Source: an uncultured Eggerthellaceae bacterium (GTDB taxonomy: Bacteria; Actinomycetota; Coriobacteriia; Coriobacteriales; Eggerthellaceae). Taken from it: a stretch of 64,000 nucleotides of DNA. The stretch spans positions 1 to 64,000 of the forward strand of contig CAJOIP010000002.1 of the NCBI GenBank assembly GCA_905234785.1. Reading direction: 5' to 3'. The position numbers and the translations under genes are program-made. How positions within the stretch are numbered: the first letter of the stretch is position 1; each line of letters begins with the position of its first letter. Shown here in pieces: positions 1 to 64,000 of the stretch. The notes beneath the pieces were generated by a model. The model was not told the DNA's origin. It worked only from the letters and a program-made list of their open reading frames with translations, and did no database searches.

Positions 1-1
1 C

Positions 2-718
2 ATGGCCGATGACTACAAGTACAAGCGCGTGTTGCTGAAGCTTTCAGGCGAGGCGCTTGCCGGCGATTTGGGGTACGGCATCGACCCGAAAGTCGTCGAT
101 GACCTCGCCGAGCAGATAGCCGAAGTCGTGAACGACGGCGTGCAGGTGGCGGTCGTGGTCGGCGGCGGCAACATCTTCCGCGGCTTGGCGGGTTCGGCCG
201 AGGGCATGGACCGCGCGCAGGCCGACTACATCGGCATGCTCGCCACGGTCATGAACTCGCTCGCCCTGCAAGACGCGTTCGAGCGCCACGGCATCGCGAG
301 CCGCGTGCAGTCGGCCATCAACATGCTGCAGGTCTCCGAGCCCTACATCCGCCGCCGCGCCGAACGGCACCTCGAGAAGGGGCGCGTCGTCATCCTGGCG
401 GCCGGCACGGGCAACCCCTACTTCACGACCGACACCACGGCGGCGCTGCGCGCGTGCGAGCTGAACGTCGATTGCCTTATGAAGGCGACGAAGGTCGACG
501 GCGTGTACGATTCCGACCCGAAGAAGAACCCCGACGCTAAGAAGTTCGACAACATCTCGTACATGGAAGTGCTGAACAGGGGCCTGAACGTCATGGACGC
601 CACGGCCACGTCGCTGTGCATGGACAACAACATGCCCATGATCGTGTTCGACCTCACGGTCAGCGGGAACATCGCCCGAGCCCTGAAGGGCGAGAACGTC
701 GGCACCACGGTGGAATAG
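2..718 (+). CDS. pyrH: UMP kinase
   Basis: Full-length [15 protein letters not shown] and GGGNIFRG amino-acid-kinase motifs; followed by frr. Confidence 0.97.
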
Positions 719-727
719 GAGACGAGG

Positions 728-1288
728 ATGGATTACGAAGAGATCATGATGACCGCCGAGGAGCGCATGGAAAACGCCCTCGATGCCCTCGGGTCCGCGT
801 TTGCGGCCGTGCGCACGGGCCGAGCGAACGCGCGCGTGCTCGACCGCATCAAAGTCGACTACTACGGCGCTATGACGCCGATTAACCAGCTCGCAGGCGT
901 GAAGACGCCCGATGCGCGCCTGCTCGTCATCGAGCCGTGGGACAAAAGCGCGCTCAAGGCCATCGAGAAGGCCATCCAGGAAAGCGACCTGGGCGTGACG
1001 CCCAGCAACGACGGGGCCGTCATCCGCCTGCCGTTCCCCGAGCTCACCGAGGAGCGCCGTCGGGAACTCGCCAAGCAGTGCAAGGGTTATGCGGAAGATG
1101 CCCGCGTGTCGGTGCGCAACGCCCGCCGCGATGCCAACACCGCGCTTTCCAAGGCCGAGAAGGCAGCTGAGATCACCGAAGACGACTTGCGCGGCGGGGA
1201 GGCCGATGTGCAGAAGCTCACCGACAAGTACATCGCCAAGATCGACGACGCCTACAAGGCCAAAGAAGCCGAGCTGATGGAAGTGTAA
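728..1288 (+). CDS. frr: Ribosome recycling factor
   Basis: RTGRAN...LDRIKVDYYGAMTPINQLA motif; size 186 aa; pyrH-frr order. Confidence 0.97.
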   Translation: MDYEEIMMTAEERMENALDALGSAFAAVRTGRANARVLDRIKVDYYGAMTPINQLAGVKTPDARLLVIEPWDKSALKAIEKAIQESDLGVTPSNDGAVIRLPFPELTEERRRELAKQCKGYAEDARVSVRNARRDANTALSKAEKAAEITEDDLRGGEADVQKLTDKYIAKIDDAYKAKEAELMEV

Positions 1289-1298
1289 GGGGTTTCGC

Positions 1299-2066
1299 AT
1301 GTTCGCGAAACCGATTCAGGACATATACCCGAACCCGCCGGCTGGGCTCGACCCGCGCGCGCTCGACGAGGCGCGCGTGCCCAAGCACGTCGCCGTCATC
1401 ATGGACGGAAACGGCCGTTGGGCGAAGAAGCGCGCGCTCAACCGCCTTCGCGGCCACAAGGCCGGCATCGAGGCCGTGCGCGAGACCATCCGCGCGGCCA
1501 GCGATTCGGGTGTGCGGTACCTGACGATCTACTCGTTTTCAACCGAGAACTGGAAGCGCCCCGACGACGAGGTCGAGGGCCTGATGGAGCTCTTCGCGAA
1601 GACCATGCTCGCCGAGGTCGACGGCCTTCACGAAGAGCACGTCCGCGTGAAGACGATCGGTGACATGTCGCGGCTTCCGGCAGACACGCGCGAGGCGTTC
1701 GAGGAAGCATGGGAGAAGACGCGCGACAACGACGGCATGACGCTCGTCGTGGCCGTCAACTACGGCTCGCGCCAGGAAATCCTGCATGCTGTCGAGCGCA
1801 TTGCCGAGAAGGCGGCGGCCGACGGGGCCGTTCCCGCCATCACCGAGGAAGCGTTCGAACGTGGGCTCTACACCGCCGACATTCCCGACCCCGAGCTGCT
1901 CATCCGCACGTCGGGCGAGATGCGCGTGTCGAATTTCCTGCTCTGGCAACTCGCGTACACCGAGTTCTACTGCACCGACGTGCTCTGGCCCGATTTCGAC
2001 CGCTACGAGTTTCTGCGGGCGCTGCTAACCTATCAGCAGCGCGACCGCCGTTTCGGGGCGGTGTAG
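1299..2066 (+). CDS. uppS: Isoprenyl (undecaprenyl) diphosphate synthase
   Basis: HVAVIMDGNGRWAKKR, YSFSTENWKRP, IRTSGEMRVSNFLLWQ motifs. Confidence 0.96.
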   Translation: MFAKPIQDIYPNPPAGLDPRALDEARVPKHVAVIMDGNGRWAKKRALNRLRGHKAGIEAVRETIRAASDSGVRYLTIYSFSTENWKRPDDEVEGLMELFAKTMLAEVDGLHEEHVRVKTIGDMSRLPADTREAFEEAWEKTRDNDGMTLVVAVNYGSRQEILHAVERIAEKAAADGAVPAITEEAFERGLYTADIPDPELLIRTSGEMRVSNFLLWQLAYTEFYCTDVLWPDFDRYEFLRALLTYQQRDRRFGAV

Positions 2067-2069
2067 CGC

Positions 2070-3086
2070 ATGGCCGAGCGGTTCGACGAAGAGCTTGAGG
2101 AGCGCCAAACGGTTCGCAGGCGCCGGAGGGCGGCCGAGCAGGCCGAGCCTCAATTCGCGCCCGAGCCGCTGAAGACGACGCGCACGGGCGAGCCGAAGGA
2201 AACGAAGCACCGCGCCCGCAAGGTGAAGGAGAAGGCGTACGAGAAGACGCCCGAGCGCTTCAAGAACGCAAGCTCCTTCCAGGTGAGGTTGCGCACGGGC
2301 ATCGTGTACGTGGGCCTCAACGTCATCTGCATCCTGCTCAGCGACATCACGACCATGCTCATCCTGGCGGCGACGGCGGGCGTGTGCGCGGGCGAGTTCT
2401 ATTACATGCTGCGCTCCGACGCGAAGATGCCCAACGAGTTCATCGGCGTCATCGCCGCCGTGATGTATCCCGTTTCCGCGTACTTCCTCGGGGTGATCGG
2501 CTTGCTGTACGTCACGCTCGCGTTCCTGCTGGCCGTCACCATATGGTACGTGTACTGGCTGCGCGCCCGCGTGTCAGACGTGGGCGTGTGCCTGTTCGGC
2601 GCCATGTACACGGGCTTGCAGCTGTCGGGCCTGCTGTTCATCCGCATGGCCGTCGGCGGCATTTGGAGCGGCGTACTCGTGCTCGTCATCTTCGCGAGCA
2701 TCTGGTTCAACGACGCCGGGGCTTACCTCGTCGGCTCCCGCATCGGCAAGCACAAGCTCGCGCCGCGCACGTCTCCCAACAAGAGCTGGGAGGGCTTCAT
2801 CTTCGGGCTCATCGTGTCGATGGGGTTCTGGTGCATCCTGCTGGTTATCCCAGGCGTACATATCGAGCTGTGGCAATGCCTCGTCTTCGGGTTGGTCTGC
2901 GGCCTCACGAGCGTGCTCGGCGACTTGTGCGAGAGCCGCATCAAGCGCTCGGTTGGCTTCAAGGATTCCGGCACCATCATGCCCGGCCACGGCGGCCTGT
3001 TCGACCGCTGCGATTCGCTCATGCCCACGGCTGTGGCTTCCGCCCTCCTCCTGTTCGGAGCCGGCTGCCTGCCGATGCCGTTCTAA
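2070..3086 (+). CDS. cdsA: Phosphatidate cytidylyltransferase
   Basis: Multi-TM protein with SPNKSWEGFIFG and C-terminal KRSVGFKDSGTIMPGHGGLFDRCDS signature; charged N-terminal extension. Confidence 0.95.
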   Translation: MAERFDEELEERQTVRRRRRAAEQAEPQFAPEPLKTTRTGEPKETKHRARKVKEKAYEKTPERFKNASSFQVRLRTGIVYVGLNVICILLSDITTMLILAATAGVCAGEFYYMLRSDAKMPNEFIGVIAAVMYPVSAYFLGVIGLLYVTLAFLLAVTIWYVYWLRARVSDVGVCLFGAMYTGLQLSGLLFIRMAVGGIWSGVLVLVIFASIWFNDAGAYLVGSRIGKHKLAPRTSPNKSWEGFIFGLIVSMGFWCILLVIPGVHIELWQCLVFGLVCGLTSVLGDLCESRIKRSVGFKDSGTIMPGHGGLFDRCDSLMPTAVASALLLFGAGCLPMPF

Positions 3087-3098
3087 GCGCGGCGTAGC

Positions 3099-4364
3099 TT
3101 ACAGGTTGTCGTGGAATATGTGGCAAGCCTTGCCGGCGCGCTTGGCTTCGTACAGAGCGTCATCGGCATGCTTCACTGCCTCGTCGACGTCCAATCCATC
3201 CTTCTGAGACGAAACGCCGATGCTCGCCGTCAGCATGATGGGGCACTTCTCGTCCGTCCATTCCTGAAGCGTGCGCTGGAACTCGTGCAGGTTGTCGTCT
3301 TCGACGAGCTCGCTTGCCTTGTTCGAGACCACGACGATGAACTCGTCGCCGCCCCAGCGGATGACCGGGCAGTTAGGGAAGCACTTGTGAAGCGCGCCGG
3401 TCGTGACGAGCAGCGCGTTGTCGCCTTCGTCGTGGCCGCTGCCGTCGTTGATGTCCTTGAAGTTGTCGAGGTCGACGAGCACGAACGACACCGGGCCTTC
3501 GTCTTTGTGCTCCTCGAGGTACTCGTAGAAATAGCGGCGGTTGTACAGGCCGGTGAGGTAGTCGGTGCGGGCGTTCAGCCATGCCAGGTGCTTCAGCTCG
3601 CGCTCGACTGTGACATCGTGCGCGAAACCTGACGTGCCCAGGATCGTGCCGTCTTCGTCGTAGATGGGCGTCTTGTACGTGTCGAACGTGCGGATCTCGC
3701 CATGCGTGCTGACGAGCTCGTCGCATCGCGTCGTGGTGCCGGCGTTGATGGCCACGTTGTCGGATTCCTGGCACGTGAGCTCCGCCTTGTCCCAGTCTTC
3801 CTTGGGAACGCTCCAAATGTAGTTGTGGAATTGGCCGGTCACGTCTTCGCGGGTCTTGCCGACGATGTCGCAGAAATACGAGTTCACCTTCACGTGCTCG
3901 CCGTCGATGGCTTTGAACCAGATCATCTCGGGGGCGGAGTCGATCAGCGTGTCGAGGTACGCGCCCGTGATGTACGAATCGGCTTGATCCTTCGCGAGCT
4001 TCACGACGTTGCCGAACTCGAATTCAGCGCAAGAGGGGGAAAGCGGGGCAGGCCAGAGCGCGTCGACGAGCGCGAATTGCCCGGGCGTCCAGCCGGCGAT
4101 GTCGCCGTGCGATACGACGAGCGCGAGTCCGCGGTAGCCGTGCTTGCCCTCGTGCGTGGCAGCGGAGAGCTCTTCGAGCGAAACGCCTCCGAGCGCATCG
4201 AACGCGGCGATGACGACGGAGCACGACCGCGCGACCTCGAGGTCGACTGCGTCTGCGCGTTCGAATTCGAACGTGAAGCGATGTGGCGCCGCCTGCGACT
4301 CGATGGCGCTTGCGACGGAGTCCTCGAGCCCGAATAACGCGATTCTGAGCGTGCGGTTGTACAT
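3099..4364 (-). CDS. Diguanylate cyclase: degenerate receiver-like N-terminus, PAS domain and GGDEF domain
   Basis: Intact RWGGDEF motif and TDYLTGLYNRRYF; PAS-like SAPEMIWFKAIDGEHVKVN...; start taken as ATG at 4364 (MYNRTLRI); ORF open to 4538. Confidence 0.9.
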   Translation of the reverse strand: MYNRTLRIALFGLEDSVASAIESQAAPHRFTFEFERADAVDLEVARSCSVVIAAFDALGGVSLEELSAATHEGKHGYRGLALVVSHGDIAGWTPGQFALVDALWPAPLSPSCAEFEFGNVVKLAKDQADSYITGAYLDTLIDSAPEMIWFKAIDGEHVKVNSYFCDIVGKTREDVTGQFHNYIWSVPKEDWDKAELTCQESDNVAINAGTTTRCDELVSTHGEIRTFDTYKTPIYDEDGTILGTSGFAHDVTVERELKHLAWLNARTDYLTGLYNRRYFYEYLEEHKDEGPVSFVLVDLDNFKDINDGSGHDEGDNALLVTTGALHKCFPNCPVIRWGGDEFIVVVSNKASELVEDDNLHEFQRTLQEWTDEKCPIMLTASIGVSSQKDGLDVDEAVKHADDALYEAKRAGKACHIFHDNL

Positions 4365-4528
4365 GGAACACCCCTCGTCGGTTCTGTAGTTTATGCAGGA
4401 AACCATCATACACTTATATTCTGAAAAGTAGTCGAGTGCGCAGCCGATGCCCTCAAGTGTTTCGTTTCTGATGATTTCAGGTTGGCTGTTCGTAGGCTGC
4501 CATTTTTTAAAAGCACGTGGGCGATATA

Positions 4529-4560
4529 CAATGCGCATGGCTGCGCATTGCGCATGCGCA
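4529..4560. promoter_or_regulatory. Overlapping palindromes just downstream of a candidate dxr promoter
   Basis: CAATGCGCA-tggc-TGCGCATTG (9-bp arms) followed by the 12-bp palindrome TGCGCATGCGCA; overlaps TATACAAT-like -10. Confidence 0.5.
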
Positions 4561-4589
4561 GCGCTCAGGCGTAAATCGGAGGTGTTCTC

Positions 4590-5771
4590 ATGGTGCGCAA
4601 CATCGCGCTTCTCGGCTCAACGGGCTCGATTGGCACGCAAACCCTCGACGTCGCGCGACGCCATTCCGACAAGGTGAAGGTCGTCGCATTGGCGGCCGGC
4701 CGGCGCGGTGCAGAGGCATTTGCGCAGGCGGAGGAATTCGGCGCGCGTTTCGTGGCGCTCGGGCACGAGGCGCCCGGGTTGGAGGTTCCCGCCGGTGTGG
4801 ACGTCGCGTATGGCGCGCAGGCGGTCGCGGACCTCGTCGCGCTTCCCGAGGTCGACGTCGTCGTGAACGCGCTTGTGGGCGCGGCGGGCTTGCGGGCCAG
4901 CTACGAGACGCTGCGCGCAGGCAAGGTACTGGCGCTCGCCAACAAGGAATCGCTCGTGGTGGGCGGCGACCTCATCATGCCGCTTGCAGCACAGGTCGAC
5001 GAGCAGCGCCGAGCAGCCGGGCTCGCGCCTGCCCATGGGCCTGCCGGCGCGCTCATGCCCATCGACTCGGAGCACGGCGCGATTTACCAGTGCCTCATCG
5101 GCGAGGCGAGGCGGGAAGTGTCGCGGTTGTGGGTGACGGCATCGGGCGGCCCGTTCAGGGGGCGCACGCGCGACGAGCTGCGCGACATCACGGCGGCGCA
5201 GGCGCTCGCTCACCCCACGTGGAACATGGGGCCGAAGATCACGATCGACTCGTCAACGCTCATGAACAAGGGGCTCGAGGTCATCGAGGCTCATCACCTG
5301 TTCGACATGCCCTACGACCGCATCAGCGTCGTCGTGCAGCCGCAAAGCGCCATCCATTCCATGGTGGAGTTCTCCGACGGCTCGGTGAAGGCTCATTTGG
5401 GGACGACGGACATGCGCATCCCCATCCAGTACGCGCTGTCGTACCCCGAGCGCTGGGACGCGCCCGTCGAGCCGCTCGATTTCACGGCGCTGGGAAGCTT
5501 GGGGTTCGCCGCTCCCGACATCGAGACGTTCAAGTGCTTGGCGCTTGCGCGTGCGGCAGGCGAGCGCGGCGGCACGCTGCCCTGCGCTATGAACGCCGCC
5601 AACGAGGTTGCGGTTGCCGCGTTCCTCGAGGGGAAGGGCTCGTATCTGGGCATTGCCGAATGCGTCGAGGCGGTCATGGAAGCGCACGACGTGCAGGCGG
5701 TCGAGTCAATCGAGCAGCTTCTCGAAATCGACGCCTGGGCCCGCCGCGCAGCGTCCGAGAACGTAAGTTAA
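4590..5771 (+). CDS. dxr: 1-deoxy-D-xylulose-5-phosphate reductoisomerase
   Basis: LLGSTGSIGTQTLDV, ALANKESLVVGG, DSEHGAIYQCL, MNAANEVAVAAFL motifs. Confidence 0.97.
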   Translation: MVRNIALLGSTGSIGTQTLDVARRHSDKVKVVALAAGRRGAEAFAQAEEFGARFVALGHEAPGLEVPAGVDVAYGAQAVADLVALPEVDVVVNALVGAAGLRASYETLRAGKVLALANKESLVVGGDLIMPLAAQVDEQRRAAGLAPAHGPAGALMPIDSEHGAIYQCLIGEARREVSRLWVTASGGPFRGRTRDELRDITAAQALAHPTWNMGPKITIDSSTLMNKGLEVIEAHHLFDMPYDRISVVVQPQSAIHSMVEFSDGSVKAHLGTTDMRIPIQYALSYPERWDAPVEPLDFTALGSLGFAAPDIETFKCLALARAAGERGGTLPCAMNAANEVAVAAFLEGKGSYLGIAECVEAVMEAHDVQAVESIEQLLEIDAWARRAASENVS

Positions 5772-5826
5772 GTGGCGTTTTCCAACCGTTGAGTTTCGCC
5801 TGAAGCGCTCGCTTATAATGGAGCGC

Positions 5827-6936
5827 ATGGATATCCTGCTCACAGTGCTTTCGGCGGTCGTCGTGCTCGCGTTCCTCGTGTTCATTCACGAGGGCGGGCA
5901 TTTCGTGGCAGCGCGCGCGTTCGGCGTGCGCGTCACCGAGTTCATGATCGGCCTTCCCGGCCCGAGCGCCGGCGTGAAGCGCGGCGAGACCACATTCGGG
6001 GTCACGGCCGTTCCCCTTGGCGGATATGCGCGCGTATGCGGTATGGAGCCGGGCGAGATGAGCCCGTATTTGCAGGCTGTCATGACAAGCGTGTACGCCC
6101 GCGGAACGGCGCTCATGGAAGACGTCGCGCGCGATTGCGGCATTTCCGATGACGAGGCGTACGAAGCGCTCGAGGAGCTAGTCGAATGGGGCACGGTCAC
6201 CGGGCCCAAGAAAACCGACGAGTACAACATGTACCGCACGCCTGGCTTCAAGCCGACAGGGCGCATGCGCCGCAAGGCCCTTCAGGCCGGAATCGAGGCG
6301 CCCGTGTACGCCGAAGGCCAGCCGCGCCCGCTGGACGATCCGGTCGAGGCGTTCAAGCGGGAGTATTCCCAGCAGTACCGCTCGCTTCCGTTCTGGAAGC
6401 GCACGGTCATCCTCGTGGCGGGGCCTGGCGTGAACCTGTTGTTCGCCATTTTGGCGTTCGTGCTCATCTACTCCGTCATCGGGTTCGACTACCAAGACGC
6501 CGCGACGGGCGACGTTTCGCACATCACCGTATCGCCCTTGCGCGCCGTCCAAGCCGGGTTCATGTACATCGGCATGGTCGTGCAGGCCGTTGCGGGCCTG
6601 TTCAACCCCCAAACCGCCGCCGAGACGGTCTCGCAATCGACGAGCGTCGTCGGCATCGCCGTCATGTCGCGCAACGCGTTCGAGGCGGGCCTCACCGACG
6701 CGCTGTTCTTCACGGCGATGCTCTCGGTATCGCTCGGCGTCATGAACATGCTGCCCATTCCACCGCTCGATGGCGGCAAGTTCGTCATCGAGGTGTACCA
6801 GCGCATCCGCCGCAAGGTCGTGTCGCTGCGCGTCGTGAACTACGTATCGTGGGCGGGTGTGGCCCTGTTCACGCTGTTCTTCATCGTCATGATGAACCAG
6901 GACATTCAACGATTCGTTTTCGGAAACTGGGGTTAG
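5827..6936 (+). CDS. rseP: RseP-like M50 site-2 metalloprotease, apparently PDZ-less with a cytoplasmic insert
   Basis: FIHEGGHFVAAR (HExxH), PLGGYARVCGM, NMLPIPPLDGGK motifs; dxr-rseP-ispG order; ATG 5827 chosen because TATAAT lies at 5814-5819. Confidence 0.9.
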   Translation: MDILLTVLSAVVVLAFLVFIHEGGHFVAARAFGVRVTEFMIGLPGPSAGVKRGETTFGVTAVPLGGYARVCGMEPGEMSPYLQAVMTSVYARGTALMEDVARDCGISDDEAYEALEELVEWGTVTGPKKTDEYNMYRTPGFKPTGRMRRKALQAGIEAPVYAEGQPRPLDDPVEAFKREYSQQYRSLPFWKRTVILVAGPGVNLLFAILAFVLIYSVIGFDYQDAATGDVSHITVSPLRAVQAGFMYIGMVVQAVAGLFNPQTAAETVSQSTSVVGIAVMSRNAFEAGLTDALFFTAMLSVSLGVMNMLPIPPLDGGKFVIEVYQRIRRKVVSLRVVNYVSWAGVALFTLFFIVMMNQDIQRFVFGNWG

Positions 6937-7040
6937 CGCTGTCCTGGCATTCCGCCTCGGCTTTCAAGCATCGCTCGCGGTGCGAAGGCCGCTACGCTTA
7001 AGCTTTCAAGCCGGTTCGGGGCACCAGGACAACGCTAACC
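6931..7040. repeat. Long intergenic inverted repeat (17-bp arms, 16/17 complementary)
   Basis: GGTTAGCGCTGTCCTGG (6931-6947) vs CCAGGACAACGCTAACC (7024-7040). Confidence 0.8.
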
Positions 7041-7042
7041 GA

Positions 7043-7048
7043 TACAAT
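7043..7048 (+). promoter_or_regulatory. Candidate -10 box of ispG (TACAAT)
   Basis: TACAAT 6 nt upstream of the ATG at 7055. Confidence 0.5.
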
Positions 7049-7054
7049 GGGCCC

Positions 7055-8143
7055 ATGAGATTGGCTCTTGCGGGAGGAGATGCTTTGAAGCCGAACGAGC
7101 ATACGCGCCAAGTGCGGGTCGGGTCGGTGCCGATGGGCGGAGGCGCGCCCGTCGTCGTGCAGTCGATGCTGAACATGCCGCCAGACGATGTCGAGGCGAA
7201 CCTGCGCCAAATCGAGGCGCTTGCGGAAGCAGGCTGCGAGATCGTGCGCATGGCCATTCCGAACCGCGCGAGCCTCGGCACGTTCGAGGCGGTTTGCGCG
7301 CGCTCGCCGCTTCCCGTGGTGGCCGACGTGCATTTCGACCCCGTCATCGCCATCGAGGCTGCACGGCGCGGCGCCGCGAAGCTGCGCATAAACCCCGGAA
7401 ACGTCGGCGGCCTCGAAGCGACCGAGCCCATCCTCGACGCGGCAGGCGAAGCGGGCATTCCCATCCGCATCGGCGTGAACGCAGGGTCGCTCGACCAGGA
7501 GCTTGCCGCGCGCGCCGACCTTTCGCTTCCCGAGAAGCTGGCGGCATCGGCGGCGCAATATGCCAGCTTCTGCGAGGAATACGGGTTCTGCGACCTCGTC
7601 ATTTCCGCGAAGGCGCACGACGTCATGACCACGGTGAGCACGTACCGGCTGCTCGCTCGCGAACTTCCGCACATTCCGCTGCACATCGGCATAACCGAGG
7701 CGGGCACGCAGTTCCAGGGCATCGTGAAGTCTGCGAGCGGTTTGGGCATCCTGCTCGAAGAGGGCATCGGCGACACCATGCGCATATCGCTGACCGACGA
7801 CCCCGTGAACGAGATCCGCGCCTGCTGGGCGCTTCTGGCCGCACTCGATTTGCGTCGCCGCGGCCCGGAAATCATAAGCTGCCCGACGTGCGGACGTTGC
7901 CAGGTGAACCTGATAGAATTGGCCGGGCAGGTGGAAGAGCGCCTGCGCGCCGTGAAGGCGCCCGTGAAGGTCGCCGTCATGGGCTGCGTGGTGAACGGGC
8001 CAGGCGAAGCGCGCGATGCCGATATCGGCGTTGCGTGCGGAGCGGGCTCGGGCGCCGTGTTCGCAAAGGGAGAAGTCGTCCGCAAGGTCGCCGAAGCCGA
8101 CATCGTGGACGCGTTGATGGAAGAGATTGGAAAACTGCAATGA
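7055..8143 (+). CDS. ispG: 4-hydroxy-3-methylbut-2-en-1-yl diphosphate synthase (flavodoxin)
   Basis: QVRVGSVPMGGGAPVVVQSM, SCPTCGRC, MGCVVNGPGEARDADIG motifs; alternative TTG start at 7085 preceded by GGGAGGAG. Confidence 0.95.
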   Translation: MRLALAGGDALKPNEHTRQVRVGSVPMGGGAPVVVQSMLNMPPDDVEANLRQIEALAEAGCEIVRMAIPNRASLGTFEAVCARSPLPVVADVHFDPVIAIEAARRGAAKLRINPGNVGGLEATEPILDAAGEAGIPIRIGVNAGSLDQELAARADLSLPEKLAASAAQYASFCEEYGFCDLVISAKAHDVMTTVSTYRLLARELPHIPLHIGITEAGTQFQGIVKSASGLGILLEEGIGDTMRISLTDDPVNEIRACWALLAALDLRRRGPEIISCPTCGRCQVNLIELAGQVEERLRAVKAPVKVAVMGCVVNGPGEARDADIGVACGAGSGAVFAKGEVVRKVAEADIVDALMEEIGKLQ

Positions 8144-9888
8144 ACATACTACGCATGAGCAAATGGTACGCACCGACGCTCAAGGAAGATCCGTCCGACG
8201 CCGAGCTCGCGAGCCATCGCCTGTTGCTGCGCGCCGGCATGATGCGCAAGCAGGCAAGCGGCCTGTATGCGTTCTTGCCGCTTGGCATGCGCGTGCTGAA
8301 CAAGGTCGAGCGCATCGTGAACGAGGAAGTCGAATCGACCGGGGCCCAGCAGATCCTCATGCCGTTCGTGCAGCCTGCCGACTTGTGGCACGAGTCGGGG
8401 CGTTGGGACGACTACGGGCCCGAGCTGCAGCGTGTGGTCGACCGTCATGGCAACGAGTTTTGCCTCGGACCCACCCACGAGGAGCTCATCACGGCGCTCG
8501 TGCGCAACGAGCTGCGCTCTTACAAGGATCTTCCGGTGTCTCTCTACCAGTCGCAGATCAAGTTCCGCGACGAGATTCGCCCGCGCTTCGGGCTCATGCG
8601 CAGCCGCGAGTTCATCATGAACGACACGTACAGCTTCCATGCCACGCAGGAATCGCTGCAGGAAACCTATGACGACCTGAGCGCCGCATACGGGCGCATG
8701 TGCGACCGCATGGGTCTGGAATGGCGCGCCGTCGAGGCCGATTCCGGCCAGATCGGCGGCAAGGTGACCACCGAGTTCATGGCGCTCGCCGAATACGGTG
8801 AGGCGGAAATCGTGCATTGCACGTGCGGTTACGCGGCCGATGCCGAGGCGGGGGAGTGCATCTGCGAGGTCACGCAATACGAGCGCGACGCCATGGAGAA
8901 GATCTCGACCCCGGGCGTCCACACCATCGAGGAGCTCGCCGAGTTCCTGGGCATCCCGAACACGTCGTGCGTGAAGGCGCTTTCGGGCAAGGACGCCGAC
9001 GGCAACATCGTCGTGTTCTTCATCCCGGGCGACCACGAGCTCAACGACATCAAGGCCAACCGCGCCGTGCCGGGCTTCGAGCTTTTGACCGACGAGGAAA
9101 TGGTCAATGCTGGCTTGTTCAAGGGCTCGATGGGTCCGGTCGGGCTGCCCGCCGGCACGCGCGTCATCGCCGACGCGAACCTGAAGGACGTCGCCCAGTG
9201 GGTGGTCGGCGCCAACGAGGACGGCTTCCACTACGTGGGCGCGCGCCTCGGGCAGGACTTCCAGGTAGACGATTGGGCTGACCTCTGCCAGGTGAAGCCG
9301 GGCGACACGTGCCCGCGCTGCGGCCAGGCGCTTTCGGGCGCCCGCGGCATCGAGGTGTCGCAGGTCTTCCAGCTGGGCACGAAGTACTCCGAGAGCATGG
9401 GCGCCACGTTCATGGACGAAGACGGCACCGAGAAGCCGTTCATCATGGGCTGCTACGGTGTGGGCGTCACGCGCTCGATGGCCGCCATCGTCGAGCAGCA
9501 TCACGACGAGAACGGCATCTGCTGGCCGCTTTCCGTGGCCCCGGCGCACGTGTGCGTCATCCCGCTGACGGTTGGCGACGACGTGGTGCAGCCCGCAGCC
9601 GAGAAGCTTGCGAAGGAACTTGCCGACCTCGGCATCGAAGTGGCCATCGACGACCGCTCCGAGCGTGCGGGCGTGAAGTTCGCCGACGCCGACCTCATCG
9701 GCTGGCCGCTGCAGGTGGTCATCGGCAAGCGCGGCCTGGCCGAGGGCAACGTGGAGGTGAAGCTGCGCCGCACGGGCCAGAAGCGCGACGTCAGCCTCGA
9801 CGCCGTGGCCGAGATGCTGAGCTTCGCCCACCGCGTCGACTTCAAGACCGGTGCCGGCCGCGGCGCGTTCGACTCCATCTTCGAATAG
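8140..9888 (+). CDS. proS: Prolyl-tRNA synthetase (bacterial type with editing insert)
   Basis: MRKQASGLYAFLPLGMRVLNKVE, FRDEIRPRFGLMRSREF, GCYGVGVTRSMAA motifs; upstream part of the 7294 ORF is an out-of-gene extension. Confidence 0.96.
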   Translation: MNILRMSKWYAPTLKEDPSDAELASHRLLLRAGMMRKQASGLYAFLPLGMRVLNKVERIVNEEVESTGAQQILMPFVQPADLWHESGRWDDYGPELQRVVDRHGNEFCLGPTHEELITALVRNELRSYKDLPVSLYQSQIKFRDEIRPRFGLMRSREFIMNDTYSFHATQESLQETYDDLSAAYGRMCDRMGLEWRAVEADSGQIGGKVTTEFMALAEYGEAEIVHCTCGYAADAEAGECICEVTQYERDAMEKISTPGVHTIEELAEFLGIPNTSCVKALSGKDADGNIVVFFIPGDHELNDIKANRAVPGFELLTDEEMVNAGLFKGSMGPVGLPAGTRVIADANLKDVAQWVVGANEDGFHYVGARLGQDFQVDDWADLCQVKPGDTCPRCGQALSGARGIEVSQVFQLGTKYSESMGATFMDEDGTEKPFIMGCYGVGVTRSMAAIVEQHHDENGICWPLSVAPAHVCVIPLTVGDDVVQPAAEKLAKELADLGIEVAIDDRSERAGVKFADADLIGWPLQVVIGKRGLAEGNVEVKLRRTGQKRDVSLDAVAEMLSFAHRVDFKTGAGRGAFDSIFE

Positions 9889-9899
9889 GTTACGTTAGA

Positions 9900-9965
9900 C
9901 CGTAGGGGCGCTCTCCGAGCGCCCGCCTGCCATGGTTGACGGGCGCTCGGAGAGCGCCCCTACGG
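9900..9965. repeat. Perfect 26-bp inverted repeat, 14-nt loop (GTAGGGGCG-type repeat)
   Basis: CCGTAGGGGCGCTCTCCGAGCGCCCG / CGGGCGCTCGGAGAGCGCCCCTACGG. Confidence 0.9.
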
Positions 9966-9988
9966 AGATAATGGTAGAGGAAGGTTCA

Positions 9989-10735
9989 ATGGCAGATTAC
10001 GTAGAGGGCAAGCGCCCGGTCATCGAGGCGCTCAAGACCGATGTTCCGTTGAAGAAGATCCTGCTCGCCGACAACGCCAAGCGCGATCCCATGATCGAGG
10101 ACATCCTGCGCAAGGCCCGCCAGCGCGGCTTATCCGTTATCGAGGTGCCCCGCGCCGAGCTCGACCAGAAGTCGGCACGGGGAAGCCACCAAGGCGTCAT
10201 GGCCGAGACGAAGCCGTTTCCCTACAAGGGCATCGGCGACATCGTGGGCGCAGCCGAGGAATACGCCGCCGAGCACGACGGCCGCGCGCTCGTCGTGGTG
10301 TGCGACCACCTCACCGATGCCGGCAACCTGGGCGCGATCATCCGCAGCGCAGAGTCGGTGGGCGCATCGGGCCTGATCATCCCCAACAAGCGCAGCGCGC
10401 GCGTCGAGGCTTCCACCTACAAGAGCTCGGCGGGCGCCGTGGCGCACCTGCCCATCGCGCAGACGTCGAACATCGCGAACGCCCTGAACCGCTTCCAGAA
10501 GGAGGGCTTCTGGGTGTGCGCCGCCACCGAGCATTCCTCCAACGAGATGTGGGACGTGAACCTGAAGGGCAAGATCGTGCTCGTGCTCGGCAACGAGAGC
10601 GAGGGCGTATCGCATCTCGTGCTCGAGAACTGCGACATGGCCGGCCGTCTCCCCATGCTCGGCAACGTGGAGTCGCTCAACGTCGCCCAATCTGCGACTG
10701 CCTGCATGTACGAGTGGCTGCGGCAGAACTGGTAG
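9989..10735 (+). CDS. rlmB: SpoU/TrmH-family RNA 2'-O-ribose methyltransferase (RlmB-like)
   Basis: EGKRPVIEAL, DAGNLGAIIRSAESVGASGLIIP, LVLGNESEGVSHLV motifs. Confidence 0.92.
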   Translation: MADYVEGKRPVIEALKTDVPLKKILLADNAKRDPMIEDILRKARQRGLSVIEVPRAELDQKSARGSHQGVMAETKPFPYKGIGDIVGAAEEYAAEHDGRALVVVCDHLTDAGNLGAIIRSAESVGASGLIIPNKRSARVEASTYKSSAGAVAHLPIAQTSNIANALNRFQKEGFWVCAATEHSSNEMWDVNLKGKIVLVLGNESEGVSHLVLENCDMAGRLPMLGNVESLNVAQSATACMYEWLRQNW

Positions 10736-10737
10736 CC

Positions 10738-11280
10738 ATGCCGAAGGACCGCAAGCGCATACTCATCGTGGATGGCTTCAACGTGCTGCGTTCGGGCAGC
10801 CGTTACAAGAACATATCGCTGAACATGCCCGACTACGACCACGATTGGTTCAACCGGGCGCGCGAGATGCTCATCAACGACGTCGTGCACTACGCCGGAC
10901 GCGAGTACCGCGCCACGGTGGTGTTCGACGGCGGCGGCAACGTGGAATCGACGGGCGAGGAGCAGAAGGTCGGCGGCGTGAGCGTCGTGTTCTCGCCGGC
11001 GGGCAGCTCTGCCGACAAGGTCATCGAGAAGCTCGCGCACGAAGGTCGCGAAAACGGCTACGAAGTGCTCGTCGTCACGAGCGACGCCACCATCCAAGAC
11101 ACCGTGTTCGGCTTGGGTGTCGACCGCATGTCGGCCGAGGGCTTCAGCATCGAGCTTGACCGGTACTACCACGATGCCGTCCTCGACGAGACCCCGAAGG
11201 TCGCCGAGAAGCGCACCATCGCCGGCCGCATCGATTCCGAAACGCTCGCCAAGCTCAAGGCCCTGCGCGATAACGGCTGA
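10738..11280 (+). CDS. NYN-domain ribonuclease-like protein (YacP/Rae1 family)
   Basis: ILIVDGFNVLRS, VVFDGGG, VVTSDATIQ motifs; adjacent to rlmB. Confidence 0.85.
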   Translation: MPKDRKRILIVDGFNVLRSGSRYKNISLNMPDYDHDWFNRAREMLINDVVHYAGREYRATVVFDGGGNVESTGEEQKVGGVSVVFSPAGSSADKVIEKLAHEGRENGYEVLVVTSDATIQDTVFGLGVDRMSAEGFSIELDRYYHDAVLDETPKVAEKRTIAGRIDSETLAKLKALRDNG

Positions 11281-11313
11281 ACAACATTCGCCGACAATCA
11301 AACGCGGGAAGAG

Positions 11314-11319
11314 TACAAT
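11314..11319 (+). promoter_or_regulatory. Candidate -10 box (TACAAT) upstream of the phasin-like gene
   Basis: TACAAT 7 nt before an ATG opening a 12-codon ORF. Confidence 0.45.
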
Positions 11320-11326
11320 AGCCCCG

Positions 11327-11365
11327 ATGAACGTATTGGCAACGACGGCAAGGAGACTGTCATGA
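11327..11365 (+). CDS. Putative 12-aa leader ORF (MNVLATTARRLS)
   Basis: Stop overlaps the next start as ATGA; immediately downstream of TACAAT. Confidence 0.4.
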   Translation: MNVLATTARRLS

Positions 11366-11724
11366 CGAATATCGGCGATGGGTTCAAGAACATCTTCCTG
11401 GCAGGCATCGGCGCTATGGCCTATACCGGCGAGAAGGGCAAGGAAATCATCGACCAGCTCGTCGAGAAGGGCGAGCTGACGCTCGACCAGGGCAAGGAAC
11501 TCAACGAGGAGCTGAAGCGCAAGGCCGAGGACGCTACGACAAGCATGCGCGAAAGCGCGCTCGAAGCGCGTATGAAGGCCATGTCGCCCGACGAGCGCGA
11601 GGCGTTCGCCGCCAAGGCCGCCGAGATCGCCGCCGCGCAGAACGCCGCCGACGCCGAATGCGCCGCCACGGTGGAAGCCGAGGTCGTGGAAGCCGAAGAA
11701 GCGGCTGAAGAGCCTGCCGAGTAA
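11362..11724 (+). CDS. Phasin-family-like coiled-coil protein
   Basis: LAGIGAMAYTGEKGKEIIDQLVEKGELTLDQGKELNEELKRKAE; acidic Ala-rich tail; upstream of ABC1 kinase. Confidence 0.7.
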   Translation: MTNIGDGFKNIFLAGIGAMAYTGEKGKEIIDQLVEKGELTLDQGKELNEELKRKAEDATTSMRESALEARMKAMSPDEREAFAAKAAEIAAAQNAADAECAATVEAEVVEAEEAAEEPAE

Positions 11725-11727
11725 TCT

Positions 11728-11833
11728 CCCGTAGGGGCGCGATTCATCGCGCCCGCCGCCGAAGGCGGGTATATCGGCGAATGCTGATATGCCGTCATTT
11801 GGGGCGCGGGCGCAATGAATTACGCCCCTACGG
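11728..11833. repeat. Inverted pair of GTAGGGGCG-type repeats
   Basis: 28-nt arms 11729-11756 and 11806-11833, 25/28 complementary; left copy shares 41 nt with 29378-29418. Confidence 0.85.
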
Positions 11834-11854
11834 CAAATCGAAGGCACCATCGTC

Positions 11855-13507
11855 ATGGCCCGCAATTCGCTGTACAAGCACTTCTTCGGGCATAGCGCCG
11901 AGGTCGATCCGGAGGACCAGTTCGACCTCAGCCGCAAGTCGCGCTCGCGGCGCCTGAGGGAGATATACTCCGTCCTCTCCAAGCACCATGTGCTCTCTGG
12001 CTTCACACCCGCGGAGTTCCGCATGGTGCTCGAAGACCTCGGGCCGAGCTTCGTGAAGATTGGCCAAACGCTTTCCACGCGCTCGGAAATCCTGCCCGAA
12101 GCGTATTGCGCCGAGCTCGCGAAGCTGCAAACCGAATGCGACCCGCTGCCGTTCGATCAAGTCAAAGACGCCCTGAAGGACATCTTCGGCCCGAACCTCG
12201 ATTCCGTGTTCGCGGACATCGACGAGCATCCGCTCGGCAGCGCCTCGCTTGCGCAGGTGCACAAGGCGCGCCTCGTGAACGGCGACGTCGTGGCCGTGAA
12301 GGTGCAGCGTCCGGGCGTGAAGGGCACCATGGCGCAGGACATCGACATCATGCGGCTCATGGCCAGGCGCGCCACGCGGTTCGTCAAGGGCGAGCAGATG
12401 CTCGACTTCGACGACGTCATCGAGGAGATGTGGCGCACGTTCCTCGTGGAGACCGATTTCGCGCGCGAGGCGGAGAACCTCGCCCTGTTCCGCGAGCAGA
12501 ACGCGAACACCGCGTTCATCGACTGCCCGCGCGTGTACCCGGAGTACTGCAGCGAGTACTGCCTCGTCATGGAGTACATCGAGGGCATTCCCATCTACAA
12601 ACATGACGAGCTGGTCAAGGCGGGATACGACCTCGCCGAAATCGGCGAGAAGATGATCGACAACTACGCGACCCAGATCCTCGAGCACGGGTTCTTCCAC
12701 GCCGACCCGCATCCGGGCAACATCATGGTGCGCGAGGGCAAGGTCGTCTACATCGACCTGGGCATCATGGGCCGCCTCACGCCTGCCGAGCGCGCGACGT
12801 TCGGCACGATGATCGAGGCCGTCGGCCTGCAGGACACGGGCAAGCTGAAAGAGGCGCTGCTGTCGTTCGCGGTCGTGAAGGACAACGCGCTCATCGACCA
12901 TGCGAAGATGCTCGCCGACCTGGATTTGCTGCTCGCCAGCTACGCGTCGGTCGATGTGGCCGACCTCGACATCGGCCAGATGCTCGCCGATGTCATGGCG
13001 CTCATGCGCTCGAGCCGCGTCACGTTGCCCACGGCCGTCACGAACGTGTCGCGCGGCATCGTCACCATCGAGGGCACCATCGAGGACTTCATCCCCAACG
13101 AGAGCATCATGCACATCATCAACGCCCACATCATGCGCTCGGGCGACCCCATCGAACGCGCGAAAGACGAGCTTGCCGGCATAGCCCTCGACGTGCGCAA
13201 GGCTGCCGAGGGGGCGGGGCAGGCCGCGGCGTATTCCGGCGAGGCGCTGCGCATGCTCACGCGCGGGCAGATAAAGGTGAACATGGAAATGCTCGGCTCC
13301 GACGCCCCGATGGCCGGCCTGTCGAAGATCATGAACCGGCTCACTATCGGCATCATCATCGCCGGCCTCTTCATCGGCTCGAGCATGTTCGCGCAAATCG
13401 AGGGGCAGGTGCTCGTCCTGGGCGTCCCCATACTCTCGTTCTTCGGCTTCCTCGGCGCGTTCATCCTCTCCGCCTGGGTCATCATCGACATCTGGCGAAG
13501 AAAGTAG
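11855..13507 (+). CDS. ABC1/UbiB/AarF-family atypical kinase
   Basis: PSFVKIGQTLSTRSEILP, LGSASLAQVHKA, HADPHPGNIMV, YIDLGIMG motifs; two C-terminal TM helices. Confidence 0.92.
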   Translation: MARNSLYKHFFGHSAEVDPEDQFDLSRKSRSRRLREIYSVLSKHHVLSGFTPAEFRMVLEDLGPSFVKIGQTLSTRSEILPEAYCAELAKLQTECDPLPFDQVKDALKDIFGPNLDSVFADIDEHPLGSASLAQVHKARLVNGDVVAVKVQRPGVKGTMAQDIDIMRLMARRATRFVKGEQMLDFDDVIEEMWRTFLVETDFAREAENLALFREQNANTAFIDCPRVYPEYCSEYCLVMEYIEGIPIYKHDELVKAGYDLAEIGEKMIDNYATQILEHGFFHADPHPGNIMVREGKVVYIDLGIMGRLTPAERATFGTMIEAVGLQDTGKLKEALLSFAVVKDNALIDHAKMLADLDLLLASYASVDVADLDIGQMLADVMALMRSSRVTLPTAVTNVSRGIVTIEGTIEDFIPNESIMHIINAHIMRSGDPIERAKDELAGIALDVRKAAEGAGQAAAYSGEALRMLTRGQIKVNMEMLGSDAPMAGLSKIMNRLTIGIIIAGLFIGSSMFAQIEGQVLVLGVPILSFFGFLGAFILSAWVIIDIWRRK

Positions 13508-13627
13508 CAAAACGCATACCCTGGTTCCGTTCTGCGCCCGGTTCAATCAAACGCATCGGAACCAAGGATAATCTCCTGCAAAGCGCCTGATAAAACAGCG
13601 AATTACCACATCTGCTAAAAAAAGTTC

Positions 13628-13656
13628 TTGACGCTGCCCCTACGGGGCAGTATTTT
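13628..13656 (+). promoter_or_regulatory. Candidate rpoBC promoter, TTGACG-17-TATTTT, with palindromic spacer
   Basis: Spacer 13634-13650 is CTGCCCC-tac-GGGGCAG (7-bp arms). Confidence 0.7.
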
Positions 13657-13711
13657 AAGAAACTGTGCATTTTTGCGGAAAAACGCGTGTTACGTGAGGA
13701 GGAGCAAGCTC

Positions 13712-21326
<7,615 letters not shown>

Positions 21327-21333
<7 letters not shown>

Positions 21334-21659
21334 AGGCCGGCCTCGAGGAGCGCAACCTGCTCTCCGTCATCGAGGACGACCTTGTGGCTTCGAGCGACGA
21401 CATGTCCCAGTTGCTCGACATGGTGTTCTCGCCCGATGACAACATCCTCATCGGCGGCGACGAGCCGCCCACCTTCAACACCGAAGGCGAGGACATGCTC
21501 GGCGAGGCCCTGCCGCCGCGTTCGTACCAGCGCAACCTCGAAGAGCTCGACGCGCTGCTCGGCTCCATTGATTCGTTCGGCTTCGGCCTGACGAGCCGTG
21601 AGGAGGAAGCCGCCTCGAACGACGAGCAGTCCTCCGGCGAGGAGCTGCTCGGCGAGTAA
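21327..21659 (+). other. Out-of-frame continuation of rpoC (C-terminal ~110 aa)
   Basis: [56 protein letters not shown]... with coding-like composition up to the terminator at 21684. Confidence 0.8.
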
Positions 21660-21683
21660 TCGCTTCCCCATAGCGAGTAAACG

Positions 21684-21714
21684 AAACGGCCGGAGATGCA
21701 TTCTCCGGCCGTTT
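21684..21714 (+). terminator. Rho-independent-like terminator after rpoBC
   Basis: AAACGGCCGGAG-atgcatt-CTCCGGCCGTTT (12-bp stem). Confidence 0.8.
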
Positions 21715-21734
21715 CATGTTACCGCCCCGTTCCC

Positions 21735-21760
21735 GCAGGCGCGATGAATCGCGCCCCTAC
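21735..21760 (-). repeat. GTAGGGGCG-type palindromic repeat, single copy
   Basis: Reverse complement GTAGGGGCGCGATTCATCGCGCCTGC matches the 11728 and 29378 copies. Confidence 0.8.
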
Positions 21761-21802
21761 AGGGACGGAAAAACCAACCGCATATCCGGTATCGGTTCCG
21801 CA

Positions 21803-21834
21803 AAAAAATGGCCAGGGCTCGAACCAGCCCTGGC
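21803..21834 (-). terminator. Terminator of ppk1
   Basis: GGCCAGGGCT-loop-AGCCCTGGCC followed on the minus strand by a T-run. Confidence 0.85.
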
Positions 21835-21856
21835 CGTTCGTTGATGGGCAACCGCA

Positions 21857-24800
21857 TTACTTGCGGAAACGCGCGAAGAAGCCCTGCTTCTTATCGGGCG
21901 GCATCTCGATTTCGCGGTGACCGGCCTCGAAGAACCCCTGAACCTCGTCCTCGTCGGCCTCGTTCGATTGCTTATCAGCCGTTTCCGCTTCGGCTGGGGC
22001 GGCCTCGTCGACGACGGTCTGAGCGGGCTGCTCCTCCTGAACCACCGGCTGTTCGGGCGTTTGCGTTTCCACCACGAGGCCTGCGAGATGAGCGGACAAG
22101 TCATCGGACGACATCGGGGCTTCAGGCTGCAGCGCGGCCTCGTCGGCCTCATCGGCTTCAAATGCCTGCGGCTCGCCGACGCCTTCGATAGCCGGCTTCG
22201 GTGCGAGGATGTCATCGAGCGTCATCTCCGTCAGCGGCTCGACAGGCTCTGGCTCATCCGGCTCGGCTTCCCCGACGCCCTCGATCGCTTCGCTCGAAGG
22301 CTCGGCAACATCGTCGAAGACCTCGGTTTCGGTGATGTCTGCGAAAGCCTCGGGTTCGGCAGCCTCTGCAATGGGCTCGGGCTCGAACGTCGGCTCTTCC
22401 TGGATGATGGCGGGGGCTTCTTGCAGCGGGACGGATTGTCCCGGCGTAGCGCTCAGCTGGGCGATGAGCTCGGAAACGCGATCGGATGACGCGGCGGGCT
22501 CGGGCTCTTGGGCCACGTTGCCGGACACGATCTCGTCAAGCGTCATGTCGTGGATGGCGAAGTCGGCCGCGTCTGCGCTCTCCGTGGTTTCAAAAGCCGT
22601 TTCCGCAACCTCGTCATACGGGTTGGTTGCGAGCGCGGCGCCGAGTTCCGCGTCGAGGGCGGAAAGGTCGACCGAGGCGATGGGCAGCGGCTCGATGGCC
22701 GGTTCTTGTTCGGGCTCGAGCGCAGACTCGGGCTCAGCGGGCTGCTCTTCGGCGGTTTCGGCGGCAGGTTCTTCAACCGTTTCGTCGGCAGGTTCAGGAA
22801 TGGCTTCGGGTTCGACCTCGACCTCAGCTTCGGGTTCGGGTTCGGGCTCAGGCTCAGGTTCGGCCTCGGGTTCGACCTCGACCTCGGGCTCGGGTTCGGG
22901 TTCGAGGTCGAGGTCGGTCTTGGCCTCAGGTTCGGGTTCAACCTCGGCCTCGGCGACCGGCTCGATTGCGTCTGCGCTGAAACCGGGAATCGGCTCGGCG
23001 ATGATCGGGGCGGAGGAGAGGATCTCCTCGATTGTGAGGTCGGTTAGCGCTGCCGCAGGCTCTTCCGCCACGGTCTCTTCTGCGGCAGGTTCCTCGAAGT
23101 CGACCTCGGGAAGGGGCTCGTCATCGAATTCAGGCTCGTCGGCGAGCTCGTCATCGATGACGATGACCGGGATCCTCTCGGTGATCGAATTCGATTCGCC
23201 GATAGAGCTCATCGTGGCTTCCTCGGCGGCGTCGGCGGCGCGCTTGATCAGCGTTGCCTGGGCGTCGAACGGAGGCTTGGGGTTGCCGTCCTCGTCGAGG
23301 TCGCAGAAGGCGCCGAGCGGCGTGTACGTGGCGTTCGGGCGCAGCTCGCGCAGTTTGGCGGTGTCGCGCATGCATACGTCGATGTAGGAAAGCACCTTGT
23401 TGCGGATCTCGCCGCCGGGAAGCGGCCAGGCGATTTCCACGCGCTTGTTCAGGTTGCGCGTCATGAGGTCGGCGCTCGAAAGGTAGATGACGCAGTCGTC
23501 GGCGGGGCCGAAGCAGTAGATGCGGCTATGCTCGAGCAAGCGGCCGACGATCGACACGACGCGCACGTTTTCGGTGGCGCCCTTCACCTGCGGGATGAGG
23601 CAGCAGATGCCGCGTATGAACAGCGTGATGCGCACGCCCGCGCACGACGCCTCGGAAATCTTCTCGAGGATGTCCTTGTCGGTGATGGAATTGGCCTTCA
23701 TGAACGCGCTGGCGGGCAGGCCCATGCGGGCGCGCTCGATCTGCTTGTCGAGGTTGTCGATGAGCATCGTCTTTATCTGCAGCGGCGCGACGCGCAGGAT
23801 GTCGTAGTTGTCCGACACGTTTTCCAGCTGCATGTTGCGGAAGAACTCGACGGCGTCGCGGCCGAACGCCTCGTCGGTCGTGATGAACGAGAAGTCGGTG
23901 TAGAGCTTGGCCGTCTTCTCGTTGTAATTGCCGGTGCCGAGCTGCGTGATGTGCTGGATCGCGCCATCGGGCGTGCGACGCGTGATGCAGCAGATCTTCG
24001 AATGCACCTTGTAATCGCGGAAGCCGTACAAAACGTTGCAGCCGGCTTGCTCGAAGCGCTGCGACCATTCGATGTTGTTGTTCTCGTCGAACCGCGCGCG
24101 CAGCTCGAAGAGCGCCGTGACCTCCTTGCCGGCGTCGGCGGCGGCGATGAGCGCCTCGGCCAGATGCGACTGGCTTGCCAGGCGGTACAGCGTGATCTTG
24201 ATCGAGATGACGTCGGGGTCGTTCGCGGCTTCGCGCAGAAGCTGCACGAACGGGTCCATGCTCTCGTACGGGTAGGACATGAGCACGTCGTGTTCGGCCA
24301 CCTGGTCGATGATGCGGCGCTTGCGGTCGAAGCACGTGGGCCATGCGGGCGTGAACGGAGGGTTCGACAGGCGCTCGCGCTTCTTGTCGGAAAGCCGGTT
24401 GCCCAGGCCCCACGTGAAGCTGAGGTCGAGCGGCACGATGGTGTCGTACATCTGGTAGCGCTTCAAATCGAGCTTCTTCAGCATGAGCTTTTCCATGACC
24501 GGCGACAGCGGCCGTTCGCATTCCAGGCGCACCGGAGCCAGGCGCGCGCGCTGCTTCAGCAGGCGCTTCATGTGCTCGCGGTAATCTTCGTCCTGCTCGT
24601 CGAAGCCCTGGTTGGCGTCGATGTCGGCGTTGCGCGTGACGCAGATGACGTTGGTGTGCTTGATCTTGTACATGCTGAAGATCTCGGGCACGAACATCTC
24701 GATGGCATGCTCGAGCAATATGAACTGGAAGCCGCGCCCGGGCAGCTTGATGACGCGCTCGCACTGGTGCGGCAGCGGGATGAGCCCGAGCACCACGCCC

Positions 24801-25546
24801 TCGGCGCCGCCCTTGTCCTTCTTGGACTTCTCCTTGTCCTTCTTCTTTTTCTTCTTGCCGCGCTCTGCCTCGGCCGCCTCGTCGTCGAGGCGCACGAGGA
24901 TGTAAAGCTTGCCGTTTTCCAAATGGGGGAACGGGTGGCGCGAGTTGATGATCTGCGGCGAGAGGAACGGCTCGATGTTGTGTTTCACGAGCCCGAACAG
25001 GTAGTTGCGCTGCTCGTCGGACAAATCGTCGGGGCGCAGGTGGCGCACGCCTTCCTTGGCGAGCTGCCCGCGCACGTGCTCGTAGGTCGATTCGTGGATA
25101 GGGTACAGTTCGTGACAGCGCTCGTGGATGGCGCGGATCTGCTCTTTGGCCGTCATGCCCGTCTTCGAGTCGATGACGGGCGGGTCGATGAACGACAGGT
25201 CGGTGAGGCTGCCGACGCGCACCATGAAGAACTCCTGGAGGTTGCTCCAGAAGATCGAGATGAAGTTCAGGCGCTCGAGCAGCGGCACCGACTCGTCGGC
25301 GCCTTGGTCGAGCACGCGCTCGTCGAACGTCAGCCAGGACAGTTCGCGGTTCTGCATGAAGACGTTCGAGCCGCCGTCCTCGTCCTCGCTCCCGTCGTCC
25401 CCGTCGTCGTATTCGTCGTAGGCATCGGCGTCTTCGGAGGCGTCCGCAAGGACCGCTTCGTCGGATGCGGGTGCCAGAGGCTTGAACGCTGAAACGGCGC
25501 CGAACTCGCCGAGGGTTGCGTCGTCGATGATGCTCTCTTCGCTCAT
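21857..25546 (-). CDS. ppk1: Polyphosphate kinase 1 with long acidic C-terminal extension
   Basis: [48 protein letters not shown] motifs; ~480-aa Glu/Pro-rich tail; ATG at 25546 (MSEES) after AGAGGAAA. Confidence 0.95.
22804..22950. repeat. Low-complexity tandem repeat encoding (EP)n/(EV)n in the PPK1 tail
   Basis: Repeated tcgggttcggg / tcgacctcg units; protein [45 protein letters not shown]. Confidence 0.85.
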
Positions 25547-25649
25547 ACGGTTTCCTCTGTTCACGATGGAATTAAAACAACTCTACACTATACCTCATCA
25601 GGGTGCATATTTGGTGTATCATCGAGGCATCTTAGAGAAAGGAAACCGC

Positions 25650-27407
25650 ATGCTCGAGCAGGTCGATTTCACGGTCGAGAAAATCTCGAAGGAAGACTAC
25701 AAGCCGCACCACAAAGAGCTCATCAACAAGCTCGTCGTGCTGCAACAGCAGGCGCGCGCCAAGGGAATCGGCCTTGTGGTGCTGTTCGAGGGCTGGGGCG
25801 GCGCCGGCAAGGGCAGCCGCATTTCCGACCTCATGTACGAGCTCGACGCCCGCGCCACTACGGTGCATGTGACGGAGGACTTCGACGTCGAGGCGGCGCG
25901 CAAGTTCGTGGGCTCCGAATGGGGCGTTTCCGATTTCAAGCCCGTCATGCAGGAATTCTGGCAGGCGCTCGGCGAGCGCGGGACCATCACGTTCTACGAC
26001 CGCGGCTGGTACACGGCCGCCATCGACCAGGCGCTGTTCGAGCTGACGGGCGACAAGCCCAAGGTCGCGAAGAAGCTCGACAAGAAATCGAAGGAGCATC
26101 CGCTTCTGGAAGACGGCGCCTCGAAGGCGCGCGGCGAGTTCCACGGCGACGTCGTCGCCAGCTACCAGCGCATCGCGCACAACTTCGAGCGGATGCTCGT
26201 CGACGACGGCTACATCGTCATCAAGCTGTTCGTGCACGTGTCGAAGGAAGCCCAGAAAAAGCGCCTCGAGCGCCTGCATGACAATCCGAACACGACGTGG
26301 CGCGTGAGCCCTGAGAAGCTCGCCCAGGTGAAGCATTACGACAAGGCCTACCAGCTGTACGACCGCCTGCTCGAGACGAGCAACTTCGCGTTCGCCCCTT
26401 GGACGCTCGTCAACGGCGAGGACAAGCGCGCCGCGAACCTGCAGGTCGCCCAAGCGCTCGTCGACGCCATCGAGCACGCGCTCGCGGCCAGGCCCGACGA
26501 AGCGGCCGAGGCCGCCAAGAAGAAGGCGGCGGAAAACTCCGCCCGCGCGGCTGCCGCCATCGGCGACGGCGGTGCCGAGGGAACTGAAGTCGACGATGCC
26601 GAGGCCGTGCGCAAAGCCGCCGAGGCGGAAGCGGCGCTTCAGCACTCGCAGGCCCCGCGCGGTTCCAACTACATCATCATGGCCGGCTACCCGCAAATCG
26701 ACCACGCGAAACCGAAGCCGGTCATCGAAACCGACGAGGAGTACAAAGCGCAGCTCAAGGCCGAGCAGGCGCGCTTCGCCGAACTCGAGCTGGAAATGTA
26801 CCAGAAGCGCGTGCCGCTCATGCTCATGTACGAAGGCTGGGATGCAGCGGGCAAGGGCGGCAACATCAAGCGCGTGTGCCAGGCCATCGACGCGCGCGCC
26901 TACACCATCTTCCCGTCGCCTGCGCCGACGAAGCCCGAGCTCATGCACCCGCACCTGTGGCGCTACTGGATACGCCTCCCGAAGGCCGGCCACGTCGGCA
27001 TCTACGACCGCAGCTGGTACGGCCGCGTGCTCGTCGAGCGCATCGAGGGCTTCTCGTCGACCGACCAATGGTCCCGCGCGTACGACGAGATCAACGCGTT
27101 CGAATACGAGCTCGTGCAATGGGGCGCCATCCTGCTGAAGTTCTGGGTCGACATTACGCCCGAAGAGCAACTGCGCCGCTTCGAGGCGCGTCAGGCCGAC
27201 CCCAACAAGATTTGGAAGATCACCGACGAGGATTGGCGCAACCGCGACAAGTATCCGCAGTACAAGCAGGCGGTCGACGACATGTTCCGCCTGACGTCCA
27301 CCACGTTCGCGCCGTGGATCGTGCTCGAGAGCGACGACAAGCGCTATGCCCGCGTCCAGGCGCTGCGCGCCATCAACGAGGCGCTCGAAGAGCGCATGCA
27401 CAAGTAG
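25650..27407 (+). CDS. pap: Two-domain PPK2-type polyphosphate:AMP phosphotransferase
   Basis: Two PPK2 modules: VLFEGWGGAGKGSRI...YDRGWYTAAI and LMYEGWDAAGKGGNIKR...YDRSWYGRVLVER. Confidence 0.93.
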   Translation: MLEQVDFTVEKISKEDYKPHHKELINKLVVLQQQARAKGIGLVVLFEGWGGAGKGSRISDLMYELDARATTVHVTEDFDVEAARKFVGSEWGVSDFKPVMQEFWQALGERGTITFYDRGWYTAAIDQALFELTGDKPKVAKKLDKKSKEHPLLEDGASKARGEFHGDVVASYQRIAHNFERMLVDDGYIVIKLFVHVSKEAQKKRLERLHDNPNTTWRVSPEKLAQVKHYDKAYQLYDRLLETSNFAFAPWTLVNGEDKRAANLQVAQALVDAIEHALAARPDEAAEAAKKKAAENSARAAAAIGDGGAEGTEVDDAEAVRKAAEAEAALQHSQAPRGSNYIIMAGYPQIDHAKPKPVIETDEEYKAQLKAEQARFAELELEMYQKRVPLMLMYEGWDAAGKGGNIKRVCQAIDARAYTIFPSPAPTKPELMHPHLWRYWIRLPKAGHVGIYDRSWYGRVLVERIEGFSSTDQWSRAYDEINAFEYELVQWGAILLKFWVDITPEEQLRRFEARQADPNKIWKITDEDWRNRDKYPQYKQAVDDMFRLTSTTFAPWIVLESDDKRYARVQALRAINEALEERMHK

Positions 27408-27410
27408 ACC

Positions 27411-28292
27411 ATGGCCGATTACAGCAACGCACATAGTCGGAAGAAGGGCGGACGCGGATGGCGCGCGGTCTTCGTCATCGCGCTCATCGTGCTCATCGCA
27501 TCGCTTGTGGCGCTCGGCGTCATCGCGTTCAGCTACTTCCAAGGGCAATGGAAATACGGGAAGGTGGCCGACGATTCGGGCTTCGACCCCAATGACAACG
27601 CGGGAGTTGCCGAGCTGAACGTCGACTGGGACGCGCTGCTCGCCGTGAACGGCGATACGGTCGCATGGCTGTACGTTCCGAACACCAACATCAACTACCC
27701 CGTGGTGCGCGGAGAAGACAACGAGTACTACCTCACGCACGATTTCGACGGAACGGCGGGCTGGCTTGCGAACTACGGCTCGGTGTTCATGGACTACCGC
27801 AACAACCCCGACTGGTCGGACGAGTTGTATTTCCTCTACGGCCATCATATGAACGACGGGTCGATGTTCACCGACGTGGCTGCCATGACCGATCAGGCGC
27901 GGTTCGACGAATGCCGCACGGTATACGTGCTCAGCCCGAAGGGCAACTTCAAGCTGAGGACGTTCGCCATGGTGCATGTGGCCGCCGACGACCCGCTCGT
28001 GCAACCCGGTTTCGCCACGCCCGAGGACATGGCGGCGTATGTGCAGGACAAGGTCAACCGCTCGGTCGTCGAGCCCGGCAAGCTGCCGGACGTGTCGAAG
28101 ATAAAGAAGGCGTTCGCGTTCGCCACATGCGATAACCTGTACAGCGACGGCCGATACGTGCTGTACGCGTATGTCGAGGAGACGTCTGCCGAGGGGCTGT
28201 CGGGCGATTTGGGCATCACGGCCGATGACGGGCAGGCGAACGGCTTTGTTAACGATTTGATGGTCGAAGACGAGGAACAGGAGATGCCATGA
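27411..28292 (+). CDS. Class B-like sortase
   Basis: N-terminal TM; VAWLYVPNTNINYPVVRGEDNEYYLTHDFDG, YGHHM, FAFATCDN. Confidence 0.9.
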   Translation: MADYSNAHSRKKGGRGWRAVFVIALIVLIASLVALGVIAFSYFQGQWKYGKVADDSGFDPNDNAGVAELNVDWDALLAVNGDTVAWLYVPNTNINYPVVRGEDNEYYLTHDFDGTAGWLANYGSVFMDYRNNPDWSDELYFLYGHHMNDGSMFTDVAAMTDQARFDECRTVYVLSPKGNFKLRTFAMVHVAADDPLVQPGFATPEDMAAYVQDKVNRSVVEPGKLPDVSKIKKAFAFATCDNLYSDGRYVLYAYVEETSAEGLSGDLGITADDGQANGFVNDLMVEDEEQEMP

Positions 28293-29362
28293 CCGAAGGC
28301 AAGCAGGTGACGTACGCTCAGGCAGGCGTCGATATCGAAGAGGGCGCACGCGCCGTCGACGCCATCAAGGGCATCGTCCATTCAACGTACCGCGCCGAGG
28401 TCGTGGGCGATATCGGCGGGTTCGGCGGCCTGTTTTCCATAGCGGCCGCCAAGGACATGGAAGACCCGCTGCTCGTGTCGGGCACCGACGGCGTGGGTAC
28501 GAAGCTGAAGATCGCCCAGATGCTCGGCAAGCACGACACGGTGGGCATCGACTTGGTCGCCATGTGCGCGAACGACATCCTGGCAACCGGCGCCGAGCCG
28601 CTGTTCTTCCTCGACTACGTCGCGGTGGGGAAGCTCGATTCCAAGGCCATGGCGGAAATCGTGTCGGGCATCGGCGAAGGGTGCCGTCAGGCCGGCTGCT
28701 CCCTCATCGGCGGCGAGATGGCCGAGCACCCCGGCGTCATGGACCCGTCCGACTACGACCTGTCGGGCTTCTGCGTCGGCATCGTCGACCGTCCCCGCAT
28801 GCTGAATCCCGAATCGGTGAAGCCGGGCGATTTGCTCGTGGGCCTCATGTCGAGCGGCCTTCATTCCAACGGCTATTCGCTGGCGCGCAAGGTGTGTTTG
28901 GAGGGCAAGACGCTCGAAGAGGTCACCGCGCCGGTCGACGCGCTCGGCGGCAAGGGCGTCGCCGAGGCGTTGCTCGAACCCACGCGCATTTACGTGAACG
29001 GGGTGCGCCACGTCATGGAGAAGTGCCCCGATGCGATTCGCGCGCTGGCGCACATAACGGGCGGCGGCATCACCGAGAACCTCAACCGCGCGTTGAACGA
29101 CCAGGTCGATGCCGTGGTCGAGCTCGGTAGCTGGGCTGTGCCGCCCATCGTGCGGTACACGTGCGAGGCGGCGAGCCTTTCCGAAGAGGAAGCGCTCAAG
29201 ACGTTCAACATGGGCGTCGGCATGGTGCTCATCATCGACCCGTCGACGTTCGGCGCCGTGCGACGCGCCTGCGAGCAGGCCGGCGAAGTCACGCGCCTCA
29301 TCGGTCGCGTGGAAGAGGGCACCGGCATCGTCCGCTACACGAACCAAGGCAGCCTGCTGTAG
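28289..29362 (+). CDS. purM: Phosphoribosylformylglycinamidine cyclo-ligase
   Basis: YAQAGVDIEEGARAVDAIK, VSGTDGVGTKLKIA, HITGGGITENLNR motifs. Confidence 0.96.
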   Translation: MTEGKQVTYAQAGVDIEEGARAVDAIKGIVHSTYRAEVVGDIGGFGGLFSIAAAKDMEDPLLVSGTDGVGTKLKIAQMLGKHDTVGIDLVAMCANDILATGAEPLFFLDYVAVGKLDSKAMAEIVSGIGEGCRQAGCSLIGGEMAEHPGVMDPSDYDLSGFCVGIVDRPRMLNPESVKPGDLLVGLMSSGLHSNGYSLARKVCLEGKTLEEVTAPVDALGGKGVAEALLEPTRIYVNGVRHVMEKCPDAIRALAHITGGGITENLNRALNDQVDAVVELGSWAVPPIVRYTCEAASLSEEEALKTFNMGVGMVLIIDPSTFGAVRRACEQAGEVTRLIGRVEEGTGIVRYTNQGSLL

Positions 29363-29377
29363 TAAGTTCGGAACGGC

Positions 29378-29418
29378 CCCGTAGGGGCGCGATTCATCGC
29401 GCCCGCCGCCGAAGGCGG
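29378..29418 (+). repeat. GTAGGGGCG-type repeat
   Basis: 41-nt identity to 11728-11768: CCCGTAGGGGCGCGATTCATCGCGCCCGCCGCCGAAGGCGG. Confidence 0.9.
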
Positions 29419-29468
29419 ATTCATCAGAAGCGCGAAGCGCTTACACGTGCAAGAAAGGGCATCGCAAC

Positions 29469-30083
29469 ATGACGGATAAGCTGAAAATCGGCGTGCTCAT
29501 ATCAGGCAGCGGAACCAACTTGCAGGCCATCATCGACGCCGCGGACGAGGGCCTGCCGATTGAGATCGTCCACGTGGTGTCCTCGCGTCCCGATGCATAT
29601 GGAATCGAGCGCGCGAAGGCGGCGGGCATTCCCGTGCTCGTCATGAACCGCGAGGTGTACTCCGACGCGCGCGCGGCGGACACGATGATCGCCGACACGC
29701 TGAAGGCGTCCGGTGCCGAATACGTCGTCATGGCCGGTTACATGCGCATGGTCACGGGCGTCTTGCTCGATGCGTACCCTAACCGCATCCTGAACCTGCA
29801 TCCCGCGCTGCTGCCCTCCTTCAAGGGCGCGCATGCCATACAAGACGCATTCGACGCGGGCGTGAAGGTCACGGGCGTCACCGTCCATTTCGCGAACGCC
29901 GAATACGACAAGGGCCCGATCGTCGCCCAGCGTGCCGTCACCGTGCGCGAGGACGACACGGTCGACACGCTCGAAGCGCGCATCCACGCTGCTGAATACG
30001 AGATATACCCCCAGGTCCTGGGTTGGCTTGCCGACGGCCGCGTCACCGTGTCGGAAGACGGCAAGGTCCACATAAGCGAGTAG
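29469..30083 (+). CDS. purN: Phosphoribosylglycinamide formyltransferase
   Basis: VLISGSGTNLQAIIDA, MAGYMRMVTG, NLHPALLPSFKGAHA motifs. Confidence 0.96.
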   Translation: MTDKLKIGVLISGSGTNLQAIIDAADEGLPIEIVHVVSSRPDAYGIERAKAAGIPVLVMNREVYSDARAADTMIADTLKASGAEYVVMAGYMRMVTGVLLDAYPNRILNLHPALLPSFKGAHAIQDAFDAGVKVTGVTVHFANAEYDKGPIVAQRAVTVREDDTVDTLEARIHAAEYEIYPQVLGWLADGRVTVSEDGKVHISE

Positions 30084-30089
30084 GAAGCG

Positions 30090-31088
30090 ATGGTGAACAT
30101 GAACAAGGAGACGCTCGAAGCGATAATCGAAGACCTGAAGGCGGGGCGCACGCCGACGATCACGACGGCAGACGTGCCGGCGTTCAGCGAGGAAGCCACG
30201 GCTGGGAACGACCACCTGTCACCGACTGACCTCGACATCATCGCGCAAAGCCTTGCCGAAGCGGACATTCCCACCTTCGAGCGAGCGCTCAAGGCCGTCG
30301 AAGAAGGCGAGCTCGCATGGCTCGGGTTCAAGGTCGTGTACGACCCCGCCGTCGCGCAGGCGAAATCGGGCATCGGATTCACGAAGGATTACGGCGAGGT
30401 CGGTTCGGCCGACGGCGAGCCGCTCGTGTTCTTCTGCAACGATGCCAAGGAAATCGTGAGCTCGCGCGAACCCTCCAAGCGCGACTTGTTCCAAATGAAG
30501 GACGTCACGCGCGGGCCTTCCATGCATAACGAGCAGTTCGAGGGCCTCACCTGGGCAAGCGTCGCCCTGTTCGACCCCATCCGCGTGTGGTTGCTCGGCG
30601 CTTCCGACGTCGCCGTCGAGCTCGTGCCGCTCGCGCGCAAGGTCGGCTTCGACGTGCTGGCAGTCGACTATGACACGGCGTACCTCAATGCCGACAGGTT
30701 CCCCGACGCGCATCGCATCTTGCTCGACGGGGAAGGATTCGACGCCTTGTTCGACCTGCACGCGAAGCCCGAAGACTACGTTTGCGTGCTCACGCGCGGC
30801 CACATGCACGATCCGGACGGCTGCATCTGGGCTTCGCGCGAAGGCGTGCACTACATCGGCATGATGGGGTGCAAGGGCAAGAACGACGGCATTCACGACC
30901 TCGTCATCGAAGGCGGCGTCACCGAGGAGCAGTGGAACGCCATCAAGCGGCCGATCGGCCTGAAGTTCGGCGCGAAGACGCCGGCGGAACTCGCGATCGC
31001 CATCGTGGCCGAGCTCATCGACGTGCGCTACCAGCAACGGTATCCGGAAGACGCGCGCAAGAAGCATGAGGATTCGCTGGGTCGATAA
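30090..31088 (+). CDS. XdhC/CoxI-family-like protein (Rossmann domain)
   Basis: VWLLGASDVAVELVPLARKVGFDVLAVDYD...YVCVLTRGHMHDPDG...YIGMMGCKGKN; no xanthine dehydrogenase nearby. Confidence 0.75.
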   Translation: MVNMNKETLEAIIEDLKAGRTPTITTADVPAFSEEATAGNDHLSPTDLDIIAQSLAEADIPTFERALKAVEEGELAWLGFKVVYDPAVAQAKSGIGFTKDYGEVGSADGEPLVFFCNDAKEIVSSREPSKRDLFQMKDVTRGPSMHNEQFEGLTWASVALFDPIRVWLLGASDVAVELVPLARKVGFDVLAVDYDTAYLNADRFPDAHRILLDGEGFDALFDLHAKPEDYVCVLTRGHMHDPDGCIWASREGVHYIGMMGCKGKNDGIHDLVIEGGVTEEQWNAIKRPIGLKFGAKTPAELAIAIVAELIDVRYQQRYPEDARKKHEDSLGR

Positions 31089-31120
31089 CGCCATAGAACA
31101 CATCATGTTGCGTTTTATGT

Positions 31121-31149
31121 TTGTCATGACCACATAAAGCTGGTAACAT
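31121..31149 (+). promoter_or_regulatory. Candidate promoter TTGTCA-17-TAACAT
   Basis: Consensus-like hexamers, 17-bp spacing, upstream of 31216 gene. Confidence 0.6.
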
Positions 31150-31215
31150 GCATATGAAGGCCGTCTAATCACGGAGAAAAGGAAGCAAGGGCGGCGATAC
31201 CGGAAGGATTACCTC

Positions 31216-31689
31216 ATGGACGAAACTGGAGTTTTGGGTCTGCTCGACGAGCTCTCCATCCTGCTCGAAGATTCTAAGCCGGTCGGGTTCGGCCGTAACA
31301 ACAATTTGCGCCAGGTCGACATCGCCGCCGCGTTCGAGATCATGGACGACATCCGCGACACGTTCCCGAGCGAGTTCGCCCAGGCGCGCCAGATCGTGCG
31401 CGAGCGCCAGGGCCTGCTCGACGACGCCGACGCCGAGGCCAACCGCATGGTGGAAGACGCCCGTTCCCAGGCCATGACCATCGCCAGCGAGCAGGAAATC
31501 GTGCGCATCTCCCAGCAGCAGGCCGACCAGATCATGGCCGATGCCCGCGAGCTCGAGCGTCAGACGCGCGCTGGTGCCGAAGATTACGCCGACGAGGTCT
31601 TCAGCCATGTCGAGCAGAGCCTCGACACGCTGCTGAACAACGTGCGCCGCTGCCGCGATCGCCTGAACGCGACGTCGCAGCTCCGCTAA
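31216..31689 (+). CDS. Conserved coiled-coil protein (DivIVA-like, uncertain)
   Basis: Heptad-rich ADAEANRMVEDARSQAMTIASEQEIVRISQQQADQIMADA. Confidence 0.55.
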   Translation: MDETGVLGLLDELSILLEDSKPVGFGRNNNLRQVDIAAAFEIMDDIRDTFPSEFAQARQIVRERQGLLDDADAEANRMVEDARSQAMTIASEQEIVRISQQQADQIMADARELERQTRAGAEDYADEVFSHVEQSLDTLLNNVRRCRDRLNATSQLR

Positions 31690-31697
31690 AGTGATTC

Positions 31698-32258
31698 ATG
31701 GCCGACACCATCATCAAGATTCCAGCGGAACTCTTCGCTTTGGCGGAGAGTTCCCATTTTGAGGGCGCATACGACTTGCCCGAGCTTGCAATCGGTCCCG
31801 ACGATTACGTGTTCGACGAGCCCCTCGCCTGGCAGGTCGACATCACGAACACCGGCTCGGCGCTTCTCGTGGAAGGAACTGTCGAGGGCACGGGCACGTG
31901 CGCTTGCTCGCGCTGCCTCGAAGACGTTGCCCACGGTTTCCAAGGTACGGTCGAAGGCTATTTCCTCATCGGCGACGCGTCCGCGGCGCACGACGAAGAC
32001 GACGAGGAAATCGGGGAAGACGAGTTCGAGGTCCTGCCCGACGACCACATGCTCGACCTCGCGCCGCTGTTGCAGGCAGCGCTCGTCATCGACGCGCCCG
32101 ACATGCCCCTGTGCCGTGAAGACTGCGCGGGCCTGTGCCCCCAGTGCGGCGCGAACCTCAACGAAGGCGACTGCGGTTGCGGTGAAGACCCCGAATTGGC
32201 GGCGTTCGAACAAGTCGCCAACCCCTTCTCGGCTCTTGCGGACTTCAAGTTCGAATAA
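31698..32258 (+). CDS. YceD/DUF177-family protein
   Basis: CSRCLEDVAHGFQGTVEGYF..., CREDCAGLCPQCGANLNEGDCGC; upstream of rpmF. Confidence 0.88.
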   Translation: MADTIIKIPAELFALAESSHFEGAYDLPELAIGPDDYVFDEPLAWQVDITNTGSALLVEGTVEGTGTCACSRCLEDVAHGFQGTVEGYFLIGDASAAHDEDDEEIGEDEFEVLPDDHMLDLAPLLQAALVIDAPDMPLCREDCAGLCPQCGANLNEGDCGCGEDPELAAFEQVANPFSALADFKFE

Positions 32259-32295
32259 TCTCTTTGAGAAGTTTTGATGGGGAAGAAATACCTGC

Positions 32296-32324
32296 TTGAA
32301 CAGTGGTGGGCTGTTTGCTACTAT
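32296..32324 (+). promoter_or_regulatory. Candidate rpmF promoter TTGAAC-17-TACTAT
   Basis: Hexamers with 17-bp spacing. Confidence 0.5.
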
Positions 32325-32392
32325 ACCGTTTTGCGTGTTTGCAACGTGAACGCCGTATTTCGATACGAAAACATAGAAGGAGCTTGAGGAAC

Positions 32393-32572
32393 ATGGCAGT
32401 ACCTAAACAACGAATGGGTCGTATCCGCACTCATACCCGCCGCAGCACCCACGACCGCATCGACGCTCCTGCGCGCAGCGTGTGCCCGCAGTGCGGCGAG
32501 GCGAAGCTTCCGCATCGCGTGTGCCCGAACTGCGGCTACTACAAGAACCGCGAGATCGTCGAGACCGAATAA
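32393..32572 (+). CDS. rpmF: Ribosomal protein L32 (zinc-binding form)
   Basis: MAVPKQRMGRIRTHTRRS...CPQCGEAKLPHRVCPNCGYY. Confidence 0.97.
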   Translation: MAVPKQRMGRIRTHTRRSTHDRIDAPARSVCPQCGEAKLPHRVCPNCGYYKNREIVETE

Positions 32573-32595
32573 CGCGACGTTTACAAGGTAAGCCA

Positions 32596-32625
32596 AGAGC
32601 CTTCCGTTTTCGCGGAGGGCTCTTT
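32596..32625 (+). terminator. Terminator after rpmF
   Basis: AAGAGCCTTCCG-ttttcg-CGGAGGGCTCTT followed by T-rich stretch. Confidence 0.85.
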
Positions 32626-32671
32626 TATTAGAATGAAGGCCCCGTCGGGGATTTCAATCGAGGAGGCAGGC

Positions 32672-33661
32672 ATGGCAGATAAAGTCACGATTTCCGTAGA
32701 CGCCCTAGGCGGCGACAACGCGCCCGCCGTGGTGCTCGACGGCGTCGAGCAGGCGCTCGCCGAAGACGGCGACCTGTCTGTCATCCTGTGCGGCCCCGCC
32801 GAGGTCGTCGAGCCGTTCGCCGCGGCGCATGACCGATGCGTCGCACGCGCCACGACCGAGGAGATCTCGATGGCTGAGCATCCGGCCAACGCGGTCCGCA
32901 AGAAGAAGGACTCGTCCATCGTGGTGGGCTGCCGCCTCGTCAAGGAAGGGGAGGCGCAGGGCTTCTTCTCCGCCGGCTCCACGGGCGCTTGCCTTGCTGC
33001 GGGCACGCTCGTCATAGGGCGCATCAAGGGGGTCGCCCGTCCCGCGCTCGCCACGCTCGTTCCGTCGCCGGCGAAGCCCGTCGTGCTGTGCGACGTCGGG
33101 GCCAACGCCGACTGCAAGCCCGAATACCTCGTGCAGTTCGCTGAAATGGCCAGCATCTACGCCCGCAAGATCCTAGGCGTCGCCGACCCCAAGGTCGGCT
33201 TGCTGAACATCGGCGAAGAAGAGGAGAAGGGCTCGCAGTTCGCCCAAGAGGCCCATGCGCTGCTGAAGGAAAAGGTCGCGAATTTCGGCGGAAACGCTGA
33301 AGGACGCGATGTCATGGACGGGCCGTTCGACGTCGTGGTGTGCGACGGCTTCACCGGCAACGTGTGCCTGAAGACCATCGAGGGAACCGCCAAGGTGCTG
33401 TTCGGCGAGCTGAAGTCGGTCATGATGTCGTCGCTCAAGACGAAGCTCGGCGCCATGGCGCTGAAGGGCGGCCTGAAGGAGCTCATGGGCAGGATCGACC
33501 CCGACGCCATGGGCGGCGCGCCGCTTCTGGGCTGCAAAGGCGCCTGCATCGTGGGGCATGGGTCCTCGAACGCGCGGGCAATCAAGAACGGCGTGCTTGC
33601 GTCTGCCGCATACGTGCGCTCGGGCGTTTCTGAAATAATCGCGGAAGCCGTGCAAAAGTAA
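32672..33661 (+). CDS. plsX: Phosphate acyltransferase PlsX
   Basis: ISVDALGGDNAP, SAGSTGACLAAG, VVCDGFTGNV motifs. Confidence 0.96.
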   Translation: MADKVTISVDALGGDNAPAVVLDGVEQALAEDGDLSVILCGPAEVVEPFAAAHDRCVARATTEEISMAEHPANAVRKKKDSSIVVGCRLVKEGEAQGFFSAGSTGACLAAGTLVIGRIKGVARPALATLVPSPAKPVVLCDVGANADCKPEYLVQFAEMASIYARKILGVADPKVGLLNIGEEEEKGSQFAQEAHALLKEKVANFGGNAEGRDVMDGPFDVVVCDGFTGNVCLKTIEGTAKVLFGELKSVMMSSLKTKLGAMALKGGLKELMGRIDPDAMGGAPLLGCKGACIVGHGSSNARAIKNGVLASAAYVRSGVSEIIAEAVQK

Positions 33662-33697
33662 GACCGCCCCCTCACTTTCAAGTACAATACGAGATTG

Positions 33698-33813
33698 CGC
33701 TACCGGCATTCCCGGTGGCGTAAGCATGCACGAAATCGCGAGTAGCATGGCCGAAGCGCACGCATGGTGCGCGCCCTTCGTCCAGGTTGATTCGCGAGCA
33801 CTATGCTCGAATC
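33698..33813 (+). other. Run of three hairpins in a possible rnc leader
   Basis: CGCTACCGG/CCGGTGGCG (33698-33720), GCGCAC/GTGCGC (33756-33772), CGAGCA/TGCTCG (33795-33809); TACAAT at 33683-33688. Confidence 0.5.
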
Positions 33814-33827
33814 GAGGGTAAGAGAAC

Positions 33828-34742
33828 TTGAACGAAGAACAGCGACAGAAATTCGAGAAGGCCCAGGCCATCATCGGACACGAATTCAAAGACCCGCAGT
33901 ACCTGCTTTCCGCCATCACGCATCCGTCCGCCAACGAGGGCCGTTCCATCAGGTTCTCGTACGAGCGCCTGGAATTCCTCGGCGACAGCGTTTTGGGCGG
34001 CATCGTGGCGTCTGCGGCGTTCAACCGCTTCCATCAGCTCGACGAAGGCGGGCTCACGCGCATCAAGGTGGCGCTCGTGTCGGGCTCGAGCCTGGCCGAC
34101 GTGGCCGCGGGGCTCGGGTTCGCCGACGTCATCGTGTTCGGATCGTCCGAGCAGGGAACGGGTCGGCGCGGCCTGCACTCCGCGCTCGAGAACGTGTACG
34201 AGGCGGTTGTGGCCGCCTTGTACCTCGACGGCGGGCTCGAGGCGGCCGAGCGCTTCGTGGAGAGCACGCTGATCAAGCGCATGTCCATCGACTTGGCGCG
34301 CGAGCCGGAAAACCCCAAGAGCGCGCTGCAGGAAAAGCTGCAGGAAGACGGCATCACCCCCACGTACAAGCTCGTGGAAACGCAGGGCCCGCCGCATGAC
34401 CGCACGTTCGTTGCGCAGGTGTTCGCGGGTGACCAGGGCCTAGCCCAGGGCACGGGCCGCACGAAGAAGGAAGCCGAGAGCCAGGCGGCGAAGAGCACGC
34501 TGGCGCGCCTGGGCGAGTTCTTCGGATTGGGCCTTTCCGACGACGAGCGCCTCGAGCGCGTCACGGCGCAACAGCAGGCCAAGGCCGAGAAGGTCATCTC
34601 GCAGGCCCAGGCCACCATCGACAAGGTTTCCGCGCAGCAGCAGGCCAAGGCCGAGAAGGCCGCGGCACGCGCTGCAGAGCGCATCCAAGCCGAGCGCAAG
34701 AAGTCCGAACGCCGCCAGCGCGGCGCCGACGACGAGGGCTAA
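33828..34742 (+). CDS. rnc: Ribonuclease III with Ala/Gln/Lys-rich tail
   Basis: ERLEFLGDSVLGGIV signature; dsRBD; TTG start. Confidence 0.95.
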   Translation: MNEEQRQKFEKAQAIIGHEFKDPQYLLSAITHPSANEGRSIRFSYERLEFLGDSVLGGIVASAAFNRFHQLDEGGLTRIKVALVSGSSLADVAAGLGFADVIVFGSSEQGTGRRGLHSALENVYEAVVAALYLDGGLEAAERFVESTLIKRMSIDLAREPENPKSALQEKLQEDGITPTYKLVETQGPPHDRTFVAQVFAGDQGLAQGTGRTKKEAESQAAKSTLARLGEFFGLGLSDDERLERVTAQQQAKAEKVISQAQATIDKVSAQQQAKAEKAAARAAERIQAERKKSERRQRGADDEG

Positions 34743-34751
34743 GGTGGCGCC

Positions 34752-37700
34752 GTGTATCTGAAGTCGCTCGTCCTGAAGGGGTTCAAGTCGTTTGCCGACC
34801 GCAGCGTGCTGTCGCTCGAGCCGGGCATCACGGCCATCGTCGGCCCCAACGGGTCGGGCAAGTCGAACATCTCGGACGCAGTGCTGTGGGTGCTCGGCGA
34901 GCGCAACGCGCGCAACCTGCGCGGGCAGGCCATGGAAGACATCATCTTCTCGGGTTCGGCGGCCCGCAAGGCGGTTTCGGTCGCCGAGGTCGATTTGGTG
35001 CTCGACAACTCGGACCACACGCTGCCGGTGGAATTCGACGAGGTCGTCATAACGCGCCGCATGTTCAGGTCGGGCGAGTCCGAGTACCTCGTGAACGGCG
35101 TGGTGTCGCGGCGCCTCGACGTGCTCGACATCCTGCATGACACCGGTTTGGGAACGGGGACGCACTCGATCATCTCGCAGGGCAGCCTCGATTCCATCTT
35201 GCAATCGAAACCCGAAGACCGCCGCGCGCTCATCGAGGAAGCGGCCGGCGTGCTGAAACACAAGCAGCGCAAGGAGAAATCGGCGCGCAAGTTGGCGACG
35301 ATGGACAACCACCTTGCGCGCGTCCGCGACGTGGCCGGCGAGGTCGCCCGCCAACTCGGGCCCCTCGAGCGCAAGGCGAAGCGCGCCGCAGCCTACCAGG
35401 AAGCGCACGCCTCCCTCATCGAGCTGAAGCTCGCGCTGGCCGTCGACGACCTGCGGAGGCTGCAACGCGAATGGGATGCCGTGTGCGCCGCCGAGCAGCA
35501 GGCCACGGCCGAGATCGAGGCATGCCGCGCGAATGTGACAGCGGCCGAGCAGAAGGTGAACGACCTACAAGAGCTCATCAGGCGCGAATCGGAAGACGCG
35601 GGCGAGTTGTCGCGCAAGCACCGTCGCGCCGAAAACCTCGCCGAGCGGCTCGATAGCGCCGACATGCTCGTGCGCGAGCGCCGCCGTGCGGCAATCGGCT
35701 ACGAAGCCGACATGCGCACGTCGCTCGACGGTTCCCAAACGCGCAGGGCCGATGCGCTGCACGAGCTGGAAAGCGCCCAAGCGCAGCTGGCCGAGGTTTC
35801 CGAGGCATGCGCCCAAGCCGACCGGAAAGCCGGGGCGCTTGCCGAGGAGCGCGCGTCGATCGACGAGAGGCGCCGTGCCGTGGAAGCGCGCGTGGAAGAG
35901 CTCGTTTCCGCCGTGCGCGCCTGCGAGCAAGCTGCTGACGAGGCCAAGAGGAACAAGGCGTTTCTGCAAGAGAGCCTTTCCAACGGCTTGGCGCACGTGA
36001 AGCTCGTGGAAGCGCGAAACGCCGAGCTGAGCGCCGACGTCGAGCGCGCCCGCGAAGAATACGAGAAACGCGCGGCCGAGTCAAAGGCCGCGAAAGACGC
36101 GCTCGACGATTTGGAGAAGCGGGAATCCGCGGCCCAGGAAAACGTGGTGGCGCGGTTTGCGGAACGCGAGCAGGCCCGCGAGGCCCGCGAGCGCGCCGAA
36201 GAGGCCGTGCGCCTCGTGGAATCGGAGATGCGCGTGCTCGAGCAGGCACGCCGTGCCGCAAGCGAAGGCGATCCCGCGCTGGTGTGGCTCATGGACAACG
36301 CCGAGCAATTCGGCGGAACGCCCATCGCGCAAACGATAAAGGCCGCAACGGGCATCGAAGGGCTTGTCGAGCGCCTGTTCGGCGACGACGTCGCAGCCAT
36401 GGCCGTCGAAGACCCGCAGCGCGCCGCCGAAGTCGCGGCCGCCATCATCGGCGGCGGATTGGCCGGCGATGTCACCATGGTCGCGCGTTCGGACGCAGCG
36501 GCCAAACGCGACGTCATCGCCCGGAAGGCGAAGGCGGGGCATCCCCTTGTCGACGACCTTGCGTATTCCGACCAGGCGGCACCCGTCGTCGAGGCGCTTT
36601 TGGGAGACGTCGTCGTGTGCGCGACGCGCGACGAGGCGTTTGCCGCCCATGCAGCCGACGATGCCGGCCTGCGGTTCGTCTCGGTTGACGGGTGCGCCAT
36701 CTGGCCGTCCGGCAAGGTGCGCGTGTACGGCGCCGACGATGCCGGCGACGAGGGCGTGCTCGCACGCGAGAGGCGCATCGACGAATTGAATGAACGCCTT
36801 GCGAAGGCCGTCGACGAGCGCGCTACCGCAACGGGCGTCTCCGAGAAGGCCGAGGAGGCCTATCGGGAAGCGCAAGCCGCCGGCTTGAAGCTCAGCCAGG
36901 AACTTGCCAACGGCAAGGGCGCCTATGCGGCTGCCTCTGCCGAGGAAGAGCGCGCGAAGGCGCGCATGTCGGCGGTCGCGAACGAATTGGAAGACCTGAC
37001 GTACCAGCTCGACACGGCGCGCAAGTCGGTCGAGGACCTCCGCCCCGATTTGGAGGCGTGCACGAAGCAGCTCGAAGAGCACGAGGCCAAGCATGCCGAG
37101 CTCGTGAAAGAGCGCGACGAGCGCACGGGCGAGGCCGAACCGCTTCGCGAGGAAGCGGCCCGCATCGCCGAGCAGCTCGCCGAAGCGAAGCTCGCTGCGG
37201 CCACCTATGCCGAGCGCCGCACGTACGCCGAGCGCATCGTCGTCGCGCGGCAGCGCGATATCGAGACGATCGACGCCGCCGCCGTCGATGCGCGCAGGTC
37301 GCTCGCCGTGAAGGCGGTTGCCGTGCGCCGGGGCGAAGAGCTGCTCGAGCTGTTCGCGCGACTGTCCGCGGGTATGCAGCGCCGCGTGAAGGTGCTCGAC
37401 GAAGCCGTGAGCGCATCTGAATCGTCGACGAGCACGGTTCATTCCGATGCCGCCGAAGCGCGCGACGCCGCCCGCAAGGCGCATGACGACTACGATGCCG
37501 CCAGCGAGAAGGCCACGCAGGTCCGCGTGGAGAAGAGCCGTTTGGAAGTCCAGGTGGAGGCGGCCGTCAACGCCGTCGTCGTCGACCTGAACACGCCGCT
37601 CGACCGCGTGGAAGACCTGCCCGCAATCGAAGACCGCACCGCCGTCGAGGACGAGGTGTTCAAACTGCAGCGCCGCATCAAGTCGATGGGCACCATCAAT

Positions 37701-38300
37701 CCCGATGCGGCCGAGGAATACGCCGCGCTGAAAGAGCGCTACGATTACCTCGCCGGGCAGCTTGCCGACGTCGAGGCTGCGCGCCGGTCGCTCGCCCGCA
37801 TCGTGCGCGTCATCGACAACCGCATGAAAGACGATTTCGCCCGCACGTTCGAAGAGGTCAACGAGAACTTCAACGAGATCTTCGGCGTGCTGTTCCCCGG
37901 CGGTTCGGCGTACCTGTCGCTCGTCGACCCGGACGACATCGACAATTCGGGCGTCGAGGTGACGGCCCAGCCGCGCGGCAAGCGCATCACCAAGATGATG
38001 CTCATGAGCGGCGGCGAGAAGTCGCTCACGGCGCTGGCCCTGCTGTTCGCCGTGTACAAGACGCGCACGACGCCGTTCTACATCCTCGACGAGGTCGAGG
38101 CGGCGCTCGACGACACGAACCTGCGCCGTCTCGTGTCCTACATCGACACGCTGCGCGAAACGACGCAGCTCATCATGATCACGCACCAGAGGCGCACGAT
38201 GGAGATGGCTGACGTGCTGTTCGGCGTTTCCATGCAAGCCGACGGCGTCACGCAAGTCATCAGCCAGAAACTCGAGCGCGCGCTCGAGCACGCGGAGTAG
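34752..38300 (+). CDS. smc: Chromosome segregation protein SMC
   Basis: GPNGSGKSNISDAVLWVLGE Walker A, coiled coils/hinge, LMSGGEKSLTALALLFA, FYILDEVEAALDD. Confidence 0.97.
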   Translation: MYLKSLVLKGFKSFADRSVLSLEPGITAIVGPNGSGKSNISDAVLWVLGERNARNLRGQAMEDIIFSGSAARKAVSVAEVDLVLDNSDHTLPVEFDEVVITRRMFRSGESEYLVNGVVSRRLDVLDILHDTGLGTGTHSIISQGSLDSILQSKPEDRRALIEEAAGVLKHKQRKEKSARKLATMDNHLARVRDVAGEVARQLGPLERKAKRAAAYQEAHASLIELKLALAVDDLRRLQREWDAVCAAEQQATAEIEACRANVTAAEQKVNDLQELIRRESEDAGELSRKHRRAENLAERLDSADMLVRERRRAAIGYEADMRTSLDGSQTRRADALHELESAQAQLAEVSEACAQADRKAGALAEERASIDERRRAVEARVEELVSAVRACEQAADEAKRNKAFLQESLSNGLAHVKLVEARNAELSADVERAREEYEKRAAESKAAKDALDDLEKRESAAQENVVARFAEREQAREARERAEEAVRLVESEMRVLEQARRAASEGDPALVWLMDNAEQFGGTPIAQTIKAATGIEGLVERLFGDDVAAMAVEDPQRAAEVAAAIIGGGLAGDVTMVARSDAAAKRDVIARKAKAGHPLVDDLAYSDQAAPVVEALLGDVVVCATRDEAFAAHAADDAGLRFVSVDGCAIWPSGKVRVYGADDAGDEGVLARERRIDELNERLAKAVDERATATGVSEKAEEAYREAQAAGLKLSQELANGKGAYAAASAEEERAKARMSAVANELEDLTYQLDTARKSVEDLRPDLEACTKQLEEHEAKHAELVKERDERTGEAEPLREEAARIAEQLAEAKLAAATYAERRTYAERIVVARQRDIETIDAAAVDARRSLAVKAVAVRRGEELLELFARLSAGMQRRVKVLDEAVSASESSTSTVHSDAAEARDAARKAHDDYDAASEKATQVRVEKSRLEVQVEAAVNAVVVDLNTPLDRVEDLPAIEDRTAVEDEVFKLQRRIKSMGTINPDAAEEYAALKERYDYLAGQLADVEAARRSLARIVRVIDNRMKDDFARTFEEVNENFNEIFGVLFPGGSAYLSLVDPDDIDNSGVEVTAQPRGKRITKMMLMSGGEKSLTALALLFAVYKTRTTPFYILDEVEAALDDTNLRRLVSYIDTLRETTQLIMITHQRRTMEMADVLFGVSMQADGVTQVISQKLERALEHAE

Positions 38301-38310
38301 AGGAGGGCGC

Positions 38311-39228
38311 ATGGGCCTGTTCAACCGGTTCAAGGAAGGGCTTTCGCGCACGCGCGAAGCGTTCCAGGAAGACGTCAACCTGCTGCTCGATCGCAGCCCC
38401 GACGTCGACGACGAGTTTTGGGACGGTCTCGAAGAGGCGCTCATCATGTCCGACATGGGCGGGTATTCGGCTTCGACCATCGTCGACAAGCTGCGCAGTG
38501 AGGCCACGCGCAAGGGTTACCGTAGCGCGCGCGACGTGCTCGGCGCGCTGAACGATGAAATCGCGGCCGAGTTCGTGGAAGGCGGCGAGGACATCCTCGG
38601 CGGAGCGCCTTCCATCGTGCTGTTCGTCGGCGTGAACGGCTCGGGCAAGACCACGACGACCGGCAAGATCGCGAAAGAGGCGAAGGATGCCGGCCGCACG
38701 GTCATCCTCGGCTGCGGCGACACGTTCCGCGCGGCTGCCATCGAACAACTCGAGGTGTGGTCGAAGCGCGCCGACGTCGAGATCTGCGCACGCGAGCGCG
38801 GAAGCGACCCTGCCAGCGTGTGCTACGAGACGATCGAGCGCGGCGAGGAAATCGGCGCCGACCTCGTGCTCATCGACACCGCTGGGCGTCTTCACACGTC
38901 TGCCGACCTCATGCGCGAGCTCGAGAAGGTGGTCGCCGTCGTGCGCAAACGCGCGAACCTGCCCGTTCACCTCGTGCTCGTCATCGACGCCACGACGGGC
39001 CAAAACGGCCTGCAGCAGGCGCGCGAGTTCAACGACGCGCTCGACTTGGACGGCGTCATCATCACGAAGCTCGACGGCACCGCGAAGGGCGGCATCGCCG
39101 TCGCCGTGGCGCATTACCTGAAGCTGCCCATCATCAAGCTGGGCGTGGGCGAGGGGCTCGAGGACCTGAAGGACTTCGACGCCCGCGAATACGCCGCCAG
39201 CCTCGTCGGCGATTTCGGACAGGAGTAG
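38311..39228 (+). CDS. ftsY: Signal recognition particle receptor FtsY
   Basis: GVNGSGKTTTTGKIA, DTAGRLHTSADLM, TKLDGTAKGG. Confidence 0.96.
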   Translation: MGLFNRFKEGLSRTREAFQEDVNLLLDRSPDVDDEFWDGLEEALIMSDMGGYSASTIVDKLRSEATRKGYRSARDVLGALNDEIAAEFVEGGEDILGGAPSIVLFVGVNGSGKTTTTGKIAKEAKDAGRTVILGCGDTFRAAAIEQLEVWSKRADVEICARERGSDPASVCYETIERGEEIGADLVLIDTAGRLHTSADLMRELEKVVAVVRKRANLPVHLVLVIDATTGQNGLQQAREFNDALDLDGVIITKLDGTAKGGIAVAVAHYLKLPIIKLGVGEGLEDLKDFDAREYAASLVGDFGQE

Positions 39229-39231
39229 AAC

Positions 39232-40683
39232 ATGTTCGACAACCTGCAAGACCAACTGCAAGAGGTATTCGACGACCTTAAGGGCAAGGGCCGCCTGACG
39301 GAAGGCGACATCCAGGCCGCGATGCGCCGCGTGCGCATGGCGCTGCTCGAGGCAGACGTCAGCTACAAGGTCGTGAAGTCGTTCGTCACCAAGACGAGCG
39401 AGCGGTGCATGCAAGCCGACGTGCTGGAATCGCTGACGCCCGCCCAAAACGTCATCAAGATCGTGCTCGACGAGCTGACGACCCTGCTCGGCGAGACCGA
39501 CGCGAACATCGAGCTTTCGCCCAACAAGCACCCGAACGTCATCATGCTCGTGGGCCTTCAGGGCTCCGGCAAGACGACGGCTGCGGCCAAGCTCGCCTAC
39601 CTGCTGAAGCGCGAGGGGCACAACCCGCTGCTCGTGGCGTGCGACGTGTACCGTCCCGCCGCGGCCGACCAGCTGCAGACGCTCGGCGGCGAAATCGGCG
39701 TGCGCGTGTACCGCGAGGGCGAGGACAGCAAAGACCCGGTGGCCATCGCGAAGGCCGGCATCCGCAACGCCGTCGACAACCTGTGCGATGTGGCCATCAT
39801 CGACACGGCGGGCCGTTTGCACGTCGACGAGGAGATGATGGAGGAAGCCGAGTCCATCAAGGCGGCGGTCGATCCCGACGAGGTGCTCATGGTGGTCGAC
39901 GCCATGACCGGCCAGGACGTCGTGAACGTGGTCGAGACGTTCAGCCAACGCGTTGAATTCGACGGCGTCATCATGTCGAAGATGGACGGCGATGCCCGCG
40001 GCGGCGGCGCGCTTTCCATCCGCGAGTCCACGGGCAAGCCCATCAAGTTCATCAGCTCGGGCGAGAAGCCCGATTCGCTCGAGGTGTTCCACCCCGACCG
40101 CATGGCGCGCCGCATCCTGGGGATGGGCGACGTCGTCAGCCTCATCGAGAGCGCCGTGAAGGTGCAGCAGGAAGAAGAGGAGCGCGAGGCGAGCGAGCGC
40201 CTGCGGCGCATGGACCTGAACCTCAACGACTTTTTGGACATGAACCGCCAGATCCGCAAGATGGGCGGCGTGGGCAAGCTCGTCAGCGCCTTGCCCGGCG
40301 GCGACAAGATGATGGCGCAAGGCCAGGTCGACGAGCATGCGCTCGACAAGATGGAGACCATCATCAATTCCATGACGAAGACCGAGCGCGAGAAGCCCGA
40401 CATCATCAACGGAAGCCGCCGCGCCCGCATCGCCGCAGGCGCCGGCGTGACGGTTCAGGCCGTGAACCAGCTGCTGAAGCAATACTCCGACACGCGCAAG
40501 CAGGTGAAGAAGATGATGGCCGCCTACGGTTTGGACGAAGTGCCCGTGAAGAAGGGGCGTCCGAAGAAGGGCGGCAACAAGAAGGGCAAGAACAAGAAGC
40601 ATCGCGGCGGGCGCATGGGCATGCCCGGCATGGGCTCCATGAGCATGGCGGACTTGAAGAAGATCCAGGACATGCTGGAATAG
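39232..40683 (+). CDS. ffh: Signal recognition particle protein Ffh
   Basis: GLQGSGKTTAAAKLA, M-domain with Met-rich tail. Confidence 0.97.
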   Translation: MFDNLQDQLQEVFDDLKGKGRLTEGDIQAAMRRVRMALLEADVSYKVVKSFVTKTSERCMQADVLESLTPAQNVIKIVLDELTTLLGETDANIELSPNKHPNVIMLVGLQGSGKTTAAAKLAYLLKREGHNPLLVACDVYRPAAADQLQTLGGEIGVRVYREGEDSKDPVAIAKAGIRNAVDNLCDVAIIDTAGRLHVDEEMMEEAESIKAAVDPDEVLMVVDAMTGQDVVNVVETFSQRVEFDGVIMSKMDGDARGGGALSIRESTGKPIKFISSGEKPDSLEVFHPDRMARRILGMGDVVSLIESAVKVQQEEEEREASERLRRMDLNLNDFLDMNRQIRKMGGVGKLVSALPGGDKMMAQGQVDEHALDKMETIINSMTKTEREKPDIINGSRRARIAAGAGVTVQAVNQLLKQYSDTRKQVKKMMAAYGLDEVPVKKGRPKKGGNKKGKNKKHRGGRMGMPGMGSMSMADLKKIQDMLE

Positions 40684-40687
40684 CGCC

Positions 40688-41533
40688 GTGGCCGGGGACT
40701 TTACGATAGCGCTTGAATCGTACGACGGCACCGACAAGGACGTCGTCGTCGATTCCGGCATCGACAAAATCGGGCATCGCGCCTTCACGAACAACCGGTA
40801 CGTGCATTCGGTCGTGCTTCCCGAGGGGATCGTCGAAATCGAGGACGAGGCGTTCTCCGCATGCGTGAACCTGCGCTCGGTCAACATTCCCTCGACGGTG
40901 CGCGTCATCGGCGCTGGCGCGTTCAAGGGCTGCTGGCGGCTCGAGGAGGCGATCGTCCCCGAGGGCGTCGAGGAGCTCGGCTTGAAGACGTTCGCGCGTT
41001 GCCGTTCGCTCAAAGCGCTTACGCTCCCATCCACGTTGCGCAGCATCGGCGATGCCTGTTTCCAGCATTGCGGCGACCTGAAGGCGCTCGTGCTGCCCGA
41101 ATCGCTCGAGAGCATCGGGGCGAGCGCGTTCTACAACTGCAAGGCGCTGAAGGACCTGACGTGGCCCGGGCATCTTGAAACCATCGAGAACGAGGCGTTC
41201 CGCGGATGCGTAGCCCTCGAAGACGTCGAGCTGCCGGAGTCGGTTGGCTGGGTGGGGCAGCGCTGCTTCAAGGATTGCGCGTCGCTTGCCTCCGTTGCGT
41301 TGCCTTCGCACATCGAGTTCATCGAGGAGGGCGTGTTCGAGGGATGCTCGTCGCTCGATGCCGTCGTGGTGCCCAACGACTTGTCCCACGTCGAGTCGCG
41401 CGCGTTCGCCGACACGGGTTTATCGCAAGACGACATGGCGTTTCCCGAAGGCTGCCACATCGCCTCCGACGCATTCGCGCAATCTGCTCCGAAACCCGTC
41501 ACCGGTCGCGCCGAGTGGGATCCGGAATCATAG
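40688..41533 (+). CDS. BspA-like leucine-rich-repeat (LRR_5) protein without signal peptide
   Basis: Repeated ~23-aa LRR units (IGxxAFxxCxxLxxVxLPxxLxxI); GTG start 5 nt after ffh stop. Confidence 0.85.
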   Translation: MAGDFTIALESYDGTDKDVVVDSGIDKIGHRAFTNNRYVHSVVLPEGIVEIEDEAFSACVNLRSVNIPSTVRVIGAGAFKGCWRLEEAIVPEGVEELGLKTFARCRSLKALTLPSTLRSIGDACFQHCGDLKALVLPESLESIGASAFYNCKALKDLTWPGHLETIENEAFRGCVALEDVELPESVGWVGQRCFKDCASLASVALPSHIEFIEEGVFEGCSSLDAVVVPNDLSHVESRAFADTGLSQDDMAFPEGCHIASDAFAQSAPKPVTGRAEWDPES

Positions 41534-41566
41534 GTTGTGCGGTTTGGTTGAAGTGCTTTTCCAGGC

Positions 41567-41595
41567 TTGTCAAACGCTGATTCGGGACATATCAT
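41567..41595 (+). promoter_or_regulatory. Candidate rpsP promoter TTGTCA-17-TATCAT
   Basis: Consensus-like hexamers, 17-bp spacing. Confidence 0.65.
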
Positions 41596-41645
41596 ACTGT
41601 GTTGCTGTTTTTGAAGCGTGATTGAAGTAAAAGGAGTTCATCTAC

Positions 41646-41885
41646 ATGGCAGTCAAGATTCGCCTCGCCCGTCACGGCGCCAAGAAGCGTCCGTATTACC
41701 GCATCGTCGTCGCCGATTCCCGCAAGCAGCGCGATGGCCGCTTCATCGAGGAAGTCGGCCGTTACAATCCGTGCGTGTCCCCGTCGTTCGTGTCCTTCGA
41801 CAAGGAGCGCGTCGACTACTGGCTGAGCGTCGGCGCCCAGCCCACCGACACGGTTGCCCGTCTGCTCAAGACCGAGCAGGAATAA
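41646..41885 (+). CDS. rpsP: Ribosomal protein S16
   Basis: [35 protein letters not shown]. Confidence 0.97.
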
Positions 41886-41889
41886 CGCG

Positions 41890-42138
41890 ATGTCGGAAAC
41901 CAACGACATCACGGGCCTGGTCGACTGCATCGTCCGACCTCTCGTCGACTTCGAAGACGACCTTGAAATCACCTCGCACGAGGAAGACGGGGCCGTTCTC
42001 ATCGAGATCAGCGTCAACGAGGAGGACACGGGCAAGATCATCGGCCGTCAAGGTCGTGTCATCAAGGCGATCCGCACGCTCGTGCGCGCGGCTGCGTCGC
42101 GCAACGACATGCGCGTCGAAGTCGAGATCCTCGACTAA
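41890..42138 (+). CDS. khpA: KH-domain RNA-binding protein KhpA
   Basis: GKIIGRQGRVIKAIRTLV GxxG KH motif; between rpsP and rimM. Confidence 0.93.
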   Translation: MSETNDITGLVDCIVRPLVDFEDDLEITSHEEDGAVLIEISVNEEDTGKIIGRQGRVIKAIRTLVRAAASRNDMRVEVEILD

Positions 42139-42654
42139 ATGCGCGCCTGGGCCGACGTAGCGGTTCTCGCCAAAACAAAGAACCTGAAGGGGAGGTTCGT
42201 CGCGCATGCCGCGGCGGGCCTTCCTTTTTTGCTCGAAGTCGGCGACGAGGTGGCGTTCGTGCCGCCCCAGCTCGACGTTGTGAGGAACGCCGTCGTGTCA
42301 GATGTGCGCCTCCTCGATGACCGCACGGCGGAAATCGAGTTCGAGGGCGTGGACGGAGACGCTGCAAGCGTACTCGAGGGCTCGCATTGCCTCATCATGC
42401 GCGAGACGATCGACGAATCCGTGTTCGAGGACGCACCGGGCGCATGGGAAGGCTGGACGGTCGTGGACGAAACCGCCGGGACGATCGGCATCGTGGCCAG
42501 CTTCATAGACAATCCCGGTCAAGCGCTCATCGAAGTCGAGCGCGAAGGCGGCGCAACGGTTCTCGTGCCGGTCGTCGACGAGATTATCCGCAATGTCGAT
42601 ATCGAGAATGGTATAGTGCACGTCGACCTGCCGAACGGCCTTCTCGAACTGTAA
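42139..42654 (+). CDS. rimM: Ribosome maturation factor RimM
   Basis: Gene order and C-terminal PRC-barrel VVDEIIRNVDIENGIVHVDLPNGLLEL. Confidence 0.9.
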   Translation: MRAWADVAVLAKTKNLKGRFVAHAAAGLPFLLEVGDEVAFVPPQLDVVRNAVVSDVRLLDDRTAEIEFEGVDGDAASVLEGSHCLIMRETIDESVFEDAPGAWEGWTVVDETAGTIGIVASFIDNPGQALIEVEREGGATVLVPVVDEIIRNVDIENGIVHVDLPNGLLEL

Positions 42655-42733
42655 CTGCGCCGTTCCCGACCGGCCGCTTCGACGCGAGCGCGCCATGGCG
42701 CCCGAGCGAGAACGACGCAATGTGAGGAACCGC

Positions 42734-43528
42734 ATGATAATAGAGACGCTTTCCACGTTCCCGCATATGTACGATTCCGTCATGGGGTCCTCGATGATGC
42801 GCATCGCGCAAGACAAGGGCCTGCTCGATTTCTGCGCATACGACCTGCGCGACTGGACGCACGACCGGCATCGCACGACCGATGACGACCCGTACGGCGG
42901 CGGTGCCGGCCTCGTCATGAAATGCGAGCCCATCTTCGAGGCGTATCAAGCCATAACGGGAATCGACGTGGGCTTGGAGGTTTCGGAAACGGGCAACGAG
43001 CAGCCCCTCACGGGCCCGGCGCCCAAGCATGCTGACGGGCGCCGTCCCGCGACCGTGTTCCTCACGCCCTGCGGCAGGCGCTTCGACGACGCGATGGCCC
43101 TCGAGCTGTCGGCGAAAGACAGGCTGCTGTTCATATGCGGCCACTACGAGGGCATCGACGAGCGCGCATACAGCCTGGCCGACTACCAGGTATCGCTCGG
43201 CGATTACGTGCTCACGAGCGGCGAGCTGGCGTCGATGGTCGTGATCGACGCCGTGGTGCGCAAGATCGACGGCGTGTTGGGGGCCGAAGACGGGGCATCT
43301 GACGAGAGCTTCGCCAAGGGGCTTCTGGAACACCCCCAGTACACGCGCCCGAGCGAGTTTCTCGGGAACCGCGTCCCCGACGTCCTGCTTTCAGGCGATC
43401 ATGGCGCCGTTGCGAAGTGGAAGCGCGAGCAGAGCCTCAAGCGCACCGCGCTTCTCAGGCCCGAGCTGCTCGAAACGGTGGAATTGTCCGAAAGCGATTT
43501 GAAATTTCTGAAAAGTTTAACCGCGTAA
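42734..43528 (+). CDS. trmD: tRNA (guanine37-N1)-methyltransferase
   Basis: TDDDPYGGGAGLVMKCEPI, ICGHYEGIDERAY, SLGDYVLTSGELASMV. Confidence 0.96.
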   Translation: MIIETLSTFPHMYDSVMGSSMMRIAQDKGLLDFCAYDLRDWTHDRHRTTDDDPYGGGAGLVMKCEPIFEAYQAITGIDVGLEVSETGNEQPLTGPAPKHADGRRPATVFLTPCGRRFDDAMALELSAKDRLLFICGHYEGIDERAYSLADYQVSLGDYVLTSGELASMVVIDAVVRKIDGVLGAEDGASDESFAKGLLEHPQYTRPSEFLGNRVPDVLLSGDHGAVAKWKREQSLKRTALLRPELLETVELSESDLKFLKSLTA

Positions 43529-43609
43529 CTGCACTTCATACGCAGAGCGGTATCATGTGAGTTCGCGTGTCGCATACCGTATCGCCCAAGGCGCAGGACA
43601 GAGGAAAAC

Positions 43610-44194
43610 GTGCAGGTCGTGGATTCCGGACAACATGCCGCTGAAAAGCCGCACAGCGCTGTGCGGTCGTTCTTCAGCATCGTCATCATGGTCGCCGTCG
43701 TGGCGGCCATCACGGTGCTGCTGCGCATGTTCGTGTTCGTGCCGTACGAGATCCCGTCGGGTTCGATGGAGGAAACCATCATGACCGGCGACATGGTGTT
43801 CTCGGAAAAGGTGAGCTACTACTTCCGCGATCCCGAACGGGGCGATATCGTGACGTTCGACGATCCTGAAGTCGACGGCCGCACGCTGATAAAGCGCGTC
43901 ATCGCAGTCGGTGGGCAAACGGTCGATCTCGTCGACGGGAAGGTCGTCGTCGACGGCGTCGCCCTCGACGAGCCGTACACCAACGGCAAGGAGTCGTATC
44001 CGCTCAGCAGAACCGCGACCGGCGTCGTCGTCGAATTCCCGTACACCGTGCCCCAAGGCTACGTATGGGTGATGGGCGATAACCGCACGAGCTCGCAGGA
44101 CTCGCGGTATTTCGGCGCGATACCCGAAAGCTCGATTACCGGCCGCGCTGCGATGGTGTATTGGCCGTTCAGCGATTTCGGCTTGCTAGCGTAA
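43610..44194 (+). CDS. lepB: Signal peptidase I
   Basis: [49 protein letters not shown]. Confidence 0.95.
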
Positions 44195-44250
44195 CTGACC
44201 GTTGCCGCGCGAAGGCGCGCGGCGCGTCGAGTGAGGAGATGAAGGAGAAC

Positions 44251-45177
44251 ATGGCAAACAGGACAGAGACGGCCCCCACGTTCCAGGACGTCATCATGAA
44301 CCTGCAACGGTATTGGGCTGACCAGGGTTGCGTGGTCCTGCAGCCCTACGACAACGAAGTCGGCGCCGGCACGTTCCACACGGCCACCACGCTCCGCTCG
44401 CTGGGGCCGGGAGTGTGGCGCACGGCCTACGTGCAGCCGTCCCGTCGTCCGACCGACGGGCGCTACGGCGAGAACCCCAACCGCCTGCAGCACTACTACC
44501 AGTTTCAGGTCATCCTGAAGCCGTCGCCTGACGACGTGCAGCAGCTTTACCTCGACTCGCTGCGCGCCATCGGCATCGACATCGACGAGCATGACGTGCG
44601 CTTCGTCGAGGACGACTGGGAGTCCCCGACGCTCGGCGCCTGGGGCCTTGGCTGGGAAGTGTGGATCGACGGCATGGAAGTCACGCAGTTCACGTACTTC
44701 CAGCAGGTCGGCGGTTTCGAATGCAGCCCGGTTCCCGCGGAGATCACGTACGGCCTCGAGCGCCTGACCATGTACATCCAGGGCGTCGACAGCGTCTACG
44801 ACATCATCTGGTCGCGCGGCGACGACGGCACCGTGTTCACGTACGGCGACGTGTTCCTCGAAAACGAGCGCGAGTTCTCGGCGTACAACTTCGAAGTAGC
44901 CGACACCGATTTCCTGTTCGGCGAGTTCGACCGCTACGAGCGCGAATGCAACCGCGTGCTGGAAGCGGGCCTTCCGCTGCCGGCGTACGACTACGTGCTG
45001 AAGTGCAGCCATGCGTTCAACCTGCTCGACGCCCGCGGCGTCATCTCGCAGACCGAGCGCATGGGCTACATCCTGCGCGTGCGCACCATCGCCAAGGCGT
45101 GCTGCGCGAGCTATCTCGAGCATGTCGTGGGCGAGAGTACCTCGACCGAGGGGAAGGGGGCCAACGATGGCGAATAA
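44251..45177 (+). CDS. glyQ: Glycyl-tRNA synthetase alpha subunit
   Basis: [43 protein letters not shown]. Confidence 0.97.
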
Positions 45178-47251
45178 GACGCTTGCCTTCGAAATCGGCA
45201 CCGAGGAGCTGCCCGCATTCGACCTGCATGCCGCGACCGAGAAGCTCGGCGGTTTGGCCGCCACCGCGCTCGACGGCGCGAAGATTCCGCATGGCGATAT
45301 CTCCGTGTACACCACGCCGCGCCGCCTCATCGTCATCGTCGCCGACGTTCCCGAGGCAACCGAAGCCGCCGTCGAAGAGTTCCGCGGCCCTGCCGCCAAG
45401 ATCGCGTTCGACGAGAGCGGCGCGCCGACGAAGGCCGCCATCGGCTTCGCGCGCGGCAAGGGCGTCGACCCTGCCAACCTCGAGCGCCGCGACGAGAACG
45501 GCACCGAGTACGTGTACGCCGTGAAGGAGACGCCCTCGCTCGACGTGGCCGCATTGCTGCCCGAGTTGCTCGGCAACCTCATCACGGCCATTTCGTGGCC
45601 GAAGTCGCAGCGGTGGGGAAATCGCCGCGAGCAGTTCAGCCGCCCGGTGCGCTGGATTCTCGCCATGCTGGGCGAGACGGTCGTGCCCGTCGAGTTCGCG
45701 GGCTTGGTGGCCGGCAACACGACGCGCGGACACAGGTTCCTCAATCCCGGCCCGCATGCCGTCGCCTCTGCCGATGCGCTCATCGACGTGCTGCGTTCCG
45801 CCAACGTCGTTCCGAGCGAGGCGGAGCGCGAGAGCTCGATTCGCGAGCAGGTGAAAGCCATCGAAGCCGAGACGGGCCTCGTCGCCGAGCTGCCCGCGAA
45901 GACGATGGAAGAAGTCGTGAACCTGACCGAGTTCCCGACCGTCATGGTCGGCGAGTTCGACGAGCTGTTCCTGGCCGTGCCGAAGGAGATCACGGTCGAC
46001 GCCATGCTCGTGCATCAGCGCTACTTCCCGCTGTTCAACGCCGACGGCTCGCTTTCCAACAAGTTCCTCATCACCTCGAACGGCAACCCCGAGTTCCGCG
46101 AGAACATCGTGGACGGCAACCAGCGCGTGGTCGCCGCGCGCCTGTACGACGCGAAGTTCTTCTACGACGAGGACCTGAAGAAGCCGCTCGAGGCATATGT
46201 CGAGCGCTTGGGCGAGGTCGTGTTCCAGGAGTCCCTCGGCACGACGCGCGCCAAGACCGACCGCATCGTCGAGCTTGCGAAGCGACTCGGCGCCGATGCG
46301 GGGCTTTCCGGGCAAGACGCCGCCGATGCCGAGCGCGCCGCCTATCTGTGCAAGGCCGACTTGGTCACCGGCGCGGTCGTCGAGTTCACGAGCGTACAGG
46401 GCATCATGGGCCGCTACTACGCGAAGGCCGCAGGCGAGACCGACCAGGTCGCCGAGGCCATCGCCGACCACTACCGCCCGCGCTTCGCGGGTGACGACAC
46501 GCCGACGAGCATGGTCGGCAAGGTCGTCGCGACGGCCGATAAGCTCGACACGATATGCGGCCTGTTCGCCGTGGGGCAAGGCCCGACCGGCTCGTCCGAC
46601 CCGTTCGCGCTGCGCCGTTCCGCCATCGGCATCTTGGCGATGCTCGAGGACGGGCTGAGCGTCTCGCTTGTCGACGCCATCGATTCGGCGCTCGACATTT
46701 ACCGGCAGGGCGGGTTGGAGTTCGATCGCGAAGCCGTCCGCGCCGAGGTCATCGACTTCTTCGTCACGCGCACCAAGGTCATGTTGCGCGATTCCGGCAT
46801 CGCCGCCGACACGGTCGACGCCGTGCTCGCTGCTGATGTTGTCGAGCCCATGGTCATCATGGGCCGTGCCCGCGCGCTCGAAAGCGCCCGCGCCAACGAC
46901 AAGGACACCTTCGACGATTTGGCCACCGCCTATGCGCGCGCGAACAACCTGCGCGACGCCGAGCTTGGCTCCGATGTTGACGAATCGCTGTTCGGCGACG
47001 AGGAAAAGGCGCTGAACGCCGCCGTGGCGAACGCCGAATCGGCCGTTGCCGATGCGCTCGCAGCCGACGATTACCCGCAGGCGCTGTCCGTGCTCGCCGG
47101 TTTGCGCGGGCCGATCGACGCGTTTTTCGAGAACGTCATGGTGATGGACGAGGACGACAAGGTGCGCGCCAACCGCCTGAAGCTCCTCAACCGTTTCGTC
47201 GGCGTGTTCGGAAACGTCGCCGACTTCGGAAAAATGTCGAAGGGCAAGTAG
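45167..47251 (+). CDS. glyS: Glycyl-tRNA synthetase beta subunit
   Basis: [27 protein letters not shown]; overlaps glyQ. Confidence 0.96.
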
Positions 47252-47263
47252 CAACGCTATTGG

Positions 47264-47368
47264 CCCTTGCGGTAGGTGGGGATTCGCGCTTGTACTCGCT
47301 CGCATGGTTGGTGTAGGTCGAAGCCAACCGCTGCTGCGGAATCGCGCTCACCCCACCTACCGCAAGGG
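47264..47368 (+). repeat. Structured repeat E1 (18-bp perfect terminal inverted repeats)
   Basis: CCCTTGCGGTAGGTGGGG...CCCCACCTACCGCAAGGG; core related to 50582-50717 on the opposite strand. Confidence 0.85.
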
Positions 47369-47418
47369 ATAACGATCGGCTGCTCGACGGACAAACTCTT
47401 TTACATCCCGAATTCAAC

Positions 47419-47506
47419 GACCGTCTGCGCAAGCGGCGGATACCCCGCCCCCTACTGCCCGGCTCGCGCTAATTATAAAAAGCGAAGTGACCGTCTGCGC
47501 AAGCGG
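47419..47506. repeat. 18-bp direct repeat, 70-bp period
   Basis: GACCGTCTGCGCAAGCGG at 47419-47436 and 47489-47506. Confidence 0.8.
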
Positions 47507-47515
47507 TTCGTGCCC

Positions 47516-48415
47516 TTACGAGGCTTGCCGTAAGTCCTCTATGCCAAAGCCGGGCGATGGTTGGATGAGGGGTTCGGCATTCGCGGCGTGCTCCTTGCCG
47601 GTGGGGATGCGGTAGATGGAGAGCTTGCCCGAATCGGATTTGCGCACTTGGACGGCGCCTCGTTCGGCCAGCACGCGCTTGTAGGCGTTTCCGTATTTAG
47701 AAAAGGAGCGCGGGTAGGCGCCGACTGACGACAGCAGCTCGCAGAGCCACACGGGGTAGCCGCCTGCGCACTTGATTTCCATTATCACCTGGTCAGGCGC
47801 CGTGACGGGGTGGCGCTGCACCGAGTTTTCCTCCATGAGGTCGATGTAGCAGATGTCCTCGTCGAACGTGATGCGGTCGACGCAGTCTTCGTCTTCCGGG
47901 TCGACCTTGCACCATGCCTCGCGCAAACAGCTGATGAGCATCGAGGGCGCCAGGCCCTCGTAGCGGTTGAAGAACGCATCGAGCTCGCGTGCGATCTGCA
48001 CTTTGCCGGGAAGCAGCTCCTTGCTGCCATCAGTCCCGGGTATCGGCAGCTGCACCTGTGCTTGCTCGTACGGCATGCCGTTCATGTAGGCGCGCGCGCC
48101 CTCGGCGCTCATGCGCACGCGGCGCTTGTACACGATGCCCTTGTATTTCTTCTTTATCTCGACGAACACCGATTCCGCCTCGGAAAACGGGCCGTAGCTG
48201 CGGATGCGCAGCTTCTCCTTGTAAAGCGGCTTCTCGAGGGAACGGCAGATGAGCGAGCGGTCAGGCGTGTCCAAATACAGGCTGTCGATGCGCGTCGCGC
48301 CGTAGTCGTCTAAGCGCATGTGGGCGGCGAGTCCTGCTTTGATGGCCTCGCACTGGCCCGTCGTGATGAGGTACTTCTTCTCTTTGCGCTCGAACGTGTC
48401 TGCTGCAGTCGCCAT
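47516..48415 (-). CDS. VTC-domain (CYTH-like) polyphosphate polymerase
   Basis: ERKEKKYLIT, RIDSLYLDTPDRSLICRSLEKPLYKEKLRIRSYG, VFVEIKKKYKGIVYKRRVRM, VIMEIKCAGGYPVWL; start MATAADTF at 48415. Confidence 0.88.
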   Translation of the reverse strand: MATAADTFERKEKKYLITTGQCEAIKAGLAAHMRLDDYGATRIDSLYLDTPDRSLICRSLEKPLYKEKLRIRSYGPFSEAESVFVEIKKKYKGIVYKRRVRMSAEGARAYMNGMPYEQAQVQLPIPGTDGSKELLPGKVQIARELDAFFNRYEGLAPSMLISCLREAWCKVDPEDEDCVDRITFDEDICYIDLMEENSVQRHPVTAPDQVIMEIKCAGGYPVWLCELLSSVGAYPRSFSKYGNAYKRVLAERGAVQVRKSDSGKLSIYRIPTGKEHAANAEPLIQPSPGFGIEDLRQAS

Positions 48416-48445
48416 GTTGGGTTTCCTTTCCCTTGTGCCATCTGC

Positions 48446-48516
48446 ATGGTACGCGCCGCACCTGAATCGAATCTGAAAGCGCGCTTTCAGGCAGGTTTCA
48501 GCTTCTCGGCTAGAAT
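48446..48516. promoter_or_regulatory. Symmetrical divergent operator/promoter between VTC and RR genes
   Basis: CTGAAT 462-467, CTGAAA 473-478, TTTCAG 485-490, TTTCAG 496-501 (last three digits), both pairs 11-bp phased; -10 TAGAAT (48511-48516, +) and TACCAT (48451-48446, -). Confidence 0.75.
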
Positions 48517-48543
48517 GTGCTTGTACGCGGAAAGGCGGAACCA

Positions 48544-49218
48544 ATGCAGATACTCATCGTTGAAGACGACATTAGGCTGGCCCAGGCGGTCGGGAAGATC
48601 CTCGAGGAGAACGACTATCAGGTCGACATGGTGCACGACGGGCAATCGGGCCTCGACTACGCCGAGTCGGGCATCTACGACGTCGTGATCCTCGACGTCA
48701 TGTTGCCGAAGATGGACGGGTTCGTGGTATCGAAGCAACTGCGCCGCAAGGGCGTCGACACGCCGGTGCTCATGCTGACGGCGCGCTCCCAGATTCCCGA
48801 CAAGATAGAAGGGCTCGATTCGGGCGCTGACGATTACATGACCAAGCCGTTCTCGCCGGCGGAGCTGCTCGCGCATCTGCGCGCCCTCACGCGCCGCACG
48901 GGCCAGGTCGTGTTCGAGACGCTCGCGTTTTCCGACCTCGAGCTGAACCTGGAAAGCCACGACTTGAAATGCGGCAGCAAGTCCATCAACTTGTCGTACA
49001 AGGAGTTCTCGCTCATAAACATCCTCATGGCCAACCACGGCCAGATCGTGTCGAAAGACACCCTGATATCGAAAGTCTGGGGCGTCGAGTCGACCGCAGT
49101 CGATAATAATGTCGAGGCGTACGTCTCGTTCTTGCGCAAGAAGCTGAAGTTCCTGGGCTCGAAGGCTCAGATCGAGACGATTCGGAAAGTGGGATACCGC
49201 CTGACCGACGAGGGTTAG
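48544..49218 (+). CDS. OmpR/PhoB-family response regulator
   Basis: MQILIVEDDIRLAQ, VILDVMLPKMDGF, TKPFSPAELLAHLRAL, C-terminal winged helix VETIRKVGYRL-type. Confidence 0.95.
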   Translation: MQILIVEDDIRLAQAVGKILEENDYQVDMVHDGQSGLDYAESGIYDVVILDVMLPKMDGFVVSKQLRRKGVDTPVLMLTARSQIPDKIEGLDSGADDYMTKPFSPAELLAHLRALTRRTGQVVFETLAFSDLELNLESHDLKCGSKSINLSYKEFSLINILMANHGQIVSKDTLISKVWGVESTAVDNNVEAYVSFLRKKLKFLGSKAQIETIRKVGYRLTDEG

Positions 49219-49219
49219 C

Positions 49220-50569
49220 ATGCTCAAAAAACTACGCATCAAGTTCGTGGCGATCATCATGGCCTCGGTGGCCGTGGTGCTCGCCATCGTGTTCACGGGA
49301 ATCTGCATATCCGAATACCAGCGCAGCATGTCGACGGTGAACGAGGCGCTGAGCTCGTCGATCGACCGGGCGAGCAACGACGTCCTCAACGCACCCGATC
49401 CGTTCATGCGGGGCGGCGGCATGCGCTTCGACATCGAGGGCGTTTTCGACGACTTCGATGATTACGACGAGCTATCCGAGATGCTGGACGAGTTCATCGA
49501 GGATGGGGGATTCGGCGGCCCGCGCATCGGCGGCGGGCGCGAGGAAGAGCGATCGCTCGTGCCCGTGGCTGTGTACGTTCAAGATTCCTCCGGGTCGTAC
49601 ACCGCCGTTTCCCGCTATGCCACCGCTTACATCGAAGAGGATGTGCTCGCCACCGCTTCAAGCCAGCTTGCAGGCGTCGGGGAAGGGAGCGGCGAGCTTT
49701 CGGGCTTGGGGCTCGTGTACGAGAAGCGCTCAGTCGAAGGGCTTACCTACGTCGCCTTCGCCGACGCGTCGTATGCGTCGAGCTGGCAGGCGCTCGCGGT
49801 CTCGCTTTTGATTGCCGGGCTGCTCACCCTTGCCGTGTTCTTCGTGATCGCGTTGCTGCTGTCGAAGTGGGCGCTCAAACCAGTCGAAGAGGCGTGGACC
49901 GCTCAGCGCCAATTCGTGGCCGACGCATCGCATGAGCTGAAAACGCCGCTGACGGTCGTGCTGGCGAACACGTCTATTCTTTTGAAGCATCCCGAGGCGA
50001 CCATTGCGAACCAAAGCCAATGGATCGAGAGCACTCAAGTGGAAGCCGAGAGCATGCAGGGCCTCGTGAACGAGATGCTCGAATTGGCCCAAGTCGAATC
50101 GCGCGCCAACGTGCAGCATGAGCCGCTCGATTTTAGCGACATGGTTGCAGGCGAGACGCTGCAGTTCGAATCGGTGGCCTTCGAGCGCGGCTGCCGGTTC
50201 GAGGAATCGGTTGCCGAGGGCATCACGGTTTCCGGCGATGCGCAACGCCTGCGCAAGATGACGTCGACGCTCATCGAGAACGCGTTGAAGTACGTCGACG
50301 ATGGCGGCCTCGTGGAAGTAAGGCTCGAAGCCAAGGGCAACGTCGCGCACATGACCATCCACAACACCGGCTCGACCATCTCGCCCGAAGACCTTCCGCA
50401 CATCTTCGACCGCTTCTACCGCACCGACAAGGCGCGCACGTCCGGTACCGGCGGCTTCGGCCTCGGCCTCGCCATCGCCCGCGAAACCGCCCGCGAGCAC
50501 GCCGGCGACATCACCTGCAGCAGCAGCGGCTCCGGCACCACCTTCACCGTAACGCTCCCAACAGCATAG
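49220..50569 (+). CDS. Sensor histidine kinase
   Basis: Two TMs; FVADASHELKTPLTVV H-box, IFDRFYRTDKART, GFGLGLAIA. Confidence 0.95.
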   Translation: MLKKLRIKFVAIIMASVAVVLAIVFTGICISEYQRSMSTVNEALSSSIDRASNDVLNAPDPFMRGGGMRFDIEGVFDDFDDYDELSEMLDEFIEDGGFGGPRIGGGREEERSLVPVAVYVQDSSGSYTAVSRYATAYIEEDVLATASSQLAGVGEGSGELSGLGLVYEKRSVEGLTYVAFADASYASSWQALAVSLLIAGLLTLAVFFVIALLLSKWALKPVEEAWTAQRQFVADASHELKTPLTVVLANTSILLKHPEATIANQSQWIESTQVEAESMQGLVNEMLELAQVESRANVQHEPLDFSDMVAGETLQFESVAFERGCRFEESVAEGITVSGDAQRLRKMTSTLIENALKYVDDGGLVEVRLEAKGNVAHMTIHNTGSTISPEDLPHIFDRFYRTDKARTSGTGGFGLGLAIARETAREHAGDITCSSSGSGTTFTVTLPTA

Positions 50570-50581
50570 GACCTCAAGCGG

Positions 50582-50717
50582 AAGGGCGTAGCCTCTGGCT
50601 GCGGAAGGGGGCCGAGGGCGATTCCGCAGCCGGATGCGGCATCGATCGGTAAAGCCATGCGAGCGAGGACAAGCCCGAACCCCCTTCCAACCGCAGAGGA
50701 CGGACGGTTGCGCCCTT
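50582..50717 (-). repeat. Structured repeat E2, opposite orientation to E1
   Basis: Minus strand GGAAGGGGG-TTCGGGCTTGTCCTCGCTCGCATGG...GCTGCGGAATCGCCCTCGG-CCCCCTTCC plus outer arms CCTCTG/CAGAGG and AAGGGCG/CGCCCTT. Confidence 0.75.
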
Positions 50718-50748
50718 TCAGCATCTTTTAAGCTTCCTTTCTTACCAT
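50716..50748 (+). promoter_or_regulatory. DUF4956 gene operator/promoter
   Basis: TTTCAG (50716-50721) N5 TTTAAG (50727-50732) N10 TACCAT (50743-50748). Confidence 0.65.
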
Positions 50749-50787
50749 GACCTCATCATCCGAAAGGTCTTGGGAAAGGAATCAACC

Positions 50788-51486
50788 ATGGATGCATTGT
50801 TCACTTCGGTGCTCGGCACGACCGAGTCGGCCATGACGACGGTGACAACCGCGGGGTTCATGTGGTGCACGCTCGCATCGATCGTCCTCGGCTTGGCGTG
50901 CGCGCTCATCTACATGTACAAGCACGACTACTCGAAGAACTTCGTCGTGACGCTGGCGCTCATGCCCGTCATCGTGCAGATGGTCATCACGCTCGTCAAC
51001 GGCAACCTCGGCGCGGGCGTGGCCGTCATGGGCGTGTTCAACCTCGTGCGCTTCCGCTCGATAGCGGGCACGGCGAAGGACATCGGAAGCGTGTTCTTGG
51101 CGATGGCCATCGGCCTTGCCACCGGCATGGGCTACATCGGCGTCGCCGCCATCCTCACGGTCGTCGTGGGCGTGTTCAACATCATCTACGTCACGACGCC
51201 GTTCGGAAGCCCGCGCGAGTCTGCCAAGAAGAAGCAGCTTAAGATCACGGTACCCGAAGACCTCGAGTTCGAAGGCGCGTTCGACGAGGTGCTCGCGAAC
51301 TACACGGCGACGTGCGAGCTGCAAAACGTCTCGACGAGCAACATGGGCAGCCTGTACCAGCTCGAGTACCTGGTGTCCATGAAGGCCGACGGCCTCGAGA
51401 AGCGCATGATCGACGAGCTGCGCTGCCTGAACGGCAACCTGAAGATCTCGCTTGGATCTCCGCAGGTGAAACGCGAAGTCCTGTAA
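50788..51486 (+). CDS. DUF4956-family membrane protein
   Basis: Four predicted TMs then cytosolic domain; GAGVAVMGVFNLVRFRSIAGTAKDIGSVFLAMAIGLATGMGY. Confidence 0.85.
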   Translation: MDALFTSVLGTTESAMTTVTTAGFMWCTLASIVLGLACALIYMYKHDYSKNFVVTLALMPVIVQMVITLVNGNLGAGVAVMGVFNLVRFRSIAGTAKDIGSVFLAMAIGLATGMGYIGVAAILTVVVGVFNIIYVTTPFGSPRESAKKKQLKITVPEDLEFEGAFDEVLANYTATCELQNVSTSNMGSLYQLEYLVSMKADGLEKRMIDELRCLNGNLKISLGSPQVKREVL

Positions 51487-51561
51487 GGCGCCGATGCGGG
51501 GTTGGCGGACGGTTCCAAGGCGCAACGATTCAAGGCGGCAAAAGCATCGTCCATCCGCGGA

Positions 51562-51597
51562 AAAACGACCCAGATGATTATCCATCTGGGTCGTTTT
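51562..51597 (+). terminator. Terminator after DUF4956 gene
   Basis: AAAACGACCCAGATG-attatc-CATCTGGGTCGTTTT (15-bp perfect stem). Confidence 0.9.
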
Positions 51598-51693
51598 GCG
51601 TTACTATTGTCTGCGTAACAAGCGAGTGTCCTTCCGGCGCTCGTTTCCGTGTTGGTTTCAGCATAAACGCAGCATCGAGTGGAGGAGTGCAAA

Positions 51694-54405
<2,712 letters not shown>

Positions 54406-54430
54406 AACCTGGCTATATAGCGCGATTGAG

Positions 54431-54457
54431 GGAGCCTCGCTTTTGCGGGGCTCCTTT
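54431..54457 (+). terminator. Terminator after ppdK
   Basis: GGAGCCTCGC-tttt-GCGGGGCTCC followed by TTTCGTTT. Confidence 0.85.
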
Positions 54458-54465
54458 CGTTTGCG

Positions 54466-54571
54466 GGACGATGCGCGGGAGGGGGGCTAATGCATCATTT
54501 TGCCAGATGACTTTCGGACGCCCTTGTTCCCGCTGTAAAATGATGCATTAGCCCCCTCCCGCGCATCGTCC
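54466..54571. repeat. Long inverted repeat (35-bp arms, one G bulge)
   Basis: GGACGATGCGCGGGAGGGGGGCTAATGCATCATTTT / AAAATGATGCATTAGCCCCCTCCCGCGCATCGTCC, 35-nt loop. Confidence 0.9.
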
Positions 54572-54574
54572 TTG

Positions 54575-55669
54575 CTAGAGGTTCTTGGCAATTGTGCCGC
54601 CGCAGACGACGGTGCCGTCGTCGTAGACGACGGCGGCCTGACCGGGAGCGCAGGCCCGTTGGGGCTCGGCGAACGAGATGCGGATCGAAGCGTCGCCAGT
54701 TTGCTCGACGGTTGCCGGTCGCGCTGTTTGGCGGTAGTGCGACTTCACGGTAAACCGCTCGGGCTGGGAAAGCGATGCGCGGGCGATGAAGTTCACGTCC
54801 TCGACTTCGATCGATGTGCATAACGTGTTCGCGTCGGTGTCGACGACGAGTTCGTTGCACAGCGGGTCCTTCGCGAACACGTAGAGCGGTTCGGGGGCGG
54901 CGACGCCTATGCCCTTGCGCTGGCCGATGGTGTAGTGGATCAGACCAGTGTGCTCGCCGAGGACCTTGCCCTCGCGGTTCACGATGGGGCCTGGCTCGAA
55001 GGCTTCGCCCGTGCGCTTCGCGATGAACGTCGCGTAATCTCCGTCGGGCACGAAGCAGATGTCTTGGCTCTCGGCTTTCTGCGCGTTGATGAAGCCATGT
55101 GATTCGGCGAGCGCGCGCACGCGCGGCTTGGTGAGCTCGCCCAAGGGGAAGAGCATGTGGGCAAGCGTGTCCTGCGAAAGATGGAACAGGACGTAGCTTT
55201 GGTCCTTGTTGGCGTCGATGCCGCGTTTAAGCTCGTAGCGCCCTGTCGCCTCGTTAAAGCAGCGGCGGGCGTAATGGCCTGTGGCAACGTAATCGAAGCC
55301 AAGCTCGCGGCGCCGTTCTTGAAGCGCCTCGAATTTCACGTGACGATTGCAGTCGATGCAGGGGTTGGGCGTCAGGCAGTTCAGGTAGCTTTCGCAGAAG
55401 CGGTCGATGACGGCCTCGTTGAACGTGCGCGTGAAGTTGTACACGAAATGGGGTATACCCAGCTCCAGGCAAACCTGCCGCGCGTCTTCAGCGTCTTTGA
55501 GCGAGCAGCACGATTTCTCGTCGACGATGCAGGCGTCGTCGTTGTCGAACAGCTTCAGCGTGACGCCTTCCACATCGAAGCCGGCATCACGCAAAACCAG
55601 GGCCGACACCGAGCTGTCGACGCCTCCGCTCATCGCCATGAGCACGCGGTTATTCGATGATCTGCCCAT
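54575..55669 (-). CDS. mnmA: tRNA-specific 2-thiouridylase
   Basis: VLMAMSGGVDSSVSALVL, TPNPCIDCNRHVKF, DQSYVLFHL, CFVPDGDYATF. Confidence 0.96.
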   Translation of the reverse strand: MGRSSNNRVLMAMSGGVDSSVSALVLRDAGFDVEGVTLKLFDNDDACIVDEKSCCSLKDAEDARQVCLELGIPHFVYNFTRTFNEAVIDRFCESYLNCLTPNPCIDCNRHVKFEALQERRRELGFDYVATGHYARRCFNEATGRYELKRGIDANKDQSYVLFHLSQDTLAHMLFPLGELTKPRVRALAESHGFINAQKAESQDICFVPDGDYATFIAKRTGEAFEPGPIVNREGKVLGEHTGLIHYTIGQRKGIGVAAPEPLYVFAKDPLCNELVVDTDANTLCTSIEVEDVNFIARASLSQPERFTVKSHYRQTARPATVEQTGDASIRISFAEPQRACAPGQAAVVYDDGTVVCGGTIAKNL

Positions 55670-55741
55670 GCTTTAACCTTACTTGGTCATGTTACGAAAC
55701 GGGATGGCAGCTTGAACATCGTCCCCGGGAAAACGTTCAAG

Positions 55742-56671
55742 TTAAAAGTCGAACAGCGGTGTGGACAGGTAGCGCTCGCCCGTGTCGGGGAGGATGACCA
55801 CGATGAGCTTCCCCTCGTTTTCGGGACGCTCGGCAATCGTGCGCGCAGCGCTGACGGCGGCGCCGGCGGAGATTCCCACGAGCAGGCCGTCCTTGGCGGA
55901 AAGCTCGCGTGCAGCTTCGTAGGCTTCCTCCTCGCGGATGGCCATGACTTCGTCGTAGATGGAAGTGTCGAGCGTCTCGGGCACGAACCCGGCACCGATG
56001 CCCTGAAGGCCATGGCTTCCGGCGCGTCCGCCAGATAGGACGGGCGAATTCGCGGGCTCTACGGCGACGACCTGCACATCGGGGTTTTGCCCCTTCAGGT
56101 AACGGCCGACGCCCGTCAGGGTGCCGCCGGTGCCGACGCCGGCGACGAAGATGTCGACCTTGCCCTCGGTGTCGCGCCAAATTTCGGGGCCGGTCGTGAA
56201 CTCGTGCGTGGAGGGGTTGGCGGGGTTGGTGAACTGGCTCGGTATGAACGAGTTCTCGATTTCCGCGCAGAGCTCGTTCGCCTTGTCGATGGCGCCCTGC
56301 ATGCCGGCAGCCCCGTCGGTCAGGACGATTTCCGCCCCATATGCCTTGGTGAGGTTGCGGCGCTCGACGGACATCGTCTCGGGCATCGTCAGGATAAGCC
56401 GCATGCCATGCGTGGCAGCGATGGCGGCAAGCCCGATGCCGGTGTTGCCCGACGTCGGCTCGATGAGCGTCGTGTTCTCGTCGATGCGCCCGGCGGCAAG
56501 GGCCGCGTCGAGCATCGACTTGGCGATGCGGTCCTTTATCGACCCGGCGGGATTGAAGAACTCGACCTTGCCGACCAGGGTGGCTTTAAGGTCGTGGCTC
56601 TGCTCGTAATGCGTCAATTCGACGAGCGGGGTGTTGCCGATGAGCTCGGCGATGCTTTTGTGAATCGACAT
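55742..56671 (-). CDS. cysK: Cysteine synthase
   Basis: [41 protein letters not shown]. Confidence 0.96.
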
Positions 56672-56847
56672 GTGCTCCCCTCCGTATCACTGCGAATCGC
56701 ATGCGCGCACAGATATGCCAATCGTGAATCTGCGCCCAATATTGTACTGGTCTGGGATAATGCGTGAAAGCGAATTCACGTAAAGCCCCATGGGAAGGCG
56801 GAAGCGTTCATGGAACTCCATCTTGAAAGGCTCCCTCGGTCGGCCCG

Positions 56848-57792
56848 TTGCTGCGTTACATCGACGAGAGGCTCTTGCCCGGCGAGCTCCGCATTGCCGA
56901 GACGCGCGATTGGCAAACGGTCGTGCAGGCGGTCAAATGCCTTGCCGTGCGGGGCGCGCCGGCAATCGGCCTTGCAGGAGCGGCGGCGGTGGCGCTCTGG
57001 GCGGCGTACGACGGAACGGACTTCGAGGCGGCGGCTGAAGCAATCGCCTCGGCGCGTCCCACGGCCGTCAACCTGCGCTGGGCGGTGAACCGCGCGTTCG
57101 GAGAGGCCTCCGGACTGGAAGGTGGTGCGCGGGCCGATGCGCTCTACGGGCTCGTCAAGCTCATGGAAGCGGAAGACGAGGAAACCAACCGCGCAATCGG
57201 CGAACACGGCTCCGCCCTCATCGGCTCAGGTTCGCGCATTCTCACGCACTGCAACGCGGGAAGCCTCGCGACGTGCTATTACGGCACAGCGCTCGGCGTC
57301 GTGTACAGCGCCGCCGCCGAGGGCAAGGTCGAACGCGTCTACGCGGACGAGACGCGGCCGGTGGGGCAGGGCGCCCGCCTCACGGCGTGGGAGCTCGCCC
57401 AGGTCGGCATTCCCGTAACCCTCATCTGCGACAACATGGCGGCGAGCCTCATGGCCGCCGGAAACGTCGATGCCGTCATCGTGGGCGCTGACAGGATCGC
57501 ACGCAATGGCGACGCGGCCAACAAGATCGGCACGTACGGGGTGGCCATCCTCGCGAAAGAGCACGGCATCCCGTTTTACGTCGCGGCGCCGTTCTCGACG
57601 ATCGACGCGCAGCTTGCAGATGGCTCGGGCATCGTCATCGAGCAGCGCGCAGCGAACGAGGTGCTGCCCGAGCCGATTGAGGGCGTCGACGTTTGGAATC
57701 CGGCTTTCGACGTCACGCCTGCGCGCTACATCGCCAAGATTGTTACGGAAAAAGGGGCATTCTCGCCCGAGGAGCTCGAAGCGCGGCTATAA
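56848..57792 (+). CDS. mtnA: S-methyl-5-thioribose-1-phosphate isomerase-like protein (short N-terminus)
   Basis: VRGAPAIGLAGAAAVAL, ILTHCNAGSLAT, DETRPVGQGARLTAWEL, GADRIARNGDAANKIGTYG; TTG start assumed. Confidence 0.88.
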   Translation: MLRYIDERLLPGELRIAETRDWQTVVQAVKCLAVRGAPAIGLAGAAAVALWAAYDGTDFEAAAEAIASARPTAVNLRWAVNRAFGEASGLEGGARADALYGLVKLMEAEDEETNRAIGEHGSALIGSGSRILTHCNAGSLATCYYGTALGVVYSAAAEGKVERVYADETRPVGQGARLTAWELAQVGIPVTLICDNMAASLMAAGNVDAVIVGADRIARNGDAANKIGTYGVAILAKEHGIPFYVAAPFSTIDAQLADGSGIVIEQRAANEVLPEPIEGVDVWNPAFDVTPARYIAKIVTEKGAFSPEELEARL

Positions 57793-57801
57793 TCGCAATT
57801 C

Positions 57802-58488
57802 GTGTTCACGCTCGATAACATACGATCCGCGTTCAAGGCGGCCATTCCCATCATGCTCGGCTATGTCGCCATCGGCATACCGTGCGGCATCCTCTCGGCC
57901 TCGATCGGCATGAACGCCCTGCAGGTGTTCATGATGTGCGCCCTGTTCTACTCGGGAGCCGGCCAGTTCATGATTCCGAACATGTGGCTCGCAGGCGCGC
58001 CGATTGCGTCGATCATCCTCTCGGTATCGTTCGTGAACACCCGCCAAATGCTGTATTCGGCCGCGTTCGCGCCTTGGTTCGAAAGCGCGTCGAAGAAGCT
58101 GGCCTTTTGGTTTTCCGCGACCGTCACCGACGAGAGCTTCGGCGTGAACATGCAGCAGTTCGAGCAGGGTGGCTGGACGCCCCATCGCGCCACGTTCGTG
58201 AACCTGTTCTCCCAGACTTCGTGGACGGTTTCGTGCGTCGTGGGCGTGTTCGTCGGCAACGCCATCGGCATCCCGCTCGCGATCGCCGCGTTCGCCATGA
58301 CGTCGATCTTCATATGCTTGCTCGTGACGCAGGAGCTGACAGCTGCCAACATCGTCGCGGCCGTGTGCGCCATGATCGGCGTGTTCGCCTGCAAGCTCGT
58401 CGGGCTGTCGGGTCCCGCCATTTTCATCGGGGCCATCGTCGGCGTGGCATGCGCCATACTCTTCTCGCGCGTGAGGGAGAGGGCGTGA
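57802..58488 (+). CDS. azlC: Branched-chain amino acid exporter large subunit AzlC
   Basis: AzlC-type TM protein (MLGYVAIGIPCGILSASIGMNALQVFMMCALFYSGAGQF); GTG start. Confidence 0.92.
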   Translation: MFTLDNIRSAFKAAIPIMLGYVAIGIPCGILSASIGMNALQVFMMCALFYSGAGQFMIPNMWLAGAPIASIILSVSFVNTRQMLYSAAFAPWFESASKKLAFWFSATVTDESFGVNMQQFEQGGWTPHRATFVNLFSQTSWTVSCVVGVFVGNAIGIPLAIAAFAMTSIFICLLVTQELTAANIVAAVCAMIGVFACKLVGLSGPAIFIGAIVGVACAILFSRVRERA

Positions 58489-58490
58489 GC

Positions 58491-58823
58491 ATGGAGCCGA
58501 TTACCTGGACGGGCTTTTGGATCGTGTTCATCGTCTGCGCGCTGACGATGCTCGCATGCCGCGTGCTGCCGTTGTTCCTGCTGAAGGGCCGCAAGCTGCC
58601 CGAACGCGTGACCGAGGCCCTCGGCTTCATCCCGCCGGCTGCGTTCGCGGCGCTCGTCGCGAACGACTTGCTGACGCCGGGCATGTTCGACGCGGGCTTT
58701 TGGCCTGCGGGCGCTCCGCTCGTCGCCGCGCTCATCGTCGTCGTGGTGGCACGGTTCACGAAGTCGCTTCTGCTGTCTGCCATAGCGGGCGTGGCCGCAT
58801 ATGCGCTGCTTGTGATGATTTAA
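58491..58823 (+). CDS. azlD: Branched-chain amino acid exporter small subunit AzlD
   Basis: ~110 aa, 4 TM, RVLPLFLLKGRKLPERVTEALGFIPPAAFAALVAND; overlaps azlC operon. Confidence 0.9.
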   Translation: MEPITWTGFWIVFIVCALTMLACRVLPLFLLKGRKLPERVTEALGFIPPAAFAALVANDLLTPGMFDAGFWPAGAPLVAALIVVVVARFTKSLLLSAIAGVAAYALLVMI

Positions 58824-58842
58824 GGCATGCCGAAATCGTCCT

Positions 58843-58871
58843 TGCAACGGTGCTGAGGTGGAGATATACTA
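58843..58871 (+). promoter_or_regulatory. Candidate rplS promoter TTGCAA-17-TATACT
   Basis: Hexamers with 17-bp spacing. Confidence 0.65.
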
Positions 58872-58937
58872 GCTAATCGCGTCTAGAGACAACTACCGTT
58901 GCACGTTTGGTTTCAGAGGGTATAGAAGGAAGACGAA

Positions 58938-59285
58938 ATGGATATCATTCGCGCTATCGAAGAGCAGCAGAAGAAGCAGGACATCCCCGAGTTCCACGTT
59001 GGCGACAACGTGAAGGTTCACTATCGCATCACCGAGGGCAACCGCGAGCGCATCCAGGTGTTCCAGGGCGACGTCATCCGCCGTCATGGCCACTCCAGCC
59101 GCGAGACGTTCACCGTCCGCAAGGTCAGCTTCTCGGTCGGCGTCGAGCGCACGTTCCCCGTGCATTCGCCGAAGATCGACAAGATCGAGGTAACGCGTCG
59201 TGGCGATGTGCGTCGCGCCAAGCTGTACTACCTGCGCGACAAGGTCGGCAAGGCCGCCAAGATCAAGGAGAAGGCGTACCGCTAA
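58938..59285 (+). CDS. rplS: Ribosomal protein L19
   Basis: [32 protein letters not shown]...[18 protein letters not shown]. Confidence 0.97.
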
Positions 59286-59302
59286 GCCTCCAGCGTTCGT
59301 TC

Positions 59303-59329
59303 AAGGCCCGCTTCGAGCGGGCCTTTTTC
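59303..59329 (+). terminator. Terminator after rplS
   Basis: AAGGCCCGCT-tcg-AGCGGGCCTT followed by TTT. Confidence 0.88.
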
Positions 59330-59382
59330 ATGCCCGAAATGCGATAATCGCACTGAGCGACGCATTCGAACAAGGAGCAACC

Positions 59383-60165
59383 ATGGCGATGACGGTTCCC
59401 GAAATACGCGAGCTGGCACGACTGGCCGACAAGCAGGAGCTTGCGGCCCTCGAGCGGTCGCTTGCGGCGGACACGCGCAAGGGCGTACAAGCGGCCATTG
59501 CCGCCGCCCATAAGCGTTTGGAAGCCGAGCAGGCAGAACGCGACCGCGTTGCGGCCCTGTACTCGTATGAGCGGTCGTTGCTCGAACCGGGCCGTGCGCT
59601 CATCGTCGGGCTCGACGAAGTAGGGCGGGGCGCCGTTGCGGGACCGCTCGCCGTCGGCGCCGTCGTGCTGCCCGCAGAGCCTTTCATCATGGGGTTGAAC
59701 GATTCGAAAAAGCTCTCTCCCGAACAGCGCGAGGCGGTGGCGGAAAACGTCAAGGAACATGCGCTTGCCTGGGCGGTCGAGTACGTCGCCCCTGAAGACA
59801 TCGACCGCGATGGCATGACCGCATCGCTCAAGCGGGCGTTCAAGGGGGCGCTTGACGCCGTGGAGCAAACGCTTCATTGCGACATGGTCCTCGTCGACGG
59901 AAACCCGATTCACATCGACCCGCGCGAGAAGAACGTCGTGAAGGGCGATGCGAAATGCGCGAGCATCGCCGCTGCGTCAATCGTCGCCAAGGTGACCCGC
60001 GACGCGCTCATGAGGGAATTGGCTTGCGATTTCCCGGAATACGATTTCGGTGGAAACAAGGGGTACGGTTCTCCCCAGCATATCGACGCGATCAAATCCC
60101 ACGGCCTGTCGCCTCTGCATCGCAGGAGTTTCTGCACGTCGTTCATGCAGGAAACGCTCTTCTGA
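59383..60165 (+). CDS. rnhB: Ribonuclease HII
   Basis: IVGLDEVGRGAVAGPLAVGAVVLP, LNDSKKLSPEQRE, GDAKCASIAAASIVAKVTRD. Confidence 0.95.
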   Translation: MAMTVPEIRELARLADKQELAALERSLAADTRKGVQAAIAAAHKRLEAEQAERDRVAALYSYERSLLEPGRALIVGLDEVGRGAVAGPLAVGAVVLPAEPFIMGLNDSKKLSPEQREAVAENVKEHALAWAVEYVAPEDIDRDGMTASLKRAFKGALDAVEQTLHCDMVLVDGNPIHIDPREKNVVKGDAKCASIAAASIVAKVTRDALMRELACDFPEYDFGGNKGYGSPQHIDAIKSHGLSPLHRRSFCTSFMQETLF

Positions 60166-60204
60166 CGACATAAGCCCCCCTCCGGGGCGCTCGCGCGCGA
60201 AACG

Positions 60205-60340
60205 GCGACATGAAAGATGTCGCGAAACGTCGGGTTTCGGCGGCATTCCGGGCATATTGCCCTTCCATGCTCGCGGCAAGCGTGCCGGATAAAGGCTCGC
60301 TTGCCGAGGGGCGTTTGCGGGTAAACCTGCGACGCCGCCT
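60205..60340 (+). other. Cluster of five successive hairpins between rnhB and yraN
   Basis: GCGACAT/ATGTCGC, CGAAAC/GTTTCG, GGGC/GCCC, CGGCAAGCG/CGCTTGCCG, GCGGGT/ACCTGC nested in GGCGT/ACGCC. Confidence 0.55.
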
Positions 60341-60427
60341 TCCTATCATCCTTCCTGTCACAGCGGAATACGGTGCGGGCGCATGAGGCGCTTACATCAT
60401 CGCCGCACGAATCGGAAGGAGCGCCTG

Positions 60428-60817
60428 ATGGGCAAGAAGGGCACCAAGAAGCTTCACAACAAACGGCTGGGTAAGCGCGGCGAAGAGGCGGCGGCCCGGT
60501 ATCTCGAGCTTCAAGGGTACGAGATCCTCGAGCGGAACTGGTCGTGCCCGATGGGCGAGGCCGACATCATCGCGCGTGATGGATGCACCGTCGTGTTCAT
60601 CGAGGTTAAGACGAGGACGAGCATCGACAAGGGCCTGCCGTCCGAAGCCGTGGGCCCGGAAAAGCGCGCGCGGTACGAGAAGATCGCCTGCTGGTACCTC
60701 AGCGACTACGAATTCGTCGACGTGCCCGTGCGCTTCGACGTCATAGGCATCCTCGTCAGCGCCCCCGACCGTGCGCTGATGAGGCATTACGTGAACGCGT
60801 TCCAGGTTGGGTGGTAG
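60428..60817 (+). CDS. YraN/UPF0102-family endonuclease-like protein
   Basis: GKRGEEAAARYLELQGYEILERNW...GEADIIARDGCTVVFIEVKTRT; between rnhB and comM. Confidence 0.92.
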   Translation: MGKKGTKKLHNKRLGKRGEEAAARYLELQGYEILERNWSCPMGEADIIARDGCTVVFIEVKTRTSIDKGLPSEAVGPEKRARYEKIACWYLSDYEFVDVPVRFDVIGILVSAPDRALMRHYVNAFQVGW

Positions 60818-62307
60818 GCGTGGCGGGGCGCTGCAGCATCTACAGCGCCATGCTGCGCGGCGTCGAGGCCATTCCCGTCGATGTCGAGGTCGTCGTCTCG
60901 AGGGGCATGCCGGGCTTCAACATCGTGGGCATGGTCGATGCGGCGGTTCAGGAATCACGCGAGCGCATAAGGGCGGCTTTGTACGCATCGGGTTTCACGA
61001 TGCCAGATGGCCGGGTGCTCGTCAGCTTGGCGCCGAGTTCGCTCAAGAAGAGCGGATCGGGGTTCGACCTGCCCATAGCCATCGGCATCCTCGTGGCTTC
61101 CGGTCAAATCGACCCCGGGCTTTCGAAGAGCATGCTGTTCGTAGGCGAGCTGTCGCTGAACGGCTCGGTGCGCCCGGTGTCGGGCCTCCTGGCATACGCG
61201 CTTTGCGCGCGCGATTACGGACTCGAGCTCGTGTGCTCTGACGAAGCAGAGGGGCTCGTCGATGTCGGGGGACTCAGGCAGCGCGGGCTCAGGTCGGTTG
61301 GCGGCCTGCGTGGGCCTGAGTTCACGTCGTTCGAGGGGAGGTACGCGGTCGACGCCGAGCCTGTGCTCGACTTCGGGGATGTCGCTGGCCATGACATGGC
61401 GAAGCGGGCGCTTCAAATCGCCGCCGCCGGAAACCACGGCGTGTTGATGATGGGCCCGCCGGGTTCGGGGAAGACCATGCTCGCATCGCGCATGCCGTCC
61501 ATCCTCCCGCCCCTCACCGAAGACGAGATGCTTCAAGCTGCGCTCATACATTCCGTGGCGGGCGAGGGCATCGCGTCGATACTCGCCGGCGCGCGGCCGT
61601 ATCGGGCGCCGCATCATTCGGCCACATCGGCTGGGCTCATCGGCGGGGGCTCTCCCATACGCCCGGGAGAGATATCGCTTGCGCATCTCGGGGTCCTCAT
61701 GCTCGACGAGCTCGCCGAGTTCCGCCCGTCGGTGCTGCAGCAGATGCGCCAGCCCATCGAGTCGGGCAACGTGTGCATCACCCGCGCGGACGGAACCATC
61801 GTGTTCCCCTCGAAATTCCTGCTCGTGGGTGCGAGCAATCCCTGCCCATGCGGGTATTACGGCGATTCCGAGAAGGCGTGCACATGCTCGGCGAAACAGG
61901 TGCGCGATTACCAGAACAGGATAGGCGGGCCGCTGATGGACCGCATCGACTTGCACATCGACGTCAAGCGCCTGAAACCGTCGGAGGTGCTCGCCGCGCA
62001 AGGTGGCCTCACTTCCGCCGAGTTGAGGGAAGGCGTTCTGACGGGGCGCGAGTATGCGTCATGGAGGAAGGAGCGCTTCCCGTCCGAGCCCACCACGCAA
62101 GGGCTCATCCGGTCCTGCAAGATGTCCGCGGAAGACGGCGATTTCTTCGAGAAGGCGGCGGCTTCGAACCACATGAGCGGGCGGGCGATCGTGCGCGTCT
62201 TGTCGGTTGCCCGCACGATCGCCGACATGGCGCAGAGGGAATCGGTCGTCAAGGCGGATGTGTGCGAGGCGCTCGGCTTCAGGATACGGGACGGGGTGGG
62301 GCGATGA
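60811..62307 (+). CDS. comM: ComM/YifB-family Mg-chelatase-like AAA ATPase
   Basis: GMPGFNIVGMVDAAVQESRERIRAAL, GPPGSGKTMLASRMPSILPPL, NPCPCGYYGD. Confidence 0.95.
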   Translation: MVGVAGRCSIYSAMLRGVEAIPVDVEVVVSRGMPGFNIVGMVDAAVQESRERIRAALYASGFTMPDGRVLVSLAPSSLKKSGSGFDLPIAIGILVASGQIDPGLSKSMLFVGELSLNGSVRPVSGLLAYALCARDYGLELVCSDEAEGLVDVGGLRQRGLRSVGGLRGPEFTSFEGRYAVDAEPVLDFGDVAGHDMAKRALQIAAAGNHGVLMMGPPGSGKTMLASRMPSILPPLTEDEMLQAALIHSVAGEGIASILAGARPYRAPHHSATSAGLIGGGSPIRPGEISLAHLGVLMLDELAEFRPSVLQQMRQPIESGNVCITRADGTIVFPSKFLLVGASNPCPCGYYGDSEKACTCSAKQVRDYQNRIGGPLMDRIDLHIDVKRLKPSEVLAAQGGLTSAELREGVLTGREYASWRKERFPSEPTTQGLIRSCKMSAEDGDFFEKAAASNHMSGRAIVRVLSVARTIADMAQRESVVKADVCEALGFRIRDGVGR

Positions 62308-63203
62308 CGGGCGAGATTGCAGGGCCGCGCTACGAGGTCGGCATCGAAAGCGGGTCGTATCCGGAAGCGCTGCGAAGCATTCCCCGGCCGCCTGCGAAGC
62401 TGTATGTCATCGGGAACCCAGATGCGCTCGTCCCGGGGCTCGCGGTCATCGGGGCGCGCAAGGCGACGCCCTACGGGCTTAGCTGCGCGAGGCGGTTCGC
62501 CCGGCTGGCGGCGGAAAAGGGCGTCGTCATCATATCCGGCGGCGCGCGCGGGTGCGACTCGGAGGCCCATTGGGCTGCGCTCAAGGCCGAAGGCCCCACG
62601 GTCGCGTTCCTCGGTGGCGGCTGCGATGTGGTCTACCCGCCCGAGCATGCCCAGCTGTTCCAGCGGATTGTCGACGCTGGCGGGGCTATCGTCAGCGAGC
62701 GGAGCTGGGCAACGCCTCCCAAGCCGTACATGTTCCGCGAGCGTAACAGGCTCATCGCCGGTTTGGCTGATGCGGTGCTCATCGTGGAGGCGGGGTTGCC
62801 GTCCGGCACGTTCTCGACGGCTGACGAGGCGCTCGAGACGGGAAAGGAAGTGCTCGTGGTGCCGGGAGCCATTACGAGCGAGGCGTCGTACGGGTCGAAC
62901 AGGCTGCTGTTCCAAGGCGCGTCGCCCATCGTCGATGACGAGAGCTTCGAAGACGCGTTGTTTCGCTCGTGCGGCATGTTGAAGCGCCCGCCGGGAACAG
63001 GCCGGGCCGCGTCGCATGAGGACGCGATCGTGCAATCCGTCATGGCTGAGCCCCTCGACGGGGAGACGCTCCTTTCGATGGCGGCGGCCGCGTATGGGGC
63101 AGATGATGCGAACGCGAAGCTGATGGAGGTCCTCGTGGAAGCGGAGGCGCGAGGCGTCATCGCCCGCCAGCCCGACGGCAGATGGGGTCCCGTCGTGCGC
63201 TGA
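62304..63203 (+). CDS. dprA: DNA processing protein DprA
   Basis: VIGARKATPYGLS, SGGARGCDSEAHWAAL, FLGGGCDVVYPPEHAQL, FRERNRLIAGLADAVLIVEAG. Confidence 0.95.
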   Translation: MTGEIAGPRYEVGIESGSYPEALRSIPRPPAKLYVIGNPDALVPGLAVIGARKATPYGLSCARRFARLAAEKGVVIISGGARGCDSEAHWAALKAEGPTVAFLGGGCDVVYPPEHAQLFQRIVDAGGAIVSERSWATPPKPYMFRERNRLIAGLADAVLIVEAGLPSGTFSTADEALETGKEVLVVPGAITSEASYGSNRLLFQGASPIVDDESFEDALFRSCGMLKRPPGTGRAASHEDAIVQSVMAEPLDGETLLSMAAAAYGADDANAKLMEVLVEAEARGVIARQPDGRWGPVVR

Positions 63204-63221
63204 TGGGGTAAACTGGCACCA

Positions 63222-64000
63222 TGGTAAAACCAGTGGCCATAGCGGGCGCCGGACTCGCGGGAAGCGAAGCGGCGCTTCAACTTGCCGCCCGCGGCATTCC
63301 CGTCGTGTTGCATGAAATGCGGCCCCAGGTGGAAACGGCCGTTCACAAGACGGGGCTCTGCGCCGAGCTCGTCTGCTCGAATTCGCTTAAGAGCACGAAA
63401 CCCGCAAGCGCCGCGGGCATGTTGAAAAACGAGCTTGGCGCGTTCGGGTCGTTTCTCTACGCGGCTGCCCTTGCGCATGCCGTTCCTGCAGGAGGGGCCT
63501 TGGCCGTGAACCGCGACCTGTTCGCGCGGCATGTGACCGGGCTCGTCGAGGCGAATCCGCTCATCGAGCTGAAGCGCGGCGAGGTGGCGAGCGTCGAAGG
63601 GCTTGCGCAGGATGCGAGCGCGGTTATACTCGCCACGGGCCCGTTGACGAGCGAGCCGCTTGCGGCATCGCTGCGGGGAATCGTCGGAGGCTACCTGGCC
63701 TTCTACGATGCGGCGGCGCCCATCGTGATGGCCGACTCGCTCGACATGGGCGTGCTGTTCAGGCAAAGCAGGTACGAAGACGCCGAAAGCGCCGACGGGG
63801 CGCAGCAAGGAGATTACCTGAACGCGCCGTTCGCAAAGGACGAGTACGAGCGTTTCATCGACGCCCTCCTGTCGGCGGACAAGGTCATCGCGAAGGACTT
63901 CGAGTCGAAAGACCTCTTCCAAGCATGCCAGCCCATCGAGGAGATTGCGCGTGCGGGGCGCGATGCGCCCAGGTTCGGCCCGTTGAAGCCCGTCGGCCTC
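63222..64000 (+). CDS. trmFO: tRNA (uracil54-C5)-methyltransferase TrmFO, partial at window end
   Basis: MVKPVAIAGAGLAGSEAALQLAARGIPVVLHEMRP...TGLCAELVCSNSLKS...; reading frame open to the end. Confidence 0.93.

Follow-up and report, generated by a model that had tools for sequence, protein, structure and literature searches.

The Rickettsia palindromic elements (RPE) form several families per genome and occupy spacers as well as genes, in which they lie in frame (Ogata et al. 2000, 2002, reviewed in PMC10969869). Their arms lose identity over time (PMC6649704). Palindromes are also found in the coding sequence of Nematomorpha mitochondria, where template switching has been proposed (PMC6649704). 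One published explanation of compensatory change is template switching, in which a single replication event alters several bases at once (PMC8794818).

We analyzed a 64,000-nucleotide stretch of DNA from an uncultured Eggerthellaceae bacterium (the window), in which an earlier note had described two related hairpins, E1 and E2. We found both hairpins at the positions given, with E2 on the minus strand, and the tip motifs quoted as shared by the two are correct. The note had also said that the stems differ and stay paired. This is so: GGTAGGTGGGG:CCCCACCTACC in E1 corresponds to GGAAGGGGG:CCCCCTTCC in E2, and a second stem pair, GCGC:GCGC, corresponds to GGGC:GCCC. Both hairpins represent a single element, of which they are divergent copies; we call it family A. 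The parts of E1 and E2 are as follows.

47256..47375, plus strand: E1, family A palindromic element (model match, E=9e-17), between glyS and VTC
47264-47368, plus strand: E1 hairpin proper
47264..47281, plus strand: E1 5' arm, 18 bp, perfect complement of 47351-47368
47283..47307, plus strand: E1 conserved 5' core, TTCGCGCTTGTACTCGCTCGCATGG
47333..47349, plus strand: E1 conserved 3' core, GCTGCGGAATCGCGCTC
47351..47368, plus strand: E1 3' arm, 18 bp
50586..50707, minus strand: E2, family A palindromic element (model match, E=1.7e-21), between HK and DUF4956
50680..50688, minus strand: E2 5' inner arm, GGAAGGGGG (minus-strand reading), 9 bp, perfectly paired with 50603-50611; imperfect outer arm to 50699
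50655..50679, minus strand: E2 conserved 5' core, TTCGGGCTTGTCCTCGCTCGCATGG
50614..50630, minus strand: E2 conserved 3' core, GCTGCGGAATCGCCCTC
50603..50611, minus strand: E2 3' inner arm, CCCCCTTCC, 9 bp; imperfect outer arm to 50592

Just past E1, an exact 18-bp direct repeat, GACCGTCTGCGCAAGCGG, is present at 47419-47436 and 47489-47506.

With E1 as the BLAST query, the genome gave 13 places: E1 itself, E2 (E=2e-9), and 11 more. A covariance model built from 12 copies gave 33 matches in the source genome (G000), one of them a second-strand match at the same site. The earlier note had made its reading depend on further copies that keep the pairing, and the analysis supplied such copies. Family A is present in about 30 copies scattered through the source genome, most of them in spacers. 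An exact search for the 5' core found 25 places, a few of which are absent from the model list; one extra place, at window position 26416, lies within coding-looking sequence. The model also matched in 12 of the 15 genomes of the genus and, at a strict cutoff, in 20 of 138 Eggerthellaceae genomes, with a patchy distribution beyond the genus. Among named records, the core occurs together with long arms almost exclusively in assemblies of Eggerthellaceae or Coriobacteriaceae, and ruminant gut is the source of many of these. Matches to the core pattern outside Coriobacteriia (Mycobacterium, Paracoccus, and others) have no long arms, and we set them aside as chance. The model also gave single, weak hits in another family of the order, and these may reflect long hairpins in general. 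We found no carriage by phages or plasmids, either in viral contigs searched with the pattern or in phage and plasmid records searched by blastn with E2. In the open-licence literature, our searches turned up no description of such elements from Eggerthella or Coriobacteria, and family A is apparently an undescribed family of dispersed palindromic repeats.

Family A elements are approximately 105 to 145 bp long. The tip is conserved (CTTGTCCTCGC…CTGCGGAATCGC), and so, frequently, is the base, with an outer box that reads …TGTCCGC on the left and GCTACG… on the right. Between tip and base lie near-perfect arms, mostly 20 to 30 bp and at most 41 bp long. Arm sequence differs from copy to copy, sometimes wholly, yet the two arms of a copy are mostly complementary, and the predicted folds are very stable. 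Related core types (CAGTCCTCGC…GCTGCGGAACTG and others) have TCCTCG…CTGCGGA, or close variants of it, in common. At three loci (L106, L107, and L108), tandem half-elements, in which 3' or 5' halves are repeated, adjoin full copies, which suggests replication slippage at the hairpin.

We compared the E1 and E2 sites with those of relatives, all of them assemblies and mostly metagenome derived. The order glyS-VTC-RR-HK-DUF4956, where RR is a response regulator and HK a histidine kinase, is the same in G005, G007, G002, and G008. In G005, the E1 site holds an unrelated hairpin, family B, and at the E2 site a family C hairpin lies nested within the loop of a family A copy. The E2 site of G008 holds another hairpin. 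G007 is hairpin-free at both sites, and G002 likewise keeps the order without either hairpin. The earlier note had pointed out that E1 and E2 bracket VTC-RR-HK in opposite orientations and had raised the possibility of a recombination, inversion, or mobilization boundary. Because the gene order is kept where the sites are empty or otherwise filled, we concluded that E1 and E2 bound no mobile module. The orientation of two among about 30 scattered copies needs no explanation, and the bracketing carries no weight. That the pair forms the ends of a mobile or invertible segment is therefore hardly credible. Elsewhere, a family A copy of G005 corresponds to an empty site at window positions 5765-5774 within conserved gene order, and for a second G005 copy it is the source genome that has the empty site (L146/L031). 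In two cases (L036/L156 and L038/L114), one orthologous site holds different cores. We saw no clean target-site duplication at the filled and empty pairs compared.

The window holds other palindromes as well. A long hairpin at 54466-54571, with 20-bp outer and 20-bp inner arms, lies past a gene ending at 54405; a family B hairpin occupies the corresponding place in G005. A long palindrome at 9900-9965 (CCGTAGGGGCGCTCTCCGAGCGCCC…) is missing from its G005 counterpart. Similar palindromes (GTAGGGGCG) occur elsewhere, including one in frame in the source-genome murF (L213). A hairpin at approximately 6931-7039 (GGTTAGCGCTGTCCTGGC…CCAGGACAACGCTAACC) is also missing from G005.

We found family A copies in frame within protein-coding genes, some of them essential. 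Three genomes carry one in murF (G005, G009, and G010), and in the source genome the same region of MurF is occupied by a palindrome from a different family. In an ABC transporter gene, the stretch that links the membrane domain to the ATPase domain carries a copy in G001 and, in the other orientation, in G005, and a gene for an FAD-dependent protein carries one in G005. In the source genome, a copy of a related core type lies in frame at the junction of tsaE with a TsaD/TsaB-like domain. At L040 (3-2105, minus strand), tsaE, a tsaB/tsaD-like domain, and an acetyltransferase form one open frame, with tsaE joined across a palindromic element. As translated from the DNA, in-frame copies would encode a recurrent peptide, RDSAAG…HASEDKR. 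The pattern is RPE-like: the copies lie in unrelated genes, the frame stays open, and many intergenic sites are occupied too. An in-frame call made by a simple gene caller at L033 was left out of this count, since the open frame there looks like an antisense artifact.

To what extent the arms covary was measured on 43 distinct copies. In these, 94.3% of cells are paired, compared with 68.8% in shuffles, and pairing falls to 41 to 47% when the partners are slid. Double-changed cells number 378, compared with 105 in shuffles, and none of 500 shuffles reached the observed values. The alignment was fitted to the model and so favors structure; the effect is far larger than in the controls. The claim that the stems covary thus holds well beyond the two copies from which it was first made.

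The earlier note took compensatory change to imply selection on structure, in RNA or single-stranded DNA. Pairing that is kept in RNA should tolerate G·U more than A·C. We counted 25 G·T, 19 A·C, and 38 other mismatches in the arms, which shows no preference for G·U, and in codirectional contexts read in the mRNA sense there were 3 G·U and 11 A·C; these counts are small, and a model-based alignment can misplace pairs. A wider, noisier count has no wobble excess either. In a young subfamily (22 copies with 23 pairs each), we found 8 complementary double changes, whereas about 0.05 would be expected from the single changes, of which there are 16 once two copies with arm indels are set aside, if the arms were independent; the expectation is rough because the copies have common descent. 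One orthologous pair from another genus (L194/L195) has 5 double and 2 single changes in a 22-bp arm, and its apical stem has been swapped for another perfect stem. Between the orthologous murF copies of G009 and G010, each arm shows a 3-nt indel, and the spacer copies L021/L161 (G000 and G005) have indels of similar size in both arms. An excess of double changes over what the single ones predict, with no preference for wobble, is consistent with template switching, as distinct from proof of that mechanism. Since G·U is not preferred and doubles are in excess in the young subfamily, arm copying in DNA is favored over selection at the RNA level. Selection on structure is therefore not established by the compensatory changes; the covariation fits arm-to-arm copying in DNA and does not need it.

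These counts bear on the idea that the elements act as RNA, in processing, stability, or termination at transcript 3' ends, with compensatory evolution of the stem. Many copies do start 0 to 20 bases past a stop codon, and their stable predicted folds and strong covariation are what such a role would lead one to expect. Against this stand the mismatch counts, and family A is also found in both orientations, in divergent spacers, and in coding genes. We also looked for known RNA features. An Rfam scan of the window at gathering thresholds and a permissive scan of six loci found nothing credible at the elements, and no intrinsic terminator (a GC-rich stem followed by a T-run) was called at E1 or E2. 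We consider a role as RNA quite unlikely. A different kind of selection would act on the hairpin as single-stranded DNA or a cruciform, bound by an HUH-like transposase or recombinase, so that a copy would cease to move once its arms were broken and only paired arms would spread. Conservation of tip and base alongside variable arms, the Watson-Crick rather than wobble pairing, and the presence at the same sites of families B and C, which adjoin Y1 (RAYT) genes, would all suit this idea. However, recognition would be expected to preserve part of the arm sequence, and a single mismatch in a 30-bp arm should hardly matter, whereas many arms are near perfect. There is also no Y1 match in any of seven genomes that hold family A: the source genome (no PF01797 match), whose assembly is 97% complete so that absence there is not absolute, and G003, G133, G094, G015, G017, and G018. 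We regard selection on a DNA hairpin as doubtful.

The same searches bear on whether a RAYT, a Y1 transposase, mobilizes family A as a REPIN, as would be the case for families B and C of G005. RAYT-like Y1 genes are common in the genus (12 of 15 genomes), and several are flanked by palindromes of their own. In G005, one such gene (L232) is flanked by family C palindromes and another (L241) by family B palindromes. Because they adjoin RAYT genes, families B and C are probably RAYT-linked REPINs, and L232 and L241 are probably undescribed REPIN systems of Eggerthellaceae. RAYT-like genes in other genomes of the genus (L231, L235, L238, L242, L243, and L245) each lie near a distinct palindrome. 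A family A core is absent from every RAYT locus examined in the genus, and with no Y1 match in the source genome, we rejected a RAYT as the mobilizer of family A. Nor did we find a conserved REP of 20 to 40 nt repeated in the genome; unlike REPs, the arms of family A differ between copies of the source genome. That family A is a REPIN is very unlikely. Family A has the features of a MITE: it is short, has no transposase gene, has inverted-repeat ends, and is dispersed. We found neither a parent transposon with family A terminal repeats nor a mobilizing enzyme.

Taken together, we think it likely that family A is a dispersed, selfish, MITE- or RPE-like DNA repeat whose hypervariable arms are kept complementary mainly by arm-to-arm copying. 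Judging from filled and empty sites between relatives, family A would have spread selfishly, in the manner of a MITE, with some enzyme moving it. Its copies would be tolerated in spacers and protein linkers, as the Rickettsia elements are. During replication, one arm may template the other by template switching within the hairpin, a step that we infer with less certainty than the spread, and a mutation or indel would then enter both arms together. The mobilizing machinery would recognize the conserved tip and base. Concerted arm change could also come from ectopic recombination, with one copy replacing another. A more tentative version, which we consider rather unlikely, is a mobile palindrome whose conserved tip (and base) spreads, each move being accompanied or followed by self-templated fold-back synthesis that remakes the arms. 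If arms were regenerated at moves, every copy would have private, nearly perfect arms, in spacers and genes alike.

Covariation is usually read as proof of a functional RNA. Family A provides large, clean covariation from a dispersed DNA repeat, also inside proteins. The lack of a wobble preference, the disproportionate doubles, and the matched arm indels point to a mutational cause. This is a warning that covariation alone is insufficient for calling new RNAs. With many young copies per genome, elements of this kind would allow template switching to be measured directly in bacteria.

REP/REPIN sequences with their RAYTs (PMC3116915, PMC3733652) are, like family A, short, dispersed, palindromic spacer repeats. 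In contrast to a REPIN, family A is not built from two inverted copies of a conserved REP, and the source genome yielded no RAYT. Family A also resembles RPE: both are palindromic, approximately 100 to 150 bp long, divided into several families, and found in frame in unrelated metabolic genes, where they encode a recurrent peptide. RPE belong to a different phylum; the likeness is one of "works like" and not of "is," and we claim no common ancestry. Family A arms, unlike those of RPE, diverge strongly while complementarity is kept. Protein-coding palindromes, best known in Rickettsia, appear to extend to gut Actinomycetota. Template-switch hairpins have been described for RNA genes (PMC8794818), whereas family A is a dispersed bacterial repeat. 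The palindromes of Nematomorpha mitochondria are also long, perfect inverted repeats in coding genes that are gained and lost, with arm identity that is seemingly actively maintained. Family A differs from them in that a conserved core identifies its dispersed copies as related by descent, and these reside mostly in the spacers of bacterial chromosomes.

Follow-up and report, generated by a model that had tools for sequence, protein, structure and literature searches.

A candidate two-component regulon linking a VTC-family protein, a DUF4956 membrane protein and a secreted beta-helix protein

Described systems and the composition of the locus

The eukaryotic VTC complex, with Vtc4 as its catalytic subunit (PF09359; PDB entries 3g3q and 8i6v), is a described relative of the system reported here. 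Its triphosphate-tunnel fold and seven tunnel Lys/Arg residues are shared with the VTC protein of the window (the whole stretch of 64,000 nucleotides that was analyzed, from a gut bacterium), and in both cases a membrane partner is encoded alongside. However, the partner in the window is an MgtC-like DUF4956 protein rather than a Vtc1-like three-helix protein, and control is apparently transcriptional, through a two-component system (TCS), instead of by inositol pyrophosphate. VTC proteins are widely distributed among gut Clostridia and Coriobacteriia, where their genes mostly adjoin those of an unstudied family of membrane proteins. CotH-VTC-DUF4956 cassettes are described in Pel-linked loci (PMC7112168) and in NELoc-2 (PMC2879425). 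A literature search on bacterial VTC and DUF4956, and on a TCS linked to them, turned up such cassettes with neither a functional study nor a TCS, and among the papers covered none that tests the function of any bacterial VTC protein. In the cassettes VTC is immediately followed by DUF4956, like the usual VTC-DUF4956 order. Compared with the window protein, the cassette VTC is short (~234 aa) and 25–27% identical.

The regulatory part resembles CiaRH and PmrAB/BasRS, with which the window TCS has an OmpR-family response regulator and a near-identical 6-N5-6 direct repeat in common. The streptococcal CiaRH operator is NTTAAG-N5-TTTAAG (PMC3091779). In CiaRH and PmrAB promoters, too, the repeat is paired with a -10 element, and these promoters make up a multi-promoter regulon. 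The targets are different, namely VTC, DUF4956 and Cthe_2159 in the window system, and the likeness is one of operator sequence and RR family.

The VTC gene (47516..48415, minus strand) encodes a VTC-family triphosphate-tunnel protein of 299 aa and putative polyphosphate polymerase (PF09359, E=2.2e-39). Its ATG is at 48415 with AAAGGAAACCC before it; the start at 48544 in the earlier note makes the protein too long at the N-terminus. Divergent from it is an OmpR/PhoB-family response regulator (RR) of 224 aa (48544..49218, plus strand; Response_reg and Trans_reg_C), followed by a membrane sensor histidine kinase (HK) of 449 aa (49220..50569, plus strand; HisKA and HATPase_c). Full-length PDB relatives of the RR are PhoP, DrrD and BasR/PmrA, and the pair has the OmpR-type composition of a receiver with winged helix and a HisKA–HATPase_c kinase. 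The extracytoplasmic domain of the HK (~150 aa) contains 29 acidic and 10 basic residues; this sensor region belongs to a conserved family and is acidic across the family set. The DUF4956 gene lies downstream (50788..51486, plus strand; 232 aa; PF16316, E=1.6e-17). Coordinates and Pfam thus bear out the layout proposed earlier, and also the position of PPK1 (21857-25564, minus strand) and PPK2 (within 25482-27407, plus strand) about 22 kb upstream; the window scan found no candidate operator near these two genes.

The reported absence of CotH also holds, as a profile search with PF08757 finds no match in the whole genome. CotH was considered as a missing partner and excluded: it belongs to the short-VTC cassette and is itself absent from the window genome. 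It is associated with VTC in 27 of 33 CotH genomes (p=0.035, the Fisher values for co-occurrence ignoring phylogenetic kinship among genomes), a weak association overall.

Our main reading, to which we give a probability of roughly 0.6, is that RR-HK, VTC, DUF4956 and Cthe_2159 form a dedicated TCS regulon in which VTC would synthesize polyphosphate and DUF4956 would be its membrane partner. Joint control of VTC, a membrane protein and a secreted surface protein by a dedicated sensor-regulator pair is probable, and the regulon as such is well supported in silico.

Operator, gene linkage and the fourth component

The operator is TTTMAG-N5-TTTMAG followed 9–10 bp on by TAnnnT, and is CiaR/PmrA-like; the half-site of the family consensus is TTTCAG. 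This 6-N5-6 repeat of the TTTAAG type stands at each target promoter of the window. In the VTC promoter (48446..48478, minus strand), operator TTTCAGATTCGATTCAG (48462-48478) is separated by N10 from TACCAT (48446-48451), an architecture shared by 63 of the 68 upstream regions of type-B VTC genes in the family. In the RR-HK promoter (48485..48516, plus strand), operator TTTCAGGCAGGTTTCAG (48485-48501) is followed after N9 by TAGAAT (48511-48516), and upstream of RR the operator is found in 50 of 56 family loci. Since the operator sits in the promoter of RR-HK itself, autoregulation of the RR is predicted. The DUF4956 promoter (50716..50748, plus strand) has operator TTTCAGCATCTTTTAAG (50716-50732), N10 and TACCAT (50743-50748). 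Three operators are found in the window, compared with 0.24 expected by chance, and the 2.26-Mb genome holds three perfect matches, two of which are the RR and DUF4956 promoters. The third, on contig C14, lacks a -10 element, is not followed by any clear start of a gene, and was left out of the regulon. Sites with one mismatch, ahead of dnaK and in several intragenic places, were regarded as likely chance occurrences.

Shuffled intergenic sequence, co-transcribed DUF4956 genes and CotH-type loci served as controls. With up to one mismatch, the operator occurs on 87 of the 88 strands of 44 divergent VTC/RR intergenic regions, 81 of them with TAnnnT at 9–10 bp, but in only 5 of 4400 shuffles. 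All five loci with DUF4956 behind the HK show a separate operator for this gene (5/5), compared with 4/63 other loci. The CotH-type cassettes have no operator upstream of VTC (0/9) and no linked TCS of the window type. The operator is weaker in Clostridia, where 27 of 67 VTC genes have it with ≤1 mismatch. A common operator motif faces RR, VTC and the displaced DUF4956, which argues strongly for the dedicated, self-regulated TCS suggested by the earlier note.

The family set comprises 140 genomes, the family being inferred as Eggerthellaceae. VTC and DUF4956 occur together in 90 of these, VTC by itself in two and DUF4956 by itself in none. The arrangement is not a chance one, because VTC-DUF4956 linkage is family-wide and many genera have RR-HK and VTC in divergent orientation. 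TCS-VTC-DUF4956 linkage reaches Clostridia, with similar loci there; adjacency, named beforehand as a test of the module, is kept in most family loci and in many Clostridia. DUF4956 usually follows VTC, and in the lineage of the window it is relocated behind the HK, so the gene order seen here is a rearrangement of the usual one. A few type-B VTC loci (L088 and L103, for example) have no TCS nearby.

A regulon gene on contig C44 encodes a protein matching PF14262 at 3.2e-74 and PDB entry 4peu at 1e-31, which places it in the family of Cthe_2159 of Clostridium thermocellum, secreted beta-helix proteins. Ca2+-dependent ligand binding has been reported for this founding member. In the window genome the gene is unlinked yet under the TCS operator, whereas in most relatives it adjoins VTC-DUF4956. 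A homologue is present in 116 loci taken around VTC, and in the cluster of downstream neighbors all 103 of 103 copies are on the VTC strand and ≤4 kb away. At >100 bits, Cthe_2159 is found in 75 of 79 type-B VTC genomes, compared with 3 of 13 genomes with only the CotH type. Where the gene is unlinked, the operator stands upstream in 16 of 19 cases. The secreted Cthe_2159 protein is thus the predicted fourth regulon member, normally encoded beside VTC-DUF4956. This component, the operator and the relation of DUF4956 to MgtC are added here; the first and last of these were missed by the earlier note, as was the rearrangement.

VTC and DUF4956 proteins

The AF2 model of VTC has a pLDDT of 87.5, and Vtc2/3/4 chains take all of the first 13 places among its PDB fold matches. 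The VTC profile matches Vtc4 (3g3q) at 5.6e-18. Pfam, profile and fold agree on a triphosphate-tunnel fold of the VTC type. In the alignment to chain 8i6v_E, residues K14, R70, R72, K88, K97, R165 and R181 correspond to Vtc4 K200, R264, R266, K281, K294, R361 and R373, and all seven are invariant in 50 type-B proteins. E213 and K240 are also invariant among these proteins; they lie in the C-terminal part, where the HMMER alignment to Vtc4 ends before both, and from their expected positions they may be the counterparts of metal-site Glu426 and catalytic Lys458. Loss of catalytic Lys/Arg/Glu residues, which the earlier note would have counted against its proposal, is not seen among the aligned tunnel residues, and the fold is Vtc4-like. 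According to Pfam the 299 residues contain the VTC domain only, and, unlike in Vtc4, SPX and a fused or Vtc1-like transmembrane domain are absent. A further difference is E12, an invariant Glu at the position of Vtc4 Thr198, a site whose acidic residue is characteristic of TTM hydrolases. The resulting R-x-E-x-K motif is a hybrid of Vtc4 RxTxK and acidic-patch TTMs (PMC4641920), and because of this replacement the activity could differ from that of Vtc4.

By homology to Vtc4 we infer polyphosphate as the product, and VTC most likely polymerizes it from ATP. The signal-responsive polyphosphate system of the earlier note stands in its TCS half, on operator and adjacency; its polyphosphate half still depends on this homology. 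The leading alternative, which we consider unlikely, is a tunnel enzyme for another phosphorylated compound that serves modification of secreted proteins or surface polysaccharide. The hybrid motif is compatible with it, as are the sister cassettes joining VTC-DUF4956 to CotH, the Pel polysaccharide clusters with VTC-DUF4956 in streptococci, clostridia and bifidobacteria (PMC7112168), and a regulon partner, Cthe_2159, that is a secreted carbohydrate-binding protein; however, the seven conserved tunnel residues and the first rank of Vtc4 in fold and profile searches, with TTM hydrolases far lower, favor the polymerase.

DUF4956 has five hydrophobic helices and, after them, a C-terminal domain of ACT-like type (AF2 pLDDT 87); in the MgtC/SapB family (PF02308), too, hydrophobic helices precede such a domain. 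The hhalign comparison of DUF4956 with MgtC gives a probability of 93.5% (E 2.3e-7) over 205 colinear columns, while reversed and shuffled controls reach ≤0.9%; circularly permuted controls, which keep most of the profile, still scored, so that the reversed and shuffled ones are the meaningful controls. The relation rests on hhalign with these controls, because a sequence search of the PDB finds no match for DUF4956 and the fold match among ACT/PII-like proteins, including MgtC 2lqj, is weak (E 1.8e-2) and covers only the ACT-like tail. PF02308 has no match in the window genome, and Pfam gives DUF4956 alone for the 50788-51486 protein. The profile alignment indicates that DUF4956 is a distant MgtC relative over its whole length. 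In contrast to MgtC/SapB, it has specific VRFRS and PEDL motifs and in the family always occurs with VTC.

Salmonella MgtC binds and stimulates the catalytic domain of PhoR (PMC9239213). This precedent, the whole-length homology and the position of DUF4956 directly after the HK would suit an MgtC-like feedback regulator acting on the HK or another membrane target, outside any complex for polyphosphate synthesis or exit. We find such a role rather improbable, since DUF4956 tracks VTC and not the TCS: it is missing from kinase-positive, VTC-negative genomes and accompanies VTC in CotH cassettes without such a TCS.

Predicted regulation and function

In the preferred reading of a dedicated regulon with a VTC polymerase, the membrane HK would perceive an envelope or cation-type signal through its acidic extracytoplasmic sensor and phosphorylate the CiaR/PmrA-like RR. 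The RR would then bind the direct repeats 9–10 bp upstream of the -10 element and activate its own operon, VTC, the MgtC-like DUF4956 gene and the unlinked Cthe_2159-family gene. Cytosolic VTC would make polyphosphate from ATP by means of the conserved tunnel residues, DUF4956 may form a complex with it as tether, regulator or exit path, and the beta-helix protein would work at the cell surface. A more specific version, in which VTC polymerizes, DUF4956 exports and the beta-helix protein holds a surface layer of polyphosphate and cations, is doubtful; if true, unrelated membrane parts would here have been assembled into an analogue of the eukaryotic VTC complex. If the product is polyphosphate, the genome would have a transcriptionally controlled route apart from its PPK1/PPK2. 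The operator, the fixed partners and the MgtC relation suggest a testable role for poorly understood bacterial VTC enzymes, and the question becomes concrete: which signal induces VTC, DUF4956 and the surface beta-helix protein jointly, and is polyphosphate the product?

It is very unlikely that the genes are neighbors through inheritance alone, with a general envelope-stress TCS, a fortuitous operator near VTC and no shared function: operator-like sites do occur at other genes and the TCS is kept without VTC in some genomes, but the operator accompanies DUF4956 and Cthe_2159 away from the locus, which neutral linkage does not predict, and the linkage is found in two phyla whose gene orders differ. 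The kinase is present without VTC in ~17 family genomes, and in one genome (G085), where VTC was not found, the TCS flanks Cthe_2159; VTC is therefore not the only possible target of the TCS.

Genes of the module and their distribution

The four genes of the module are all found, from open reading frames and Pfam matches, where the earlier note had put them, at 47516–51486. The VTC gene is on the minus strand (47516–48415; Pfam VTC, 2.2e-39) and, translated from an ATG at 48415, gives a protein of 299 aa. Start sites were set by rule, and this ATG is taken in place of a longer frame starting at 48544, which is an over-extension. The plus strand carries the response regulator (RR, 48544–49218; Response_reg/Trans_reg_C), the histidine kinase (HK, 49220–50569; HisKA/HATPase_c) and DUF4956 (50788–51486; Pfam DUF4956, 1.6e-17). 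PPK1 (21857–25564, minus strand) and PPK2 (within 25482–27407, plus strand) are located in the window as claimed, and the reported absence of CotH extends to the whole source genome (83 contigs, 2.26 Mb), with zero matches. A sortase-domain protein (27411–28292) adjoins PPK2; the tests made show no relation between it and the module.

The family set comprises 140 genomes, one sample per species level, most of them drafts or assembled from metagenomes. VTC occurs in 92 of these, DUF4956 in 90 and both together in 90; the Fisher tests of co-occurrence ignore phylogeny. The two genomes with VTC and no DUF4956 (G124 and G042) have it on short or broken contigs. Type A loci combine DUF4956, CotH and a short VTC (~234 aa). 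Type B loci, to which the window belongs, have a longer VTC and DUF4956, and usually also a divergently transcribed RR-HK pair beside VTC. DUF4956 lies directly 3' of VTC in most type B loci; the window, like four relatives from its genus, has it behind HK. Clostridia commonly have type-B-like VTC-DUF4956 loci adjoined by an RR-HK pair that is either divergent or co-oriented.

The VTC and DUF4956 proteins and the kinase sensor

The family VTC profile retrieves Vtc4 (3g3q) at 5.6e-18. The AF2 model of VTC (pLDDT 87.5) has only Vtc2/3/4 chains as its top 13 PDB fold matches, and the acidic-patch TTM enzymes rank well behind. Residues K14, R70, R72, K88, K97, R165 and R181 align with tunnel residues K200, R264, R266, K281, K294, R361 and R373 of full-length Vtc4 and are invariant among 50 proteins. 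E213 and K240 are also invariant, yet lie outside the HMMER alignment; they probably correspond to Vtc4 E426 and K458. Inactive Vtc4 has been made by substituting R264, R266 and E426 (PMC9911596). E12, in place of Thr198, is one departure from Vtc4, so the activity, predicted to be Vtc4-like, could differ. The position that we infer to match E12/Thr198 is acidic in TTM hydrolases (PMC4641920).

The extracytoplasmic domain of HK forms a separate family of its own and is rich in acidic residues, with a median of 24 acidic versus 10 basic. Such a composition would fit a sensor of cations or cationic peptides, like that of the kinases PmrB and PhoQ.

The AF2 model of DUF4956 (pLDDT 87) shows five hydrophobic helices followed by a C-terminal ACT-like domain. 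When its profile is aligned to one built from 17 MgtC proteins, the probability is 93.5 (E 2.3e-7, 205 colinear columns), against at most 0.9% for reversed and shuffled controls. The protein gives no match to PF02308 itself, so on this profile evidence it is a distant relative of MgtC, outside that family proper.

A shared operator and a fourth component

The VTC-RR intergenic region contains, on both strands, a TTTCAG-N5-TTTCAG direct repeat, found by reading. TTTMAG-N5-TTTMAG with at most one mismatch is present on 87 of 88 strands of 44 divergent intergenic regions, and TAnnnT follows exactly 9–10 bp behind on 81 of 88 (shuffled versions, 5/4400). The window has three matches, all belonging to the module, versus 0.24 expected. 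Perfect matches in the whole source genome number only three, two of them the RR and DUF4956 promoters; 16 relatives have 0 to 6 each (reversed pattern, 0–2), and in many of these one or two sit at the VTC-RR locus. Because the operator was read from the window and then tried on relatives, the window cannot count as independent evidence; the relatives, unlinked Cthe_2159 genes and moved DUF4956 genes can. In Clostridia the repeat is weaker, of TTTAAG flavour, and precedes 27 of 67 VTC genes, 25 of these with a -10. The operator is very close in sequence and spacing to the CiaR box, NTTAAG-N5-TTTAAG (PMC3091779). Its placement next to the -10 suggests activation.

Clustering of all ORFs neighbouring VTC loci gave a secreted protein of ~610 aa, 3' of DUF4956, in 103 copies, all within 4 kb and on the VTC strand. 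It belongs to the Cthe_2159 family (PF14262), beta-helix proteins whose founding member binds polysaccharide with Ca2+ (PMC8746771). Strong PF14262 matches occur in 75/79 type B VTC genomes versus 3/13 with CotH-type loci only. In the source genome the gene is unlinked to the module, on contig C44, and encodes 440 aa with a Gly/Met-rich tail; it has homologues at 116 of the loci retrieved around VTC. Its promoter, TTTCAGGGTGAATTCAG-N10-TACCAT (operator 5736–5752), is of the module type, and the gene is likely a displaced fourth component.

The operator precedes 16 of 19 unlinked Cthe_2159 genes having upstream sequence, the source-genome copy included. DUF4956 has its own operator at 5/5 loci where it moved behind HK versus 4/63 others, and at CotH-type loci VTC has no operator ahead of it (0/9). 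These three tests reach further than simple linkage. A regulon of RR-HK, VTC, DUF4956 and Cthe_2159 is well supported in silico. In this regulon VTC would polymerise polyphosphate, DUF4956 would be a membrane partner and the beta-helix protein would work at the cell surface. Salmonella MgtC binds the kinase PhoR (PMC9239213), which makes feedback on HK a serious alternative role for DUF4956. About 17 genomes have the kinase and no VTC. In G085, where no VTC was found, an HK of the module family (contig C154) lies ~1.3 kb from an opposite-strand Cthe_2159 gene with a perfect operator 5' of it. These genomes argue that the role of the two-component system with VTC is not exclusive and suggest that the surface protein may be its more constant output.

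Other operator-like sites

On C13 of the source genome, TTTAAGGTTCCCTTAAG (15706–15722) with TATTCT lies ahead of a 502-aa repeat-rich, lipoprotein-like protein with zero Pfam matches, a possible further regulon member. On C22 a one-mismatch site (16718–16734) with CACAAT precedes a large secreted beta-helix-repeat protein of at least 839 aa. A second OmpR-type response regulator follows an operator at C13:40003, with TATTAT at 11 bp, and has a perfect operator in the relative G118 (C125:5744); a regulatory cascade is possible. Operator-like sites with good -10 elements precede a small PGPGW-like membrane protein (C5:38385) and a LytR-CpsA-Psr protein (C24:21051). The perfect operator at C14:37985 is without a -10 or gene start; two genus relatives (L310, L323) have similar matches with similar reading frames downstream, and these sites may only mirror conserved coding sequence. 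In the relative G121 (C18:8562) a perfect repeat, with no -10 at the usual distance, is 5' of a protein that is HtrA/trypsin-like by eye; in streptococci, htrA is also among the CiaR targets.

Follow-up and report, generated by a model that had tools for sequence, protein, structure and literature searches.

The intergenic region separating a VTC-domain gene from a divergently transcribed OmpR/PhoB-type response regulator (RR) gene in the window (the whole stretch of 64,000 nucleotides from an uncultured Eggerthellaceae bacterium that was analysed) is, with high probability, organised as two back-to-back promoters, each carrying one activator box for the adjacent regulator. According to this model, which is built from sequence comparisons, a head-to-tail regulator dimer would occupy each TTTCAG-N5-TTTCAG in place of a -35 element, and the bound dimer would recruit RNA polymerase to a -10 element starting 9 bp (RR promoter) or 10 bp (VTC and other effector promoters) downstream. 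The regulator, together with its kinase, would thereby control an envelope regulon as well as its own synthesis. The functional unit is the 11-bp direct repeat, present once per promoter, and not the palindrome formed where the two boxes abut. The boxes mark cell-envelope genes that are very probably switched on by this regulator, and the box itself is conserved across dozens of gut-bacterial genera. The features of the locus are collected in Table 1.

Table 1. Positions of the genes, boxes and promoter elements of the VTC-RR locus in the window.
Feature	Position	Strand	Basis or remark
VTC-domain gene (polyphosphate-polymerase-like), leftward promoter target	47516..48415	-	PF09359 E=1.5e-39, residues 9-247
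VTC -10 element TACCAT	48446..48451	-	10 bp beyond VTC box; sequence read directly
VTC box TTTCAG-ATTCG-ATTCAG, 11-bp direct repeat	48462..48478	-	sequence and family conservation
18-bp palindrome CTGAAAGCGCGCTTTCAG from inner half-sites	48473..48490	.	perfect; incidental to two abutting boxes
RR box TTTCAG-GCAGG-TTTCAG, 11-bp direct repeat, autoregulation (predicted)	48485..48501	+	sequence and family conservation
RR -10 element TAGAAT	48511..48516	+	9 bp beyond RR box
OmpR/PhoB-family response regulator, recognition helix NNVEAYVSFLRKKL	48544..49218	+	PF00072 and PF00486
Sensor histidine kinase, acidic extracytoplasmic domain	49220..50569	+	PF00512 and PF02518; estimated extracytoplasmic net charge -19
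Third box TTTCAG-CATCT-TTTAAG, upstream of DUF4956	50716..50732	+	conserved in close relatives
DUF4956 promoter -10 TACCAT (N10)	50743..50748	+	10 bp beyond third box
DUF4956 membrane protein gene, usual VTC operon partner	50788..51486	+	PF16316 E=1.6e-17

On the plus strand the half-sites read CTGAAT (48462-48467), CTGAAA (48473-48478), TTTCAG (48485-48490) and TTTCAG (48496-48501), giving three exact copies of TTTCAG and one ATTCAG. The half-site coordinates, the palindrome and the -10 elements given in the first-pass annotation all match the sequence, and its placement of a -10 element 9-10 bp past each repeat is borne out by TAGAAT at 9 bp and TACCAT at 10 bp. Its description of four 11-bp-phased half-sites is correct within each pair; the inner two half-sites start 12 bp apart, and consequently the four do not lie on a single 11-bp ruler. 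The third box (50716-50732) was absent from its list. When at most one mismatch is allowed, TTTCAGNNNNNWTTCAG has three matches in the window, a count that compares with 0.19 expected and did not arise in any of 100 shuffles. The pattern CTGAAWN5CTGAAA has four matches in the whole 2.26 Mb genome, two of which are in the VTC-RR intergenic region, and none for the reversed control. A search of positions 48300-50900 for a sigma-70-like -35/-10 pair found none, in keeping with a box that substitutes for the -35 element.

The adjacent regulator consists of a receiver domain and a winged-helix Trans_reg_C domain (PF00072, PF00486), and its recognition helix is nearly invariant among 30 regulator orthologues. 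The extracytoplasmic domain of the sensor is acidic in every orthologue examined, with an estimated net charge of -6 to -30, which suggests that it may respond to a cationic or surface signal; the kinase presumably senses an envelope or cell-surface condition. The product of the VTC gene belongs to the VTC family by its PF09359 domain, and its role in polyphosphate synthesis is putative. The window also holds a PPK2 polyphosphate kinase gene (25482-27407), and the window-wide box search placed no box near it.

The conservation of this arrangement was probed across 140 genomes of the same family. VTC relatives are found in 94 of these, DUF4956 adjoins VTC in most family genomes, and the usual gene order among 40 fetched loci is Cthe_2159-DUF4956-VTC, divergent from the regulator and kinase genes. 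With at most one mismatch, and with A allowed for C at position 4, a box lies upstream of 37/40 VTC genes and 30/33 RR genes; C dominates at this position (TTTCAG), with A as the minority variant. The gap between hexamers is similarly restricted. With up to two mismatches to TTTCAG, a gap of 5 is found at 38/41 VTC and 30/33 RR genes, while each of the gaps 2-4 and 6-9 gives 7 or fewer, so that the strict spacing of an OmpR/PhoB direct repeat is observed here at gap 5 only, with a period of about 11 bp. Among promoters with a recognisable -10 element, the distance from box to -10 is 10 bp in 36/36 VTC promoters and 9 bp in 24/26 RR promoters. The -10 elements of the RR promoters are mostly TACAAT or TAGAAT, and those of the VTC promoters are degenerate. 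A fixed distance to the -10 element (N9/N10) with no -35-like pair is what is expected of OmpR/PhoB boxes that replace or overlap the -35, and activation by a head-to-tail dimer replacing the -35 is most likely the mode of action at both the RR and the effector promoters.

The boxes also follow the regulator between genomes. Matches to TTTCAGN6TTMAGN{9,10}TANNNT occur in 91/140 family genomes, and the reversed control gives a single match in each of two genomes. The regulator and a match are both present in 85 genomes and both absent in 38; there are 11 genomes with the regulator and no match and 6 with a match and no regulator (Fisher p=4e-18, uncorrected for phylogeny). The strict pattern thus has no match in 11/96 regulator-bearing genomes, and 5 of the 6 regulator-absent genomes with a match are only 70-79% complete. 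Conservation of the half-sites in orthologous VTC-RR regions, on which the first-pass annotation had made its reading depend, is what was found: the boxes are kept and track the regulator across genomes. The fixed distance to the -10 element might also be read as the signature of an alternative sigma factor, with the TTTCAG repeats serving as its promoter element rather than as a regulator site. This is extremely improbable, as two hexamers 11 bp apart are required, the boxes co-vary with the response regulator, and promoters of the RR class have an ordinary -10 element, TAcAAT. To our knowledge, two hexamers 11 bp apart are not how sigma factors read a -35 element.

The first-pass annotation regarded the region as one mirror-symmetric operator, and a symmetric dimer such as a classical repressor could in principle bind the 18-bp palindrome itself, leaving the outer half-sites coincidental. 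The palindrome is perfect in the window, and the facing boxes are also 6 bp apart in three genomes of the same genus (G115, G118, G120). In the remaining loci, however, the facing gap is 11-204 bp, giving a range of 6-204 bp across the family, and only one box, lacking a facing partner, is present at each of the DUF4956 and Cthe_2159 promoters. Furthermore, both half-sites of each direct repeat are conserved, the outer ones included. A palindromic operator is accordingly very improbable, and the palindrome was ruled out as one symmetric site because its spacing is not conserved. Since the 6-bp spacing is found only in close relatives, the mirror symmetry of the facing boxes is incidental. Helical phasing between facing boxes was also considered, since a period of roughly 10.1 bp accommodates 29 gaps (p about 0.002). 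It was left as a weak lead, because the 6-bp gap in the window does not fit this phase, the test was post hoc, and related genomes are not independent. Two facing TTTCAG-N5-TTTAAG boxes were also observed on a contig assigned to an Oscillospiraceae MAG (L247, 1660-1753), together with a 56% identical regulator and distant VTC and DUF4956 relatives; this represents either a transfer or a misfiled contig.

The direct repeat recurs away from the VTC-RR intergenic region. In the genus of the window the ancestral operon is split, and separate boxes, each with N10 spacing and TACCAT, precede the genes for VTC, DUF4956 and a Cthe_2159-type lipoprotein (the last of these on another contig), such that box, distance and -10 are common to three separate promoters. 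The lipoprotein gene is preceded by the fourth box, TTTCAG-GGTGA-ATTCAG, with TACCAT 10 bp beyond it. The strict list for this genome comprises the RR, VTC, DUF4956 and Cthe_2159 lipoprotein genes and a gene for a small membrane protein (contig C5). A variant TTTAAG-type box with N10 and TATTCT precedes the gene for a serine-rich lipoprotein that has no Pfam match (C13:15690-15722, L162); similar lipoproteins carry TTTCAG boxes in other genomes.

The same theme is seen in the wider family, where 92 downstream proteins, gathered mostly outside the VTC-RR locus, were annotated with Pfam. These include Cthe_2159 proteins (19), DUF4405 proteins (10), response regulators (10), HtrA-type proteins with trypsin and PDZ domains (7), proteins with sigma-70 region 2 (3) and putative esterases (3). 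SurA_N, MacB/FtsX and HlyD proteins are also boxed, as is a PspA-like protein recognised by eye. The boxed genes outside the VTC-RR locus are mostly envelope or secreted, and the predicted regulon centres on the envelope and on the quality of extracytoplasmic proteins. The recurrence of the box at DUF4956, Cthe_2159 lipoprotein and other envelope genes points to an envelope regulon combined with autoregulation. The proposal in the first-pass annotation that the adjacent RR acts on itself and on VTC is upheld insofar as the boxes are conserved and track the RR; the predicted target set is wider than these two genes. The seven boxed HtrA-type genes are in other family genomes. HtrA was considered but not taken as a target in this genome, as the box on contig C14 is oriented away from the gene and lacks a suitably spaced -10 element.

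Given that other response-regulator genes are boxed in several genera, a paralogue could share or take over the sites. The boxes might thus be genuine RR sites whose main binder is another OmpR-family protein, or which several such proteins share, as the 10 Response_reg proteins among the 92 would allow. This is unlikely, because the boxes co-occur strongly with the adjacent regulator, the gene of this regulator is itself boxed in 30/33 loci, and its nearly invariant recognition helix is conserved alongside the box. On these grounds we infer that the adjacent regulator is the binder of the boxes. Another conserved response regulator (MSNETRRILLVEDEKA...) has an N9 box about 100 bp upstream of its start (L199, L201, L206, L211, L212, L216, L221). 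A boxed second response regulator in several genera suggests that the system may extend into a regulatory cascade.

The closest parallels in promoter architecture are found in known OmpR/PhoB-type systems. CiaR promoters of Streptococcus contain NTTAAG-N5-TTTAAG located 10 bp before the -10 element (PMC3091779). The system described here resembles CiaRH in its two hexamers with a 5-bp gap, in the 10-bp distance to the effector -10 and in the presence of HtrA among the boxed genes of several family genera (PMC3091779 for the CiaR values). The recognition helices, the only part by which the two regulators were compared, are also alike (VVEVYVSKVRKKL in CiaR, NNVEAYVSFLRKKL here). In contrast to CiaR, position 4 of the half-site is C in most sites here rather than A, the distance at the regulator's own promoter is 9 bp, and the system belongs to another phylum and has VTC, DUF4956 and Cthe_2159 proteins at the core of its predicted regulon. 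The parallel bears on the direction of control. As the box overlaps the place where RNA polymerase would contact a -35 element, the regulator might bind there and repress. This is quite unlikely, since there is no -35 hexamer to block, the target -10 elements are degenerate, and the box is positioned and spaced exactly as in promoters activated by CiaR (PMC3091779). The regulator would therefore activate rather than repress.

The best solved relative of the regulator is PhoP of Mycobacterium tuberculosis (E about 8e-45; PDB 3r0j, 5ed4, 9ji3). A tandem dimer of PhoP recognises TCACAGC direct repeats that have an 11-bp period and strict spacing (PMC4832192). The PhoP helix NVVESYVSYLRRKI aligns with that of the regulator, both systems use 11-bp direct repeats, and the half-sites share T..CAG. 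The PhoP half-site is nevertheless TCACAG rather than TTTCAG, its regulon is different, and overall similarity is only moderate; TTTCAG lies between the half-sites of CiaR and PhoP. Autoregulated divergent promoters of the OmpR/PhoB family in general are alike in autoregulation and in a direct-repeat box that replaces the -35 element; the present system differs in its conserved split between 9 bp at the regulator and 10 bp at the effectors. This N9/N10 split is unusual; otherwise the arrangement belongs to a known kind of OmpR/PhoB-type operator.

Comparisons based on gene content are less direct. Genes for CotH, polyphosphate polymerase and DUF4956 adjoin Pel clusters of Gram-positive bacteria as accessory genes (PMC7112168). 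These have in common with the present locus the pairing of a VTC-type polymerase with DUF4956 (PMC7112168). Here the pair is instead associated with a two-component system and with Cthe_2159 lipoproteins, and the genes examined included none for Pel. The CutRS/CssRS secretion-stress systems of Streptomyces exert two-component control of HtrA-type proteases (PMC12802291) and are alike as actinobacterial two-component systems tied to such proteases. A CutR-type site was rejected, as the CutR consensus is TAWATAAA and not TTTCAG repeats. In the literature searched, no description was found of a two-component system with these boxes, and neither response-regulator TTTCAG direct repeats nor the combination of VTC with DUF4956 yielded anything relevant.

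A family of hairpin repeats was also observed, with copies in the window at 50560-50720 and 47230-47400 (minus strand), at C44:5630 and C14:37868, and at about 20 other places in the genome. With at most one mismatch, GGCGATTCCGCAGC has 26 matches in this genome compared with 1 for the reversed control. The conserved core of about 57 bases (GCGATTCCGCAGC...GCGAGGACAAGC) lies inside a long hairpin whose arms vary between copies yet pair within each copy, as the mean duplex energy is -52 kcal/mol for a copy's own arms vs -27 kcal/mol across copies (permutation p<=5e-5). The full core pattern occurs in this genome and in G118, with one match in G125, and the family has no Rfam match up to E 0.5. 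The repeat looks like a small element within terminator-like stems. Four copies abut VTC-regulon genes or the HtrA gene, and the copies are perhaps linked to operon splitting.

For a two-component system in a family with few mapped regulons, the analysis defines a putative binding site and names a candidate regulator and its predicted targets. It also gives regulatory access to the VTC, DUF4956 and Cthe_2159 proteins of bacteria. Additionally, the strict 9 vs 10 bp split across genera offers natural promoters for asking how 1-bp shifts between activator and -10 element tune output. A tentative possibility, somewhat short of an even chance, is that this one-base difference is a promoter code, wherein RR promoters (9 bp, near-consensus TAcAAT) would be partly active and self-reinforcing and effector promoters (10 bp, degenerate -10) strictly activator-dependent. 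A single RR would then read all of them, and may run an envelope regulon of the VTC-DUF4956-Cthe_2159 surface system across this gut family.
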